DNA from: Oceanobacillus kimchii X50
Lineage (GTDB): Bacteria > Bacillota > Bacilli > Bacillales > Amphibacillaceae
Assembly: GCF_000340475.1 (NCBI RefSeq)
Contig: NZ_CM001792.1
Coordinates: forward strand, 2,344,611 to 2,408,610
Direction of reading: 5' to 3'
Length of the DNA stretch: 64,000 nt
Part shown: positions 1 through 64,000 of the stretch, piece after piece
Layout of the letters: each line of letters starts with the position of its first letter
Numbering within the stretch: position 1 is the first letter of the stretch
The notes under the pieces: generated by a model
Seen by the model: the letters and a program-made list of their open reading frames with translations, nothing else
The model's database searches: none
What the model was told of the DNA's origin: nothing
Program-made: the position numbers and the translations under genes

Positions 1-284
1 AATTTACCACGCATAAAAAGATGTGTCAACAACTTTTTTCGAGGAATTTCGCAAGGTTTATAGTTAATCTTGTCCTCAATTGGTGGATAACCATTGTAGC
101 ATCTATACTTAAAGAAGTCAACCCTGTTTATTTAAAATGTATCACTTAAATAAGCGAACTTTTATACTTTACTATAAATATTATTTTTTTACAAGCTTTT
201 TTTAAAAAAACTATTAAAAACGTTAAATACTACAGTTTTTGCTATTGAGGTAGAAATATAAATATGTTTTCTAAAACTCGAATT
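1..284. other. AT-rich intergenic stretch at the left edge
   Basis: No convincing open reading frame, RNA gene or repeat is visible here. The DNA is very AT-rich with several A and T runs. The gene to the left lies outside the window, so this may hold its 3' flank or its promoter region; neither can be decided from the sequence. Confidence 0.4.
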
Positions 285-340
285 TGTTCTAAATATAAAA
301 AGATCCCAATTCTGTTTGGGATCTTTTTATATTAGAACAA
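285..340. terminator. Long bidirectional terminator hairpin
   Basis: Two arms of about 25 bases pair almost perfectly around a five-base loop. The GC core is GATCCCAA/TTGGGATC, flanked by A runs on the left and T runs on the right, so either strand yields a stem followed by U residues. It lies just downstream of ytwF, which is on the minus strand, and could also serve a gene to the left. Confidence 0.75.
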
Positions 341-371
341 CACTCATTTGTAAAAACAAACGTTTCTAAAG

Positions 372-680
372 TTATTTAGAAATTGTTTCACCTTTCCATT
401 CTAGCATTCCACCGCTCATATTTTTCACATTAAAGCCTTGCTCTTGTAAAAATTCAGAAGCGTTATAACTTCTTCTTCCAGAGCGACAAATCATTATATA
501 TTCTTTATCTTTACTTAAATTCCCATATTCTTGTGTAATATCACCCAGTTTAATATGCTTAGCATTTTCAATGATTCCTTGCGCAACTTCATCATCTTCA
601 CGCACATCAACTAGTACTACATTATTTTCATTTTTTATCTTTTCTACTTCTTCCGGAGAAATTTCTTTAATTTCAGCCAT
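372..680 (-). CDS. ytwF: Rhodanese-domain protein, YtwF-like
   Basis: A single rhodanese-like domain fills this 102-residue protein. The active-site loop is visible as MICRSGRRS, with Cys as the persulfide-carrying residue, and DVREDDE marks the start of the fold. Such proteins move sulfane sulfur in the cytoplasm; the acceptor is unknown. The ATG is preceded by AAGAAGG. A fair sigma-A promoter (TTGCAT at 745-750, TAATAT at 722-727, 17-base spacer, minus strand) lies upstream. Its position beside leuS matches B. subtilis ytwF. Confidence 0.85.
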   Translation of the reverse strand: MAEIKEISPEEVEKIKNENNVVLVDVREDDEVAQGIIENAKHIKLGDITQEYGNLSKDKEYIMICRSGRRSYNASEFLQEQGFNVKNMSGGMLEWKGETISK

Positions 681-802
681 GTTAATCCCATCCTTCTTAA
701 AGTCAAGATTTTCTAATTTTAATATTACTTGGTTTAAGAATAGGATGCAATATCTTTGATTAAAATAAGCCTACTTAATAATTAATAAAAGGCGGTGACC
801 AC

Positions 803-1573
803 ATGCTGTACTTTTTTTCACTTCTATTAACTCTTTCTATGATAAGTCCTGTAGTTGAACAGCCGACAGATCCGATTTCTATTCATTCATATCATGAAGA
901 TGTAACCGGTGATGGTCAGAGCGATACAATTGATTTAAAAGGCGAACTATTTGCTCCTGATGGCCAATATTATCAGCATATATGGGCTGATATTACCGAT
1001 GTAAATAATCATTCTTGGACAATCCCTTATGGCGGAGGTTATGAACCTTCTTTACAATTCGTTGATTTAAACCATGATAACCAAAATGATATTTTTTATC
1101 AGAGTGCTACAGGTGGTAGTGGTGGTTTATATACAAGTAAACTCCATACAATCGAAAATAATCAGTTGATAGAAATTCCATTACCAAACAATCAGTCAAT
1201 AGAAGGAAAGTTTATTGATAATTTCAAGGCATCAATATCTTTACTTCCTGGAGAAGATCCAATTATTATTGATTTATCTGATCGCAAAAAAGAATATATC
1301 CGACTCAATATTTATGATGACAAAGGAAATTTATTAGAACCTACTTCATTAATGATAGACCCAGTTGCTATGTTTGAACCTGTAGATCTCAGTGAAAGAA
1401 ATGGATATGGTTTAAAAAGTTATCAACAAATTAGTGGAGCTTATCATGCAGATGGAATCGGTGTTGTAGAATCACTATGGTATTACGAAAAAGGAAAATG
1501 GAAATTATTAAAAACCACATGGAAATCAGATAACGCAACGGAAGAAATACCAGAGGAAAATAAAAATGAATAA
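803..1573 (+). CDS. Secreted protein with Asp-rich calcium-like loops
   Basis: The 256-residue product begins with a hydrophobic stretch (about residues 1-18) that looks like a signal peptide or anchor. No lipobox is present. Two Asp-rich loops, DVTGDGQSDTI (about residues 33-43) and DLNHDNQNDI (about 88-97), resemble the calcium-binding loops of FG-GAP/VCBS or EF-hand-like proteins. The start is fixed by AAGGCGGTGA at 789-798. I do not recognise a named family. It converges on leuS and shares its terminator. An extracellular role is inferred from the signal only. Confidence 0.75.
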   Translation: MLYFFSLLLTLSMISPVVEQPTDPISIHSYHEDVTGDGQSDTIDLKGELFAPDGQYYQHIWADITDVNNHSWTIPYGGGYEPSLQFVDLNHDNQNDIFYQSATGGSGGLYTSKLHTIENNQLIEIPLPNNQSIEGKFIDNFKASISLLPGEDPIIIDLSDRKKEYIRLNIYDDKGNLLEPTSLMIDPVAMFEPVDLSERNGYGLKSYQQISGAYHADGIGVVESLWYYEKGKWKLLKTTWKSDNATEEIPEENKNE

Positions 1574-1583
1574 TCATTAAGAA

Positions 1584-1618
1584 AAGAAGCATTGGCCAAT
1601 TACATGCCAATGCTTCTT
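1584..1618. terminator. Bidirectional terminator between the secreted-protein gene and leuS
   Basis: Perfect 13-base arms (core AGAAGCATTGGC) surround a nine-base loop, with T residues on the right and A residues on the left. It lies between convergent genes and can end transcription of both. Confidence 0.85.
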
Positions 1619-1621
1619 TTC

Positions 1622-4036
1622 TTAATTTGCTACTACATTTACAAGCTTTCCTGGCACAACGATAACTTTACGAATAGTTTTTCCTTCTAACCATTTTTGC
1701 ATGCTTTCGTCATCTAGTGCTGCTTTCTCAAGAGCGTCCTTGCTAATATCAACAGGAACGTGAATCTTAGATCGAACTTTACCCATAATTTGTAGAACAA
1801 CTTCCACTTCATCTTCCACTAACTTTGATTCATCATATGCTGGCCATGTAGCCTTACTAATCGATTCAGAATGCCCAAGTTTTTGCCAGATTTCTTCACT
1901 TAAATGAGGTGCAACTGGCGATAACAATTTAACAAAGCCTTCCGCATAATTTTTAGGGATTTTATTCGCTTTATAGCACTCATTTATAAATACCATCATT
2001 TGCGAAATACCTGTGTTGAAATGCATATTCTCAAAGTCATCTGTCACTTTTTTCACAGTCTCATGATAAATCTTATCTAATTCCGTTGATTCATCATCAA
2101 TAATTTTATCTGTAAGGGCACCATCATCACCTACATACAATCTCCATACACGATCTAAAAATCTACGTGATCCATCTAATCCATTTGTGGACCAAGCAAC
2201 CGAAGCATCTAGTGGTCCCATAAACATCTCATATAGACGTAGTGTGTCTGCACCATGAGAATCGATTATATCATCAGGATTTACTACATTTCCTTTTGAT
2301 TTACTCATTTTCTCGTTGCCTTCACCAAGAATCATTCCTTGATTATATAGCTTCTGGAACGGTTCTTTTGTGGAAACAACACCAATGTCAAATAAGAATT
2401 TATGCCAGAAACGAGCATACAGCAGATGGAGTACCGCATGTTCTGCTCCCCCAACATAAATATCAATAGGAAGCCATTCCTCTAATGCTTTTGGATCTGC
2501 CAATTGCTCTGTATTATTTGGATCAATGTAGCGTAAGAAATACCAGCAGCTCCCTGCCCATTGTGGCATTGTATTTGTTTCACGGCGACCTTTCATACCA
2601 GTCTCCGGGTCAACTACATTCACCCAATCAATATTATTTGCTAATGGCGATTCTCCCGTTCCTGAAGGTTTAATCTCAGAAACCTGAGGAAGTGTCAGTG
2701 GCAATTCCTCATCCGGAACTGCCGTCATTGTACCGTCTTCCCAATGAATAATCGGAATCGGTTCCCCCCAATAACGTTGACGAGCAAACAACCAGTCACG
2801 TAGACGATAAGTTATTTTCTTCTCGCCACTACCTTCAGTTTCAAGCCAATTAATCATTTTTGTAATTGCTTCTTCTTTGCCCAAGCCATTTAAGAAATCA
2901 GAATTAACATGTTCACCATCACCAGTATAAGCTTCTTCATCTACATTACCACCAGCAACTACTTCTTTAATAGGTAAAGCAAATGTATTTGCAAATTCAT
3001 AATCGCGTTCATCATGTGCAGGAACAGCCATAATTGCACCCGTCCCATAACTCATTAATACATAATCCGCCACCCAGATTGGCATTTCTTCTCCATTTAC
3101 CGGATTAATTGCATAAGCACCGGTAAATACACCTGTCTTATCTTTAGCTAAGTCTGTTCTTTCCAAATCTGATTTGGTCTGTATTTCATCTAAATAGTTG
3201 TGAACTGCTTCTTTTTGATCTGTCGTTGTAATTTCTTTTACTAATGGATGTTCCGGTGCGACAACAGCATATGTTGCTCCAAATAATGTATCAGGACGAG
3301 TAGTAAATACAGTAAACGTACCTTCATTTCCTTTAATAGAGAAAGTAACTTCTGCACCTTCTGAACGTCCAATCCAATTTCGTTGCATTTCTTTTAGACT
3401 ATCTGGCCAATCTAATTCATCCAAATCTTCTAGTAAACGATCTGCGTATGCAGTAATTTTTAGCATCCATTGTTTCATTGGCTTACGGATTACAGGGTGC
3501 CCGCCTCGTTCACTCTTGCCATCAATCACTTCTTCATTTGCAAGAACAGTACCAAGGGCTGGACACCAATTCACCGCTACTTCATCCATATAGGCTAGAT
3601 CGTTTTCATATAATTTTTTAAAGATCCATTGCGTCCATTTATAGTAATTTGGATCAGTTGTATTTATTTCTCTATCCCAGTCGTAAGAGAAACCTAATTC
3701 TTTTATCTGACGTTTAAACGTATTGATATTTTGATTTGTAAATTCTGCAGGACTATTACCAGTGTCAATTGCATATTGCTCGGCCGGGAGACCAAATGCA
3801 TCCCAACCCATTGGGTGCATTACTTCATATCCTTGCATACGTTTCATACGGGCTAAAATATCTGTAGCGGTGTATCCCTCCGGATGTCCTACATGTAATC
3901 CTTGCCCTGATGGATAAGGAAACATATCTAATGCATAAAACTTTTCCTTATTGGAGAACGTATCAGTTTTAAATGTTTTATTATCTTCCCAATAATTTTG
4001 CCATTTCTTTTCTATTTGACGATGTTGAAAACTCAT
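1622..4036 (-). CDS. leuS: Leucyl-tRNA synthetase
   Basis: This enzyme charges tRNA-Leu with leucine using ATP. The class I signatures are present: HVGH (residues 48-51, the HIGH motif) and KMSKS (residues 576-580). A large editing insertion lies between them and a tRNA-binding helical region follows. The product is 804 residues, the usual bacterial length. An upstream in-frame ATG at 4054 is ignored because AAAGGAAGGG sits directly before the ATG at 4036. A T-box leader with a Leu specifier precedes the gene, so expression should rise when tRNA-Leu is uncharged. Confidence 0.97.
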
Positions 4037-4092
4037 GTGAACCCTTCCTTTCATAGTTAAACTGTGTACACTATAATCGTAAGTAAACTAAA

Positions 4093-4342
4093 AAAAGCTA
4101 CTCATCCCTCATAAATAGGGACGAGAAGCTTTTATTTCCCGCGGTACCACCCAAATTAGTGTCTTATTGGACACTCACTTGACATCGATAACGTTGATGA
4201 AACGGCAATAGTTACTTAAGTTCACTACTGCAACATCCAAGGTGAGTTCGTATGATTATCATCAACAGTTTTCACCAACCACTGTCTCTCTTTTCCGATG
4301 AGTTACACACTACTAGTCCTTATCATAGTCGTTAATTGATTT
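4093..4342 (-). promoter_or_regulatory. T-box leader (leucine) of leuS
   Basis: Read on the minus strand, the conserved T-box sequence GGGTGGTACCGCGGG lies at 4138-4152. It is followed by a terminator hairpin at 4093-4133 (arms around AGCTTCTCGTCCC) ending in a T run. A Stem I region with the specifier context GAACTCACC places a CUC leucine codon at 4244-4246. Uncharged tRNA-Leu should stabilise the antiterminator and allow leuS transcription. Boundaries are approximate. Confidence 0.95.
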
Positions 4343-4348
4343 AATGGA

Positions 4349-4377
4349 ATTATAATTAAAATAATTTACAATGTCAA
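4349..4377 (-). promoter_or_regulatory. Consensus sigma-A promoter for leuS
   Basis: On the minus strand a perfect TTGACA (4372-4377) and a perfect TATAAT (4349-4354) are separated by exactly 17 bases. The start of transcription would fall near 4342, at the 5' end of the T-box leader. Confidence 0.85.
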
Positions 4378-4504
4378 GAAACGATCGAAATATAATCATA
4401 GTATATACATTTTTCTCAAATTGGAAACCTACTTTTATTTATTTATCAATATTAGGCATGCTAAAATATAAGTATTATCAAAGTAAATGGAGGATAATCT
4501 TCTT

Positions 4505-5062
4505 ATGTTAAAAGGGATATTACATTTCGCCCATTATTTATTAGAGGAATCGATCGACGAAGGTGAAGTTGTTATCGATGCTACATGTGGTAATGGTAAT
4601 GACACGTTATTTTTGAGTCGAGTAGTTGGAAAAAGCGGTCATGTTTATGCATTTGATATTCAACAGCAAGCAATTCAGAATACAAAACAAGAATTGGAGA
4701 AATATCATAGAGAGAATGTTACTTTAATACACGGTAGTCACTCGCTAATTGATGATAATGTACAGCAAGATGTTATCGGAGGAGCCATTTTTAATTTGGG
4801 GTACTTGCCACGTAGTGACAAATCAATTATAACAAAACCCGATTCAACAATAGAAGCTATACAAAAAATATTAGCAAAGCTGAAGAAGGATGGACTCATT
4901 GTAATTGTTGTATATTATGGTCATGATGGTGGTGCTAATGAGAAAGAGGCAGTTTTAAAACATGTGGCTAATTTAGATCAAAAATTATATAACGTCTTAC
5001 AATATGGATTTGTGAACCAAAAAAACAATCCTCCTTTTATTTTAGCTATACAAAAAAGGTGA
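4505..5062 (+). CDS. mnmM: tRNA (5-aminomethyl-2-thiouridine) methyltransferase, YtqB/MnmM
   Basis: This is a Rossmann-fold SAM-dependent methyltransferase of the YtqB family. In B. subtilis that protein (MnmM) methylates the wobble uridine from nm5s2U to mnm5s2U in tRNA. The SAM loop VIDATCGNGND lies at about residues 23-33 and the family motif NLGYLPRSDK at about 97-106. The ATG at 4505 is chosen over an in-frame ATG at 4487 because GGAGG (4489-4493) lies between them. The resulting 185 residues match the family. A hairpin follows the stop codon. Confidence 0.88.
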   Translation: MLKGILHFAHYLLEESIDEGEVVIDATCGNGNDTLFLSRVVGKSGHVYAFDIQQQAIQNTKQELEKYHRENVTLIHGSHSLIDDNVQQDVIGGAIFNLGYLPRSDKSIITKPDSTIEAIQKILAKLKKDGLIVIVVYYGHDGGANEKEAVLKHVANLDQKLYNVLQYGFVNQKNNPPFILAIQKR

Positions 5063-5080
5063 GATATCACTTTTTCTTAA
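5051..5080 (+). terminator. Probable terminator of mnmM
   Basis: The stop codon lies inside a hairpin with arms AAAAAGGTGA and TCACTTTTTC (one G-U pair) around GATA, ending in a T run. A second, weaker stem (GGCAGCTG with CAGCTTGCC, 5081-5128, followed by five T) lies just downstream. Confidence 0.5.
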
Positions 5081-5189
5081 GGCAGCTGATGATCTCCTCA
5101 GGTTCATAAACTGGAGTCCCAGCTTGCCCTTTTTACTATAGAGGTTCTAACCAAACTTATAATAATTATTATGTTAATCTCTTTATCTT

Positions 5190-5591
5190 CTAACTTGTCG
5201 TCCCATAAAATAGTAATATAAACAGCAGGTTCATAAAATGACCAACGGTTAGAATTATAAAAAGAAACAAACCAGAAATTAGAACTTTTTTTAGTTGGTT
5301 TTTAATTTGTAATACGATACGTAACAATATATAAAATGAAATCAACATAAAGGGTATCGAAAATAAATATCCAAATACAGTTACCCAACTAAATAAAGGA
5401 TTTTCTGCCACTTTAATAATCGTTTCGCTTTGCTCTATAAACGCTAAGCGCTGATTATATCCTATAATAAAAATGATAGATAATATGCTGTAGTAAGCAA
5501 ATGAAACTATCTTTAACCATTTCGCTTCATCATTTGTTAATATATATAAACCTATAAAAAATAATATGCCAATAATCAATTGGATCATCAT
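5190..5591 (-). CDS. Unknown four-helix membrane protein
   Basis: The product of about 133 residues has four strongly hydrophobic segments connected by short loops, which predicts an integral membrane protein. No catalytic or binding motif is visible and I do not recognise the family. GGAG nine bases upstream favours the ATG at 5591 over a GTG at 5606. It stands alone between mnmM (opposite strand) and the DUF1992 gene. Function unknown. Confidence 0.6.
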   Translation of the reverse strand: MMIQLIIGILFFIGLYILTNDEAKWLKIVSFAYYSILSIIFIIGYNQRLAFIEQSETIIKVAENPLFSWVTVFGYLFSIPFMLISFYILLRIVLQIKNQLKKVLISGLFLFIILTVGHFMNLLFILLFYGTTS

Positions 5592-5674
5592 CCAATACCG
5601 CTCCACTTCTATATCTTGAATTTCAACTTTTTTATTGTATCATAAAATAAAATTCAAGAAAGAGGAATTTTTCA

Positions 5675-6013
5675 CTACCAAGTCGTTTTTACTTCCTCTA
5701 ATTCTTCTAAAGTGATGGCTGAACGTTGCATTGAAGGTGGACAAACCGTATTATATTCTTTAATGCGCTTATTAATTTTTTTTAATTCCTTTTCATTACT
5801 GACGTTATGAAGTTGTATGGCAATATCTTTTTGAAGCTTTAACCAATAAGGAAGATAACCAGCATCCTTTGCGATCTTCTGGAAGTTCTGAAATAAATTA
5901 CGTTTCACATAATCCTTCGGCAAAGGTTTCCCCATTCCCTTTAAATCTTTTCTATCCATTTCACCAGAATCCTTTAAAATATCGCCTATCAAGTCATTAT
6001 ATTTTCTATCCAT
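5675..6013 (-). CDS. DUF1992 (DnaJ C28-like conserved domain) protein
   Basis: This 112-residue soluble, charged protein carries the DUF1992 pattern seen here as GMGKPLPKDYV followed by LPYWLKLQKDI. The domain also occurs in DnaJ homologue C28 proteins; its role is not established. The 5' end overlaps the preceding DUF2332 gene by eight bases, so the two are probably translated from one mRNA. AAAAAAGGAG precedes the ATG. Confidence 0.75.
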   Translation of the reverse strand: MDRKYNDLIGDILKDSGEMDRKDLKGMGKPLPKDYVKRNLFQNFQKIAKDAGYLPYWLKLQKDIAIQLHNVSNEKELKKINKRIKEYNTVCPPSMQRSAITLEELEEVKTTW

Positions 6014-7052
6014 CTCTTAACTCCTTTTTTCGAATTGGCCAATCGAACCATTCACCATGGGGATGAGTATCAATTTTAAGTTCTTCATTCCTGCTACCAT
6101 TGATATAACTCTCTACATGCAACTGCCCATCCCAAATATTATTATAAATATGAAAAACATCTCGTCTTTTCCCAATTTTAGAAACACTCTCTAATAAAGT
6201 GTGACGTTGTTCAATAGTAAGTTGATTCGCAACATGTGTATGAAAGATACAAAGTAAAGATTCAGTATCACATTCTATCGCAAGTTCTTCTAGACAACTC
6301 AAGGCATCCGCTTCTATTAACCTTATTGACTCATCCGACTTATTAAATTGAGCAATAGCTTTATCCAACACTTCTATTCTATGCAGATTCTCTGGCCAAA
6401 CTAATGATTTTAACCATCTTACATCATCTTCTTCTAATAGATTCAATACATGTAAATCAATACCTACCCTATCCTTGATTGGCAATTCTTTCGATAAAAA
6501 AGATGGGATATCTCCTTCTCTTACAAGTGATCTTAGTGTCAATTCAGAATTAATATTTCCAACTTTGTTTTTACTATTATTATATGCATATGCATACTGA
6601 TCACATAATAGTTGCAATCCAGCACTTGTACCAATTTCAATTAAAGACAATCGGGTGCCTATTTTTTCATAAATATAATGCAATACAGGAAATAAATAAG
6701 CGCATCTGTTCACTTCATTTGTTTGTACGTAATTTGTAGTTAGCCGTTGGATGACATCTTGTTTATTATTTATTACAAAATCCTTAAAATAAGGGTAAGA
6801 ATCATGAGGAACTTTCACCTCTTTTGTAAATTCTGGGTAATAGTTTTTTAGTGGATGATTATTTTGTATATAAAGTAAATCTTTAACTGAAGCAAATAAT
6901 AAATTCGCTACAGGCTGACCCTCGGGGATAACTGAACAGATATCGATCATTTCAGGATCTTCGGCAATTTGTAAAGATAAAATTGAATAAAGTGGGCTTT
7001 TATCTTTTACTTCAATTTCACCAAAATGCTTGAATCTATCCTCTAAATTCAT
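6006..7052 (-). CDS. DUF2332 family protein
   Basis: The 348-residue product resembles the DUF2332 family. An N-terminal helical region leads to LIEIGTSAGLQLLCDQYAYAY, which looks like a SAM-binding motif I (about residues 130-150), so a methyltransferase-like Rossmann fold is inferred but no substrate is known. GGAGG precedes the ATG. The downstream DUF1992 gene overlaps its end by eight bases. It is divergent from ytoA. Confidence 0.75.
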   Translation of the reverse strand: MNLEDRFKHFGEIEVKDKSPLYSILSLQIAEDPEMIDICSVIPEGQPVANLLFASVKDLLYIQNNHPLKNYYPEFTKEVKVPHDSYPYFKDFVINNKQDVIQRLTTNYVQTNEVNRCAYLFPVLHYIYEKIGTRLSLIEIGTSAGLQLLCDQYAYAYNNSKNKVGNINSELTLRSLVREGDIPSFLSKELPIKDRVGIDLHVLNLLEEDDVRWLKSLVWPENLHRIEVLDKAIAQFNKSDESIRLIEADALSCLEELAIECDTESLLCIFHTHVANQLTIEQRHTLLESVSKIGKRRDVFHIYNNIWDGQLHVESYINGSRNEELKIDTHPHGEWFDWPIRKKELRDG

Positions 7053-7190
7053 TATTCCATACCTCCAATGTGTAAGTTCGATACATTTATATATTCGTCA
7101 ATAATTCTTTAACACCTCTATTTAACTTTTTTCGTTACATTTTAAATTTGATATACTTTAAAATATTGCTAGTACACAGGAGGTTTTATT

Positions 7191-7712
7191 GTGATTGAAC
7201 AGTATAATAATATCTACCCAACGATTCATCCCACAGCATTCATTGCAAAAGATGCTGTAGTTAATGGAGATGTAATGATTGAAGAAAATGTAAGTATTTG
7301 GTTCCATACAGTAATACGTGGTGATGTATCAAAAACAACCATTGGAAAGCGTACGAATATTCAAGACCTCTGCATGCTTCATCAGAGTCCAGGGCAACCA
7401 CTTGTCATTGAAGATGATGTAACAGTAGGACATCAAGTAACACTTCACTCTGCAATTGTTAGAAAAAAAGCTTTAATCGGAATGGGATCAATCGTACTAG
7501 ATGGAGCAGAAATTGGCGAGAATGCTTTTTTAGGTGCTGGTAGTCTTGTTCCTCCGGGTAAGAAAATTCCTGCCCATACCCTTGCAATGGGAAGACCTGC
7601 TAAGTTTGTACGTGAATTGACAGAAGATGATTATAAAGAGATGGCACGTGTCAGAAACTCTTACGTAGAGAAAGGTCAATACTATAAAAAAAATACAAAT
7701 ATGGGGAAATAA
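7191..7712 (+). CDS. ytoA: Gamma-carbonic anhydrase-like hexapeptide-repeat protein, YtoA
   Basis: The 173-residue protein is built from hexapeptide repeats that form a left-handed beta-helix. His64, His81 and His86 (the last two in HQVTLH) reproduce the zinc-ligand spacing of gamma-class carbonic anhydrases, but enzymatic activity of this subgroup is uncertain. Translation starts at GTG 7191, seven bases after GGAGG. A -10 element TATACT lies near 7151-7156. It matches B. subtilis YtoA and is monocistronic. Confidence 0.88.
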   Translation: MIEQYNNIYPTIHPTAFIAKDAVVNGDVMIEENVSIWFHTVIRGDVSKTTIGKRTNIQDLCMLHQSPGQPLVIEDDVTVGHQVTLHSAIVRKKALIGMGSIVLDGAEIGENAFLGAGSLVPPGKKIPAHTLAMGRPAKFVRELTEDDYKEMARVRNSYVEKGQYYKKNTNMGK

Positions 7713-7739
7713 TAGGCTTTATTCACTAACGAAATAACT

Positions 7740-7788
7740 GACACTCTTAAGGATACACTCAAAAAACCAAATATCCTTAAGGAGTGTC
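7740..7788. terminator. Bidirectional terminator between ytoA and the ECF sigma gene
   Basis: Arms GACACTCTTAAGGATA and TATCCTTAAGGAGTGTC pair around an A-rich loop. The element lies between convergent genes. Confidence 0.75.
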
Positions 7789-7832
7789 GCCTATTTTAAT
7801 CATTCATGATATCTTTTCTCTTATTTTCTCTT

Positions 7833-8345
7833 CTATTGTAATTCCTGTTTACTCGCAAAGTATTTTAATTTCTTTAAAGCACGGTAAGATAACGACTTTG
7901 TGGTACCATATGGAATGTCTAATTGTTCTGAAATTTCCTTGAAACTGAAAGCGTAATAAAATCGGAGCATAATAATGGTTCTTTCTTTTTCATTTAGACG
8001 ATCTAATAATTGCTCCACTGTTATCTTTAAGGGAATATCCAAATCATAATAAGCTTTAGTAGACACTTTTTCTGGTTCCATCATGATCATTTTTTTATTT
8101 TTCCTGATCGTATCAAGTGCACAATTTATGGTTATTTTCGTTATCCAAGTCTTGAAATATTTTGGGTTTCTTAACTCTGGTAATTTTTCATACGTTCGAT
8201 AGGCAGTCTCTTGGATTACATCATATGTATCATTAGAGTTCTTAACATATGTATTTGCAATCCGGTATAAATTTTTCTCACAACTATGAAATAAAGTCAT
8301 AAATGATTCTTGGTTACCTTTCTGTGCTTCTTCTACAAGTTCAAT
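7833..8345 (-). CDS. Orphan ECF sigma factor with a probable ATT start
   Basis: This is a sigma-70 family factor of the ECF class. Region 2 is visible in YDVIQETAYRTYEKL and FKTWITKITINCALD, and the sigma-4 helix-turn-helix in FSFKEISEQLDIPYGTTKS. The first ATG (8300) would cut off the first sigma-2 helix. The frame continues upstream as ELVEEAQKGNQESF, typical for ECF N-termini, but has no ATG, GTG or TTG before a stop codon. An ATT codon at 8343-8345 sits seven bases after AGGTGG and gives 170 residues. No anti-sigma gene is adjacent, so its control is unknown. Confidence 0.8.
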   Translation of the reverse strand: MELVEEAQKGNQESFMTLFHSCEKNLYRIANTYVKNSNDTYDVIQETAYRTYEKLPELRNPKYFKTWITKITINCALDTIRKNKKMIMMEPEKVSTKAYYDLDIPLKITVEQLLDRLNEKERTIIMLRFYYAFSFKEISEQLDIPYGTTKSLSYRALKKLKYFASKQELQ

Positions 8346-8599
8346 GATACTACCACCTGCTTTGCAATATATAATATAATATTTGTCATAATATCATATT
8401 AAGCAGTTATGAATTTTCATAAATCAGTAAACTTACCAGAAGAATTTAACATAATTTCATATTTTTCAGATAAACATATGAAAATTTTCCTCTATATTAA
8501 GACAATATTATAAAATTCTATTAAAAATTGACGTTTAGTTGAAAATTAATTATTTATGACAAATGAACGTCACAATGTTACTCGGTTTGATTGCTAATA

Positions 8600-8636
8600 A
8601 AAAAACTACCATCCTACAAAGAGATGATAGTTTTTT
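8600..8636 (-). terminator. Terminator of metK
   Basis: On the minus strand ACTATCATC pairs with GATGGTAGT across a short loop and is followed by a T run. It lies just past the metK stop codon. Confidence 0.75.
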
Positions 8637-8659
8637 AAATCAATAAATCAATTAATTAT

Positions 8660-9856
8660 TTATTTAGTTAATGCAATAAGCTCTTCCGTTTTATCTGTTT
8701 TTTCCCATGGGAATAAAATATCTTTTCGACCAAAGTGACCATATGCTGCAGTATTTTTAAAGATAGGTTTTCTTAAATCGAGCATTCGGATAATTCCCGC
8801 TGGACGGAGATCAAACAATTCTCGAACAGCTTCTACTAAACGATCTTCACTAACTTTCCCAGTTCCAAATGTATTAACTGCAATGGATACTGGTTGTGCC
8901 ACACCTATAGCATAAGCTAACTGAACTTCACAAGATTTAGCAAGTCCTGCGGCAACAATATTCTTAGCAACATAGCGCGCAGCATATGCTGCCGAGCGGT
9001 CTACTTTTGTAGCATCTTTACCACTAAAAGCACCCCCACCATGTCTAGCGTAACCACCGTATGTGTCTACAATAATTTTTCTTCCGGTTAGCCCTACATC
9101 ACCTTGTGGACCTCCAATTACAAATCGACCAGTTGGATTAATAAAGTATTTTGTTTTATCATCTAACAATTCATTAGGAACAACTGCTTGAATTACTTTT
9201 TCAATCATATCTCTTTCAATTTGTTCATTTTGAATCTCTGAATGATGTTGTGTAGATATAACGATAGTATCAATACGTACAGGTTTGTCATTCTCATCAT
9301 ATTCAACGGTTACTTGTGTCTTACCATCTGGACGAAGGTAATCCACAATCCCTTCTTTTCTTACATCCGCTAATCTTTTAGATAATTGATGTGCTAATGA
9401 GATTGGTAATGGCATTAATTCTTCAGTTTCATCACAAGCATATCCAAACATAAGTCCTTGGTCACCAGCACCAATAGCATCAATTTCTTCTTCACTCATT
9501 TTACCTTGTCGAGCTTCAAGTGCCTGATTTACTCCCCCTGCAATATCTGCAGACTGTTCATCAATAGCAGTTAATACCGCACAAGTTTCAAAATCAAAGC
9601 CATATTTAGCACGTGTATACCCAATATTTTTTACTGTTTCACGAACAAGTGCAGGTATATCTACATAAGTAGAAGTGGAAATTTCTCCTGATACAAGAAC
9701 AAGTCCTGTAGTTACTGTTGTTTCACATGCAACCCTTGCATTCGGATCTTTTTTTAAAATTTCATCTAAGATAGCATCTGATATTTGGTCAGACATTTTA
9801 TCTGGATGTCCCTCAGTTACTGACTCTGAAGTAAATAAACGTCGATTTGCAGCCAT
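8660..9856 (-). CDS. metK: S-adenosylmethionine synthetase
   Basis: MetK makes S-adenosylmethionine from methionine and ATP in the cytoplasm. The ATP-binding GAGDQG and the phosphate-binding GGGAFSGKD are both present, and GHPDK lies near the N-terminus. At 398 residues it has the normal length. A SAM-I riboswitch with its own terminator lies between promoter and start codon, so the enzyme's product should shut off its transcription. The gene is monocistronic, with a terminator after the stop. Confidence 0.97.
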
Positions 9857-9985
9857 AAGGCTAAACTCTCCTTTAATATGTTGTTACGGATCTCTTTATA
9901 ACTTCTATCCTATTCAAAGTGCCAATAAAAGCACCTCGTCCTTTCAAAAACGTGGTACCAAAAAATATATATTGAAAACAAAAAA

Positions 9986-10145
9986 AACTTCCCTTCAAAA
10001 CATGAGGAAAGGAAGAATTATGGCCTTTCGCTCTTATTGTTCAAGGAATTATTATCCTTGCATCAGGTTAGCACCTTTTCACCGTAGTGATGGTTGCTGG
10101 GCTTCATCGGGGCTGTCCCTCCACCAACTCTGAATAAGAGTATCC
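9986..10145 (-). promoter_or_regulatory. SAM-I (S-box) riboswitch and terminator of metK
   Basis: Read on the minus strand, the S-box core includes GGTGGAGGGACAGCCCCGAT and GAAGCCCAGCAACC. The P1 helix is closed by CTCTTATT (10133-10140) with AATAAGAG (10031-10038). The expression platform is a hairpin of CTTCCTTTC with GAAGGGAAG followed by eight T (9986-10016). SAM binding should favour termination. Confidence 0.96.
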
Positions 10146-10156
10146 GTTCAAGGTTA

Positions 10157-10185
10157 AGATTAACGAAAGGTGAGTTATCTGTCAA
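10157..10185 (-). promoter_or_regulatory. Probable promoter of metK
   Basis: TTGACA (10180-10185, minus strand) is followed after 17 bases by TAATCT (10157-10162), a weak -10 match. The position just upstream of the riboswitch supports it. Confidence 0.5.
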
Positions 10186-10262
10186 CTAATATAGACCCTG
10201 TCACATCGAAAAAAATAATGCATAAAATAAATCTCAATAATAGTATGGACTATTAATTTTAA

Positions 10263-10273
10263 TGTGTTATACT
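10263..10273 (+). promoter_or_regulatory. CcpN-like operator overlapping the pckA -10 element
   Basis: TGTGTTATACT fits the CcpN recognition pattern TRTGHYATAYW as I remember it from B. subtilis, and it contains the likely -10 element TATACT (10268-10273). A weak -35 (TGGACT) lies 16 bases upstream. In B. subtilis CcpN represses pckA during growth on glucose. The site assignment here is by sequence match only. Confidence 0.55.
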
Positions 10274-10353
10274 AATAATCAGATTTAGGTATATAAAGAC
10301 CGTTATGAGTTACAAATTAAAACTACTATCACTAACAATAAGGAGATTATACC

Positions 10354-11937
10354 ATGAAAACCGTTGATAAGTCTTATATGAAAGAACTTCAAACAAACCA
10401 TATCCACCATAATTTATCGGTAGCACAACTTGTTGAAAAAATTCTTTATAGACAAGAAGGAGTACTTACATCTACAGGAGCAATTCGTGCCACTACAGGA
10501 ACATACACTGGTCGATCTCCGGAAGATAAGTTTATAGTGAAAGATAAGGTTTCTGATCTACATGTCAATTGGGGTAAAGTAAATAAACCAATTCAAGAAG
10601 AAGTGTTTAATCAATTATTATCAAAAGTAATCAATTATTTAAATGAAAAACAAGAAATATTTAAATTTCAAGGGTTTGCTGGATCTGATCACACTTATCG
10701 GCTTCCTATTCAGGTTATCAATGAATATGCCTGGCACAATTTATTTTCTAGACAGTTATTCATTACTCCAACAGAAGAGGAATTATCCAAACACCAAGCA
10801 GAATTTACAGTTATTTCAGCTCCCGGATTTAAGGCCGACCCAGCTATTGATGGAACAAATTCAGAAACATTTATATTAATTTCTTTTAAAAAACGAATTG
10901 TACTTATTGGGGGCACCGAATATGCTGGAGAGATTAAAAAGTCAATCTTTTCTGTGATGAATTATTTATTACCACAGCAAGATGTGCTTTCTATGCATTG
11001 TTCTGCTAATGTTGGTCAAGAAGGAGACGTTGCATTATTTTTTGGTTTGTCCGGTACTGGTAAAACAACATTGTCTGCAGACCCTTACCGTAAACTAATT
11101 GGTGATGACGAACATGGTTGGAGTCCTAATGGCGTATTCAATATTGAGGGCGGATGTTATGCAAAATGTATCAATCTCTCGCAAGAAAAGGAGCCACAAA
11201 TTTATAATGCGATCCGATACGGTTCGGTCTTAGAGAACGTAATTTTAGATGATAATAGTAGAGAACCTGATTACGATGATACATCATTAACGGAAAACAC
11301 ACGTGCTGCTTATCCGTTAGAGAATATTGATAACATTATTAACCCTAGTGTTGCAGGACATCCAAATACAATTATTTTCTTAACTGCCGATGCATCTGGC
11401 ACGTTACCTCCAATTAGTAAGCTAACGAAAGAACAAGCGATGTACCATTTTCTAAGCGGATATACAAGCAAGTTAGCAGGAACAGAACGCGGGGTCACAG
11501 AACCAACAGCAACTTTCTCTGCTTGTTTCGGCTCTCCATTCTTACCATTAGCTCCATCTAAATATGCAGAAATGCTTGGTAAGAAAATAGATATGTTTGA
11601 TACAAACGTATTTTTGATTAATACCGGATGGACTGGAGGATCATATGGAGTAGGTGACCGGATAAAACTTTCTTTCACCAGAGCAATGGTCCACTCTGCT
11701 TTAGAAGGAGAATTAAATTCAATAGAAACAATTACCGATGAAATTTTCGGGTTACAGATTCCTGCCCATGTCCCTGGAGTTCCTGATGAATTGTTAGTAC
11801 CTAAACAGACATGGGGTAACAAGGAAGCATACGTGAAAGAAGCACAATCGCTAGCATTAAAATTTCATGAAAACTTTAAGAAATTCACACTAGCTAGTGA
11901 CACAATCAAGCAAGCTGGTCCTTTCTATAAAGGATAA
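10354..11937 (+). CDS. pckA: Phosphoenolpyruvate carboxykinase (ATP)
   Basis: PckA converts oxaloacetate and ATP to phosphoenolpyruvate, ADP and CO2, the first committed step of gluconeogenesis. The kinase-1a loop [11 protein letters not shown] is at residues 231-241, followed by the metal-binding LIGDDEHGW (about 248-256). At 527 residues the length is normal for the ATP-dependent class. AAGGAG precedes the ATG. The upstream CcpN-like box suggests glucose repression. A terminator lies at 12009-12040. Confidence 0.97.
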
Positions 11938-12008
11938 GCTAAAAGTGTTTACTCATCCCATTTAAGGATTTATATAATGAGTGAAATATTTGTTCGATAC
12001 ATGCGAAC

Positions 12009-12040
12009 AAACCAGTCTCCACATGAGGCTGGTTTTTTTT
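12009..12040 (+). terminator. Terminator of pckA
   Basis: ACCAGTCTC pairs with GAGGCTGGT around CACAT and is followed by eight T residues. Confidence 0.85.
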
Positions 12041-12106
12041 GATTCGTTTATCTCCGAAGGCTCTGTCCAGTCGGTGTCGCTTATCTGTGAGAAATGCTTT
12101 TGACAC
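12041..12106 (+). repeat. Intergenic direct repeat, copy 1
   Basis: This 66-base unit starts GATTCGTTTATCTCCGAAGG and ends with GACAC. It recurs at 12184-12250 with two substitutions and one inserted base. An adjacent segment (GCATTTCTCAC at 12111-12121) is the inverse of the GTGAGAAATGC inside the unit, so a hairpin can form. No coding potential is seen. Confidence 0.8.
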
Positions 12107-12183
12107 GGCTAGCATTTCTCACCAGCGACTTCGCAACTTCCCTCCCCTTCCTTCGATAACTCATCATCCTCTATTCTTTCGGT

Positions 12184-12250
12184 GATTCGTTTATCTTCGA
12201 AGGCTCTGTCCAGTTCGGTGTCGCTTATCGGTGAGAAATGCTTTTGACAC
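12184..12250 (+). repeat. Intergenic direct repeat, copy 2
   Basis: This is the second copy of the unit at 12041-12106. The 77 bases between the copies contain the inverted partner of the hairpin arm and a pyrimidine-rich stretch. The pair looks like a duplicated or nested dispersed element rather than part of the pckA terminator or of the ytlA promoter. Confidence 0.8.
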
Positions 12251-12318
12251 ATATTTATATTTGGGCGCATACACTATTTTGATAAATTTTTTCACATTAG
12301 TTGAAGGGAACGGTGGGA

Positions 12319-13305
12319 ATGCGTAAGAAGGGTTTTATAGTTAGTTTTATCGCTGTTCTAATCCTCTTGTCCGCTTGTAATCAAGAAACAACCACAAAAA
12401 TAAAATTAGCAGAAGTAACAAGATCTATATTCTATGCTCCACAATACGTAGCTTTAGAAAAAGGTTTTTTTCAAGAAGAAGGTTTAGAGGTAGATCTACA
12501 AACCACTTGGGGTGGAGATACAACAATGACTGCATTGTTGTCGGATGGGGCTGATATTGCTTTAGTTGGTTCCGAAACATCAATGTATGTATACGCACAA
12601 GATTCAAAGGATTATGCAATAAACTTTGCTCAACTTACACAAACAGATGGAACGTTTCTTGTTGCAAAAGAAGCAGATGAAGATTTCTCTTGGGAAGATA
12701 TAAAGGATAGTACATTTCTTGGCCAACGTGTCGGCGGAATGCCGCAAATGGTAGGAGAATATGTATTAAAAGAGAATGGAATTGATCCTCATGGAGATTT
12801 AAGCTTAGAACAAAATATTGACTTTGCAAATATTGCTGGAGCATTTGCATCTGGAGATTATGATTATGTACAGTTATTTGAACCTACTGCTAGCGTATTT
12901 GAAGCAGAAGGTCAGGGGCACATAGTTGCTTCATTCGGCGAAGAATCTGGAGTTGTACCGTATACCGTATTTATGACCAAACAAAGTTTTATGGAGGAAG
13001 AAGATGATGCGATTGAAGCATTTACTAGAGCAATTTATAAGGCACAACAATGGGTAGATGAACATAGCGCTGAAGAAATAGCAGATGTAGTCGCTCCGTA
13101 TTTTGAAGAAACCGATATTGAAATGTTAGCTTCATCAATCGATCGCTATAAATCACAAGGTTCTTTTGCCACAGATCCAATTCTTGATGAAAAAGAGTGG
13201 AATAATTTACAAGAAATTATGGAAAAATCTGGTGAACTACCAGAAAATGTTCCGTATGAAGATCTTGTGAATACAGATTATGCAGAGCGTGTCATGTCAG
13301 AATAA
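12319..13305 (+). CDS. ytlA: ABC transporter substrate-binding lipoprotein, YtlA-like
   Basis: This is the solute-binding part of a NitT/TauT-family importer. A lipoprotein signal ends in LSAC (Cys20 from the ATG at 12319). The SsuA/ThiY-like core begins FYAPQYVALEKGFF. AAGGG ten bases before that ATG makes it preferable to the in-frame TTG at 12301. The permease and ATPase genes follow. The family carries sulfonates, nitrate or thiamine-precursor pyrimidines; nothing in the sequence fixes the ligand, and no TPP riboswitch is visible upstream. Confidence 0.85.
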   Translation: MRKKGFIVSFIAVLILLSACNQETTTKIKLAEVTRSIFYAPQYVALEKGFFQEEGLEVDLQTTWGGDTTMTALLSDGADIALVGSETSMYVYAQDSKDYAINFAQLTQTDGTFLVAKEADEDFSWEDIKDSTFLGQRVGGMPQMVGEYVLKENGIDPHGDLSLEQNIDFANIAGAFASGDYDYVQLFEPTASVFEAEGQGHIVASFGEESGVVPYTVFMTKQSFMEEEDDAIEAFTRAIYKAQQWVDEHSAEEIADVVAPYFEETDIEMLASSIDRYKSQGSFATDPILDEKEWNNLQEIMEKSGELPENVPYEDLVNTDYAERVMSE

Positions 13306-13320
13306 AGAGGAGGAACTATC

Positions 13321-14118
13321 TTGTCATTTCTGACACTTGAGCATGTAACCCATTATTATTTTTCAAAAGAATCGTATGTAAAGGCATTAGATAATATCTC
13401 TTTTACTATGAAAGAAGGAGAATTTGTATCGTTATTAGGTCCTAGTGGTTGTGGAAAATCAACACTGTTATCCATTATTGCAGGCATTATACCTCAGACA
13501 CAAGGCCAGGTACGCTTGCAGCAAGAAGAATTAATAAAACAAAACCAAGCGATTGGTTATATGCTTCAACAAGATTATCTTTTTCCTTGGAAAACAATAA
13601 TTGAAAATGTACTAATCGGACCAAAGATTCACAATAATATAACAGATGAAATAAAACAATATGCAAGCACATTACTAAGTGAAGTAGGACTTAAGGATAT
13701 TGAATCAAAGTACCCTTCTGAATTATCTGGTGGAATGAGGCAACGTGTAGCTTTGGTTCGGACCTTGATTAATGATCCAAAAATCTTATTATTAGATGAA
13801 CCTTTCTCAGCTTTAGATTATCAAACCAAATTAAAACTAGAAGATCTTGTTTCCAACTTGCTAAAAACCTATAAGAAAACTGCAGTACTCGTTACACATG
13901 ATATTGGAGAAGCAATCGCAATGAGTGACAGAATCATCTTATTAGATTCCCATCCTGGTTCCATCGCTAAAATATATGATGTTCCATTAGAACTTAGGGA
14001 TGAAACTCCTTTTAACGTAAGAAAACATCCAAAATACCAATTACTTTTCGATAAAGTTTGGGAGCAACTAGAACAAAAAGATGATTCTTCAACAATAAGG
14101 GATGATAATCATGAATGA
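13321..14118 (+). CDS. ytlC: ABC transporter ATP-binding protein, YtlC-like
   Basis: The 265-residue ATPase shows all expected motifs in order: Walker [11 protein letters not shown]-loop, signature LSGGMRQR, Walker [13 protein letters not shown] and the switch His in VTHDIGEA. It energises import with the neighbouring YtlA and YtlD. Translation starts with TTG, seven bases after GAGGAGG. Its 3' end overlaps the permease gene, indicating coupled translation. Confidence 0.9.
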
Positions 14119-14911
14119 TAAACAACTGTTTTTTAATTACCAACGAGGCTTAAAACGGGAGAGTAAAATCGTATTGACTTGGCAACTATCCATTCTCATT
14201 ATTTTTATTAGTTTATGGGAAGTTTCAAGCCGATTGTACTGGATAGATCCTTTATTATTTAGTTCCCCTAGTAGAGTTTTTCAATTAATTATTCAACGAT
14301 TCGCTAATGGTTCACTATTATCTCATATTCAAGTTACCCTGTTAGAAACAATCTTAGGATTTCTAATTGGAACCATAGGAGGAATAGTAATCGCAACCTT
14401 ATTATGGGCTTCTAGACGCTTTGCAAGAATAATGGATCCTTATCTTGTTATCATGAATGCAATGCCAAAGGTTGCGTTAGGCCCAATTCTCATTGTTGCA
14501 TTAGGTCCTGGTTACCTTTCCATTATTGCCATGGGATTCATTATTTCCGTTATCGTTACAACACTAGTAGTGTATTCTGCTTTTAATGAGGTCGATCCGA
14601 ATTATCAAAAAGTAATGCTTAGTTTTGGAGCAACCAGGTGGCAATGCTTTAAAGAAGCTATTTTTCCTTCTGCATTACCCGCAATTATCTCAACGCTTAA
14701 AGTAAATGTTGGATTGTCTTGGGTAGGTGTGATTGTAGGGGAATACCTTGTTTCAAAACAAGGGTTAGGTTACCTCATCATCTATGGTTTCCAAGTGTTT
14801 GATTTTACTCTAGTGATGTCTAGCTTAGTAATTATCGCTATACTTGCGACGATTATGTATAAATTTGTAGAAAAAATTGAACAGTTACTCATACGAAATA
14901 GAAGCGTGTAA
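14111..14911 (+). CDS. ytlD: ABC transporter permease, YtlD-like
   Basis: This membrane permease has about six hydrophobic segments and the binding-protein-dependent transport (EAA) loop, seen as [19 protein letters not shown]. The ATG at 14111 is favoured because AAGGG ends nine bases before it; an alternative ATG lies at 14102. It overlaps the ATPase gene by eight bases. With ytlA and ytlC it forms a complete importer of the NitT/TauT class. Confidence 0.88.
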
Positions 14912-14936
14912 GCCATTATGACTTACACGCTTCTAT
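14898..14936. terminator. Bidirectional terminator between ytlD and ytkD
   Basis: Perfect 15-base arms (core GCGTGTAAG/CTTACACGC) enclose a nine-base loop between convergent genes. The left arm includes the end of ytlD. Confidence 0.85.
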
Positions 14937-15416
14937 TTATAAAAAGATTGATTTTATCCGCCTCATACAAGTATGAAGTACATCGTCTTTCATAATAAAA
15001 CTATATCCCTTTCGTTTACGTACATTCTTTGGTATTACTGATAATAAAACTGGACCTTTCGTTTCATAATAAGTCTCCTGTTCAGTTAGCTTATGAATAA
15101 TAGCAAAATATACATTTTTTATCACTGTATCATTTCTTCCATCCACTTTATATTGGCCAATATAATGTAGTGTTCCTACAGAACCGCCAGTTTCTTCCAT
15201 AACTTCTCGAACCGCCGCTTGTTCTGCTGTTTCTCCAGGCTCTACCTTTCCACCAGGAAATTCAATCCCTCGTTCCTTATGTGCGGTTAGTAACCACTTA
15301 TCTTTATAACGACAGATAACCCATACGTGCTTTGGCTCTCTCGAAAATGGATGATCCAAAAATGATAATTGTACTGTATTATTATAGAAATCCTTAAATC
15401 TATTCAAATCTTCCAC
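14937..15416 (-). CDS. ytkD: NUDIX hydrolase YtkD
   Basis: The Nudix box is intact: [18 protein letters not shown] continuing into MEETGG, with the metal-binding REVMEE. B. subtilis YtkD hydrolyses nucleoside triphosphates, including oxidised purine nucleotides, and this protein (159 residues) has the same length and N-terminal [13 protein letters not shown]. The likely start is GTG at 15416, with only a weak ribosome-binding site. The gene for the unknown exported protein lies 20 bases upstream, so the two may be cotranscribed. Confidence 0.88.
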
Positions 15417-15435
15417 TACTTTCTTTGATTGAAAA

Positions 15436-15963
15436 TTACTGATATGTTACCTTAGAAATTTTCCAATCATGTTGAAACGTGAAATCCACTACCAATGTAT
15501 ATTCTCCCACCATTTCATTATAATTTCGTTGAGTTAATTGGATAGTATTTTCATCTTTTTTAATCATATCATAATCGTTTTCCTCTTGAAACCAAGATGG
15601 TGCATCCATGGGAATAATGTACATACCGTCTTGCTTTTCTTCAAAGTAATACGATACAAATTCTGAAGCCAATGTTTCTGTGGTATATTGTTCAAATGCG
15701 TGAATAAGTTCATCTTTCGTTTGATAAGCTTGTACTTTATAATTGCTGTCGACTTCTTGTATTAACGTATCCATAAAACCATTCATTTTTTCTGTTATAG
15801 TAGAATGATCGAATATTGATGATTCTTTCTCTAATTGAACAGAATTACTATTACTATGATTTTCAGCATTAACTACTTCTTCATGATTAAATGCGGAGAG
15901 TATAATTATACCTAAAAATGCAACTACACTAATTGGTAATATATAATACGTTTTTTTGTTCAT
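15436..15963 (-). CDS. Unknown exported or membrane-anchored protein
   Basis: The 175-residue product has a hydrophobic N-terminal segment (about residues 7-24) acting as signal or anchor, then a soluble domain ending in a beta-rich part ([19 protein letters not shown]) of the kind seen in NTF2-like folds. No lipobox and no family I can name. GGAGGAG lies ten bases upstream of the ATG. Its stop codon lies close to the start of ytkD. Confidence 0.65.
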
Positions 15964-16047
15964 TTTTTAAATACTCCTCCCATAAGTTAAGTATAAGCAC
16001 TTAGTAGTCTATACCTTTCTTTCAGATAAGTTAAACCTACAGATTGT

Positions 16048-16085
16048 TTTTACTGTAGCCCAACTATACGTGGACTACAGTAAAA
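16048..16085 (+). other. Hairpin with a plus-strand T run
   Basis: TTTTACTGTAG and CTACAGTAAAA pair around a 16-base loop, and the plus strand continues with a T run. Both neighbouring genes are on the minus strand, so as a terminator this would face the wrong way. It may stop antisense transcription or be a cis element of the downstream gene. Confidence 0.4.
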
Positions 16086-16111
16086 TTTTTTTCTACAAAG
16101 TTTTTTGCACA

Positions 16112-16432
16112 TTATAAATGTTTATCTGATAATATTCCCATAGATTGAATATGATTCTTGGTTTTTTCATCACCTAGATCGTATAAAATTTGAAAAGTTT
16201 CTGTCATTGTATCGTCGTATATATCATTTGCTTCATCGTTGTGATATGGCATAAAGGGAATATGCGCTCGTTTAAAAGAATCAAAACTTGATTCATGCAT
16301 ATCTTCAAACTTCGATCGTAGTAATGTAATCTCATCTTCTGTTGCATAAATAACAAAATCATCATTATTTTGATAACGAACTTGAGATATTTCACCTTCA
16401 CCCACACTTATAAAGTATTTTTGTTTATCCAA
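16112..16432 (-). CDS. Small acidic cytosolic protein, unknown
   Basis: The product of about 106 residues is acidic, soluble and has no signal peptide or membrane segment. A start at TTG 16432 is preferred because GGAGG lies eight bases upstream; a GTG at 16441 overlaps that ribosome-binding site. I do not recognise a conserved function. It sits between the menE terminator and an unknown exported-protein gene. Confidence 0.55.
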   Translation of the reverse strand: MDKQKYFISVGEGEISQVRYQNNDDFVIYATEDEITLLRSKFEDMHESSFDSFKRAHIPFMPYHNDEANDIYDDTMTETFQILYDLGDEKTKNHIQSMGILSDKHL

Positions 16433-16487
16433 CTCTAACACCTCCTAGTATATAATCTGTGTCTTTTTTGTTTATTCATCCAAATAA

Positions 16488-16521
16488 AAAAGAGTATCTT
16501 ACTTATTTAAAGTAAATACTC
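16488..16521 (-). terminator. Terminator of the men operon
   Basis: On the minus strand GAGTATTTACTT pairs with AAGTAAGATACTC and is followed by a T run. It lies directly downstream of menE, so the operon ends here without a menC gene. Confidence 0.8.
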
Positions 16522-16557
16522 TCTCACCACTATATATTTCCTAACATTGTCTGGAAC

Positions 16558-18000
16558 TTATTTTCCTAATCTATGGCGTACAAGCTTATTGGTAGCATTT
16601 CTAGGAAGTTCATTAATTACATGAATTTCTTTCGGATGTTTATACTTTGCTAAATACTTCTCTAGATGTGTATTAATCACTTTCATATCTATGGGTTTAC
16701 TACATACAATAAATGCAGCAGGAACCATTCCCCATTCTTCATTCGGAATACCCTTAACCCCTGCTTCTTCAATTCCGTCAATTTGTACTAACACATTTTC
16801 TATTTCAGAAGGATAGATATTTTCTCCACCAGAAATAATTAAATCATTTCGCCGATCAACCACATATAAATAACCTTGTTCATCCAAATATCCCATATCT
16901 CCAGTGTGCAGCCAATTATTTTCAAATACTTCCTTATTCGTCTCTGTTCGTTTATAGTATCCCTTTGTAACCATTGGACCTTTTACCATAATTTCTCCAA
17001 TTTGATTTGGTTCGTTTTTATTGTGATCAATTTTAAGCTGAGCGGGAAAAAGTGGTTTGCCCGAAGAACCAATCTTATTTAATGCTTCTTCGGGAGTCAA
17101 TGTAACGATTTGTGACGATGTTTCTGTCATACCATAGGACTGAAAAACTGGTATGTTTCTTTTCTTTGCTTCTTCTAATAATGACTTAGGAGCTGGACCA
17201 CCGCCTAGAAGCATACAACGAAAACAATTCGGATAATGATTGTTTCCGAGTCGCTTAACTAAGTGTTGCACCATTACAGTAACAACGGACACAATCGTAA
17301 CATTGCGATTCATTATGGCATCATGAACCTTTTCTACATCGAACTTTTCTAGTACATAGATTGGCATTCCATAAATCACACTCTTTAACATGGTGGACAA
17401 ACCACTTACATGAAATAGAGGCAAGGGTATTAACCATTTATCATTCTCATGCAGTCCTAAATTTAGTACAGAACTAGTTGCACTCCACCAATGATTGCCA
17501 TAAGTTTGCTGAACAGCTTTGGGGAATCCAGTAGTACCAGATGTATACATCATTGTAAATATATCATCTAAACAAATTTCTTCGTTTAAGGTTATACCAA
17601 TTTGTTTTTCCGATACAGATTCTAAATCTCTATAATTAATTTGTTGAATTGCAAATTCTTTGGACTTGAAAGAACCGGAACTAATAATCATCTTAGCATC
17701 AGAATCAAGTAGCTGTTGATTTAGTTCGTTCAATGTCAGCTTAGTATTTAACAAAACGACTACTGTACCCAAGTAACTACATGCATAAACAGCTTGAATC
17801 ATTTCGACACTATTCGTAGAAAGAATAGCAATGTGATCACCTTTTTGTAAGCCAAGTTTTGCTAACTTTTTCGCATAGGATTGACTTCGATGAAATAATT
17901 CAAGGTACGTAATAGAACTCCCATCCTCAAACTCAATCGCCTTTTTATTTGGGGATAGATCTGCTCGTTTTGTTAACCAATGTGGAGTTGTTTCACTCAT
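16558..18000 (-). CDS. menE: o-Succinylbenzoate-CoA ligase
   Basis: MenE activates o-succinylbenzoate with ATP and CoA in menaquinone synthesis. The ANL-family motifs are all present: YTSGTTGFPKA, the hinge HTGDMGYLDEQGYLY, GGENIYPSEIE and a C-terminal catalytic Lys in NATNKLVRH. The ATG at 18000 has GGAGAG seven bases upstream and gives 480 residues; an in-frame extension to 18024 is unlikely. It is the last gene of the men operon here and follows a hairpin after menB. Confidence 0.94.
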   Translation of the reverse strand: MSETTPHWLTKRADLSPNKKAIEFEDGSSITYLELFHRSQSYAKKLAKLGLQKGDHIAILSTNSVEMIQAVYACSYLGTVVVLLNTKLTLNELNQQLLDSDAKMIISSGSFKSKEFAIQQINYRDLESVSEKQIGITLNEEICLDDIFTMMYTSGTTGFPKAVQQTYGNHWWSATSSVLNLGLHENDKWLIPLPLFHVSGLSTMLKSVIYGMPIYVLEKFDVEKVHDAIMNRNVTIVSVVTVMVQHLVKRLGNNHYPNCFRCMLLGGGPAPKSLLEEAKKRNIPVFQSYGMTETSSQIVTLTPEEALNKIGSSGKPLFPAQLKIDHNKNEPNQIGEIMVKGPMVTKGYYKRTETNKEVFENNWLHTGDMGYLDEQGYLYVVDRRNDLIISGGENIYPSEIENVLVQIDGIEEAGVKGIPNEEWGMVPAAFIVCSKPIDMKVINTHLEKYLAKYKHPKEIHVINELPRNATNKLVRHRLGK

Positions 18001-18033
18001 AACATTCTCTCCAATCTTGTACACTATACGATA

Positions 18034-18067
18034 AAGAAACCTTTGCTCACAAGGAACAAAGGTTCTT
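18034..18067 (-). terminator. Hairpin between menB and menE
   Basis: On the minus strand CAAAGG-containing arms (AAGAACCTTTG with CAAAGGTTTCTT) form a stem followed by a short T run. This could be a partial terminator that lowers menE expression relative to menB, or an mRNA-stabilising element. Confidence 0.45.
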
Positions 18068-18084
18068 CTAGATACTATTACCTC

Positions 18085-18903
18085 TTAAGGGAAACGAGGG
18101 AATTGTTTAAAGTTAGGTTTTCTTTTTTCTTTAAACGCATCGCGCCCCTCTTTAGCTTCATCCGTTGTATAATACAATAATGTAGCGTCTCCTCCTAGTT
18201 GCTGCAGTCCAGCTAGGCCATCTGTATCCGCATTAAATGAAGCTTTTAAGAAACGTAAGGCTGTTGGAGATTTTTCTAGAATTTCCTCACACCATTGGAT
18301 AGTTTCTTCCTCAAGTTTTTCTAGTGGAACAACCGTATTTACAAGCCCCATTTCATAAGCTTCTTCAGCATTATATTGACGACATAAGTACCAGATTTCA
18401 CGTGCGCGTTTATGACCAACTAGACGTGCTAAATAACCTGCTCCATATCCCGCATCGAAACTACCCACTTTTGGACCAGTTTGGCCAAAAATAGCATTGT
18501 CTGCAGCAATTGTTAAGTCACAAACTACATGTAGTACATGCCCTCCGCCAATAGCGTAACCAGATACCATTGCAATTACAGGTTTTGGTATAGTACGAAT
18601 TAGTCTTTGTAAATCTAAAACATTCAATCGCGGAATCTCGTCCGTACCAACATAACCTCCATGTCCACGTACAGATTGATCTCCACCTGAACAGAAAGCT
18701 TTTTCACCTTCACCAGCTAATACAATAACACCGATAGTAGAATCATCACGCGCATCAATAAATGCATCAATCATCTCTTTTACCGTTAATGGTGTAAATG
18801 CATTTCGTTTTTCAGGACGATTAATGGTTACTTTTGCAATACCATTATATTTTTCATAAATTATTTCTTCATAGCTATTTACTTTTTGCCATTCTACAGA
18901 CAT
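18085..18903 (-). CDS. menB: 1,4-Dihydroxy-2-naphthoyl-CoA synthase
   Basis: MenB closes the second ring of the naphthoquinone from o-succinylbenzoyl-CoA. It is a crotonase-fold protein with the oxyanion and CoA-binding segments [10 protein letters not shown] and GYAIGGGH. The protein is 272 residues from the ATG at 18903, which has AAAGGAG upstream; the longer frame to 18927 has no such signal. It follows menH by 26 bases in the operon. Confidence 0.95.
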
Positions 18904-18929
18904 ATATATGCTCCTTTCAAGCAACAAAA

Positions 18930-19733
18930 TTATGTAGCAATTGGGTTTCTATTTAGAAACTCTTCTACTATTTTACCAAAGATTTGTGGATTTTCCACAT
19001 GAACTGCATGACCAACATTTTTACATACTGTTAACTCCGCATTTGGAAGTTTTTCTCTCATTTTATTATTAATTTTTACAAATTTAGAATCTTTTTCTCC
19101 TACTACTAACAATACCCTCATAATCATTTGTTCTAAATCGTTCCAAAATGAAGGTTGTGCCCCTGTCCCCATAGAATGAAGTGAATGTACTAACCCTTCT
19201 CGTTGATGAGAAAGACGTTCATTTCTAATTTGTTGCTGCTTTTCTTCAGAAAGTTCCTTTTGTGATAAAAATAAGGGAATATCTTGCCAATAATTAACAA
19301 ATTCTTCTATACCATTTTGTAATATATAGTTTGCCAAATTCTTATCATTTTGCTGTCGCTGGCTTTGCTCTAATTCAGAGGATAAACCAGGGGAAGCACT
19401 TTCTAAAATTAATGATTGTACCATATGAGGAAATTCATTAGCAAAATGAATTGCAGTACGTCCTCCCATAGAATAGCCGACTAAGTGGAATTTCATTATA
19501 TTCATTTTATTTAGCTGTTTTCTAAGTTGCTTACAACATGCCTTCATCGAGGTCAGAGAATACCCCTTCGAACAACCATGCCCTGGAAGATCAAATAAAA
19601 TTAATTGATAGTCGCTTAAAAAAGTCTTTAATGATCCCCAAGTATGACGTGTTCCTGTAAACCCATGTAACATCACAATCGGTTCACCATCTCCAACTAT
19701 TTCATAGTACAATTCATTATCTTCCAAACTCAT
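18930..19733 (-). CDS. menH: SHCHC synthase, alpha/beta hydrolase MenH (YtxM)
   Basis: MenH removes pyruvate from the MenD product to give SHCHC. The alpha/beta-hydrolase features are seen: [10 protein letters not shown] (oxyanion loop), nucleophile elbow GYSMGG, acidic residue in VGEKDSKF and catalytic His in NVGHAVH. Length 267 residues. The ATG follows the menD stop codon without a gap (TAG then ATG), and its ribosome-binding site AAAGGATGG lies within menD, indicating translational coupling. Confidence 0.93.
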
Positions 19734-21470
19734 CTAACCATCCTTTAAAATAGCTTTCTTAATCGATTGCCATTTTGCTTGGTGCCATAGAACATTTTGT
19801 TCGCGATCTGTTTTTACCTCAATAATTGATAGACCATCAAGTCGATAACTTTCATATAAAGCTACTTTTAATTCTTCCTCTGTATTCACATGATTGTAAT
19901 TTGCATCATACAGTCTCGCCACCTGTTCAAAGGACAAGTTCATTGGAGTACCAAACAAAGCTTCAAAATGTCGCTTATCCTTAGCTTGAGGCAAGAAGGA
20001 AAATATCCCACCACCATTATTATTGATTAACACAATTGTAATTGGTAATGTATAATGTTTTGCAGCAAATAACCCATTCATATCGTGAAATAAAGATAAG
20101 TCACCAAGTAATAATGTTACCCTTTCATTATCTGCAGAAGCTCCTACTCCACTTGAAACCATACCATCAATACCGTTAGCGCCACGATTCGCTAATATAT
20201 TTATTGATTTAGGTGAAGTCATATAAAACGTATCTACATCTCGAATTGCCATGCTATTCCCAACATACAAAGTGCTTCCATCTGGGATTACTTCAGCTAA
20301 ACCTCGAACAGCCTCTCCTTCAGTTATTTGCTCTTCGTTACCCTCTAAAAGATAATGCTTAGCAATTTGATTCATCTCTTGCCAAGTCTTTAGCCATTCA
20401 ATAGATACATCTTGATTCTCAGTCATTTGATTAAGTTGTTCACAAAATATAGTTGGTTCTGCAAATAAAAATGTTCCTTGATTAGACGAATGATCTCGTA
20501 TTCCCTCCGAAGGCTCGATTACGTACTGCGGTATATCCACATTTTCCATAACATAAAATAAATACGCTTTAGAAACTGGCATAGCTCCAAACCGGATAAT
20601 ATAATCGGGCTTTAGTTTATCTCTAATTTCCGGTTCTCTTAAGAACGCATCGTACCCATCAATTACATTGTCCTTATGATGCTTTCCCGTTCTTATCTGT
20701 GATAAAGGGTCAGCAACTACAGGAATTCCCCACTTCCCAGCTAATGAAGTGACTGCATCCGCAAACTTAGCATCTGTCTGTGGTCCACATACAAACAATC
20801 CTTTTTTGTTTGGACCGAGCTCCTCTAGTAAACTTTGCAATTGCTTTGTAGTTAATTGTTTTGTTCCTTCTTGCATAATATTTTGTCTAGTATAGCTGTT
20901 TGTACTCCAAATAGAATCCAAAGAAAAATTAGGTGTTAGCGGTTCGCGTAATGGGAAGTTTAAATGGACAACTCCAGGATTCCCTTCCTCTGCAACGTGT
21001 TTCGCATGAGATGCTTTATTACGAACATAATGCAACATCCTATCTGTTGCTTCCGGCAAAGCCATTTCATGAAACCATTTTGTATAGTCACCATACATTT
21101 TAATTTGTTCAATTGTTTGAGGAGCTCCGATATGTCTCAGCTCATGCGGACGATCAGCAGTTAATACAAGAAGTGGTACACGACTATAATGCGCTTCCAC
21201 AATTGCAGGATAATAGTTTGCTGCTGCTGTTCCTGAAGTACATACTACTACCACTGCACGATTTGATTTCTTCGCTAATCCTAAAGCGAAAAAAGCAGCA
21301 GAACGCTCATCGACGATAATCCACTCTTTTATGGATGGATGCTCTGTAAATACAAGAGCAAGTGGTGTAGAACGAGATCCAGGAGAAATCACCACATCCG
21401 TCACACCACTTTTTGCTAATTCATCTACAAAATTCGCGACATAGCGCGTTAACTTTTCTGTATAATCCAT
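19734..21470 (-). CDS. menD: SEPHCHC synthase MenD
   Basis: MenD is the thiamine-diphosphate enzyme that joins 2-oxoglutarate to isochorismate. The ThDP-binding stretch LLGDLSLFHDMNG followed by INNNGGGIF is intact, and the N-terminal SPGSRSTPLA is typical of MenD. Length 578 residues, the usual size. The start codon lies three bases after the menF stop, with GGAGGA inside the end of menF, so translation is probably coupled. Confidence 0.96.
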   Translation of the reverse strand: MDYTEKLTRYVANFVDELAKSGVTDVVISPGSRSTPLALVFTEHPSIKEWIIVDERSAAFFALGLAKKSNRAVVVVCTSGTAAANYYPAIVEAHYSRVPLLVLTADRPHELRHIGAPQTIEQIKMYGDYTKWFHEMALPEATDRMLHYVRNKASHAKHVAEEGNPGVVHLNFPLREPLTPNFSLDSIWSTNSYTRQNIMQEGTKQLTTKQLQSLLEELGPNKKGLFVCGPQTDAKFADAVTSLAGKWGIPVVADPLSQIRTGKHHKDNVIDGYDAFLREPEIRDKLKPDYIIRFGAMPVSKAYLFYVMENVDIPQYVIEPSEGIRDHSSNQGTFLFAEPTIFCEQLNQMTENQDVSIEWLKTWQEMNQIAKHYLLEGNEEQITEGEAVRGLAEVIPDGSTLYVGNSMAIRDVDTFYMTSPKSINILANRGANGIDGMVSSGVGASADNERVTLLLGDLSLFHDMNGLFAAKHYTLPITIVLINNNGGGIFSFLPQAKDKRHFEALFGTPMNLSFEQVARLYDANYNHVNTEEELKVALYESYRLDGLSIIEVKTDREQNVLWHQAKWQSIKKAILKDG

Positions 21471-21473
21471 CGT

Positions 21474-22859
21474 CTATCCTCCTAAAACAGAGAGCATTGG
21501 CATCAATTTAATATTTGTTTCTTCATATTCACTCACTGGATCTGAATCTGATACAATTCCGCAGCCTGCAAAAAGTGACGCCTCAGTTCCTTGAATCATG
21601 GCAGAACGTATAGCTACGGCAAACTCACCATTATTATTACTATCTAGCCATCCAATAGGAGCACCGTACCAACCTCTGTCTAACCGTTCATTATTTCTAA
21701 TAAAAGACATGGATTCTTCCCTAGGTGTTCCACCTAAAGCTGGAGTTGGATGAAGTTCCTCTATAATAGAGAAGATACTATTGCTATTCATTAATTTAGC
21801 AGTTACAGGTGTATAAAGATGTTGTAATGTCTTATAGATATACACTTGTGGTTCACTAGGAATATCTACATTAGTACAGTATCTTTCAACTGCTTTTCTA
21901 ATCATTTGAACAACATAGTCATGCTCTTTTCGATTCTTTGGATCTGTAAAAAGATCCTCAGCAATTTTTTGGTCTTCTTTAGTTGTCTTTCCTCTTGGTG
22001 CAGTACCTGCGAGACAAGTAGAAAATAATTTATTTCCTTCCACTTTAACAAGTCGTTCAGGAGTAGCCCCTACAAAACAATCGCCGTCAATCTCATATGC
22101 AAAAATATAACTATTCGATTGCGTTTCTAATAGTTTTCTTATAATCGAGGGAATATCTGCTCGTTTATCAAAACGTAAACGAATCTCTCTTGCCAATACA
22201 ATCTTATTGGTAATGGAAGTTTTCATTTCTTCTGTTGCTTTTTGAACAGTATGCATCCATTGTTGTGGATTTACTTCTTTCTTTTCAATCATGTTAATAT
22301 CTTGTTTTAAAAAATTCGATTCTCCTAATAAATAAGACTCCAATTCTTTGTATTCTTCCATTAATTGAAAGCCATGATCATTTGTATGCAAATACATATT
22401 GAAAGTTAAATAACATTGATTGTCTACTATTGTAACCATAACTTGAGGTATCGTTAATTGACCAGCTGGAAAATTACGCCACAAGTGTGTTGATTCTTTT
22501 TTTGGATCAAATGCAAAACCACCTAGTCCTACAATTCCAGTTCCTTGCTTTTCAAAAGGATTGTGAATAGTGGCTCTTTTCAACAACTCATTCCAATCAT
22601 TTTCTATTGATCGAAAACGCTGACCTTCCGCTTGTATGGTAACTGCCTGTCCAGCACCAAGAATGGTTACATCGTTCGAATTACTCGACCAGAAACTTCT
22701 TGTTAATTTCCTATCTCCTGCTAATTGCAAAAAAGAGTATATGTTAGGATGGTTAATTTTTTTCGTGTAACTAAACAACTTAGCTTGATCTTCAGATAAC
22801 ATTTCATTAATTGCTTTATCAACAAGAATTGCTAGTTGTTTTTCTTCTATTCCAATCAT
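21474..22859 (-). CDS. menF: Isochorismate synthase MenF
   Basis: MenF converts chorismate to isochorismate, the entry step of menaquinone synthesis. The chorismate-binding domain occupies the C-terminal half, with ELHPTPALGGTPRE, RGWYGAPIGW and FAGCGIVSDSDP. Length 461 residues. It is the first gene of the minus-strand men operon and is divergent from menA across a 184-base region, so the pathway enzymes and the prenyltransferase share an intergenic control region. Confidence 0.95.
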   Translation of the reverse strand: MIGIEEKQLAILVDKAINEMLSEDQAKLFSYTKKINHPNIYSFLQLAGDRKLTRSFWSSNSNDVTILGAGQAVTIQAEGQRFRSIENDWNELLKRATIHNPFEKQGTGIVGLGGFAFDPKKESTHLWRNFPAGQLTIPQVMVTIVDNQCYLTFNMYLHTNDHGFQLMEEYKELESYLLGESNFLKQDINMIEKKEVNPQQWMHTVQKATEEMKTSITNKIVLAREIRLRFDKRADIPSIIRKLLETQSNSYIFAYEIDGDCFVGATPERLVKVEGNKLFSTCLAGTAPRGKTTKEDQKIAEDLFTDPKNRKEHDYVVQMIRKAVERYCTNVDIPSEPQVYIYKTLQHLYTPVTAKLMNSNSIFSIIEELHPTPALGGTPREESMSFIRNNERLDRGWYGAPIGWLDSNNNGEFAVAIRSAMIQGTEASLFAGCGIVSDSDPVSEYEETNIKLMPMLSVLGG

Positions 22860-22979
22860 TCCTATGAACCCCCGACATAATATCGTAAATTAATTATATC
22901 CTTCCTTATTTTATGCTCTTTTTACGAGTTTCTCAAGAAAAGCCTATTATTTCGAAAAAATTCCTGATTATAACATACA

Positions 22980-23008
22980 TTGACACCTTCTTAACCTTTC
23001 CATAAAAT
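22980..23008 (+). promoter_or_regulatory. Promoter of menA
   Basis: A perfect TTGACA (22980-22985) and TAAAAT (23003-23008) are 17 bases apart, 36 bases before the menA start codon. Confidence 0.8.
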
Positions 23009-23043
23009 TAATATGATATAGACAAATCAGGAGGCTTATTTCA

Positions 23044-23979
23044 ATGCAATCAAAAGATACATCGAATATGAAAAAATTATTAAATGAACGTGAAGGAATT
23101 CACGTTTGGTGGCGACTACTTCGACCACACACGTTGACCGCATCATTTGTCCCAGTTTTTGTTGGAACAATGATTGCATTTAATGAAGGTACCATTAACT
23201 GGTTGATTTTCATAGCAATGTTAATAGCTTCTTTATTAATTCAATCAGCTACCAATATGTTTAATGAGTATTATGATTTTGTTCGTGGATTAGATAATGA
23301 TCAATCTGTTGGGATTGGAGGATCTATTGTACGTGATGGGATAGATCCAAAACATATTCGAAATTTAGCATTCCTATTTTATGGAATATCTGTTTTACTG
23401 GGAATATACATTTGTGTGATGTCTAGTTGGTGGGTTGCAATAATTGGTTTAATTTGTATGATAATTGGTTATTTATATACTGGAGGCCCTATTCCAATTT
23501 CATATACTCCATTTGGAGAATTATTCTCAGGAGTATTGATGGGATCCGTGATAATTGGTATTACTTACTATATTCAAACGGAGACGATAACTTCGGAAAT
23601 AATTTGGGTTTCAATACCTATTACTATCTTTATCGGTTGTATCAATTTTGCAAACAATATCCGAGATCGCGAAGGGGACAAACGCGGAGGTAGAAAAACT
23701 ATTGCAGTCTTGATTGGCAAAGAACGATCCGTTGCACTACTTGGGACATTAATGGCGTTGGCGTATATTATGACCTTATTGTATATCTTTATCGGGTTCC
23801 TTCCGATTTGGTCCTTTATCACTTTCTTAAGTGTCCCAAAAGCATATGGAGTCATTAAGAAATTCCAAGGTAAGAAAACATCGATTGAAATGATGCCGGC
23901 GATGGGCGCTACTGCAAAAACAAACACAATGTATGGAATGTTATTAGGGCTATCACTACTTATAACAGCATTGTTATAA
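23044..23979 (+). CDS. menA: 1,4-Dihydroxy-2-naphthoate polyprenyltransferase
   Basis: MenA attaches the polyprenyl tail to dihydroxynaphthoate in the membrane. This UbiA-family protein has about eight hydrophobic helices and both Asp-rich motifs: NMFNEYYDFVRGLDND and NIRDREGDKRGGRKT. Length 311 residues, as in B. subtilis. GGAGG precedes the ATG. It has its own strong promoter and is followed after 18 bases by yteA, with which it is probably cotranscribed. Confidence 0.95.
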   Translation: MQSKDTSNMKKLLNEREGIHVWWRLLRPHTLTASFVPVFVGTMIAFNEGTINWLIFIAMLIASLLIQSATNMFNEYYDFVRGLDNDQSVGIGGSIVRDGIDPKHIRNLAFLFYGISVLLGIYICVMSSWWVAIIGLICMIIGYLYTGGPIPISYTPFGELFSGVLMGSVIIGITYYIQTETITSEIIWVSIPITIFIGCINFANNIRDREGDKRGGRKTIAVLIGKERSVALLGTLMALAYIMTLLYIFIGFLPIWSFITFLSVPKAYGVIKKFQGKKTSIEMMPAMGATAKTNTMYGMLLGLSLLITALL

Positions 23980-23997
23980 CTTTGAAAGGATGGAACT

Positions 23998-24345
23998 ATG
24001 ACAAATAAATTAAGTAAAGATAAGTTAAATTATTTTAAAAAGAAATTACAGCAAATGAAAGAGGATTTAGAGGATAGACAAGACAATAATACGAGTTCTG
24101 ATGAACTCACTAATTTTGATAATCATCCAGCGGATTTGGGTACAGAACAATTTGAACAACAACGAGATGCTGGTCTTAATCTGATGCGAGAAGATCAATT
24201 ACAAGAAATTGAAGATGCATTGCAAAGGATCGAAGATGGTACGTATGGGATTAGTGAAAAATCAGGTGAACCTATTCCAGAAGAACGATTAGAAGTAATG
24301 CCCACTGCCCGTCTTTTAGTATCAGAGGAAGAAGAAAACTATTAA
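23998..24345 (+). CDS. yteA: YteA family DksA/TraR-type protein
   Basis: The 115-residue protein has a coiled-coil N-terminal half and a DksA/TraR-like C-terminal segment, YGISEKSGEPIPEERLEVMP. The zinc-binding Cys residues of DksA are replaced by Ser in this segment, so it cannot form the normal zinc site. It is shorter than the sporulation-associated YteA proteins I know. It follows menA closely, as in related Bacillaceae. Role in transcription control is inferred from the family only. Confidence 0.8.
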   Translation: MTNKLSKDKLNYFKKKLQQMKEDLEDRQDNNTSSDELTNFDNHPADLGTEQFEQQRDAGLNLMREDQLQEIEDALQRIEDGTYGISEKSGEPIPEERLEVMPTARLLVSEEEENY

Positions 24346-24416
24346 AAAGCACTTCGTTTGTGCCAGAAGTAGTTGGTTCTCCACCGCACATAAATTTCAA
24401 AATTCCTTATATATCT

Positions 24417-24453
24417 AAAAAGCTTCGCTACCATTGTGGTTGCGAAGCTTTTT
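24417..24453. terminator. Bidirectional terminator between yteA and ribU
   Basis: AAAAAGCTTCGC and GCGAAGCTTTTT form a perfect stem around a 13-base loop, between convergent genes. Confidence 0.88.
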
Positions 24454-24456
24454 AAT

Positions 24457-25044
24457 TTATTTTAGAGAAAACCTTGTTTGTTGTTGTTGAACCCAGGCTT
24501 GTAATTTTATAAATAATGGAATAAACAATACTGCAATAAATACACCTTTTAACATATTAAATGGTAATACACCTGCTATAACAGATATCCATTTAACTTG
24601 ATTAGACATTTCCCATCCCATAAACCAACCATAAGCCGGTAAAATCAGATAGTAATTCATAACACTCATTCCAATTGCCATCACAAGCGTACCAATAACT
24701 AATCCAGTTAGTAATCCTTTCATACCTTTTACTCGGTGATAAATCATAGAAACTGGAACAACTAACATTACGCCTGCAATAAAGTTTGACATAACTCCAA
24801 TTGGATCTGCAGATCCGGAAACTGCAAGATACAATAAATTCTTAAAACCAACTACTACAATGCCTGCAATTGGGGAGAAAATCAATGAAGCTATCAAAGC
24901 AGGTACATCACTAAAGTCTACTTTTAAATATGGTGTCGGTAAAAATGGTAATGGAAAATTAATAAAAAATAATACCAATGAAATTGTACTTAATAACGCA
25001 ATGATAATTAACTTTAATAAATTGTTTCTTTTCGATTTTTGCAT
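24457..25044 (-). CDS. ribU: Riboflavin ECF transporter S component RibU
   Basis: RibU binds riboflavin in the membrane and works with the shared energy-coupling module (EcfA/A'/T), which is not encoded in this window. The product of about 195 residues has five to six hydrophobic helices and the family segment VDFSDVPALIASL. GGAGGAG lies six bases before the ATG at 25044; the frame upstream to 25062 is not used. An FMN riboswitch directly upstream supports the substrate call. Confidence 0.93.
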   Translation of the reverse strand: MQKSKRNNLLKLIIIALLSTISLVLFFINFPLPFLPTPYLKVDFSDVPALIASLIFSPIAGIVVVGFKNLLYLAVSGSADPIGVMSNFIAGVMLVVPVSMIYHRVKGMKGLLTGLVIGTLVMAIGMSVMNYYLILPAYGWFMGWEMSNQVKWISVIAGVLPFNMLKGVFIAVLFIPLFIKLQAWVQQQQTRFSLK

Positions 25045-25107
25045 CTGTGTCTCCTCCATCAATTCATTCGACTCCGATCTTGTGATGAAGGACGATTACC
25101 TGTTATG

Positions 25108-25325
25108 TGTTTCATTAATAAAACCCTAGAGCGGAGCCCTAGGGTTTGAATACATCGTCAAATAATGCACACAAAAAATGTGTAACACAAACATGATCGA
25201 CATCTTCTCCCATCCAGACTATAACTGTCGGTACTGGAATCTAACCAGATCAACCACAATACGTATGCAGCTCGCGGACTTTACCGCCGGTCGGGAATTA
25301 CACCCTGCCCCGAAGATTGGAATCG
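25108..25325 (-). promoter_or_regulatory. FMN (RFN) riboswitch and terminator of ribU
   Basis: On the minus strand the RFN core is clear: CTTCGGGGCAGGGTG, then GACCGGCGGTAAAGTCCGCG, and near the 3' end GTCTGGATGGGAGAAG (aptamer about 25197-25325). A terminator hairpin with arms AAACCCTAG and CTAGGGTTT (25121-25147) plus a T-rich tail follows. FMN binding should terminate transcription before ribU. Confidence 0.97.
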
Positions 25326-25346
25326 AATATTTATTTGTTAGAAACC

Positions 25347-25375
25347 ATTATACCTTCACATTGAATTTTTAGCAA
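25347..25375 (-). promoter_or_regulatory. Promoter of ribU
   Basis: TTGCTA (25370-25375) and a perfect TATAAT (25347-25352) on the minus strand are 17 bases apart. The -35 element lies inside the 3' end of eutH, so the riboswitch transcript starts right behind that gene. Confidence 0.7.
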
Positions 25376-26459
25376 GTATATTACTATCTTTTGATGAAGT
25401 AAGTAACAACGCTAACACAATTGCTGAAATACCAGAAGATAACTTTCCTATTATCATCGCAATCACCATGGATGATTCTATACCTGCAACAAAACCTAAA
25501 TGGCCACCAAATACAAATGCACCACTCACTGCAAAAGCTACATTCATAACCTTTCCACGTTCATTCATTTGCGTTAATAATGCTAGCATAGGAATCACAT
25601 GAGCTACAGATGCTATAAGCCCTGCCGTAGAAGCTGAATTTATTTGTAAACTATTACCAATCTTTTGTAAATGTTTCGAAGCAAGTTTTGTAATTACTGC
25701 AACAAATGGAAAGGCACCAGCTAACACAATTGCGATTAATCCGACTATTTGGATACCATCTTCTAGAGGAGCTAACCCCGGAATAACTGTGATTTCAGTA
25801 ATGGTTTCAATACCAATCGCTAATAATCCAATTAACGCAATTGTTGTTACTGTTTTACCTAACCAATGAAATAGTATCATCATATTGTCAGCAAAAAATA
25901 GTAGTCCTATTAAAATACAAATTGAAAACACAATTGGAATTACAAGATTTCGAAACATCATAGACCAGTCAAGTCCAGCATAAAATCCTCCAATTAAGCA
26001 ACCAATAGGGATTGTACTAATTCCAATCATTATCCCCTTCGCAAAATACGAATGATCTTGTTTTGTAATCATACTAAGTGCAACTGGTATGGTAAATGAA
26101 ATCGTTGGTCCGAGCATAGTACCTAAAAATACCCAAGCAAATAACGCAGCTTCATTGCTTTCAGCCATTTGTTCTGCAAGTGCTTGTCCACCCATATCTA
26201 ATGCCAATATTGTATTCGCAAATGTAGATGGGTCTGCCCCAATCCATCTGTATAAAGGTGTTACGATCGGAGTCAAAATATTAGCAATTACTGGAGCTAA
26301 AGAGACTATTCCTACTATTACTAATGCTAACGTCCCCATAGACATAATTCCTTCTTTAAATTTTTCCCCCAAGCCTAAGCGATTACCAGCTAAATAATCA
26401 ATACCACCAAGTAATAAAAAAGCTGCTAATATCAACATTATAATTTCATTTATATTCAT
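25356..26459 (-). CDS. eutH: EutH-type ethanolamine permease
   Basis: This hydrophobic protein of about 367 residues has ten to eleven membrane segments and EutH-family features such as LGGIDYLAGNRLGLGEKF near the N-terminus and HLGFVAGIESSM near the C-terminus. EutH moves ethanolamine across the membrane. AGGGG lies six bases before the ATG at 26459; the frame upstream to 26516 lacks a signal. No other eut gene is in the window, so it stands alone, with no terminator before ribU's promoter. Confidence 0.85.
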   Translation of the reverse strand: MNINEIIMLILAAFLLLGGIDYLAGNRLGLGEKFKEGIMSMGTLALVIVGIVSLAPVIANILTPIVTPLYRWIGADPSTFANTILALDMGGQALAEQMAESNEAALFAWVFLGTMLGPTISFTIPVALSMITKQDHSYFAKGIMIGISTIPIGCLIGGFYAGLDWSMMFRNLVIPIVFSICILIGLLFFADNMMILFHWLGKTVTTIALIGLLAIGIETITEITVIPGLAPLEDGIQIVGLIAIVLAGAFPFVAVITKLASKHLQKIGNSLQINSASTAGLIASVAHVIPMLALLTQMNERGKVMNVAFAVSGAFVFGGHLGFVAGIESSMVIAMIIGKLSSGISAIVLALLLTSSKDSNILAKNSM

Positions 26460-26565
26460 ACCTTTCCCCTTATGTATATCCATATAAAAAATGGTTATTC
26501 TTAACCCAGCATACACTATATCAAATATAGATTAAACAATACATTAATAGAATTTTTAAAATAGA

Positions 26566-26611
26566 AAAAAGTCTGTAGGAAAGAAATTTCTTCCTTTTCT
26601 ACAGACTTTTA
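26566..26611 (-). terminator. Terminator of bpr
   Basis: AAAAGTCTGTAG and CTACAGACTTTT pair, with further pairing of GGAAAGAAA-type sequence inside, and the minus strand ends in a T run. It separates bpr from eutH. Confidence 0.8.
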
Positions 26612-26627
26612 CTGTAACAAGCTATTA

Positions 26628-29600
26628 CTATTCTTCTAGATTAATAAATAGTTTTCCTTCAGCTTGTTCTCTTGTTTCATTACCGAAGCTATCTTTTGCA
26701 ATAACTTCAATAACTGCACCATCTGCAACTGCATTACTCGTAGCAGTCCAATAACCAACATACTTACCTTCTGAAACTTCCATCATTGGAAGTTCAGTTG
26801 CATTCGTAAGTCCAAGGTTCGTTAATGGCATATGAATAACATAAGTTGCACGTAAACCTGGATCAGCTTCAAACTCAATTTTCACACTTTCTCCCGCACT
26901 GAGATGTACATCTTCTGTTGGAGTTACATTTTCAATTTCAGGAGCAGTGTAATCCACTTCTATAGTGACTGATTCAGTCGTTGTATTTCCAGCCAAGTCA
27001 GCGGCAACAACTTCAATTGTATTTTCGCCTTCATCAAGTAAAATACGTTTAGAATAAGCACCATCTTCTACAGATGCTTGCTGCCCATTAACTTCGACAT
27101 AGTCTAGGTTTTCATCTGCAACAGTACCTTCTACTGTCACTGTTTCACGATTAGTCTTATCCCCATCTGAAGGATTATCAATCGTTAATTCTGGTGATTC
27201 AGTATCTAGAGTAACCGTTACAGTATCCGATTCTCCAACAACGACTTCTTCCATAATTGTTTGAGCTTGGAGTTCGTTTGCACCTTCCGTTAAATCAACT
27301 GGAATAGAGAACTCTCCACTATCTCCAACTTCTGCAGTACCAACATCTTCTCCATTGTTCAATAGTTGTAAGGTTGTTGTAGGTGAAGCAGTTCCTGCAA
27401 CAGTTAATTCTGATTCATTTGTAATATAATCTTCTGCAGGAGTAGTAATAATTGGATCATCTACACCGTAAGCTACTCGAGCACGAATCATATAGTTGCC
27501 CTCAACTTCAGGTGATGGAGACCATGCTCCTGCCACACTTTGGTAGCTTCTTCCTGCATTTGGGCCATTCTCATCCGTAGCAAGTCCTGGTACATTAGGA
27601 TTTACTCCAGTTTGAACATATACCATATAGAAGTCCCCTTCTACTTGGATTGCATGTTCAGATAAATCAACTACAGTCCATTCATCAAGGCTTCGAATTG
27701 CTTCTGCTTCTACCGGACCTGCAATACGTTCACCAGGAGTGCCATCTGGACCAGTCGCATCCCATACTTCAACTGCAAATTCTGTTCCGCCTGGATTTGG
27801 CCAGTCTGTACCGTGGAATTGGAACACACCATCAGTAACAATTGCAGATTCTCTACCTTCATCTAAGGACATTTTTACTGCCCATTTGTTTCCTGCATCA
27901 TAGTAAGCACGAGCATTCTCAGCAGTTCCATCATCATAACCGATTTCTCCACCTGGAACGGTATAGAATGGTTCTAATGAGATATTTACTTCAGCATCTT
28001 GACCATCTAAGTCAACTTCAACTTCTGTTGGATGATATCCTTGAGCTAACACTTTTAACGTGTAATTCCCTTCATAAGCAGAAAGTGAGAAGTTACCATC
28101 TGCATCAGTTTCAACTGGTGCAATGTTTGCATCTTCTACTAAAATTACCATAGCACCTTCTACTCCCTCACCGGTATCTTCATCTGTTACAGTACCAGTG
28201 ATAGTATATTGATCTATTTCTTCTAATGTAAAGTCAGCTGTTGTAGATGCATCATCTTCAATAGATACAGATTGTTCTGCAGAATGAAAGCCATATGCTT
28301 CTGCAACTGCAGTATAGTCACCAGCAGCGTGCATAAATGAATAAGAACCGTTTGCTGGATCTGTATTCACTGATCTACCTGATTCTAAAATACTGACTGT
28401 CGCATTTATTGGCAATAACGTCGGATTAATTGATTCTTTTTTGTTGTCCTTTTCTACTATTGGCATAGCAGGTGTGACCTTATTCGGATCAACTTTTTCT
28501 TTTTTCGTAACATCTTTTTCAACTGCAACGTTAGATTCTTTCTGATCAATTGTTAATGCATTTGATCCTTTCACTTCTTTCAGACCAACTGCATTGGAAA
28601 CAGAAGCATCAGATAGGCCAACATCATCGATATACCAACCATCACGTGTTACACTTCCATCTGTATCAAGGTTAAATCCAATATATACACGTTGACCACT
28701 ATACTCTGATAAATCCAACTCTACTTGTTGCCAACCGTCAGATATATTTGTTATACGCAACAATTGAGTCCAGTTCTCTTGGTCTGTAGAAATAAATACA
28801 TGACCAAAATCCCAGTTATTTTCGATATTAAACCAATGCTGGAACTGTAAATACGATTCACCTTCTGGAAGATCAATAGGCGGCATTAATAATGTGCTAT
28901 TTTCATTGTTTGTATATTGTCCTTCAGTGTTAGTAGCATATACATAATCTCCAGAGAAAGCTTCTCCAGGTCCAGAAGTCGGTTCTCCTCTGTTCCAGCT
29001 AGCATTATCACCAGATACTAGCCATCCAGATGGATTGGATTCGAAATCAGTGAAGTATCCTACACTAATTCCAGGCAATACATCTAGTGAATATTCATCA
29101 GTTGTTACTTCATTTCCTCCAAAATCATTAATAACAAAGTGATAAGAGAATGAATCTCCAGTAATACTATCACCCGGTATAGTTACCGCATACTCTCCAG
29201 ATTTGTAATCACCAGACACTCGTTCTGCGGATAATGTTTCATCTCCAAATGCAACATCTACAGAAGAGACACTGATATTATCTGAAACGTTAATGGTTAA
29301 TGGTAAATCCATTCCTTCGTACGTTTCTACTGGAGCTTCGTGTTCGTAAGTAGGAGCTTCGTTATCTTCTCCTTCTTTTGTAACTTGTCCTTCAAGTGTA
29401 CCAAGTCCAGACACTACAGAAGAAACTGCATCATGTGCATTTACAAGACCATATCCATATCCCATATTTGGTGATTCTGGGAAAGCCCCATCTGTAAGTG
29501 GCTGTGCTGTATTTATAAGAATTTCCTCTAAATCATCCACTGACAAACTTGGATCTGCTTGTATTAATAAAGCCGCTGCACCTGATACAGCAGGACCAGC

Positions 29601-30929
29601 CATTGATGTTCCATTCCATCCACCTTCATATCCGCCACCAGGTACAGAGGATCGGATATTTACACCAGGTGCTGAAATGTCAGGTTTAACATCCCCTTCA
29701 TATGGAGAAGGTCCTTGTAATGAGAAGGATGCTAAGCTATCATTTATATCCGTTGCACCAGTTGCAAATGATTCTGGATAGTTAGCTGGAACTGCAACCG
29801 ATCCAGGACCACCTGGATTCGTTAACGTAGTATTACCAGCAGAGAATTCAGGGAAGATTTCCGCTGCTCTCCAAGCAATAACAACATCACGATACCATTC
29901 ATCTAATCCCGGTCCGCCACCCCAAGAATTATTGACAACATCAGGTGCCATTGAAGCATCTCCACCAGGAGCAAGAATCCACTCTGCAGCATCTAGCAAA
30001 TCAACATCTGTTCCACCAGCTGCAGTAAATGCCTTAACAGCGATCCACTGAGCACCAGGAGCAACACCTACTTGGTTAGCACCATCTGGCTCACTACCAA
30101 CCATCGTTCCAGTTACATGCGTACCATGGCCTTGGTCGTCATAAGGTATTTCTTGACCAGCAGTGGCATCATACCAACTATACGTATGATCTACTTCACC
30201 AGATGCCGAATCATACCCACGATATTTTTCTGCTAATGCAGGGTGATCAAATTGTGCACCAGTATCAATACTAGCTACAACAACACCAGAACCATCAAAT
30301 CCCATGTTCCATGCAGCTGGAGCACCAACTCTTTCAACGTTCCATTCTACATTAGCCACATCAGATTTTGGTGTTTCTGCATCTTTATCTACAGTCGTAT
30401 ATAATTCACGTGTTTCGTTCGGAAGTACCTTTTCTACTTCAGAAAATGTAGCGATTTTTTCTGCAACCTCTTTCGTTGCTGTTACTGCAATACCATTGAC
30501 AATATGATAAGATTTGAGATCTTTTGCATTCCCTTTTTCAATTTCTGATTCTAAATATTCAATGACTTCTGCTTGGGAATCAATGGAAGTAGCTTTCAAC
30601 TCCGAGATTACAGCAGAGCGTTGGATATGTTCCAATTTAGCTGCTGATAAACTCGCTTTTTGTGCAGTACTCCTTGCTTCTTTAGCAACTTTTTTAACGT
30701 CTGCCTTCTCATTGAATTTAACAAGGAATGTCACCTTTTCATCATCTTTAAAGTTTTTCATCAATCGGTCACTGACTTTAGCTTCGGTCACTTGATTGGA
30801 ATCATTTAAAGAAAGACTTGTTTTCCCACTTTCTGCATAAGATAGTCCAGGTGTAATTAGAGATAACGTCATTGCTACTGTAGCAACAAGACTAAATGCT
30901 TTTGTCTGACGTTTTTTCTTTTTTCTCAA
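26628..30929 (-). CDS. bpr: Bacillopeptidase F-like subtilisin-family serine protease
   Basis: This 1433-residue secreted protease has the same length and domain order as B. subtilis Bpr. A signal peptide (about 1-31, ending SYA) precedes an I9-type propeptide (about 55-180) and an S8 domain with Asp222, His268, Asn366 and Ser442 (GTSMAGP). A MAM/immune-inhibitor-A-like domain, two carboxypeptidase-regulatory-like repeats and two Ig-like domains follow. The start is TTG 30929, six bases after GGGGAGG; a longer ATG frame to 31154 lacks a ribosome-binding site. It probably degrades extracellular protein. It is monocistronic. Confidence 0.95.
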   Translation of the reverse strand: MRKKKKRQTKAFSLVATVAMTLSLITPGLSYAESGKTSLSLNDSNQVTEAKVSDRLMKNFKDDEKVTFLVKFNEKADVKKVAKEARSTAQKASLSAAKLEHIQRSAVISELKATSIDSQAEVIEYLESEIEKGNAKDLKSYHIVNGIAVTATKEVAEKIATFSEVEKVLPNETRELYTTVDKDAETPKSDVANVEWNVERVGAPAAWNMGFDGSGVVVASIDTGAQFDHPALAEKYRGYDSASGEVDHTYSWYDATAGQEIPYDDQGHGTHVTGTMVGSEPDGANQVGVAPGAQWIAVKAFTAAGGTDVDLLDAAEWILAPGGDASMAPDVVNNSWGGGPGLDEWYRDVVIAWRAAEIFPEFSAGNTTLTNPGGPGSVAVPANYPESFATGATDINDSLASFSLQGPSPYEGDVKPDISAPGVNIRSSVPGGGYEGGWNGTSMAGPAVSGAAALLIQADPSLSVDDLEEILINTAQPLTDGAFPESPNMGYGYGLVNAHDAVSSVVSGLGTLEGQVTKEGEDNEAPTYEHEAPVETYEGMDLPLTINVSDNISVSSVDVAFGDETLSAERVSGDYKSGEYAVTIPGDSITGDSFSYHFVINDFGGNEVTTDEYSLDVLPGISVGYFTDFESNPSGWLVSGDNASWNRGEPTSGPGEAFSGDYVYATNTEGQYTNNENSTLLMPPIDLPEGESYLQFQHWFNIENNWDFGHVFISTDQENWTQLLRITNISDGWQQVELDLSEYSGQRVYIGFNLDTDGSVTRDGWYIDDVGLSDASVSNAVGLKEVKGSNALTIDQKESNVAVEKDVTKKEKVDPNKVTPAMPIVEKDNKKESINPTLLPINATVSILESGRSVNTDPANGSYSFMHAAGDYTAVAEAYGFHSAEQSVSIEDDASTTADFTLEEIDQYTITGTVTDEDTGEGVEGAMVILVEDANIAPVETDADGNFSLSAYEGNYTLKVLAQGYHPTEVEVDLDGQDAEVNISLEPFYTVPGGEIGYDDGTAENARAYYDAGNKWAVKMSLDEGRESAIVTDGVFQFHGTDWPNPGGTEFAVEVWDATGPDGTPGERIAGPVEAEAIRSLDEWTVVDLSEHAIQVEGDFYMVYVQTGVNPNVPGLATDENGPNAGRSYQSVAGAWSPSPEVEGNYMIRARVAYGVDDPIITTPAEDYITNESELTVAGTASPTTTLQLLNNGEDVGTAEVGDSGEFSIPVDLTEGANELQAQTIMEEVVVGESDTVTVTLDTESPELTIDNPSDGDKTNRETVTVEGTVADENLDYVEVNGQQASVEDGAYSKRILLDEGENTIEVVAADLAGNTTTESVTIEVDYTAPEIENVTPTEDVHLSAGESVKIEFEADPGLRATYVIHMPLTNLGLTNATELPMMEVSEGKYVGYWTATSNAVADGAVIEVIAKDSFGNETREQAEGKLFINLEE

Positions 30930-31546
30930 ATCTTTTCCTCCCCTCATTTTTAGAACAAGTTGCATAAAATCGACGGATAATTCTATAAAAAAACAACACT
31001 TCCTCCTTTTTCTAAATTGTCGATGATATGCGTATTTGTGTAAGTTGTTCTTGCTGTTAATGCAAGTATAGTAAATGAAAGGAATGATTTTTGTCGATTT
31101 GAGTCGAATTAAATCAGAATATTCTAAATTGATAGAAATGTAGGATTTTTTCACTGGAAATTACATAGACTTTATAACTACAATTAGGTAGACAAACCTT
31201 ATTTCACTTATTATCAGAAAATTTTAGATTACAAAAATGAATCAGAGGTACTAAGTAATGTTACACTTAATTGTAACACTTTTCTAAAAAGTAGAAATTT
31301 AATCATAAAGTTACAGAAATCACGATGAAATTCATGACATTTTTAATAGATTATAAATTGACATATAAATTTATAGTTCATTATATTCATAGATAAGAAT
31401 CAAGGAATATCTTCATATATAGCTATCACATCTCTTTATTTTACAAAACATTACAATTCATTTCTGAAATATATCACTTTTGTTAAAAATTAAAAATACT
31501 CCCTCACGTATCACTACGAAAAAGAGTATATTGGTTAGTTTAAGTT
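30930..31546. other. AT-rich upstream region of bpr
   Basis: About 600 bases without a supported gene. A minus-strand TATACT at 31063-31068 is a candidate -10 element for bpr, without a good -35 partner. AAGGAGGA at 31001-31008 leads to a possible short reading frame overlapping the bpr start. A hairpin that may terminate the M42 gene lies at 31490-31531. The rest (about 31150-31490) shows nothing recognisable. Confidence 0.4.
31490..31531 (-). terminator. Probable terminator of the M42 peptidase gene
   Basis: On the minus strand ATACTC and GAGTAT enclose an inner CGTA-GTGA-TACG stem, followed by TTTTTAATTTT. Confidence 0.5.
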
Positions 31547-32605
31547 TTAATCATTTAATGGATTTAAACTCTCTTTCCCTGAAAGATTAGATAACATGGA
31601 TACCATTAACTGCACTTCTTCTTCCATATCCTGTTTGCTTGCTGTTTCGACAGGTGAATGCATATAACGTAACGGTAAAGAAACCAATGATACAGGAACA
31701 CCTTTACCAGTAAGTCGCATTCGATCAGCATCCGTTCCTGTCATACGTGGTGTTAGTTCGTATTGAACTTTTATATTTGCTTCCTTAGCTGCATTTTCCA
31801 GCCAAAGATTTATTTTTCGATTAATCGGTGCACCTTTTGCTAAAACAGGTCCCCCTTCTAAATAAACTTCACCATATTTTTCTTTATTCACTTTTGGGTA
31901 ATCTGTTGCAAAAGTAACATCAACAGCAAGTGCCATCGTTGGCTGAATAGCAGCTGCAGCAAAATAGGCTCCTCCCATATTTGTTTCTTCATTAACTGTA
32001 CTAACTGCATAAACACCGATAGGAAGATTTTTTTCTGATAAGATACGGATCACTTCTGCTACCATAAATGCTCCTGTACGATTGTCTAATCCTCGCCCCG
32101 CAATATATCGATCTTGTAATAGCTCTGGCTCCGTTTTATAGACAGCTAAATCACCTATCTGTACATATTTAGTTGCCTCTTGTTTTGAAGTAAAACCACA
32201 ATCAATAAATAAATCTTCTAGATCAAAATCACCTTTTAACCCCCCATGATGTTGTGCATTGACACCAATTACCCCTGTTATTATTTTTTGATACCCTAGT
32301 ACTTCTACTTTCATACCAACCGCTGCTTTTGGATTGATCCCCCCCATTTTATCAATGTAGAGAAATCCATTATCATCAATTCGATTTATAACTAATGCAA
32401 TCTCATCACAATGCCCCGCTAATAAGACCTTGAATTCCGCTTCCGGATTTAATACAGCAATTGCATTTCCGGCATTATCCGTACGTATTTCGTCAGCATA
32501 AGGCTTAACATATTCCATCCATTTCATTTGAATATCCATTTCCATACTAGATGGAGATGGAGTTCTTAGTAAATTCATCAAAAAATCGTACTGTAATTTT
32601 TCCAT
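31547..32605 (-). CDS. M42 family aminopeptidase, YtoP-like
   Basis: The 352-residue protein is a di-zinc M42 metallopeptidase. Expected metal ligands and catalytic residues are visible in AGHCDEIAL, GRGLDNRTG, VNEETNMGG, VDVTFATD and MHSPVET. The family forms large cytoplasmic tetrahedral particles that trim peptides from the N-terminus. The likely B. subtilis counterpart is YtoP (glutamyl aminopeptidase type), but YsdC is a close paralogue. AAGGAGGA precedes the ATG. It is divergent from the thioredoxin-like gene. Confidence 0.9.
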   Translation of the reverse strand: MEKLQYDFLMNLLRTPSPSSMEMDIQMKWMEYVKPYADEIRTDNAGNAIAVLNPEAEFKVLLAGHCDEIALVINRIDDNGFLYIDKMGGINPKAAVGMKVEVLGYQKIITGVIGVNAQHHGGLKGDFDLEDLFIDCGFTSKQEATKYVQIGDLAVYKTEPELLQDRYIAGRGLDNRTGAFMVAEVIRILSEKNLPIGVYAVSTVNEETNMGGAYFAAAAIQPTMALAVDVTFATDYPKVNKEKYGEVYLEGGPVLAKGAPINRKINLWLENAAKEANIKVQYELTPRMTGTDADRMRLTGKGVPVSLVSLPLRYMHSPVETASKQDMEEEVQLMVSMLSNLSGKESLNPLND

Positions 32606-32718
32606 TTATTTGTCCTCCTTAAGTAATGAAAGCACTAATTCCTAGGCACTTTAGTTTACCATCCGTAAATTAATGGGTACACTAACTATATCAAATTATG
32701 TAAAAGAGGTGTACATAC

Positions 32719-33255
32719 ATGCAATTAAATGACTGGTATAATAAAGGTATGTCAGTAGATGACTATATCGAATCAATGACGATTCATAAGGAAAGTCTCT
32801 TACATATCTATGACCATTTTCAGTTACCGGAGAAATTGTCACTTGATAATCAATCCCTTCGTGTCATCGTTTTAACAGAAGATTGGTGTGGCGATGCTAT
32901 GCTTAATATTCCTGTACTTTTACGTATAGCAGAGAAAAGTGATATGCCCGTACGAATTTTATTACGAGATGATAATCTCGAATTGATGGACCAGTTTTTA
33001 ACAAACGGAAAATCACGTTCTATACCTATCTTTATTTTTATTGATGAAGACGGGAAAGAAGTAGCTAAATGGGGACCTCGTGCAGAAAAGATACAAGAAT
33101 TTGTAGATAATGCACGAGAACAACTTCCTCCAAGAGAAGCTACTGACTTCGAAGAAAAACAGAAAGAAATGTATCTTTTCCTAACGAAATCTTATAGAGA
33201 TAATCAAGATATGTGGAATGCTGTCTACAGCAGTATTAAAAATACCTTAGTTTAG
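32719..33255 (+). CDS. Thioredoxin-fold protein with a single active-site Cys
   Basis: This 178-residue protein resembles the Thioredoxin_9 family. The active-site position reads DWCGDAM, with only one Cys instead of CXXC, and the cis-Pro loop is RSIPIFIF. It may therefore act by monothiol chemistry or have lost redox activity. There is no signal peptide. AGAGGTG precedes the ATG. It sits between an M42 peptidase gene (as ytpP does beside ytoP in B. subtilis) and a repeat-containing gap. Confidence 0.8.
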   Translation: MQLNDWYNKGMSVDDYIESMTIHKESLLHIYDHFQLPEKLSLDNQSLRVIVLTEDWCGDAMLNIPVLLRIAEKSDMPVRILLRDDNLELMDQFLTNGKSRSIPIFIFIDEDGKEVAKWGPRAEKIQEFVDNAREQLPPREATDFEEKQKEMYLFLTKSYRDNQDMWNAVYSSIKNTLV

Positions 33256-33320
33256 AAACTCCCCCACCCCTCACTGTTATTTTAGAATAAGTATCTAACT
33301 AAAACGCACATACTAGAACA

Positions 33321-33353
33321 AAAGCGCAAGCGCACGTTTAGAAACGTAGCGAG
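33321..33353 (+). repeat. Dispersed repeat core, copy A
   Basis: The 33-base core contains GCGCAAGCGCACGTTTAG and ACGTAGCGAG. It matches 29 of 33 bases at 48783-48815. It lies just upstream of the potassium channel gene in otherwise non-coding sequence. Confidence 0.8.
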
Positions 33354-33378
33354 TAAAAAACAGTGAGGTGGATCCTTT

Positions 33379-34377
33379 ATGAATATCCGCTACATAAAAC
33401 GTATTTATTTTCGTATACCAATTATATTGAAATTATTAATGATTGTATTAATTACAATGAGTTTCTTTGGGATAATTATACATTTTATTGAACCTTTACA
33501 ATTCCCCACAGCGTTTGACGGAATTTGGTGGGCTTTTGTTACTGCGGCTACGGTAGGTTACGGTGACTATGTTCCGCTCACTCCTACAGGAAGAATCATC
33601 GGCATACTATTAATATTAACAGGTGGTGGGCTTATAGCTTTTTATATTTCTTCATTATCCACTACTACATTAAAAAGAGAGCAAGATCTCGAGAATGGTC
33701 GCTTAGCATTTCATGGACATGATCACTTCATATTTGTTGGTTGGAATGAACGCACGAGACAACTTATGAAACTCGTCTTAGAGTATTATCCAGGCAGAAG
33801 AATCGTCGTAATAGATAAAACCGTAAACAAATTAACGTATAAAGAATATCCAGTACACTTTATCCAAGGTGACGCTACCGAAGACGACACGATCAAAAAA
33901 GCAAACATTGCGAATGCTAACTGTGTACTTATCACTGCAGATATCACTAAAGACGAAAAACAAGCAGATACCTATTCTATTATGACTACTATAGCCATGA
34001 GAGGGAATCATATGACTCTTCCTATTGTGACAGAAATTTTATCAAAAAAACAAATCGAGAATGCCATACGTGCAGGTGCTACAACGATTATTCGCTCTAA
34101 TGACTTTATGAGCAGTCTTTTCTTTCATGAATTAGACCATCTCATGCAGGCTACACCTTTTGAAGATATTGATCAGCTTTTAGTACAGCAGCAATTCTCT
34201 CATCAAAAATTACCGCTTGATTTAGAGGAAGAGACATTCAGTAAAGTAGTTAATAATTTCTTACACCAAGGTTATCTAGTACTAGGTCTCATAAGAGATG
34301 ATGCTTATACCATCCATCCAAAACCAGATTTTATTATGGAAGAGAACGATATTCTTATTACGATTACAAATTGGTGA
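33379..34377 (+). CDS. yugO: Potassium channel with RCK domain, YugO-like
   Basis: The 332-residue protein has two membrane helices flanking a pore with the selectivity filter TVGYGD (residues 58-63). A cytoplasmic RCK/TrkA-N domain (from about residue 105, HFIFVGW) and a TrkA-C-like end follow. In B. subtilis, YugO is the potassium channel used for electrical signalling in biofilms. AGGTGG precedes the ATG. yugI and pgi follow, as in B. subtilis. An upstream repeat lies close to the start. Confidence 0.9.
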   Translation: MNIRYIKRIYFRIPIILKLLMIVLITMSFFGIIIHFIEPLQFPTAFDGIWWAFVTAATVGYGDYVPLTPTGRIIGILLILTGGGLIAFYISSLSTTTLKREQDLENGRLAFHGHDHFIFVGWNERTRQLMKLVLEYYPGRRIVVIDKTVNKLTYKEYPVHFIQGDATEDDTIKKANIANANCVLITADITKDEKQADTYSIMTTIAMRGNHMTLPIVTEILSKKQIENAIRAGATTIIRSNDFMSSLFFHELDHLMQATPFEDIDQLLVQQQFSHQKLPLDLEEETFSKVVNNFLHQGYLVLGLIRDDAYTIHPKPDFIMEENDILITITNW

Positions 34378-34468
34378 TTTCGTCGCCTTTGCCGATTTTT
34401 TTAAAGTATGTTATAGTATTTTATTGTGTTCAAAGAATCGAATATATAAGATATAGGAGTTGTTCAGC

Positions 34469-34837
34469 ATGACTAACAAATTAGAAGCTGGTCAGATTAT
34501 AGAAGGTAAAGTAACAGGAATTCAACCTTATGGAGCATTTGTTTCTGTAGATGAAGAAACACAAGGTTTAGTTCACATCTCTGAAATTACACATGGATAT
34601 GTAAAAGACATTAACGAACATTTATCTGTAGGAGATGAAGTTAAAGTAAAAGTTATTAACGTAGATGATGAGAGAAATAAAGTATCTCTTTCTATTCGTG
34701 CTACAGAAGAAGCGCCAAAAGCTAATACAGAAAAACCTAAAAAGCAAGCTGTTTCCACACAATCAAATGATTCAGCTGGTTTTAATACGTTAAAAGACAA
34801 GCTACAAGAATGGATTAATCAATCCGATAACAAATAA
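34469..34837 (+). CDS. yugI: S1-domain RNA-binding protein YugI
   Basis: One S1/OB-fold domain covers residues 5-78 (GQIIEGKVTGIQPYGAFVSV, then GLVHISEI and KVSLSIRA). A hydrophilic tail follows. The 122-residue protein belongs to the general-stress S1 group (YugI/GSP13), which binds ribosomes or RNA. The ATG at 34469 is preferred over TTG 34460 because AGGAG lies nine bases upstream of it. A terminator follows. Confidence 0.88.
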   Translation: MTNKLEAGQIIEGKVTGIQPYGAFVSVDEETQGLVHISEITHGYVKDINEHLSVGDEVKVKVINVDDERNKVSLSIRATEEAPKANTEKPKKQAVSTQSNDSAGFNTLKDKLQEWINQSDNK

Positions 34838-34845
34838 TGATTTTT

Positions 34846-34881
34846 AAAGACTCTACACCAATTATGATGTAGAGTCTTTTT
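34846..34881 (+). terminator. Terminator of yugI
   Basis: AAAGACTCTACA and TGTAGAGTCTTT form a perfect stem with a T run after it. Confidence 0.88.
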
Positions 34882-34970
34882 ATTTGTAAAGGGCTTGTTC
34901 TTGATTTCACAAACGGTATCGCTTAAAGTTAAATTATAGAAATAATTGCTTTAACAGAGGAGGAACTACC

Positions 34971-36317
34971 ATGACACATGTATCCTTTAACTATGAAAAG
35001 GCATTGTCATTTTTCGAGAAACAAGAAATTACAAATTTAGAACCATTTGTTCACACTGCACATCAAATGATTCATGAACGTATTGGTGCAGGAAAGGACT
35101 TCTTAGGTTGGCTTGACTTACCTAGAAATTATAACCGTGAAGAATATAAACGAATAAAGGCTGCAGCTGAAAAGATTAAAAAAGACTCCGACATTTTACT
35201 TGTTATTGGAATTGGTGGCTCATATTTAGGCGCTAAAGCAGCACTTGAAATGTTAAATCATTCTTTCCAAAACCTTCTTTCTAAGGACAAACGCCAAGTT
35301 CCACAAGTTATTTTTGTTGGTCATCATTTAAGTTCAACCTATATGTCTGAGCTTTTTGATATTCTTAAAGACAAAGATTTCTCCATTAATGTTATCTCAA
35401 AGAGTGGAACGACAACGGAGCCTGCAATTGCTTTTCGTATTTTCAAAAAATACCTCGAAGAAAAATATGGTCAAGACGAAGCGAAAAAGCGTATTTATGC
35501 AACAACTGACCGTGCCAAAGGTGCTTTAAAAACAACTGCAGATTCTAATGATTTTGAAACGTTTGTAATTCCTGATGATGTTGGAGGGCGATACTCCGTA
35601 TTAACAGCAGTAGGTTTACTTCCAATCGCTGCTAGTGGCATCAACATCGACGACATGATGGAAGGTGCTAAAGCTGCAATGGAAGACCTTGCTAATCCAG
35701 TCGTATCTGAAAATCCAGCATATCAATATGCAGCCGTAAGAAATATTCTTTACCAAAAAGGAAAAGTTACCGAGTTATTAATCAATTATGAGCCGAGCTT
35801 ACAATACTTCTCTGAGTGGTGGAAACAACTATTTGGAGAAAGTGAAGGAAAAGACCAAAAAGGGATTTATCCTTCATCAGCAAACTTTACTACAGATCTT
35901 CATTCACTTGGACAATACATTCAAGAGGGACGTCGTAATATATTCGAAACCATCTTACACGTCAATGAACCAAAAAAAGATTTAACATTAGAAAAAGAAG
36001 AATCAGATCTAGATGGATTAAATTACTTAGCTGGTAAGTCAATTCATGAAATTAACGATAAAGCTTTCCAGGGAACACTGCTTGCGCATACGGACGGAGA
36101 TGTACCAAACTTAATCGTAGAAGTTCCTAGATTAGATGCATATACTTTTGGGTATCTTGTCTATTTCTTTGAAAAAGCATGTGCAATAAGCGGATATATT
36201 TTAGGTGTTAATCCGTTTGATCAGCCTGGAGTTGAGGCATATAAAAAGAATATGTTTGCTTTACTAGGAAAACCAGGGTTTGAGGATCAAAAAGAAGAAT
36301 TAGAAAAGCGTTTGTGA
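34971..36317 (+). CDS. pgi: Glucose-6-phosphate isomerase
   Basis: Pgi interconverts glucose-6-phosphate and fructose-6-phosphate in glycolysis and gluconeogenesis. The sugar-phosphate-binding segments [23 protein letters not shown] and [11 protein letters not shown] are present, as is the QLFGES-EGK region. At 448 residues it is the short Firmicutes form. GAGGAGG precedes the ATG. It follows yugI in the order seen in B. subtilis and is convergent with the sigma-fusion gene. Confidence 0.97.
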
Positions 36318-36346
36318 TAAGAAAAAGCGAAAATTGACTCAATGAT

Positions 36347-36375
36347 AAAGAGGCTCTTAAGATGGAGCCTCTTTT
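36347..36375. terminator. Terminator between pgi and the sigma-fusion gene
   Basis: AAAGAGGCTC and GAGCCTCTTTT form the stem; the plus strand ends in T residues. It overlaps the last codons of the convergent minus-strand gene and may serve both. Confidence 0.75.
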
Positions 36376-38471
36376 GTTTTGGTTCTATCATATATTCTAT
36401 TTATTAACCAGATACCTTCCTGCTTAATTAACTCAATTGAAATCTGAAAAGTCTCCTCTTCAGTATATATATTAGGAAAAGATATGAAATCATAAACCGC
36501 TTTATCTTCTTCTTTCTTTAATTCAATAAAATAATAACTATTTCTCCAAATGTCATACCAGTCATAAATCGCTATTTCTAAACCATTCTCCGTCTTTAAT
36601 TTGTTAACAAGCTTTTCATCTGGCTTCACGGAAGCATACATAAAAAGTGACAATACCTCACTTGCAGACGCATCAGATAGAGCAGTAAGCTGCTTATTCT
36701 GTTCAATATAATTTTGATAAATGTCATGCGTCGTATCGACAACCGGCCACTTATCCAAAGATAAAAAGCTATCCTTCGTTAAATTTTGATAGGGTTCTAC
36801 AAAAATATACCAATACTCCTGATGTGCCAATTCTTCTACAGGAATCCAATTATTTCTCTGTAATTCTTGAACTACTTCATTTACTACACTCCAATAGATA
36901 GAATCATGATGGTTGTGAACAAAGAATAGCAGCTCTCTTTGATGCTCTTCAGATAACGGATTTTTTGTATCTATTTCATAAGAGTTAAATTTATCTCTTA
37001 CAAATAAATAATCTATTAACACATACTGACCGATTAAAGCTAATTCTTGTTGAACGAAAATTGTATGACGATCATCTGGATATGTTGTATAAATTTCTTC
37101 TATTCGTAAGAGAATATCTTTTAAATTAATAGGTTCTCCATTGTAATAAGAGTCTAAGTCTTCTTGGATGGATATCACATGTACATATGGCTCAGAACCA
37201 TCAACATCTTGAATATACTGTATTGCCCAACTTTCATCTACAGTCAAACTAAGACTTGTAGCATCCTCTAATTGCTCGATGATATAACCGTTATCTTTAA
37301 TTGCATCTATAGCTGATACGATATCTTCTGGTACATCTATTTCATCTATACTTTCTTGGTTATTTATAATTTCTTGTTGGAGGTCCTTATCAAGAGAATG
37401 TTTTTTAAACAAACTGCTTAAGTAATGTTCTAGTGAGGTGTGATTACTAACTTGTATGGTATAATAATCTGGATGATTTAGAAATATCGTGTTCTCCTTT
37501 CTCTGTTCCTCTGCAAGTTGTTTAGGCGTTGTTAAAAGTGTCATAATCATATCTTTGTACCATTGAATGTCATCTGCATCAGTATCTTCACCTGTAACTA
37601 GCTTATCCCTAAACAGAATAACTACATCTTTTGCTTGTTTCACCTGAATAAAGTTATCTACACTTTCTACACCAAGGCTTTGCTTATATTCTTCTTTTTT
37701 CCGCTCAAAATACTGTTCCATTTTTTCTTGTTCGGTTATGGTAGGTTGTTGAAAATCATCAAACATTGGAATTGCAAATAATACAAATAATACTAAACCA
37801 AATATTACAACAATCTTCGGGATCCAATTTTTCTTCTTTTTTTCATTTTGCCATTTTACAGCATGAAGAAGTTGTTGTGTAGAAGTCTTTTCTGGAAGTT
37901 TCTTATACTCTTCATTTAAGGACTTTAGCCATTTATGTATATCATTCATTTCTGTAGTAAACTTCTTTTTTAATGATTCTCTGCCGAGGTTAATTTTATT
38001 TTCTACTGCATCTGGTGATATTTGTAAAATAACAGCAATCTCTTCATATGATTTATCATGAATATAATAAAGAATAAGTGCAAATTTATATTTATCTTCT
38101 AATTGTTGTATACATTCATGCAGTAGAACGTGAATTTTGTTTTCGAAATAATCAGTCAAAAATTCGTGTTGCTGTTTTAACTTCTCCTCCGAATTACGTT
38201 TTCTTTTTTCTTTACGCTTGTAGTTTTTAACAACATTTAATGTAATCTTATATAGCAAAGTTGATAAGTTTGTATCTTGATCTGGATAATTTTTGAAGCT
38301 CTTACTGATTTTTAAAAATGCATCCCGTACAACATCTGAAGTTTTATTAGGATGAACACCTAATTGAAAAACAAATCGTTCTACGATCGAACGATATTTC
38401 TCTATGAATAACTCGATTCCTATTTCAAATTTATTATTTAAAAAATAACTTATTATCTGTTGATCTTCCAA
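36357..38471 (-). CDS. Single-chain ECF sigma factor fused to a membrane anti-sigma-like part
   Basis: One uninterrupted 704-codon frame. Residues 10-90 resemble sigma-2 (DVVRDAFLKISKSFKNY, STLLYKITLNVVKNYKRK) and 112-172 sigma-4 (YEEIAVILQISPDAVENK). A short stretch (KKLPEKTSTQQLLHAV, about 190-205) resembles the cytoplasmic start of RsiX-type anti-sigma factors. One membrane helix (about 216-237) and about 465 extracellular residues of unknown fold follow, ending in an NTF2-like pattern. Start is TTG 38471, six bases after AAAGGGG. An ECF-type promoter lies upstream. The sensor function is inferred. Confidence 0.85.
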   Translation of the reverse strand: MEDQQIISYFLNNKFEIGIELFIEKYRSIVERFVFQLGVHPNKTSDVVRDAFLKISKSFKNYPDQDTNLSTLLYKITLNVVKNYKRKEKRKRNSEEKLKQQHEFLTDYFENKIHVLLHECIQQLEDKYKFALILYYIHDKSYEEIAVILQISPDAVENKINLGRESLKKKFTTEMNDIHKWLKSLNEEYKKLPEKTSTQQLLHAVKWQNEKKKKNWIPKIVVIFGLVLFVLFAIPMFDDFQQPTITEQEKMEQYFERKKEEYKQSLGVESVDNFIQVKQAKDVVILFRDKLVTGEDTDADDIQWYKDMIMTLLTTPKQLAEEQRKENTIFLNHPDYYTIQVSNHTSLEHYLSSLFKKHSLDKDLQQEIINNQESIDEIDVPEDIVSAIDAIKDNGYIIEQLEDATSLSLTVDESWAIQYIQDVDGSEPYVHVISIQEDLDSYYNGEPINLKDILLRIEEIYTTYPDDRHTIFVQQELALIGQYVLIDYLFVRDKFNSYEIDTKNPLSEEHQRELLFFVHNHHDSIYWSVVNEVVQELQRNNWIPVEELAHQEYWYIFVEPYQNLTKDSFLSLDKWPVVDTTHDIYQNYIEQNKQLTALSDASASEVLSLFMYASVKPDEKLVNKLKTENGLEIAIYDWYDIWRNSYYFIELKKEEDKAVYDFISFPNIYTEEETFQISIELIKQEGIWLINRIYDRTKTKEAPS

Positions 38472-38504
38472 ACAAATCCCCTTTCTAATGTTTAATATAC
38501 ATAT

Positions 38505-38533
38505 ATAACGTTATAAGAACCATTTTTGTTCCA
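38505..38533 (-). promoter_or_regulatory. Possible ECF-type promoter of the sigma-fusion gene
   Basis: On the minus strand TGGAAC (38528-38533) is followed after 17 bases by CGTTAT (38505-38510). This resembles ECF-class promoters such as TGAAAC-N16/17-CGTA. It would start transcription about 25 bases before the TTG start codon and is consistent with autoregulation, which is an inference. Confidence 0.45.
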
Positions 38534-38572
38534 AAATTTCTAAAAAAAATTCTACTTTTCTTGTTTATAATT

Positions 38573-38660
38573 TTGTACATGGGGTAATACTATAACTGTA
38601 AGACTTTCTCGTATTCCCCCTGTAGGCAAGGCGCTCGAACGCTTTGCTTTTTTTTTGCCT
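38573..38660 (+). ncRNA. Structured element with a factor-independent terminator upstream of patB
   Basis: GGGGTAATAC pairs with GTATTCCCC across about 20 bases, and GCAAGGCG pairs with CGCTTTGC around CTCGAA, followed by nine T. No reading frame ends here. It may be a short RNA or an attenuated leader. A perfect TATAAT lies downstream (about 38681-38686), so patB can also be transcribed from beyond the terminator. Confidence 0.4.
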
Positions 38661-38721
38661 TTTTCCCCATACTCTTTGTTATAATAGTAACATTACATTT
38701 ACATAGGTAGGAGGTTTCTCA

Positions 38722-39894
38722 ATGAGTATTTTTGAAGAAGTATTTGATAGAAAGCAAACCAGATCCGTTAAATGGGATATGGTACAAGAAGTTTTTCAAT
38801 CCAATGATGTATTGCCAATGTGGGTAGCAGACATGGATTTTAAAGCTCCTGAAGAAGTCAATCAGGCATTAATAGAACGTGCAAAACATGGAATTTATGG
38901 TTACACAGCAATTGATAGTGATGTAAGTTCTGCTGTTGTCAATTGGTTACACCGTAGGCATGATTGGTCTATTGATCCATCTTGGTTATCTTATAGTCCT
39001 GGGGTAGTGAATAGTCTACATATGGCGGTTCAAGCATTTACTGAACCTGGTGACAATATCTTAATTCAAACACCAGTGTATACACCCTTTTATAATTTGA
39101 TTAAAGAATTAGATAGAGAAATAGTAAAGAACCCGCTTGTTTATGAAAATCAATATTATACTATTGATTTTCATGATCTAGAGAAAAAATTAGCAGATGG
39201 AGTAAAAGCATTTATTCTTTGTTCTCCGCATAATCCAGTTGGTCGAGTATGGAAAAAAGAAGAGTTACAAAAAATGGCGGAATTATGTTTGCAGTATGAT
39301 GTGATGATTTTTTCCGATGAGATTCATGCAGACCTAGTTTTTCCTGGTCAAAAGCATATACCTATTGCTACGTTATCTGAAGAAGTAGCTGATAATACGA
39401 TTACATGTATGGCACCTTCAAAGACATTTAATTTAGCTGGTTTAGACGCTTCTTATGTGATTACTTCAAATAAAGAAAACCGTCAAAAGTTAGATAAAGC
39501 GTTCCATCGTCAAGGTTTTCATAATATGTTAAATACGATGGGAAATACAGCTATGGAAGCAGCCTATCGCCATGGAGATTCCTGGTTAGATGAGTTAGTA
39601 CAAGTGTTAGAACAACATGCACATTATGTACGTAAAATGTTCGAAGCACATGCACCTGATTTAAAAGTTACGCATGCGGAAGGCACCTATTTGCTATGGG
39701 TGGATTGTTCTTCGCTAGGATTAAATAAGCAGGAATTAAAGAAATTTATGGTTGAACAGGCTCGTGTTGGATTAAACGCTGGACAGGATTATGGCATAGA
39801 GGGTGACACGTTCATGCGTATTAACATCGCTTGCCCAAGAGCAACATTAGAAGAGGGCATCAAGCGAATTATTTCTGCCGTTCAATCAATGTAA
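38722..39894 (+). CDS. patB: PLP-dependent C-S lyase PatB/MalY
   Basis: This 390-residue fold type I aminotransferase-like enzyme cleaves the C-S bond of cystathionine or cysteine. The PLP lysine lies in APSKTFNLAGLDAS, with the co-factor-binding SDEIHADLVF just before and CSPHNPVGRVW further upstream. AGGAGG precedes the ATG. In B. subtilis patB neighbours kapB, and kapB is also nearby here. A terminator-bearing leader-like sequence lies upstream. Confidence 0.92.
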   Translation: MSIFEEVFDRKQTRSVKWDMVQEVFQSNDVLPMWVADMDFKAPEEVNQALIERAKHGIYGYTAIDSDVSSAVVNWLHRRHDWSIDPSWLSYSPGVVNSLHMAVQAFTEPGDNILIQTPVYTPFYNLIKELDREIVKNPLVYENQYYTIDFHDLEKKLADGVKAFILCSPHNPVGRVWKKEELQKMAELCLQYDVMIFSDEIHADLVFPGQKHIPIATLSEEVADNTITCMAPSKTFNLAGLDASYVITSNKENRQKLDKAFHRQGFHNMLNTMGNTAMEAAYRHGDSWLDELVQVLEQHAHYVRKMFEAHAPDLKVTHAEGTYLLWVDCSSLGLNKQELKKFMVEQARVGLNAGQDYGIEGDTFMRINIACPRATLEEGIKRIISAVQSM

Positions 39895-40004
39895 TATAAC
39901 GTAAAAGTTCATTTAATTAGGGGTATTACTGCGCGTTACATGTGGATTAAAAATTAGGGGCTAGTACAAAAGTATTTATTCAAAAGATAATTCGAATAAA
40001 TAGC

Positions 40005-40113
40005 TTTTAAAAAGCCCGCTCTAGAAATATACTCCGCTTTTTGCAGATGGCTGGTGAGCCTCGGGATACTTATGAATCGAGGTCTCACCTAGTCTCCCTC
40101 TCCCACAGTTTAC
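40005..40113 (-). repeat. Bacillales-type intergenic repeat
   Basis: This GC-richer element in an AT-rich gap has a strong hairpin: GGTGAGCCTCG with CGAGGTCTCACC. Read on the minus strand, it runs from GGGAGACTAGGTGAGACC to GCGGAGTATATTTC and GAGCGGGCTTTTT. It resembles short dispersed repeats I know from several Bacillaceae genomes. Only one copy is in this window. The rest of the 39895-40264 gap holds no gene. Confidence 0.6.
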
Positions 40114-40264
40114 ATGTATTGCAAAAAGCAACATGCACCACAGAGAATGAAAATGGTTATTTTCATGATAGAAGTCTACGTATATTTCTTACGCTTATTC
40201 TAGCTTTCATCCGTCTTTTGACCAAAAACTTATTATTATGTCTCTGCCGACTTAATACATTTAC

Positions 40265-40852
40265 TTATTCTTCTTGTTCATCATTTTGCTCCGTTGGATC
40301 AGTTGGGGCTTTTTCAGATTCTCCTGATTCCTTTTCTGCATGAATCTCCCCACAAACAATTCTAGTCCCGGAATCTCCACCCGGTTGGCTCATTCCATCG
40401 TCTTGACCTTCATGGACAATTAATGCTGTCCCATTATTATTTATTAATGAGTTTTTCCCTTCTTGCAACGTTGCTCCTGAAAGTTCAAGTTCAGCATGTA
40501 CTAGACCACCAGCATCTGCTTCAATATTTGGCAAATCTCCTAAGTGTGGACCTTCTGGATGCATCATTCCATGTTCCTTACCTTCGGGATTCAGATGATT
40601 ACCAGCTGTAGTAAAATCTGGGCCTTCGCACCTTCCATATTCATGAACATGTATGGCATGAAATCCTGGTTGAAGCCCTTCTAAGTCCAATTCAATAGCT
40701 ACAGCATCTTCTTGTTCACTTAATAAAGCTGTTCCTACTCGGTCACCATCTATATTGTACATTTCTACAGTTAGCGATTTCGGATTATGAAGTAAGCACG
40801 CAGATAATAACAATGAAAGACTCATTGTTAATCCTAATACTAGAGGACGCAT
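40265..40852 (-). CDS. sodC: Cu/Zn superoxide dismutase lipoprotein
   Basis: This 195-residue lipoprotein has a signal ending in LSAC (Cys19). The copper and zinc ligands of SodC all appear: IHVHEYG, GNHLNPEGKEHG, PHLGDLPN and IVHEGQDD. Unlike B. subtilis YojM, which lacks copper ligands, this one looks able to convert superoxide to hydrogen peroxide outside the membrane. It ends in an acidic tail rich in Glu. No operon partners are visible. Confidence 0.93.
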   Translation of the reverse strand: MRPLVLGLTMSLSLLLSACLLHNPKSLTVEMYNIDGDRVGTALLSEQEDAVAIELDLEGLQPGFHAIHVHEYGRCEGPDFTTAGNHLNPEGKEHGMMHPEGPHLGDLPNIEADAGGLVHAELELSGATLQEGKNSLINNNGTALIVHEGQDDGMSQPGGDSGTRIVCGEIHAEKESGESEKAPTDPTEQNDEQEE

Positions 40853-40935
40853 ATCATAGACTCCTTTCCTCTTTTATATCAGTATCTGCAATGTTTGATA
40901 ATCTAAACAAAAATCAGTGAAATGTTTCCATACAA

Positions 40936-41151
40936 TTATTTTGAATGTGATTCTGTCTGTTTCGCTTGTTTTATTTCTTTACTATATTTTTCATTAAACT
41001 TCTTTTCATCGTTTCTTGATTTTTTCATCATCAATCGCATGGCAACTACTGCCAAAACAATAAATATCGCTAGAGAAATCACTGCTGGTATATATTCGGT
41101 TTTATCTTCTGGAAAATAAAGAAACGGCATTAAAATTATCATTTTCATCAA
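40936..41151 (-). CDS. Small membrane protein, unknown
   Basis: A product of about 71 residues with an N-terminal hydrophobic stretch, one clear membrane helix (YIPAVISLAIFIVLAVVAMRLMM) and a highly charged cytoplasmic tail. The start is uncertain: TTG 41151 or ATG 41148 are both served by AAAGG upstream, and ATG 41187 has no signal. It lies between sodC and the divergent kapB gene. No family is recognised. Confidence 0.5.
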   Translation of the reverse strand: MMKMIILMPFLYFPEDKTEYIPAVISLAIFIVLAVVAMRLMMKKSRNDEKKFNEKYSKEIKQAKQTESHSK

Positions 41152-41267
41152 TGTATTCACACCTTTCCCACCTATTATAACAAACATGACTCCGTTTCCA
41201 AATATTAGATAACATCGTTCGCATTTTTATCTTATTTTTGGCAAAATGAATAAAGGGAGTGATGTAA

Positions 41268-41669
41268 ATGAGTAACTTTAATAAAGGCGATATTGTCAAA
41301 GCACATTATAAATCCGGAACTTATATTGGAATTGTCCAAGAAGATCGTGGACAACAATATCTAGTGGAAGTAAGAGCAGTATTAAAACACCCTCTTCAAG
41401 GAGATCTACATAATTATGGTCAAACTGGTGAAGATGTTTTCTTTCATGAGCGGAAAGCACTATCATTTAAAGAAAAAATGAATGTCAAAAAACCAGCTGT
41501 TCACGCCTATTCTACAGAAGAAATACCTCATTATGACGAATCATTACAAACAGCAGTTACTACTTATAAAGAAAAGCTAAGCCAAAATCCAACAGCGTTC
41601 GATTTACAATGTCTAAGGAAGTTAGAACAACTCGAAGCAACTCATTATAAGAAAAGCCCTCATGACTAA
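41268..41669 (+). CDS. kapB: Kinase-associated protein B (KapB)
   Basis: The 133-residue protein matches KapB, an SH3-barrel-like protein needed for normal KinB signalling to the sporulation phosphorelay in B. subtilis. It starts FNKGDIVKAHYKSGTYIG and contains VLKHPLQGDLHN. No signal peptide is present despite the older name lipoprotein. AAGGGAG precedes the ATG. It converges on ptsH with a strong shared terminator. KinB itself is not in the window. Confidence 0.88.
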   Translation: MSNFNKGDIVKAHYKSGTYIGIVQEDRGQQYLVEVRAVLKHPLQGDLHNYGQTGEDVFFHERKALSFKEKMNVKKPAVHAYSTEEIPHYDESLQTAVTTYKEKLSQNPTAFDLQCLRKLEQLEATHYKKSPHD

Positions 41670-41672
41670 AAG

Positions 41673-41713
41673 AAACCCTTGTAACGGAATACATCCGTCT
41701 ACAAGGGTTTTTT
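41673..41713. terminator. Terminator between kapB and ptsH
   Basis: AAACCCTTGT and ACAAGGGTTT form the stem, with a T run on the plus strand and A residues on the other side. Confidence 0.85.
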
Positions 41714-41733
41714 TAACATTATATGAAAACAAA

Positions 41734-41997
41734 TTATTCACCAAGATGTTCTTTAATTACTTCTGCTACACCGTTAAGTGCGTCTTCCTCGTCTTTACCA
41801 TCAGCAGTAACTTCGATTTCTGCGCCTTTTGGAATACCTAAAGACATAACGCCCATTATCGATTTCAAGTTAACTTGCTTGCCTTTGTAAGAAACTTCGA
41901 TTTCAGAATCGAATTGTCCAGCCTTATTTACTAATAAAGTTGCAGGACGAGCATGAACTCCAGTTTCAGCAGTAATCGTAAATGTTTGTGATTTCAT
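41734..41997 (-). CDS. ptsH: HPr phosphocarrier protein
   Basis: HPr passes phosphate from enzyme I to sugar-specific PTS enzymes. His15 (GVHARPA) and the regulatory Ser46 (KSIMGVMSLG) are both present, so it is a true HPr and not Crh, which lacks the His. Length 87 residues. AAGGGTG precedes the ATG. ptsI is not next to it, which differs from the ptsH-ptsI operon of B. subtilis. Confidence 0.93.
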   Translation of the reverse strand: MKSQTFTITAETGVHARPATLLVNKAGQFDSEIEVSYKGKQVNLKSIMGVMSLGIPKGAEIEVTADGKDEEDALNGVAEVIKEHLGE

Positions 41998-42218
41998 TAC
42001 ATTTCACCCTTCCACACCATATTTTCTCTATGATTGTTTATGCTTGTCTATATACTCAACGTTAAATATTTCACATAAACCTACGTTTATTATATACAAA
42101 AATCGTAAAAGATGAAACCGATAACTAAATTTTTATTAATATTAAATTTAATTGTTTTTCAAATACGATTATGATAACTTTAATCTAGAAATAGCAACTA
42201 TTTCAAGGAGGCAAGAAC

Positions 42219-42926
42219 ATGAGTGTACATATTGGAGCAAAACAAGGAGAAATTGCAGATAAAATACTTTTACCAGGAGACCCACTCCGTGCAAAATTTA
42301 TTGCAGAGACTTTTTTAGAAAAACCAAAATTATATAATGAAGTTCGAGGAATGTATGGCTATACTGGTACCTATAAAGGTGAACGTATATCTGTTCAAGG
42401 AACAGGAATGGGCGTACCTTCTATTTCTATCTATGTAAATGAATTAATACAAAGCTATGATGTGAAAAAATTAATTCGAGTAGGTACATGTGGTGCTATT
42501 CAGAAGGACGTTAACGTTCGAGACGTCATTTTAGCCCAGGGAGCTACAACAGATTCTCAAATGAACCGACTTATTTTTAACGGAATCGACTATGCACCAA
42601 TTGCAGATTTTGAACTACTAAAAAATGCATATGACGCCGGAGTAGATAAAGGACTTCAATTACGAGTCGGTAATGTGTTCACAAGCGATACATTCTATCG
42701 TGATAATGCACAGCAGGTGAATGAATTACTGGCAAAATATCAAGTACTTGCTATTGAAATGGAATCTACAGCTCTATATACACTAGCAGCTAAATATGGT
42801 AGACAAGCACTTTCTGTATTGACGGTTTCCGATCATATTTTAACTGGTGAAGAAACATCTGCAGAAGAAAGACAAACAACATTTAATGAAATGATGGAGA
42901 TCGCCCTAGACACCATTATAAAATAA
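42219..42926 (+). CDS. deoD: Purine-nucleoside phosphorylase (DeoD type)
   Basis: DeoD splits purine nucleosides with phosphate in nucleoside salvage. This 235-residue hexameric-type enzyme shows [10 protein letters not shown], the substrate-contacting EMEST and the catalytic Asp in [16 protein letters not shown] precedes the ATG. It is monocistronic, with a terminator directly after the stop, and is divergent from ptsH. Confidence 0.95.
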
Positions 42927-42935
42927 ACTACTTCG

Positions 42936-42964
42936 CCCGGCATATGATTGCTGGGTGTTTTTTT
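42936..42964 (+). terminator. Terminator of deoD
   Basis: CCCGGCA and TGCTGGG pair around TATGAT and a T run follows. Confidence 0.8.
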
Positions 42965-42996
42965 ACCCAACATTGTCACCCTGAATAAATATAAGG

Positions 42997-43025
42997 TTGA
43001 CAAAATTTATGAATCTAACTATAGT
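42997..43025 (+). promoter_or_regulatory. Promoter of bioY
   Basis: TTGACA (42997-43002) and TATAGT (43020-43025) are separated by 17 bases, 26 bases before the bioY start. No convincing BirA operator was identified. Confidence 0.75.
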
Positions 43026-43051
43026 AAAACTATCAGAAAGGAGGAACGATA

Positions 43052-43651
43052 ATGCAATCATTTCGAGCGATACATATAACCTATACTTCATTATTTGTAT
43101 GTCTTATGGTAATTGGTGCCAATATTGCTATTTGGTTTCCATTTTTAACTGTACCAATTGGTGGAGCTTCTGTCCCACTTTCTTTACAAACATTCTTTGC
43201 AATTTTAGCTGGTATGATCTTAGGAAAACGACTCGGTGCTTTTGCAATGATTGTATATATATTAATTGGTCTAACCGGATTACCTGTTTTCGCAGGTTTA
43301 AAAGGTGGATTCTATCCAATGATTAGCCCAACCGGAGGATTTATTATTTCATTTGTATTTGTCGCTTTTATTGTTGGCTGGATATTAGAAAATAAATCAA
43401 TCTATTCCACAAAGAACTTGATTGCAGTTGCATGTATTGGATTGGTGATAAACTATACTATAGGTGTTACATATATGTATATAGCTATGAATGAATGGTT
43501 AGAGCTTCCAATTTCTTATTTAACTGCATGGATCGGAATGGTTCCTTTTCTAATTAAAGATGGAGTATTAACTATCGCAGCCTCAGTTACAATGATCGCT
43601 TTACAAAAACGGATATCTTCCATTCCAGTAATCCAAAACATTTCACGCTAA
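43052..43651 (+). CDS. bioY: Biotin transporter S component BioY
   Basis: BioY imports biotin, alone or with the shared ECF module. The 199-residue protein has six hydrophobic helices and the family segments VPLSLQTFFAILAG and GFYPMISPTGGFI. GAAAGGAGG precedes the ATG. It carries a strong own promoter. yuiD follows 96 bases later on the same strand. No ECF ATPase or T-component genes are in the window. Confidence 0.93.
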   Translation: MQSFRAIHITYTSLFVCLMVIGANIAIWFPFLTVPIGGASVPLSLQTFFAILAGMILGKRLGAFAMIVYILIGLTGLPVFAGLKGGFYPMISPTGGFIISFVFVAFIVGWILENKSIYSTKNLIAVACIGLVINYTIGVTYMYIAMNEWLELPISYLTAWIGMVPFLIKDGVLTIAASVTMIALQKRISSIPVIQNISR

Positions 43652-43747
43652 TCGGTTGTTTCTTTATATTCCCAGGTCTGTGTGATAAAATAACAGAAAC
43701 ATTTATACAAATACATGTGCTTTTGCAGGAAGGATGTTTCGTCATAC

Positions 43748-44227
43748 ATGACTCTGTTTTCCAACTTCCCTCTTTGGGCTGCTTTATGTGCAATCATTTT
43801 TGCACAAGTAATAAAAATACCGATTAAGTTAATTTTCACCAAAGAATTCCAACCCGGTTTGGCATTCAGTACCGGTGGTATGCCTAGTAGTCACTCCGCT
43901 GCAGTTACCGCATTAACAACTGCTATTGGCATTACGGAAGGAGTTTCTTCCAGTATATTTGCTCTAGCTTGTATTTTCAGCGTTATTACAATGTTCGATG
44001 CGTCAGGAGTACGAAGACAAGCAGGTGAACAAGCTGTAGTTATTAACCAATTAATTCGAGATTTCCAGTTGATTACAACAAGTGCAAAAGATTGGAATAA
44101 AAAAGGTGAATCAGAAAAAATGCAAGAATTAAAAGAACTGTTAGGACATCAACCAATTGAAGTATTTTTTGGAGCTTTAACAGGAATTATTTTAGCTTAT
44201 TCCATTGCACCATTATTCACCTACTAA
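43748..44227 (+). CDS. yuiD: Divergent PAP2 family membrane protein YuiD
   Basis: This 159-residue membrane protein is related to PAP2-type phosphatases. It has FSTGGMPSSHSAAVTALTT with the phosphatase-like SxxH signature, and MFDASGVRRQAG. The ATG at 43748 gives the length of B. subtilis YuiD; an in-frame ATG at 43715 has no ribosome-binding site, and the GGAAGG signal is unusually far (14 bases) from 43748. Substrate unknown. It converges on yuiC. Confidence 0.85.
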   Translation: MTLFSNFPLWAALCAIIFAQVIKIPIKLIFTKEFQPGLAFSTGGMPSSHSAAVTALTTAIGITEGVSSSIFALACIFSVITMFDASGVRRQAGEQAVVINQLIRDFQLITTSAKDWNKKGESEKMQELKELLGHQPIEVFFGALTGIILAYSIAPLFTY

Positions 44228-44320
44228 AAAATAAGGTTGAGACTTTAGTCTAATCAAAAAATAGATCCAAACTTACTGGTATATTTTGAACAACACTATT
44301 TAAAGTCTCAACCTTATTTT
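44227..44320. terminator. Long-stem terminator between yuiD and yuiC
   Basis: A perfect 20-base inverted repeat (AAAATAAGGTTGAGACTTTA and its complement) encloses a 54-base loop. Both strands end in T-rich sequence. It separates convergent genes. The long loop is unusual for a plain terminator. Confidence 0.75.
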
Positions 44321-44323
44321 ATT

Positions 44324-44998
44324 CTAATTGAACTGTTGACGAAAAGCTTGCATTGATTCTTCTTCATTCAGCTCGATGAGTGTTTCTTCTGTCAATGTTC
44401 CATCTCCCAATTCAATAACATACACGTCTACTTCTTTCTTTCCCCATTGTTCATATACATCATCTACAGTGTGATAATATAAATCAATTTTATTTCCCGT
44501 TATAGCGCTCCCTTTGTCAGCCACAACGCCGAATCCATAATCTGGTATAAATAGAATTGTTCCTATTGGATATACATTTAAATCAGCAGCAATAGTAGAA
44601 TACAAGTCTCGTTTCACTTGAACACCAGAAAAAGTAATTCCATATTCCGGATGGTCAGCAGTTTTACCTGTTGATTCTATTCCAGCAGTATAACCAGTTG
44701 CCATTACCGTATTAACAGGAAATTGTTCTAAATCAATCGCTTCATCTATAGACGAAGGACCTTCAATTTCGTTATTACTTAACAGTGTTTCTTTTGCCTT
44801 TGTAACGTTGAGTCCTTTAGGTTTTAGGTTAACATTTTTAAACTGTTCTAAAATACCTTCTGAAGATGGAATAAGTTCAATGGGATTTGCCTTCACATGC
44901 TTTGGAATGAATAAATTTGTAACTGATGTTATCTCCAATACAGATAAGCAAATAATAGATAACATCCCTACATGTTTCATCCAATTTTTGATTTTCAT
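44324..44998 (-). CDS. yuiC: 3D-domain cell-wall protein YuiC
   Basis: The 224-residue protein has an N-terminal membrane anchor or signal (about residues 8-27) and a C-terminal 3D domain. The three conserved Asp residues lie in [18 protein letters not shown] and KIDLYY. B. subtilis YuiC is a muralytic enzyme related to resuscitation factors and MltA, so a peptidoglycan-cleaving role is likely. GAGGTG lies seven bases before the ATG at 44998. Confidence 0.88.
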
Positions 44999-45059
44999 GA
45001 TTAACACCTCTTTGGATGTCATCATTTCCAATCTATTAAAATTTTATTCAAAAAAGTAG

Positions 45060-45371
45060 TTAAAACATTTGGTAGCCACTTTTTCGTAGAAACTTAATAA
45101 CGAATCCCGATACGATTGTACCTACAAATCCGGCAATTAAAATTACAATATCTGCGAATGCTATATTAAGTAATCTCGTACCTAAATCATTAAACGCTGT
45201 TGCAGTATTGGTGAAGTATTCTGTAATTCCTACATTATCAATTATTAGTATGACAACAATTGGATATAAAAATGCCATCAACCAGGTTTGTCTTAACAGC
45301 ATATTTAATATGAATGCGATCCCAAAAAAGATAACAAAATATAGAAATACCGAAACAATTAATTGGACCAT
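45060..45371 (-). CDS. yuiB: YuiB family membrane protein
   Basis: A 103-residue protein with three hydrophobic helices, matching the YuiB family in length and position between yuiC and yumB. GGGAGAGA precedes the ATG. No catalytic motif is visible and the function is not known. Confidence 0.8.
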   Translation of the reverse strand: MVQLIVSVFLYFVIFFGIAFILNMLLRQTWLMAFLYPIVVILIIDNVGITEYFTNTATAFNDLGTRLLNIAFADIVILIAGFVGTIVSGFVIKFLRKSGYQMF

Positions 45372-45436
45372 GCTACTCTCTCTCCCTTTTTCGTCCTATG
45401 TACACATACATGAGTCATTTTATAATAAATAAAGTA

Positions 45437-45471
45437 AAAAGCAAAGGCTTAGCTAACTTACCTTTGCTTTA
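45437..45471 (-). terminator. Terminator of yumB
   Basis: AAAGCAAAGG and CCTTTGCTTT pair around a 13-base loop; the minus strand ends in T residues. Confidence 0.75.
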
Positions 45472-45475
45472 TAAA

Positions 45476-46687
45476 CTAATGAAATATATTAAATTTTCCT
45501 TTTTTCATTAATAATTGAATACCGCCTAATTTAAATAAGTACCAATTATCGGCGAACCGCTTTAATACTGCAGCTTTCCATCCAAATAATATTCGGTTAA
45601 ATATTTCAGCTATTCCATCATCCTTGCCAAGAGAAGTTATCATCCCTGAAATGTCTGGGAGGAAATCTGTCATCTCCTTCCCTTTTATCTTTGCATTAAT
45701 ATTTCGAGCAATAAATTCTCCTTGTTGCATAGCAATTTGCGCAGTTGAAGGTAATACATTACCATTTTGATCATAATGAAGCGAACAGTCACCAATTAAA
45801 TATATAGAGTCGTCTTCTATAGAACGCAAATCATTCCGAACCTTCACACGACCATGGTCCATAGATAAATTTAAACGCTCTACAATACTATTTGCTTTTG
45901 TACCAGCCGTCCATATAACTGATTTAGATAATATTTTATACTCTGATCCAGCCTTTTCATAAATAATACCGTCTTCTGTACAAGCTTTTACAACAGCATC
46001 ATTTATAATTTCTACCCCTCTAGATTGTAAAGAATTCATAGCATATTGAACAGCAGATTCATCATATCCAGAAAGTACACAGTCTTTGCCTTCCAGTAAA
46101 AATACCTTAACTAAGTTTTTTTCGATGTCGTATTCTTTACATATGGTTGGAATATGGTTAATTAATTCACCAGCAAATTCTACACCTGTTAATCCTCCAC
46201 CTCCAATTACAATATTTAATCGTCCATCTTTTGATTTTTTTTCATTCGTGTATAATGCAAAATTATATTCTACTCTTTCACGAATTAGCCGAGCACTGTT
46301 AATATCTTTGATAGAATATGCAAATTCACTTAATCCAGGTATTCCATACGTTGCAGGTTCGAAACCTAGACTAACGATTAAAATATCATAGTAAAGATCG
46401 CGATTTTTAAATTTAACTCGTTTTTCTTCTCTTTTTATAGAGACTACTTCATCTAAAATAAGTTTTATTCGATTTCGATCAATTACTTCTTTAATATCAA
46501 TTTTAGAACGATCGTGATGAAGTGTTCCTGCTGCATTCTCATGTAGCCAAGTCGTCTGATAGTGATAATCATGTTTATTTACTAACGTAATTGTTGCTTC
46601 ATTGGGATGTATCATTTTTTGCATTTTTGCTGCAGCCATCATTCCCCCATAACCCGCTCCTAAAATTACGATATGCGGTTTATTCAT
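45476..46687 (-). CDS. yumB: NADH dehydrogenase-like flavoprotein YumB (NDH-2 family)
   Basis: This 403-residue protein belongs to the type II NADH dehydrogenases, which pass electrons from NAD(P)H to quinone at the membrane surface. The FAD-binding ILGAGYGGMMAA is at the N-terminus, a second dinucleotide fold has IVIGGGGLTGVEFAGEL, and IYLIGDCS lies before the C-terminal part. The ATG at 46687 fits the family start; an ATG at 46705 is possible. It is divergent from yumC across 385 bases. Confidence 0.88.
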   Translation of the reverse strand: MNKPHIVILGAGYGGMMAAAKMQKMIHPNEATITLVNKHDYHYQTTWLHENAAGTLHHDRSKIDIKEVIDRNRIKLILDEVVSIKREEKRVKFKNRDLYYDILIVSLGFEPATYGIPGLSEFAYSIKDINSARLIRERVEYNFALYTNEKKSKDGRLNIVIGGGGLTGVEFAGELINHIPTICKEYDIEKNLVKVFLLEGKDCVLSGYDESAVQYAMNSLQSRGVEIINDAVVKACTEDGIIYEKAGSEYKILSKSVIWTAGTKANSIVERLNLSMDHGRVKVRNDLRSIEDDSIYLIGDCSLHYDQNGNVLPSTAQIAMQQGEFIARNINAKIKGKEMTDFLPDISGMITSLGKDDGIAEIFNRILFGWKAAVLKRFADNWYLFKLGGIQLLMKKGKFNIFH

Positions 46688-47072
46688 TACACTCACAACT
46701 CCCATAAAATTAAATTCCCGTTATATATTTATCATGGTATGTAATCACCGTTATATCCCTCTATAAACCTAATGAAGAACTACATGAGTGCCTAGATAAC
46801 AACATCAACATCCATAATTTTACTCCTAGTCACTAGTGGAAACCATCTGATAAATTACTGTTACCAAAATAATTTCTAATTGTAATCAAACTGTAATAAA
46901 TCACTTCATTATACTACATGGTTTGATTCAATTTTTCAACCTTAAAATTACCCATTTTTAAGACTATGACTTGACCTTGATTACTATTCTTCAGTGCGGA
47001 AAAATACCAACATAATTCAGTTTATGATACCATTGAAATGGTTATAAATTGTATATAGAAAAGAGGGGACAT
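46688..47072. other. Divergent intergenic region between yumB and yumC
   Basis: AT-rich, no gene. TATAAA near 47042 and TATATA near 47052 are possible -10 elements for yumC, but no well-spaced -35 element was found. No riboswitch-like structure is apparent. Confidence 0.35.
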
Positions 47073-48059
47073 ATGGATAGCAAAGTTCTAGATGTAACAA
47101 TTATCGGAGCAGGGCCAACTGGTTTATTCACTGCTTTCTATGGTGGTATGCGGCAGGCAAGTGTTAAAATTATTGAGAGCCTTCCTCATATAGGTGGACA
47201 ACTAACAGCCCTATATCCAGAAAAATATATATATGACATTGCTGGTTTTCCAAAAGTACATGCCCAAGAGTTGATCGACCGACTTGAAGAACAGGCAAAA
47301 TTATTTGATCCGGAAATTGTACTTGGACAAGCAATCGATAAAGTAGAACGTCTAGAAGACGAGTCATTTCGACTAACCTCTAATACTGGGGAAGTTCATT
47401 TAACGAAAACGATTATTATAACGGCAGGAAATGGAGCTTTCCAACCTAGACGCTTAAATATAGGAAAGAGTGAATCGTTTGAAGGAAAAAACCTTCATTA
47501 TTACGTAAGAGATATGAATCAATATAAAGATAAACGCGTAGTATTATTGGGTGGAGGAGATTCTGCTGTTGATTGGGCGTTAATGTTAGAAAAAATTGCT
47601 GCTAAAGTAACACTTGTCCATCGACGGGACCAATTTCGTGCGCATGAACACAGTGTCAATCAATTGAAAGAATCATCTGTAGAAATTTTAACTCCTTATG
47701 CTCCTATTAATATTGAATCATCCTATAAAATTGAAAAGATTCAGCTTCAGGAAGTAAAAGGTGAAAAAATTATTGATATAGAAGTCGATGATATTATTTG
47801 TAATTACGGATTTATATCAAGTCTAGGTCCAATAAAAGACTGGGGATTGGATATAGAGAAAAATAGCATTGTTGTTAACTCAAAAATGGAAACGAATATT
47901 CCAGGTATTTATGCTGCTGGAGATGTCTGCACATATGACGGGAAAGTAAAATTAATAGCAACAGGTTTTGGTGAAGGACCAACAGCAATAAATAATGCGA
48001 AAAACTATATTGATCCTAAAGCAAGAATTCAACCAAAACATTCTACTGCAATGTTTTAA
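47073..48059 (+). CDS. yumC: Ferredoxin/flavodoxin-NADP reductase YumC
   Basis: YumC-type enzymes are thioredoxin-reductase-like flavoproteins without the redox Cys pair that reduce ferredoxin with NADPH. The FAD site [12 protein letters not shown], the NADPH site [14 protein letters not shown] and the C-terminal [10 protein letters not shown] are present, and no CXXC is seen. GAGGGG lies five bases before the ATG at 47073, giving 328 residues; the upstream in-frame ATG at 47049 is ignored. A terminator follows. Confidence 0.92.
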
Positions 48060-48062
48060 TAG

Positions 48063-48098
48063 AAAAAAGCATGGAATATGATGATTCCATGCTTTTTT
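48063..48098. terminator. Bidirectional terminator between yumC and the deacetylase gene
   Basis: AAAAAAGCATGGAAT and ATTCCATGCTTTTTT form a perfect 15-base stem around ATGATG. Confidence 0.9.
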
Positions 48099-48696
48099 AA
48101 GATAAGGTATTCTCCTGTGTTTCTAGATATTCACTAATAGTTACTAATTCGTACCCTTGATCTACTAGTTGTGGGATTGCAATGCGCATCGCTTGAGCAG
48201 TAGCTGGATGTATATCATGTAATAAAACTATTTCACGAGGTTGTATGTTTTCTAACATATTTCCAGCAATTACATCTGCATCTAGAATTCCCCAGTCTAA
48301 CGTATCGTATGTCCAGAGGATTGACTGTAGTCCTATCCGATCAAATAAAAATTGCGCCTCAGCTGTGGAGAAACCATATGGTGGGCGTACATACTTAACA
48401 GGTATACCAAGAAGATCTTCTAATAGCAGTGTACTATCTATTAATTCACGATACACTTCGTAAATCTCTGTTTCCTGAAAATTAGGATGACTCAAGGAAT
48501 GCACACCTATATCATGCCCCTCTTGGACGATTCTTCGAGTAAGATCGGGATGTTGAATTGCAATATTTCCTAACACAAAAAAAGTGGCTCTCGCCTGATT
48601 CTCTGATAAAATGTCTAATATTTCATTTGTTGGTCCAGGTTGAGGTCCATCATCAAATGTTAAAGCGATCATTCGGTCTTGCCTCTGAAACATCAT
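48097..48696 (-). CDS. Polysaccharide deacetylase (NodB domain) without signal peptide
   Basis: The NodB-type catalytic motifs appear in order: TFDDGPQPGPT, GVHSLSHPNF (metal His residues), VRPPYGFS, LWTYDTLDW and LLHD. The family removes acetyl groups from peptidoglycan or other glycans. At 199 residues the protein has no signal peptide or membrane anchor, unlike most wall-acting relatives, so either it acts inside the cell or the annotated start is incomplete. GGAG lies ten bases upstream of the ATG. Confidence 0.88.
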   Translation of the reverse strand: MMFQRQDRMIALTFDDGPQPGPTNEILDILSENQARATFFVLGNIAIQHPDLTRRIVQEGHDIGVHSLSHPNFQETEIYEVYRELIDSTLLLEDLLGIPVKYVRPPYGFSTAEAQFLFDRIGLQSILWTYDTLDWGILDADVIAGNMLENIQPREIVLLHDIHPATAQAMRIAIPQLVDQGYELVTISEYLETQENTLS

Positions 48697-48782
48697 GCCT
48701 TCTAATCTCCTGTATTAATATATTCTATGCTTTTCACCCAGCCTTAGTGCAATTAAGAGAGTAATTGAGTTAACAAAGAAAA

Positions 48783-49020
48783 AAGGCGCAAGCACCCGTT
48801 TAGCAACGTAGCGAGCGCTCCCTGTTTTTCAAGGGTGGTTCCTTATTTCTTCCTTTAGAGTTAAAGAATAACGGTGAAGTGACGAACCCATAAAGACTTT
48901 CACCCCCAAAGGGTATAAGTGCGACCACACCTCATAAATTACATTCGGCAAGTCTTCTTTATGTAGGGCGATTTCATGAAGTCGCAGTTGCTGGACGATG
49001 GAGCCGGTCGTGGATATTCA
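48783..49020 (+). repeat. Dispersed repeat element with core copy B
   Basis: The first 33 bases match the core at 33321-33353 in 29 positions. The element continues as GC-richer non-coding sequence with CAAGGGTGGTTCCTT, CATTCGGCAAGTCTTC and GGACGATGGAGCCGGTCG, ending near 49020. It stands out from its AT-rich surroundings and fills most of the gene-free stretch 48697-49112. I recall similar sequence in related genomes but cannot verify it. Confidence 0.6.
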
Positions 49021-49059
49021 GTTATTATTCATAAACAAATTTATATTTCCTAGACAAAA

Positions 49060-49097
49060 AAACGATTTTCTCAACGCAAGCGATAAGAAAATCGTTT
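49060..49097 (-). terminator. Terminator of yutM
   Basis: AAACGATTTTCT and AGAAAATCGTTT pair around a 14-base loop downstream of yutM. Confidence 0.75.
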
Positions 49098-49112
49098 ATA
49101 TATGTTTTAAAA

Positions 49113-49469
49113 TTAACAATCACCTGGTGTTCCAACTTTGTCTTTCGTACGGAAGGAGGATCCACAACCACAAGAAACAATGGCATTTGGATTATCAATA
49201 CTAAATCCACCACCCATTAAATTTTCTTTGTAATCAATCGTGGTACCTTCAATAATTGGAATATCCTGATTAAAAAAAACGACTGAAATACCATTAATAT
49301 TTTGAACAACATCTAATTCTTCATTAATATCTTCATCAAAACCTAAGGAATAAGACAAACCACTGCATCCTCCACCTTTTATTCCAAAACGAAGATGCGA
49401 TTGATCAGATTCGTCTTTTTTCATTTCCTTAATTTGCTCGCTCGCACTATCTGTTAAATTTATAATCAT
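49113..49469 (-). CDS. yutM: A-type iron-sulfur carrier protein YutM
   Basis: The 118-residue HesB/IscA-family protein carries the three conserved cysteines at positions 35 (GGGCSG), 100 and 102 (SCGCGSSF). These bind iron or a [Fe-S] cluster for transfer to target enzymes. AAGGAGG lies six bases before the ATG at 49469; the longer frame to 49511 has no signal. yutI, another Fe-S assembly gene, is 1.5 kb away. Confidence 0.92.
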   Translation of the reverse strand: MIINLTDSASEQIKEMKKDESDQSHLRFGIKGGGCSGLSYSLGFDEDINEELDVVQNINGISVVFFNQDIPIIEGTTIDYKENLMGGGFSIDNPNAIVSCGCGSSFRTKDKVGTPGDC

Positions 49470-49541
49470 GACGAACCTCCTTAAATAGTTCCTTATTTTT
49501 AGTATACACATGTTCTACAGAGTTTCAACCGTTTGAATTAT

Positions 49542-50402
49542 TCATTTACCTTTGTAATAAAATAGACCAGATGCAATTACCTCTGCTGGACCAGTCATCC
49601 AAACATGGTTATCTTCTTTCCATTCAATATTCAAATCTCCCCCAGCAAGATGAACAACAATCGGGTGTGACTTCGTTACTTTTTCATTTAGTGTCGCGGC
49701 AACCACGGCAGCACATGCACCCGTACCACATGCCTGAGTTATACCAGATCCTCGCTCCCATACACGAAAATTGATTTCAGTCGACGAAACAACTTCGATA
49801 AATTCTACATTTATACTTTCTGGAAAACGCATATCTTTTTCTATTGTTGGTCCAAGAGTTTCCAGTGGAGCTTCAGCAATATCATTCACAAAAAACACTG
49901 CATGTGGATTTCCCATTGAAACTGCAGTAACATATTGCGTTTCCCCAGCTACAACAAATGGTTCATTTACTACTTTTGAATCGTTATTCCCCATCATTGG
50001 AATTTCATTTCTTGCTAATATAGGTTCTCCCATATCGATTGTTACTTGATCTACTTTATTATTATCTACAGACACTTCTGCTTCAACAATATTAGCTTTT
50101 GTTTGTATGTGAAACTTCCGATTTTGAACAATTCCATTTTCATAAGCATATTTTGCTGTACATCGTAGTCCGTTTCCACAGCTTTTACCTTCTGATCCAT
50201 CCTTGTTAAAAATTCGCATGCCCACATCTGCAGCAGTAGTTGGATGAATCAAAATCATCCCATCCGAGCCAATTCCTGTATAAATATCTGACATATGGAT
50301 GGCTAAATCAGAATAAAGTTTTTCATCAATTTCATAATTAAATAAGTCAATATAAACATAATTATTTCCTAGACCATGCATCTTTGTAAAAGGTATTTGC
50401 AT
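49542..50402 (-). CDS. dapF: Diaminopimelate epimerase
   Basis: DapF converts LL- to meso-diaminopimelate for lysine and peptidoglycan synthesis. Both catalytic cysteines are in place (SCGNGLRC and ACGTGACA), and MHGLGNNYVYID is at the N-terminus. Length 286 residues. AGGAG precedes the ATG. yuzD lies 29 bases upstream on the same strand and is probably cotranscribed. Confidence 0.96.
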   Translation of the reverse strand: MQIPFTKMHGLGNNYVYIDLFNYEIDEKLYSDLAIHMSDIYTGIGSDGMILIHPTTAADVGMRIFNKDGSEGKSCGNGLRCTAKYAYENGIVQNRKFHIQTKANIVEAEVSVDNNKVDQVTIDMGEPILARNEIPMMGNNDSKVVNEPFVVAGETQYVTAVSMGNPHAVFFVNDIAEAPLETLGPTIEKDMRFPESINVEFIEVVSSTEINFRVWERGSGITQACGTGACAAVVAATLNEKVTKSHPIVVHLAGGDLNIEWKEDNHVWMTGPAEVIASGLFYYKGK

Positions 50403-50431
50403 CCCTAATCTCCTGCTTTCTTTTTCAATAA

Positions 50432-50761
50432 TTAATTAACAAGTGGTAATCCTAGATCATCTAAAGTTCGATATATAGGCTTTAGTGTTGGGATACCTTC
50501 TGCAACGATTTTATCATTAATAAAAATGATTGGATAAAACATATCCTCTTCTATCATTTCTTTTATAAATTCTTGATGTATGAGTTCTTTTTGTGGTTCA
50601 TTAATATCGATATACGAATAATCCACCATACCAACATCATATTTTCTACCAATTGCTGCTTGAAGCCATTCATACGTATCTTTTGATCCGGGTGCACCTA
50701 CACAACTAGCACATATTTGTTTACTACCATATACGGTAATCATAATCTTCTTGCTCGTCAT
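50432..50761 (-). CDS. yuzD: YuzD family protein (DUF1462)
   Basis: A 109-residue thioredoxin-like fold protein with a CXXC motif (CASC) near the N-terminus and FYPIIFINDKIVAEG further on. It fits the YuzD/DUF1462 family in length and location beside yutI. A redox or metal-handling role is possible but not established. GGGGGAG precedes the ATG. It is divergent from yutI. Confidence 0.88.
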   Translation of the reverse strand: MTSKKIMITVYGSKQICASCVGAPGSKDTYEWLQAAIGRKYDVGMVDYSYIDINEPQKELIHQEFIKEMIEEDMFYPIIFINDKIVAEGIPTLKPIYRTLDDLGLPLVN

Positions 50762-50845
50762 TTCGTCTCCCCCACTTTACATGTTTACCTATATCTTTTA
50801 TTTTACAAAATTGTTCTATAAAGATAAAATAAAAGTAGTTGCTAA

Positions 50846-50862
50846 TTGAAAATAATTTTCAA
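50846..50862. promoter_or_regulatory. Fur/PerR-like palindrome between yuzD and yutI
   Basis: TTGAAAATAATTTTCAA is a perfect 8-1-8 inverted repeat. Its core TGAAAAT-A-ATTTTCA differs from the Fur 7-1-7 box (TGATAAT-N-ATTATCA) by one base per half. It lies upstream of a perfect TATAAT (50887-50892) that probably belongs to yutI. Regulator identity is inferred. Confidence 0.45.
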
Positions 50863-50919
50863 ATAGATTTTTTGTATCATTCCATTTATAATAAACATAT
50901 GGGAAAGGAGTAGATGAAA

Positions 50920-51144
50920 ATGCAAGAACAAGTACAAGAAGTATTGAATAAACTCCGTCCATTTTTATTGCGCGACGGTGGCGATGTTGAACTAATTGAT
51001 GTAGATGAAGACGGTGTTGTATTACTTCGTTTAATGGGAGCATGTGGTAACTGTCCTAGTTCTACAATCACATTAAAAGCTGGTATAGAACGTGCTTTAA
51101 TGGCAGAGGTTCCTGGTGTACGTGAAATTGAACAAGTATTTTAA
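50920..51144 (+). CDS. yutI: NifU-like iron-sulfur scaffold protein YutI
   Basis: This small NFU-domain protein carries Fe-S clusters through CXXC ([16 protein letters not shown]). The product is 74 residues from ATG 50920 or 76 from ATG 50914; AAAGGAG is nine bases from the former and only three from the latter. TATAAT at 50887-50892 and a Fur-like palindrome lie upstream. Together with yutM it suggests a small Fe-S assembly group. Confidence 0.9.
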
Positions 51145-51161
51145 TTCCATTTATCATATGT

Positions 51162-51198
51162 AAAAATGATCTCTGTGAGTTATACAGAGATCATTTTT
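51162..51198. terminator. Bidirectional terminator between yutI and the hydroxyacid dehydrogenase gene
   Basis: AAAAATGATCTCTGT and ACAGAGATCATTTTT form a perfect 15-base stem. Confidence 0.9.
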
Positions 51199-51201
51199 GT
51201 G

Positions 51202-52170
51202 TTAGTTATTAACAGGTGTAATTGCTTTTTTATTAGCAGTGACTTCTACTATATTTTTCATACACAGATGTACCATTTCTGTACGTGTCTCATTACTGGC
51301 AGAACCTATATGCGGTAGACAAACAACATTATGCATATTAACTAGTGGATGGTCTGCACGAATCGGTTCCTCATAAAAAACATCCAATCCTGCCGCTTTT
51401 ATTTCGCCTTTGTTTAAAGCGTTAATCAACGCTTCTTCATTAACCACTTTGCCTCGAGATATGTTGATAAAAATTGCTGTCGACTTCATTTTTTTAAATG
51501 CAGAATGATTAAATAATTCTTCTGTTTCTTCAGTTAAAGGAACTACAGTGACGACAAAATCCGACGTTTCGAGTAACTCTTCAAAACTAACATAGGAAGC
51601 CTGTAATTTTTCTTCAGCTTCTGGTTTCCTTGTTCGGTTATGGTATTGAATTTTCATATTAAATCCAGTTGCTCTTTTTGCTAACGCTTCTCCAATTCTA
51701 CCCATCCCTACAATTCCTAAAGTTTTATGGTGAATATCTGTACCCGCTAATAAGAAAGGAGCCCACTGTTTCCAATTGTCTTCCTTAACATAAGCATTCG
51801 CTTCTGTAATTTTTCTTGCGGTGGCTGCTAATAATGAAAAACCTAAATCAGCTGTTGTTTCTGAAAGCACATCAGGCGTATTCGTAACTGTAATACTATG
51901 ATTTTTAGCTGCCTCGATATCTATATTGTCATATCCAACAGCCATATTCGCTACTACTTTTAAATTTTTTGCTTCTGCTAATAAAGATGCATCAATACGA
52001 TCCCCTAATACTGTAAATAATGCGTCTACTTCTTTTGCTTGACTTCTTAGTATTTTTTCTGGAACAGGCTCTTCTTCCTTATCCCACATACGAATGTCTA
52101 ACATTTCTTCATAATCTTTCACTAGTTCATTTGATAATTTTCTCGTAACAAATACCTTAGGCTTGCCCAT
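51202..52170 (-). CDS. D-2-hydroxyacid dehydrogenase (glyoxylate/hydroxypyruvate reductase type)
   Basis: The 322-residue protein has the D-isomer-specific 2-hydroxyacid dehydrogenase layout: NAD-binding GIVGMGRIGEALAKR, catalytic Arg in NISRGKVVN, Glu in DVFYEEP and His in LPHIGSAS. The closest known group reduces glyoxylate or hydroxypyruvate (GyaR/YvcT), but the exact substrate cannot be read from the sequence. GGAGAG precedes the ATG. It is convergent with yutI and follows yutH. Confidence 0.9.
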   Translation of the reverse strand: MGKPKVFVTRKLSNELVKDYEEMLDIRMWDKEEEPVPEKILRSQAKEVDALFTVLGDRIDASLLAEAKNLKVVANMAVGYDNIDIEAAKNHSITVTNTPDVLSETTADLGFSLLAATARKITEANAYVKEDNWKQWAPFLLAGTDIHHKTLGIVGMGRIGEALAKRATGFNMKIQYHNRTRKPEAEEKLQASYVSFEELLETSDFVVTVVPLTEETEELFNHSAFKKMKSTAIFINISRGKVVNEEALINALNKGEIKAAGLDVFYEEPIRADHPLVNMHNVVCLPHIGSASNETRTEMVHLCMKNIVEVTANKKAITPVNN

Positions 52171-52195
52171 TAAAACATCTCTCCATTTTATTTAT

Positions 52196-53155
52196 TTACA
52201 GCCAGTTTACCACAGGTATTTGCCAATCAGAAGTATTCACTCCTACAATTTGATAAAATTCTCGAAGCTGTTTTTCATAACTTTCTTGAATGGTTTGCAT
52301 TTTAATTAGCATCGACGTATCTCTTGAAGTAAACCCTTCTTCCAGTAAATCGTATAAATGAATAGGAAATAGGAGTCTCGCATAGATAATGCGCCAACCA
52401 AAAATAGACAATGGTTGATAAGATTGATAATCATGGAGAAATCGTATCATGTTATCTTTGTTTTGATGATTAACAAAACACCATCGAATATATTCTGCTA
52501 TATCTCTAGTCGGATGATCAAAAACGAAACCATCCGTCCATAATACTTGGTTTCCTTGGGGATTCCAGCGAACAAAGCAACATGTACCTTGATCTGTTTC
52601 CAGTATGCGTTGCTCTTTTTCACTTTCTTGCAAATATTGAATTGCATTTTCACTAACACCTACAATGTAAGGTACTATATCCATTAATTCTCTATAATAG
52701 TCACCCCGTTGTTCCTTTGCTTGTTTTTGGATTTCTTCTTCAAAGAAGGTAAGTTTCTCGATCCATAACTCTTTCCATTTTCCATAACTAGATATCGTCT
52801 TAGGTTCATATTGAAAAGAAGAGCCAATTTGATGCATACTACCTAATTGAATTCCTGGATCTTTCGTATTTCTAATACTACTCACATCTAATTCTAGAAC
52901 CATCCAATTATCATCACCATAGGAAGTGAACCAATCTCCATTTGAATTGGCAATGGGATAAGCAACATTTGCAACACCATTCTCTTTGAGATGATAAGCT
53001 AATGTCGCTTGTTCCATTAATATTGTTTCCCTGTTCTTTCCTGAAATGGTAAAATAAATATATTCTCCTTTTGTATATCCTTCTCGATTATCAATGGTGC
53101 GTTTACCTTCAGATTGAATGGAATACAAACTACTTAACATTTCCGTAAGTGGCAC
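52196..53155 (-). CDS. yutH: Spore coat-associated protein YutH (CotS family)
   Basis: The product of about 319 residues matches YutH, a kinase-fold (CotS/aminoglycoside-phosphotransferase-like) protein of spore formers. It contains GSMHQIGSSF, CCFVRWNPQGNQVLWTDGF and FDHPTRDIAEYIRW. GGGGAG abuts an ATG at 53161, so GTG 53155, six bases after the signal, is the better start. A role in the spore coat is taken from the family. It is divergent from yutG. Confidence 0.85.
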   Translation of the reverse strand: MPLTEMLSSLYSIQSEGKRTIDNREGYTKGEYIYFTISGKNRETILMEQATLAYHLKENGVANVAYPIANSNGDWFTSYGDDNWMVLELDVSSIRNTKDPGIQLGSMHQIGSSFQYEPKTISSYGKWKELWIEKLTFFEEEIQKQAKEQRGDYYRELMDIVPYIVGVSENAIQYLQESEKEQRILETDQGTCCFVRWNPQGNQVLWTDGFVFDHPTRDIAEYIRWCFVNHQNKDNMIRFLHDYQSYQPLSIFGWRIIYARLLFPIHLYDLLEEGFTSRDTSMLIKMQTIQESYEKQLREFYQIVGVNTSDWQIPVVNWL

Positions 53156-53238
53156 AATCATCTCCCCCTTTACTCGTATACAATAATTATATGAATCGTT
53201 ATTGGATACATTAACTATAAAAGAGAAAGGTGATAATT

Positions 53239-53757
53239 ATGGCAAATTATACAAAGAAAAGTGAACTCGAAGTAAAAGCTAGACAATTACTGACTGAACG
53301 CGGTGTTGAACTTGATGATATTGCGGAGTTAGTATATTACTTACAATCAAAATATCATGAAAATTTAACGTTGGAAGTATGTCGTCACAATGTTGATCGA
53401 GTTTTAACAAAGAGAGAAGTACAAAATGCGATTCTTACAGGAATTGAACTAGACATGCTGGCCGAACAAAAAAAATTAGTTGAACCGCTTCAAAAAACAA
53501 TTGAAATCGATGAAGGACTTTATGGAATTGATGAAGTAATTGCTCTTTCCATTGTGAATGTGTATGGTTCCATTGGCCTTACCAACTTTGGATATATCGA
53601 TAAACAAAAACCAGGTATCCTACAAAAGCTAAATGATAAATCAAGTGGTCAAATTCACACATTCTTAGATGATATTGTTGGTGCAATTGCAGCTGCTGCA
53701 TCTAGTCGATTAGCTCATAGCGATGCTGAAGATGAACATACAGAATTGGATAATTAA
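53239..53757 (+). CDS. yutG: PgpA-like protein YutG
   Basis: The product of about 172 residues belongs to the phosphatidylglycerophosphatase A-related group. The PgpA-like part is GIDEVIALSIVNVYGSIGLTN and ends in FLDDIVGAIAAAA. It lacks the long hydrophobic helices of true PgpA, so membrane phosphatase activity is doubtful. AAAGGTG lies six bases before the ATG at 53239. It has the same neighbours (yutH, yutF) as in B. subtilis. Confidence 0.85.
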   Translation: MANYTKKSELEVKARQLLTERGVELDDIAELVYYLQSKYHENLTLEVCRHNVDRVLTKREVQNAILTGIELDMLAEQKKLVEPLQKTIEIDEGLYGIDEVIALSIVNVYGSIGLTNFGYIDKQKPGILQKLNDKSSGQIHTFLDDIVGAIAAAASSRLAHSDAEDEHTELDN

Positions 53758-53801
53758 CCTATAATAAGCAAATGGCAAAGATTTCTTGTTATGAACTAAT
53801 A

Positions 53802-53865
53802 AAGAGACTAGGATAAAAAGGTTTGTCGGATGTCTTACCGTCAGAATCTTTTACCCTAGTCTCTT
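53802..53865. terminator. Long-stem terminator between yutG and yutF
   Basis: AAGAGACTAGG with an adjoining A-rich arm pairs with CCTAGTCTCTT and its T-rich partner, giving about 17 paired bases and a 27-base loop. It lies between convergent genes and resembles the element at 44227-44320 in layout and in the shared GAGACT. Confidence 0.75.
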
Positions 53866-53891
53866 CTTCATTAAATATTACCCATATGTCG

Positions 53892-54671
53892 TTATATGTA
53901 TGGAATCCATTCTTTTAAAGTTTTTACAGTATAAGTTGGTTGGTCATTGAATGTTAGTAACTGTTCTTTCGTTGTTACTCCTGTTTCTACATGTAACGTA
54001 TCCATATTTGCACGTATTCCAGCCTGAATATCGGTATGATAATTATCTCCTATCATGATAACTTGTTCACTTGACATACCTATGGATTTTAAAGCTTGTT
54101 GCATAATGATTGAATCTGGTTTACCGACAAATAACGGTTCCACTTCTGTACTTGTAGAAATAAGGGCGGTAATAGCTCCATTTCCAGGTCCCATTCCTTT
54201 CTCAGTTGGAATAGCATGGTCTCTATTAGTTGAGAGAAATGTTGCACCATTACGAATCGCCAAGCAGGCGCCCTCCAATTTTTTATACGTAATCGAACGA
54301 TCTAACCCCACAATGACATAGTCACTATTTATGTCATTCGTCAACTCTACACCTATTTCATTTAAAGCCCGTTTTAGACCTTCTTCTCCAATGCAATAAC
54401 AAGTCACTTTTCTTCCTGAATGCTTAGATTGAATATACCCTGCTATCGCTTTACTACTTGTTATAATTTGAGAAGCTGAAGCACGAATTTGCATATCTTG
54501 AAGATATTTAGCTACATCTTCCGCAGTTTTTGTAGAATTATTCGTAACAAAAACATAAGGGGTGTTTTCCTGATATAACTTTTCAATGAATTCCTTTGCT
54601 CCATCTATTTCTTCATTTCCTCGGTACATTGTACCGTCTAAATCAATTAAATAGCCTAAATATTTCTGCAT
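53892..54671 (-). CDS. yutF: HAD-family phosphatase YutF (NagD-like)
   Basis: The 259-residue protein shows the HAD motifs in order: IDLDGTMYRG (nucleophile Asp), VTNNSTK, the capping region, VGKPDS and MIGDNYHTDI. It belongs to the NagD/TIGR01457 group, which hydrolyses phosphorylated metabolites such as nucleotides. GGAGG lies eight bases before the ATG at 54671; the TTG at 54686 is too close to it. It is the third gene of a yutE - regulator - yutF set. Confidence 0.9.
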   Translation of the reverse strand: MQKYLGYLIDLDGTMYRGNEEIDGAKEFIEKLYQENTPYVFVTNNSTKTAEDVAKYLQDMQIRASASQIITSSKAIAGYIQSKHSGRKVTCYCIGEEGLKRALNEIGVELTNDINSDYVIVGLDRSITYKKLEGACLAIRNGATFLSTNRDHAIPTEKGMGPGNGAITALISTSTEVEPLFVGKPDSIIMQQALKSIGMSSEQVIMIGDNYHTDIQAGIRANMDTLHVETGVTTKEQLLTFNDQPTYTVKTLKEWIPYI

Positions 54672-54698
54672 TCCATTTTCCTCCAAAATCCAACCATG

Positions 54699-55331
54699 TC
54701 AAGTATTACTAATGTTGATTTTCCATTTGCAGCATATACCACCATCTGTTATTAAAGAATGTACAGTTATTTTCCCTTCTGAAAATAAATCGGACAACAT
54801 TCGCTCTTCATGTTTACATATCGATGGATATTTAACAGCAGCCTCTTTAAAGGGACAATGATAATTAATTAATAGAGTAGAACCATCTGTACTGATAAAC
54901 CTTTCAAACATATATCCTTTTTTATTTTGTTTCTCCATAAAGATATGCAATTTCTCTTCCGTTTTTGTCTTCCCCAAATCATTCTTTAGCATTTGTTCGA
55001 ATCGATCTATTTGTTTCTTTAATATTGCATTTACAGCATCTTTCCCATATATATCTTCTATATCTTCTAACAATTGCACAGAAAGTTGTTGGTATTGATT
55101 CGGAAAGTATTCATGTCCTTTTTCAGCTAATTGGTACGTATGATACGGCCTACCTATTTCTTGTTTATGTTGAATGATATTTACAAATTTTTGACTAACT
55201 AATCCTTTTAAGTGTTTTCTTATTGCAATTTCCGAAATAGAAAAATGTTGCATAATTTCATCAATAGATAATTCATGATTTTTCTTTAAAAGTTCTAACA
55301 GCTGTTCTTTCACAGGTGTTTGTTTCTTCAT
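54699..55331 (-). CDS. SufR-like winged-helix regulator with three Cys
   Basis: This 210-residue regulator has an N-terminal winged helix (LSIDEIMQHFSISEIAIRKH) like DeoR/ArsR-type SufR proteins. The C-terminal half has Cys spaced as CX12C and a later CC. SufR proteins use CX12CX13CX14C to hold a [4Fe-4S] cluster. Here the first, second and fourth positions match and the third is Gly. It may sense Fe-S status. The ATG at 55331 lies eight bases after AGGGG, inside the end of yutE. Confidence 0.8.
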   Translation of the reverse strand: MKKQTPVKEQLLELLKKNHELSIDEIMQHFSISEIAIRKHLKGLVSQKFVNIIQHKQEIGRPYHTYQLAEKGHEYFPNQYQQLSVQLLEDIEDIYGKDAVNAILKKQIDRFEQMLKNDLGKTKTEEKLHIFMEKQNKKGYMFERFISTDGSTLLINYHCPFKEAAVKYPSICKHEERMLSDLFSEGKITVHSLITDGGICCKWKINISNT

Positions 55332-55336
55332 CAAAA

Positions 55337-55783
55337 TTACCCCTTTGGATTAGAAAAAGCATTAGCAACTCCTAATTCATTTTGTAAATAGGATTGAATA
55401 TATTTACTGAACTGAGATATTTCTCCTAAATGAATATTCAGCAATTTGAATATCTGATTATGATCAACTTCTTTATAGTTATTTACAATCTCTTTTCTTA
55501 TTTCAATAATCTTTTTATAAGCATGTTCATGTTCCGCTTCTAACACATTTTCATCCAATAATATATCAATAATGTCTTCATAGCTACCAGGATCACGCAT
55601 AATAAATCCATCTATCATCATATTTCCGACATCTAAAATACTCTCTATAACTATATGTATCATTCTTTCTTTTGCCATCTTATCTAAAAACGTGGTACTT
55701 GAAGAATGCTTTCTTAATTCAACTATCACTTTGTCCATGTATGTAAGAATTTCTTCAATTTTTTGTTGATCCACAAAATACAT
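55337..55783 (-). CDS. yutE: HepT-like (DUF86) protein YutE
   Basis: The 148-residue helical protein belongs to the DUF86/HepT-like HEPN group. The RNase motif R-X4-6-H of active HEPN toxins appears as IRKEIVNNYKEV, in which the expected His is Asn, so RNase activity is doubtful. No MNT nucleotidyltransferase antitoxin gene is adjacent. GGAGG precedes the ATG. The regulator gene starts directly after it, pointing to one mRNA. Confidence 0.85.
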   Translation of the reverse strand: MYFVDQQKIEEILTYMDKVIVELRKHSSSTTFLDKMAKERMIHIVIESILDVGNMMIDGFIMRDPGSYEDIIDILLDENVLEAEHEHAYKKIIEIRKEIVNNYKEVDHNQIFKLLNIHLGEISQFSKYIQSYLQNELGVANAFSNPKG

Positions 55784-55909
55784 TTATAATTACCTCCAAG
55801 ATGAGTAAATTGAGTATATAAGGATATCATATCATATTCTATAGGTGGATTTGTAAAAACGTGATATATTAAAAGTAATAACAATACATCAGCGAGGAGT
55901 AACCACATT

Positions 55910-57343
55910 ATGGATGATACACAAATAATCCAAATGGATGCGACGCAGCTTTCAAAAGCTATTTTAAGTTCGGAAATTACAAGTTTGGAAGCAGTTGCTG
56001 TATTTATCAAACATATTCATGAAGTAAACCCAATTATAAATGCCGTTGTAGAAGAACGGTTTATTGAAGCTATCGAAGAGGCAAAGGAGTATGACAATTT
56101 ATTAAAGAACGGACAAAAACTTGGGCCATTACACGGCGTTCCAATAAGTATCAAGGAGTCTCTTCACGTTATGGGACTTAAAACGACTGGAGGATTAGAA
56201 CATAGACAAGATTTAATCGCAATTGAGGATGCAGCTGTAGTAAAGAAATTAAAGGCAGCTGGTGCGATTATTTTAGGAAAAACCAATACTCCAGCACTGT
56301 GTTTTTGCCAAGAGACGGACAATAAATTATATGGCCGAACAAATAATCCGTGGGATATTTCTATGTCAGCAGGTGGATCAAGCGGTGGTGAAGGTGCATT
56401 ATTAGCAGTCGGAGGAGCAGCGGTTGGTATTGGTTCAGATGTTGGGGGATCCATTCGTTTCCCAGCCCATTTTAACGGTGTAATTGGTTTTAAACCCGGC
56501 AAAGATCAAATATCTACTGATGGTCATTTCCCTAGTATACAACATGAACTACAAGCACGTATGTTGACGATTGGTCCAATGGGGAAATCCGTACAAGATA
56601 TGAGGTTACTATACGAAATACTAAGTAACTCCAATGTACATACACAAAAATTAAAGGATTTTAAACTGGAAATCTTACCTGGCAATTCCGGATATCCTTT
56701 ATCAAATGAAACCGTTGATTTATTAAATCAATTAGAATATTTTCTAGAAAAATCTTTTCCAACTAAACGGATGGTTCCTCCATACTTTAAAGGCAGTGCA
56801 TTAATTTGGCAAGAAATCATGTCCATTAATGGTAGTAAACTAGTAGAAGATGAAGCATTTAACAATGATCGTTCAGGAGTATATACTTCTTTTTTTAAAG
56901 AAAAATTAACACAAAGAACATCGGTTCATCCGTATTTATCCCGGGCAATTATTGGTGCTAAAATGTTTAAGCCATCTCGTAAAAGAGTGCAAGAAATCAT
57001 AACGATCATAGAGCAGGGCGATGAAATGATAGAAACATACTTAGATAATCGGCTCCTCATATTCCCAGTGTATCATGAAACCGCATTACCTCATGGAAAA
57101 GTATTTAAAGAAATCTTTTCAATGCGTAAAACTTATCTACAATTTATGCCATATGTTGCCTATGCGAATGTGTGGGGACTTCCATCGTTGACAATTCCTA
57201 TTGGTGAATCTAACAATGGGCTTCCAATTAGCATTCAAATAATGAGTAAGTCTGGAAATGAAGATGCCATCTTTCGGTTAGCCAAATTAATTGAGAAAAA
57301 ATATCGTGGATTTAAAATAGCACCAATGCCGAATTTAAAATAG
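55910..57343 (+). CDS. Amidase signature family enzyme
   Basis: The 477-residue protein has the complete Ser-cisSer-Lys triad of amidase signature enzymes: Lys82 (ISIKES), Ser157 (GGSSGG) and Ser181 (DVGGSIRFP). The nearest layout is that of stand-alone fatty acid amide hydrolase-like or GatA-like amidases; no gatB or gatC is adjacent, so it is not the tRNA amidotransferase subunit. Substrate unknown. GAGGAG lies nine bases upstream of the ATG. It is divergent from yutE. Confidence 0.88.
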   Translation: MDDTQIIQMDATQLSKAILSSEITSLEAVAVFIKHIHEVNPIINAVVEERFIEAIEEAKEYDNLLKNGQKLGPLHGVPISIKESLHVMGLKTTGGLEHRQDLIAIEDAAVVKKLKAAGAIILGKTNTPALCFCQETDNKLYGRTNNPWDISMSAGGSSGGEGALLAVGGAAVGIGSDVGGSIRFPAHFNGVIGFKPGKDQISTDGHFPSIQHELQARMLTIGPMGKSVQDMRLLYEILSNSNVHTQKLKDFKLEILPGNSGYPLSNETVDLLNQLEYFLEKSFPTKRMVPPYFKGSALIWQEIMSINGSKLVEDEAFNNDRSGVYTSFFKEKLTQRTSVHPYLSRAIIGAKMFKPSRKRVQEIITIIEQGDEMIETYLDNRLLIFPVYHETALPHGKVFKEIFSMRKTYLQFMPYVAYANVWGLPSLTIPIGESNNGLPISIQIMSKSGNEDAIFRLAKLIEKKYRGFKIAPMPNLK

Positions 57344-57407
57344 TGTAGTCTTCCTTCATATTTTTCAAGGGTATGCGCATACTGAAAAATATAGGGGGAG
57401 TGTTTTA

Positions 57408-57659
57408 ATGAAAAAACAAAAATATGAAGAAATTTCTAATGTTAAAAAGCAAAAAGAGCGTCTTATACCAGAAGAATTTCCTGAGGGGGCTTACGGTTCA
57501 GATATAAATCAAAATGAACCTGTTCAAGGAAAATCAGAACCGTGGCAAGAAGGTCAATATCGTGATAGTGCATTTGTCTATCCAGATCGAGAGAACCATG
57601 AAAAAACAGAGCGTCGAGTTCCTGGTTCACATCCATTAGAAGATGAATCTGAAGAATAA
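57408..57659 (+). CDS. Small hydrophilic protein, unknown
   Basis: An 83-residue, highly charged protein rich in Glu, Pro, Gln and Gly without hydrophobic segments; it is probably disordered. GGGGGAG precedes the ATG and a terminator follows. The motif YGSDINQNEPVQGK and VPGSHPLEDESEE at the C-terminus suggest a conserved small spore-former protein, but I do not recognise it with certainty. Confidence 0.65.
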   Translation: MKKQKYEEISNVKKQKERLIPEEFPEGAYGSDINQNEPVQGKSEPWQEGQYRDSAFVYPDRENHEKTERRVPGSHPLEDESEE

Positions 57660-57664
57660 AGCGT

Positions 57665-57689
57665 GGGGACATTGTTTTGTCCCCTTTTT
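57665..57689. terminator. Terminator downstream of the small hydrophilic gene
   Basis: GGGGACA pairs with TGTCCCC around TTGTTT and is followed by five T. It lies between convergent genes. Confidence 0.8.
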
Positions 57690-57963
57690 ATTTTGGTAAT
57701 TTTTTCAATACAAAATAAGAACAGCCAAAATTACAGTACTCAAGTAAATAATCGTCTAGCGCCGTAATTTTTGAATCAATCGGGGCTTTTGAATTCCTTT
57801 CACCATAAAATCCTTTTAAACGGAGCTGGTCATATCCCCAATCACCAACGATATAATCGTACTTTGCTAATATATCGGAATACCGTTCTTTAATTGTATC
57901 TTCTTGAAAACCATCTTTAATATTTTCGATCATTTCATATTTCTTCCCATTCAATTCAATCAT
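57688..57963 (-). CDS. yutD: YutD family protein (DUF1027)
   Basis: A 91-residue cytosolic protein matching YutD. It contains YDYIVGDWGYDQLRLKGFY and a conserved C-terminal EYCNFGCSYFVLKK with two cysteines. Function is unknown. AAAGGAG precedes the ATG. It keeps its B. subtilis neighbourhood, between yutE/yutF and yutC. Confidence 0.9.
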   Translation of the reverse strand: MIELNGKKYEMIENIKDGFQEDTIKERYSDILAKYDYIVGDWGYDQLRLKGFYGERNSKAPIDSKITALDDYLLEYCNFGCSYFVLKKLPK

Positions 57964-58095
57964 GAATGATCCACTCCTTTATGTGCTTTTAGTTTATCAT
58001 AGTCGATATCACAAAAACCAGAAAAAATTACCTGCATGATTTCTAGGATTTTTATAAAAACTACAAATACTAAAAGTATGGGAGGATATAATGAA

Positions 58096-58650
58096 ATGAT
58101 GAAGATGAAATTGTTAATACCATTATTTTTAATCACTGGCTTATGTTTAGTAGGATGTGGTACAGATGATGCTGCGGATGATACCTCACCTCAACTAGAC
58201 CCAAATAGAAATCAAACAGAACCAGCTGAAACTAATAATAAGTTAGGTTTTGTTCGCTATACAAAAGATGAATTTGCTAATGATGAATCACATGAACATC
58301 GTGCAATCACTATTGACCGTCGGGAAATGGCTGATATGATTTCACGAATTTTATTACAAAATAATCAATATGAAGAAGTTGCTACATTAGTTACTGATGA
58401 AGAAGTTCTAATTGCATTCGAACAGTCAGAAAATATCGCAATAGACGAAGCTATGATAAATGCAAGGAAAACGGCAGAATCCGTGTTACCTCGTTATTAT
58501 GATATTTATACATCTGGTGATAAGTCGTTGATTCAAGATATACAAACCCTTCATTACTCACTGGCGAACGATCCAAATTTCGATTATGATCAAACGGTAC
58601 AAACTATTATAGAAGAAATGAAACAAGATGGAACGCCAGATGACGAATAA
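58096..58650 (+). CDS. yutC: YhcN/YlaJ family sporulation lipoprotein YutC
   Basis: The 184-residue lipoprotein has a signal ending in LVGC (Cys21 from ATG 58096). The YhcN/YlaJ domain follows (ITIDRREMADMISRILLQ), typical for forespore-made lipoproteins. GGAGG is ten bases upstream of the ATG. A two-codon frame (ATG AAA TGA, 58091-58099) overlaps the start. lytH follows after 35 bases. Confidence 0.88.
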   Translation: MMKMKLLIPLFLITGLCLVGCGTDDAADDTSPQLDPNRNQTEPAETNNKLGFVRYTKDEFANDESHEHRAITIDRREMADMISRILLQNNQYEEVATLVTDEEVLIAFEQSENIAIDEAMINARKTAESVLPRYYDIYTSGDKSLIQDIQTLHYSLANDPNFDYDQTVQTIIEEMKQDGTPDDE

Positions 58651-58685
58651 GCAATAGCATTTTAATTAAAAAAGGAGGTGACAAC

Positions 58686-59654
58686 GTGTATCCAAAACAA
58701 ATGCTCACACTATTGGGATTCATACTTTTTATTACTAGTCTCCCATTAACTGTCTTGGCTGAAGAAAATAAAGAAAATGATATTTACGAACAACGTATGG
58801 CTCTTTTCAAAAAAACGGAAGCAATAACACAAATTCCATGGTATTATTTTGCGGCGATTGATAATTACGAAAGAAATATAATTAATAGTGATGAACCTGA
58901 GAAAGTAATATCCATTGATTTTACAGATGAAATTTGGTACGGACTAGGTAATGCTGCTAAAGCTCCTGAAATGGAAATCATTCAAAGTTTTGGTGGTATT
59001 GGAAAAGATGGTAATGGTGACGGTAAAGCACAAATAGACAATGAGGAAGATATTTTATATTCTATGGGTATGTTTATCGAAGAGTATGGATTAAATGAAG
59101 ATGACATCAAGATTGCTCTTTGGGAATATTACAAAAGGGATTTGACAGTGCAAACCATTATGAATACATCTAAAGTATTTAAGGAATTTGGTCACGTTCA
59201 CCTTACTAATCGAGCATTTCCAGTAGATACGAATTATAATTATAGTTTCAATAATACATGGGGTGATCGACGTGGATTCGGTGGTTTACGAATTCATGAA
59301 GGGACCGATATCTTTGCCTCTTACGGCGTTCCAGTTCAATCAACAACATACGGTGTAGTAGAGATGATGGGATGGAATCTTTACGGTGGTTGGAGAATAG
59401 GGATTAGAGACATCTACAATATTTATCATTATTATGCACATATGAATGGTTATAGTGACGATTTAAAAGTAGGTCAAGTTGTACAGCCGGGTGATGTTAT
59501 CGGTAGTGTTGGCTCCACAGGATACGGACCGCCTGGAACATCGGGTAAATTTCCACCACATTTGCATTATGGTATGTATAAAGACAATGGATATAGCGAA
59601 TTCTCATTTGATCCTTATCCTTACTTAAAAAAATGGGAGCGTATGTCTAAATAA
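58686..59654 (+). CDS. lytH: M23 peptidase LytH (YunA), sporulation endopeptidase
   Basis: LytH trims peptide side chains of spore cortex peptidoglycan to single L-alanine in B. subtilis. This 322-residue protein has a signal or anchor (residues 1-25), an EF-hand-like loop (DGNGDGKAQIDNE, about residues 101-113) and a C-terminal M23 domain with HEGTDIFA and HLHYG as zinc ligands. Translation starts at GTG 58686, after AAAGGAGGTG. It follows yutC; the lipA gene found between them in B. subtilis is absent. Confidence 0.93.
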   Translation: MYPKQMLTLLGFILFITSLPLTVLAEENKENDIYEQRMALFKKTEAITQIPWYYFAAIDNYERNIINSDEPEKVISIDFTDEIWYGLGNAAKAPEMEIIQSFGGIGKDGNGDGKAQIDNEEDILYSMGMFIEEYGLNEDDIKIALWEYYKRDLTVQTIMNTSKVFKEFGHVHLTNRAFPVDTNYNYSFNNTWGDRRGFGGLRIHEGTDIFASYGVPVQSTTYGVVEMMGWNLYGGWRIGIRDIYNIYHYYAHMNGYSDDLKVGQVVQPGDVIGSVGSTGYGPPGTSGKFPPHLHYGMYKDNGYSEFSFDPYPYLKKWERMSK

Positions 59655-59676
59655 AACGAGTTAAATTCAAGATGGT

Positions 59677-59717
59677 AAAAAATCCACTTCCTATTGTTGT
59701 TAGAAAGTGGATTTTTT
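59677..59717. terminator. Bidirectional terminator between lytH and the NSS transporter operon
   Basis: AAAAAATCCACTT and AAGTGGATTTTTT form a perfect 13-base stem around a 15-base loop. Confidence 0.88.
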
Positions 59718-59718
59718 C

Positions 59719-59829
59719 TTAATTATTTTCCGTTTTACCCTTTCGAATGGTATTCCATATACTAGCCGCTAATCCGCCCCAAAGAATTACCATTCCAATT
59801 ATCATTACTGTAATTGCACTAGCCGACAT
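59719..59829 (-). CDS. Small subunit of an NSS-family transporter (MetS-like)
   Basis: A 36-residue protein begins directly after the stop codon of the transporter gene (TAA then ATG). It has one membrane helix (AITVMIIGMVILWGGLAA) and a charged end (NTIRKGKTENN). This matches the methionine/alanine importer small subunits that partner NSS permeases such as Corynebacterium MetP/MetS. GGAGG lies eight bases upstream, inside the transporter gene. Confidence 0.82.
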   Translation of the reverse strand: MSASAITVMIIGMVILWGGLAASIWNTIRKGKTENN

Positions 59830-61365
59830 TTATTTTGCCTCCTTATCTTGTTCGGTATATTCAGTCAATTCATCGGATTTCCATTTTGTTAATGACAGAA
59901 CTATACCGATTACTAATGCCGCGATAGCTACTGTCCATCCTCCAAATGCAACAAAGGCATTTGCATATCCCTCATAATTTCCTGTAGCTGTATCAAACTC
60001 TCTTAACAAGTTTTGCTTAAATAATCCGAGCATCATATATCCCATTACAATCGGAGTAATAATTGTTAAACAAATAGTCCACCATGATCCTAATCGGATA
60101 TCCGAAACACTATTAGCATGCGACTTTAATACATTTGACTTGCGTAATATCCAAGCAATTAGTACGACCTCAACCATTCCTAACATCGCTACTCCAAATT
60201 GATTGATAAAATAGTCCACTACATCTAAGAAATGTAATCCTCCACGACTAGCAAATAATAGTGAAATAACTGCAGCTAATCCACCACCGAATAATACTGC
60301 TTTTGTACGTGTAATTTTAAATTTATCTACTAAAGCTGATACATATGCTTCTGTAATAGATACTAATGATGTTATTCCTGCTAAAGTTAAGGATACAAAG
60401 AATAATACACCAAACAAGCCATTAAATGCGGGTAATTCATTAATAATAGCTGGGAAAACAACGAAAGCGAGTCCTACTCCACCAGCTACAACTTCATCTA
60501 CTCCTACTCCTGAAGATGCAGCCATAAAACCTAATACACCAAAAACTCCAATTCCTGCTAGTAATTCAAAACCAGAGTTACCGAAACCAACAATAAAAGC
60601 ATTATTTGTGATATCTGATTTTTTCGGTAAATAACTAGAATAGGTGATCATGATTGCAAAAGCAATGGATAAACTAAAAAAGATTTGGCCATATGCAGCA
60701 ATCCATACATCAGGTTCAAGTATTCTGCTAAAGTCTGGAGTAAAGAATGCATTTAAACCTTCTGCTGCTCCAGGCAATGTTACTGCACGGATAACAATTA
60801 CTAAAAACACTATAACTAGAAGTGGTATAAATATACGGTTAGCTACTTCAATACCTTTCTTTACACCACGGAATAAAATTCCCAATACAAGAACCCAAAC
60901 TACAATCAAAGGTATTAATACTCCTGGAACTAATCCGCCTACTTGGCCAGGTACATCTGCTAGATGTAAATAATCTCCAAACAAAAATCCTTCTGTATCT
61001 TCTCCCCAAGATAGATTAAATGAGAAGAAAGAATATGAAATTGCCCAGGCAATAATGACAGAGTAATATGTCGATATAACAAAGGCAACTAAAACCGCCC
61101 ACCAACCTACGAATTCTGATTTCTTGTTCATTCTACTAAATGTCAATGGAGCTGATCCTCTATATTTATGCCCCATTGTAAATTCCATGATTAATATCGG
61201 TATTCCGGCAGTTAATAATGCAAATAGGTATGGAATAAAAAACGCTCCTCCACCACTTTCGTAAGCCACGGAAGGAAATCTCCATATATTACCCAAACCA
61301 ACTGCAGAACCCACTGCTGCTAAAATAAATCCAGCACGTGTTCCCCATTGTGACCGATTTTCCAT
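59830..61365 (-). CDS. Sodium-dependent NSS/SNF transporter (MetP-like)
   Basis: The 511-residue neurotransmitter:sodium symporter family protein has about twelve helices and the family start WGTRAGFILAAVGSAVGLGN with IWRFP. NSS proteins import amino acids with Na+. The tiny gene directly downstream resembles MetS, which points to methionine/alanine transport of the MetPS type; direct evidence for the substrate is lacking. AAGGGGGAAAG precedes the ATG. Confidence 0.9.
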   Translation of the reverse strand: MENRSQWGTRAGFILAAVGSAVGLGNIWRFPSVAYESGGGAFFIPYLFALLTAGIPILIMEFTMGHKYRGSAPLTFSRMNKKSEFVGWWAVLVAFVISTYYSVIIAWAISYSFFSFNLSWGEDTEGFLFGDYLHLADVPGQVGGLVPGVLIPLIVVWVLVLGILFRGVKKGIEVANRIFIPLLVIVFLVIVIRAVTLPGAAEGLNAFFTPDFSRILEPDVWIAAYGQIFFSLSIAFAIMITYSSYLPKKSDITNNAFIVGFGNSGFELLAGIGVFGVLGFMAASSGVGVDEVVAGGVGLAFVVFPAIINELPAFNGLFGVLFFVSLTLAGITSLVSITEAYVSALVDKFKITRTKAVLFGGGLAAVISLLFASRGGLHFLDVVDYFINQFGVAMLGMVEVVLIAWILRKSNVLKSHANSVSDIRLGSWWTICLTIITPIVMGYMMLGLFKQNLLREFDTATGNYEGYANAFVAFGGWTVAIAALVIGIVLSLTKWKSDELTEYTEQDKEAK

Positions 61366-61531
61366 TTACTTTCCCCCTTAAAATCAAAAATAGTAATAGC
61401 CTGTTTCTTTATTAATATGTAGAATAATATCAATTATTATTACTTTCAGACTATTATAATTGTATTATATCTTGTTCTCCTATTTTGTCAAACGGTTCTG
61501 ATAATTTAGAAGGAGTTTTGTAAAGATTAAA

Positions 61532-61575
61532 AATCACATGAGCAATAGGGATCCTATACGCTCATGTGATTCTTT
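61532..61575 (-). terminator. Terminator of the NhaC-family transporter gene
   Basis: AATCACATGAGC and GCTCATGTGATT form a perfect stem; the minus strand continues with TTTTTAATC. Confidence 0.85.
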
Positions 61576-61585
61576 TAGTCATTCT

Positions 61586-63154
61586 TTATTCATTAGTTGT
61601 TTTTTCTTTTCTTCGGTCAACTACTACTTTCTTCAGTATTAATACAATAATACTCATTAGTACAATTGTGACTAGTAAGGAAAGTAACGTAGAGTGAGTG
61701 TAACCTACTAAGGTAAATCCAACTATTGCGGATACTGCAGCTATCGTCGCATAAGGCAATTGTGTAAGTACATGGTCTATATGATTTGCACCTGCACCTG
61801 TAGAGGATAGTACAGTAGTATCTGATATTGGAGAACAATGATCACCAAACACTGCTCCAGCAAGTACTGCTGCAAGTGCTGGTAACAATAAACTACTATC
61901 CGTATTAACCATAATGTTAGCAGCTATTGGAAGCATAATACCAAATGTTCCCCAAGATGTTCCTGTTGATAAAGCCATTATTGCGGATATTATAAATAAT
62001 ATAACGGGTAACAACGACACATTAATTGAAGCATTTTCAACTAATCCAGCTAAGTAATCTCCTGTTCCAATACTTCCAATAATTGCTCCAATCATCCAAG
62101 CTAGTAGAAGAATATTTATTGCAGGAATCATAGTTTTTGCACCTTCAATTAATATTTTTCCTAACTCTGAACGCGGTACCTTTTGAGAAAAATAGAACAC
62201 AGCGGCAACTACTACAGAGGAAAGACCACCTAATATTAAGGATAGATTAACATCTGTATTTGCAAAGGCATCAACTAAGCCATAACTAGACGCCGCTATT
62301 ACACCTGTGGTATACATTGAACCAATTGTAACAATAAATAACACAATAATTGGTACTAATAGGTGGTATACTTTACCATCTTTATGTGGATCAAAAACAT
62401 CACCTAAATCTCCGGCAACACTGTCTTGTTCTGGGTTAAGAAGCTCTCCCTCTTTTTCAGCTCTTTTTTCATGTGTATGCATTGGTCCTAAATCCAAACG
62501 GAAATACGCTACAATAAATACAAGTATAATTGCAGATATGGCATAGAAATTCAAAGGAATCATTTGTATGAATGCTTCAAATGGTTGATACTCTGTAATT
62601 TCATTAGCCGCGAATAAAGTCCCTAACGTCCCAATAATATATGCTCCCCAACTAGAAATCGGGGCTAACACAGTAACAGGAGCAGAACTAGAATCAATAA
62701 AATAAGCAAGTTTTGCACGCGATATTCGATGTCGGTCTGTTAACGGCCTAGCAATTTGACCAACTGCTAAACTATTAAAATAGTCATCAATAAAAATAAT
62801 TATTCCAATAACAGCTGTCATTACTTGTGCACCAGTTCTTGTCTTTACTCGTTTCATCATCCAATCCCCAAATGCTCTACTTCCACCTGATGCTTGTAAA
62901 AATGCTGTTAATATACCTAGAAGTAATAAAAATCCTAGGAGAAATATATTTCCTACTTGCCATCCGTCTTCAGCATAAAATATGGTGTAAAATACTTCCC
63001 AAATCTCTGTGATTGAGGATAAAATATTAAAATTGTGAATTAGTAGTGCCCCTACAATAATTCCAGTACCTAATGATATTAATACATTACGTGTAATAAT
63101 CACTAAAAGTAGCATAATCACTGCAGGAATCAGCGAATAAATCGTACCTTCCAT
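61586..63154 (-). CDS. lysW: NhaC-family transporter, candidate lysine transporter LysW
   Basis: This 522-residue protein with about eleven helices belongs to the NhaC Na+/H+ antiporter family (FIDDYFNSLAVG, GTSWGTFGIMLPIA, FGDHCSPISDTT). GGAGG precedes the ATG at 63154. A lysine riboswitch controls it. Comparative genomics has proposed NhaC-type genes under this riboswitch as lysine transporters (LysW), so lysine uptake coupled to Na+ or H+ is more likely than housekeeping Na+ extrusion. Biochemical proof is not visible here. Confidence 0.85.
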   Translation of the reverse strand: MEGTIYSLIPAVIMLLLVIITRNVLISLGTGIIVGALLIHNFNILSSITEIWEVFYTIFYAEDGWQVGNIFLLGFLLLLGILTAFLQASGGSRAFGDWMMKRVKTRTGAQVMTAVIGIIIFIDDYFNSLAVGQIARPLTDRHRISRAKLAYFIDSSSAPVTVLAPISSWGAYIIGTLGTLFAANEITEYQPFEAFIQMIPLNFYAISAIILVFIVAYFRLDLGPMHTHEKRAEKEGELLNPEQDSVAGDLGDVFDPHKDGKVYHLLVPIIVLFIVTIGSMYTTGVIAASSYGLVDAFANTDVNLSLILGGLSSVVVAAVFYFSQKVPRSELGKILIEGAKTMIPAINILLLAWMIGAIIGSIGTGDYLAGLVENASINVSLLPVILFIISAIMALSTGTSWGTFGIMLPIAANIMVNTDSSLLLPALAAVLAGAVFGDHCSPISDTTVLSSTGAGANHIDHVLTQLPYATIAAVSAIVGFTLVGYTHSTLLSLLVTIVLMSIIVLILKKVVVDRRKEKTTNE

Positions 63155-63238
63155 AGCTTTTACCTCCAAATAAATATTTGGTGATGGAGATAATACTCGA
63201 AATGCTCTTGATGTGAAGCAACGTTGCTATTTTTAAGC

Positions 63239-63480
63239 ACAAAAAAAACAACGACAGAAAATAACCATCATTGTTTTACCAACAAACGTTATCCTCCATT
63301 TCGATCAGTAGTTCTCCATGCACATATTCTTGCATGACAGTGCATCTTTTATTCAAAGATGTACCAGCAATAATAAGCGTGACCCTTATTATGCTTCGGC
63401 AAACAACCCTTCCACCAACTTTCATCGTTGTCATCCTCTTGTTGATTACTAATGTTGTATGCTCCTCTACCTCACCGATC
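63239..63480 (-). promoter_or_regulatory. Lysine riboswitch (L-box) with terminator
   Basis: On the minus strand the L-box signatures are in order: GGTGAGGTAGAGGAGC, then GGAAGGGTTGTTTGCCGAAG, ACTGTCATGC and GTGCATGGAGAACTACTGAT. P1 is closed by GATCGGT and ACTGATC (aptamer about 63303-63480). A terminator follows (AACAATGA with TCGTTGTT and a T run, 63239-63277). Lysine binding should switch off the downstream transporter. Confidence 0.93.
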
Positions 63481-63506
63481 TGATAAGGCATTATTCAATT
63501 ACTAGT

Positions 63507-63535
63507 AATATACTATATTATTCATCATTCTGCAA
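63507..63535 (-). promoter_or_regulatory. Promoter of the lysine-riboswitch transcript
   Basis: TTGCAG (63530-63535) and TATATT (63507-63512) on the minus strand are 17 bases apart. The -35 element overlaps the 3' end of yunB. Confidence 0.6.
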
Positions 63536-64000
63536 ATCATCCTTTGGTATTGCTATATCTGGTAATCCATCCCCACCATAGAAATCGGGTACTTTCCCCA
63601 TGATTGCACCACTATCTAAATATAGTTCTGTATGAACGGTTGTTACATCTGAAGTAAATGGAACAATGATTTGTACATCTGCTTCTATATTCACATACAA
63701 AGTAACCCATGATCCATTAATGCCAAATTCTTCGGTTTCTCTTACTACATTTGTTCTCACATTTCCAATTACTTGCATATTAATTGGTATTCTCGGGCCA
63801 AGATTAGATAGTACCGAATTACCTGTCACTTGTCCAAGAGGGATCTCAATGAGAGTTGGATCAATAGCAGCACGACCCTCAGCACTTCCATCATCGTTCA
63901 ATGGTTCTTCCAGATTATATTTAAAACTTAAAGGCTTCCCTTCATTTACATGTACAAAGAACTCTTCAACACGATCTGTAGCAACTCGATTAATTTCACT
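63518..64000 (-). CDS. yunB: Sporulation protein YunB (5' part beyond the window)
   Basis: The reading frame is open to the right edge, so only the C-terminal 160 residues are visible (running on from VATDRVEEFFVHVNEGK). The sequence matches YunB, a sporulation protein made in the mother cell of Bacillus: LIEIPLGQVTGNSVLSNLGP and IMGKVPDFYGG. A TTG at 63901 is internal and not the start. It lies beyond lytH, as in B. subtilis, but transporter genes are inserted between. Confidence 0.88.
   Translation of the reverse strand, partial: SEINRVATDRVEEFFVHVNEGKPLSFKYNLEEPLNDDGSAEGRAAIDPTLIEIPLGQVTGNSVLSNLGPRIPINMQVIGNVRTNVVRETEEFGINGSWVTLYVNIEADVQIIVPFTSDVTTVHTELYLDSGAIMGKVPDFYGGDGLPDIAIPKDDLQNDE

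Follow-up and report, generated by a model that had tools for sequence, protein, structure and literature searches.

An ECF sigma factor fused to a membrane anti-sigma domain in Oceanobacillus kimchii has degenerated promoter contacts and may act as a built-in sigma mimic

A fusion of a sigma factor with an anti-sigma factor is usually read as a self-contained switch, and the locus described here raises the question of what such a chain can do when its sigma half no longer carries the residues that read promoters. The locus lies in the window, i.e. the whole stretch of 64,000 nucleotides of Oceanobacillus kimchii X50 that was analysed (contig NZ_CM001792.1, positions 2,344,611 to 2,408,610 of the forward strand), and comprises the following features, given in window coordinates.

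36357..38471, minus strand: whole fused gene, TTG start, 704 residues plus stop
38502..38532, minus strand: ECF-type promoter-like site GGAAC-N17-CGT, 61 bases 5' of the start
38478..38483, minus strand: ribosome-binding site AAGGGG, about 7 bases 5' of the TTG start
38196..38471, minus strand: sigma region 2, residues 1-92, Pfam Sigma70_r2
37956..38138, minus strand: sigma region 4, residues 112-172
37959..38015, minus strand: recognition helix, residues 153-171, with the -35 contacts lost
37827..37946, minus strand: anti-sigma domain, approximately residues 176-215, with predicted helices 178-190 and 198-211
37764..37817, minus strand: single membrane helix, approximately residues 219-236, read from the sequence and preceded by a lysine-rich stretch
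36360..37754, minus strand: outer part, residues 240-704, mostly helical, Pfam family not found
36387..36665, minus strand: possible NTF2-like C-terminal domain, approximately residues 603-695

The initial annotation had described a single open frame with a ribosome-binding site, encoding in one polypeptide an ECF sigma N-terminus, a linker of anti-sigma character, a single membrane-spanning helix and an extracellular portion, and this description holds in all its parts. The sigma part (residues 1-172) matches Pfam Sigma70_r2 (5.4e-7, 29.7 bits) and Sigma70_r4_2 (3.3e-13, 49.5 bits), both above cut-offs, and the outer part consists of 465 residues. The predicted model of the protein (mean pLDDT 82, pTM 0.58) places the membrane helix at 218-232, where pLDDT is low. 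A fold search on the outer part alone returned nothing strong and assigned no fold to its helical portion.

The proposed kinship of the linker to anti-sigma proteins was likewise upheld. A profile built from 7 linkers of the 12 fused proteins described below was compared by hhalign with 8 N-termini of membrane proteins whose genes lie immediately 3' of separate sigma genes in Halalkalibacter and other genera, giving 96.4% probability and an E-value of 1.1e-9 over 40 columns; judged by these profiles, the linker is related to anti-sigma domains. In Halalkalibacter, Alkalihalobacterium and their relatives, a separate sigma gene is directly followed by a gene for a membrane protein with a linker-like N-terminus (same profile). 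For the window protein, no anti-sigma model was found among the 7 Pfam matches listed and the best 25 of 69 NCBIfam matches, an RsiX model was absent among the matches listed, and the Pfam matches listed included neither a zinc finger nor a receiver domain; its anti-sigma stretch contains zero cysteines. The predicted model is only compatible with the anti-sigma domain binding a sigma factor, and the anti-sigma-bound sigmas 1or7 and 4nqw superpose poorly on it over the whole sigma (12.2 and 9.8 Å, respectively).

Since a protein-database search yielded few relatives (two proteins only, joined by one more, weak match when a profile was used), these were taken from whole-genome searches with an alignment of the post-sigma part, which matched 24 of 159 family genomes; a scan of genome contigs with the window protein alone gave no relative. 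In 12 of the 24 genomes the sigma and anti-sigma parts are encoded by two distinct, consecutive genes; among these are Oceanobacillus profundus, Virgibacillus indicus, Virgibacillus sp. YIM 98842 and Lentibacillus saliphilus. Ten genomes harbor 12 intact fused genes, namely the window genome (G000) and G008, both of genus g1, and eight genomes of genus g26, two of which carry tandem fused copies; fused genes occur in Ornithinibacillus massiliensis, O. californiensis, Paucisalibacillus globulus (two strains) and Paucisalibacillus sp. EB02. Two genomes (G091 and G092) encode the membrane helix and outer part only, at the same locus (L046, L055) and with a different short N-terminus in place of the sigma and anti-sigma domains; the ECF promoter motif was not seen by eye upstream of either. 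The neighbourhood is steady, with pgi and patB flanking the locus on both sides in 21 of the 24 genomes; G099 shows patB only (short stretch), and G082 and G083 show neither gene.

The two-gene relatives show where the fused gene came from. At each of the 12 separate loci the two genes overlap, the anti-sigma frame opening before the sigma gene has ended and always in the same frame relative to it; the overlap reads ATGGATGA in eight of them (start codons judged by eye), and M175 of the fused protein corresponds to the start position of the separate anti-sigma genes. The window frame is a true gene fusion: G008, another species, is fused over its full length with 73% identity to the window protein, a cluster of 13 protein sequences of 704 residues is 99% identical to it, and 10 further intact fused genes of the same architecture are present in the second genus (g26). 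Two frames joined by a sequencing or assembly error, a concern raised by the initial annotation to which the two overlapping frames of close relatives could be seen to lend colour, are practically inconceivable in view of this recurrence in independent genomes. Internal re-initiation yielding a separate anti-sigma protein is not proposed, because M175 lacks a clear ribosome site in the window genome and its ATG is absent in G008.

Trees constructed from the anti part, from the sigma part and from the two combined (with G083 included, and the broken second copy in G094 as well as G091 and G092 left out) each need two changes between the fused and separate states, and a single fused group appeared in none of 200 bootstrap trees in each of the three data sets. 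An AU test did not reject trees constrained to a single fused group (anti part, p = 0.085; sigma part, p = 0.366; combined, p = 0.075). Our best estimate from these alignments would be two separate fusions, one in Oceanobacillus and one in Ornithinibacillus/Paucisalibacillus.

Several further observations were made at these loci and in the window. In Ornithinibacillus californiensis, the second tandem fused copy (L068, 6054-8214) lies in two frames of 343 and 379 residues and is probably a broken gene. In G083, which has the separate arrangement, the anti-sigma gene itself is split over two frames. The separate sigma gene of Oceanobacillus profundus (L062 / L033) lacks its first approximately 20 residues and the ECF promoter motif was not found upstream; with its sigma N-terminus and motif missing, this separate pair may itself be decaying. 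Elsewhere in a g26 genome, another sigma stands beside a protein whose anti-sigma domain is of this type (G095:C33:195195-195684), and is a possible partner or paralogue. In the window, a second ECF-like sigma gene (G000:C1:2352476-2352628) with the recognition stretch TKSLSYRAL is located at 7833-8300 on the minus strand. The stretch 38570-38665 (plus strand), between the fused gene and patB, has a terminator-like hairpin and a fold z-score of -3.1, and contains a 19-base core unchanged in 22 of 24 genome loci; positions 38597-38655 give a weak Rfam match to the Bacillus sRNA ncr1241 (E 0.0015, 31.7 bits, below the gathering score of 60). A T-box leader and SAM, FMN and lysine riboswitches, all on the minus strand and above Rfam gathering scores, were identified at 4114-4335, 10031-10140, 25198-25321 and 63301-63477, respectively.

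Whether the sigma half can still read a promoter was examined at the residues that touch DNA. According to the structural description of the SigW/-35 complex in PMC6713349, K170, T171 and R175 make base-specific contacts, and R172 and H174 adjoin them. The window protein carries E, N and L at the equivalents of K170, T171 and R175, thus none of the three base contacts, and its recognition stretch reads VENKINLGR, as compared with VKTRIHRGK or near forms in the separate sigmas. All five contact-helix residues are identical to those of SigW in 9 of the 12 separate sigmas; scored by residue class (K/R, S/T, K/R), 11 of them retain three base contacts and one (G095) retains two. By the same scoring, six of the 12 fused proteins retain none, four retain one, G103bf two and G098bf all three, i.e. 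the base-contact residues are eroded in 11 of 12, and they vary even among near relatives. The mean net charge of the recognition helix drops from +5.75 in the separate to +0.83 in the fused proteins. A control set of 24 free-standing ECF-like sigmas was drawn from 55 loci of four genomes (25 from the window genome and 30 of 93 matches in the three others), leaving out two fused rows and four rows judged non-ECF by our own sorting; the 24 include one unfused sigma from the fused gene's own family (L116). Here, 19 sigmas carried all three base contacts, four carried two, one carried a single contact and none lacked all of them.

The loss is uneven along the sigma part. Region 2.3-2.4 (conservation loss 0.44) and the recognition helix (0.41) are eroded, and region 2.1 (0.23) is better preserved. 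The initial annotation had named missing core-binding residues as a finding that would speak against it, and region 2.2 is indeed partly eroded, with Q49 kept in only 5 of 12 fused proteins and replaced by R in the window protein, but not fully, as D46, V48 and F52 are retained there. At E<=10, the r4_2 and r2 profiles match 10 and 9 of the 12 fused proteins, respectively, and both match all 12 separate sigmas. The window protein can be described as an ECF fold with degenerated promoter contacts.

The promoter motif of the gene has fared otherwise. Of the 12 separate and 12 fused genes, nine of each kind have an exact GAAAC-N15..18-CGT motif 52-67 bases 5' of the start, two of each kind have a one-mismatch form (in the fused set, both Oceanobacillus genes), and one of each kind has no motif; the exact motif arose in at most 0.4% of shuffled draws. 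The site of the window gene has one mismatch to the GAAAC of most relatives, and since 4.4% of shuffles hold a site with no more than one mismatch, it is weak evidence when taken alone. We take the CGT of the motif to fit a -10 element. GAAAC corresponds to the SigW -35 consensus as given in the same structural description (PMC6713349). The expectation that a dead sigma would be accompanied by loss of an autoregulated promoter was rejected, as most fused genes retain the motif; the fused gene without it, G098bf, is the same one that retains all three base contacts. Because the motif has been kept while the genes' own sigma lost its reading residues, a different ECF sigma presumably recognises it. 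Several candidate readers are available, since 25 places in the window genome match the region 4 profile at E<=0.001, some of them non-ECF.

These results weigh on the idea of a working one-piece switch, in which regulated proteolysis would free a promoter-reading sigma, perhaps of new specificity, as in IutY. This protein of Pseudomonas putida (ECF243) is a proven precedent: in the accounts given in PMC8999054 and PMC5411451 it is, like the window protein, a single chain that runs from an ECF sigma in the cytosol through one membrane segment to an outer part, its outer part is the anti-sigma part, and its sigma is activated by proteolysis. The IutY sigma gains its activity once Prc and RseP have cut the protein, which acts together with an outer-membrane receptor, whereas the window protein has eroded promoter-reading residues. 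A site-2 protease family protein (M50) was present in all four genomes searched, all three base contacts survive in one fused protein out of 12, region 2.3-2.4 is still positively charged (mean +4.1 in fused against +5.2 in separate proteins, and +7 in the window protein) and the window protein exceeds the Pfam cut-offs for regions 2 and 4, yet N79 and W72 survive in only 3 and 4 of 12 fused proteins, respectively (the window protein has N79 and lacks W72), the -35-reading residues are lost in 11 of 12 with differences even among near relatives, the recognition helix has shed most of its charge, and the motif has remained GAAAC even though its presumed reader would have changed. Neither the working promoter-reading sigma nor the proteolytic release of an active one that the initial annotation had envisaged is favoured by these data, and we regard such a switch as improbable.

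What the sigma half has kept was assessed by contact positions and codon models. Positions were taken from Table 2 of PMC7406223 and from the contacts described in PMC6713349, and compared with matched positions, defined as equally conserved in the separate sigmas; RpoE position 149, which is both an anti-sigma and a DNA contact, was counted with the DNA side only. The eight -35 contact positions had lost more conservation than matched ones (0.62% of 5000 draws showed as large a loss), as had the five recognition-helix contact positions (0.76% of draws), and the 14 anti-sigma-contact positions from four crystal structures had lost no more than matched ones (86% of draws as large); these figures are descriptive, because the 12 fused rows are related and were treated as separate in the tests. 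The hydrophobic core positions of region 4 remain similar in the fused proteins.

In the codon models (G083 and the broken second G094 copy left out), omega of the sigma part rose from 0.095 in the separate set (11 genes) to 0.217 in the fused g26 set (10 genes), i.e. its constraint is relaxed about 2.3-fold rather than lost. For the anti part, the values were 0.171 and 0.147, and for the anti-sigma domain alone 0.134 and 0.118, respectively; this domain is as constrained in the fused g26 genes as in separate genes. Pairwise omega between O. profundus (G017) and G016 was 0.11 for the sigma and 0.30 for the anti part; between the window genome and G008 it was 0.56 (95% 0.37-0.93) and 0.32, with a value of 0.53 (95% 0.19-1.74) for the anti-sigma domain, whose 44 codons are too short to judge. 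The upper 95% limit for the sigma part stayed below 1 in all five fused pairs tested (0.34 to 0.93). On these codon-model and pairwise values, selection on the fused sigma part has weakened without vanishing.

One way to account for this is a slowly decaying relic, in which sigma function has been lost, the N-terminal part must still fold and selection acts on the membrane-anchored outer part. The outer part can evidently do without the sigma and anti-sigma domains, since G091 and G092 keep it alone at the same locus, with no ECF motif seen by eye, and the relaxed constraint is strongest in the window genome and G008, where the anti-sigma domain is loose too; a relic would explain these two sets of facts as well as a mimic does. 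It fits less well with the limits below 1 in all five fused pairs, with a g26 anti-sigma domain constrained like that of separate genes, with the outer part lacking its sigma part in none of the 11 matched g26 genomes, with erosion centred on DNA contacts and with the exact promoter motif in 9 of 12 fused genes. We consider this explanation possible and the main competitor of the reading that follows, though not the one to be put first.

The best reading, to which we assign a probability of roughly 0.46, is that the sigma half no longer transcribes and instead acts as a mimic bound by the anti-sigma domain of the same chain. The anti-sigma domain of the g26 proteins, being fully constrained, should have a partner; the sigma fold of the same chain is the nearest one, and because its surface for such a domain has been preserved and its DNA-facing one has not, a built-in mimic is favoured. 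Having lost its grip on DNA yet kept its shape, the sigma half would seem to be a decoy or a spent part rather than a switch. Several facts do not sit easily with a mimic: G098bf and G103bf retain three and two base-contact classes, respectively, G091 and G092 have an outer part with neither sigma nor anti-sigma domain, as a relic predicts, and the anti-sigma domain of the Oceanobacillus pair is not clearly constrained, the low omega coming from g26.

In the mimic scheme, an ECF sigma gene and an overlapping membrane anti-sigma gene fused in frame, after which the sigma half lost its promoter-reading residues and kept its fold and much of its anti-sigma-binding surface. We infer that the product would most likely be a membrane receptor whose anti-sigma domain is occupied intramolecularly by a sigma look-alike unable to start transcription, its gene presumably depending on a different ECF sigma for its transcription. 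A signal at the outer part might then loosen the look-alike, and the freed anti-sigma domain would catch a sigma in trans, or the reverse. The specific design of an anti-sigma receptor with a built-in dead sigma plug, offering signal-gated availability to other ECF sigmas and probably having arisen twice, is a speculative extension that we judge unlikely as it stands; it would amount to a membrane-bound, one-piece counterpart of PhyR partner switching, tandem-multiplied in Paucisalibacillus.

A sigma and an anti-sigma in one chain is not a new architecture, being known from IutY and from ECF48, ECF52 (SCO4117) and ECF53 of Actinobacteria, which, in the descriptions of PMC8999054, likewise have a C-terminal anti-sigma-like and membrane fusion. 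These actinobacterial proteins carry a zinc-finger domain and belong to a different phylum, whereas the domain of the window protein is short and has no cysteine. The sigma-like domain of PhyR is likewise described (PMC8103513) as a sigma fold that retains the surface for its anti-sigma partner and has lost the one for DNA, but this alphaproteobacterial anti-anti-sigma has a receiver domain and acts on the separate NepR, while the look-alike of the window protein forms one chain with a membrane anti-sigma part. SigW/RsiW of B. subtilis and CnrH/CnrY are each encoded by two genes, unlike the window fusion, and the zinc-binding helix bundle of RsiW (PMC5358783) was not seen in the window protein. 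A limited literature search found no Bacillota sigma/anti-sigma fusion, no fused eroded sigma and no recurrent form.

The locus offers three states that can be compared between steady neighbours, namely a separate pair, a fusion with a dead sigma and an outer part alone, and the loss seen there falls on the DNA-reading residues. If the plug is real, it would place sigma mimicry in Bacillota inside a membrane receptor; if a relic is the better description, the locus would show how sigma systems die, and fused sigmas annotated as such may be no sigmas at all.
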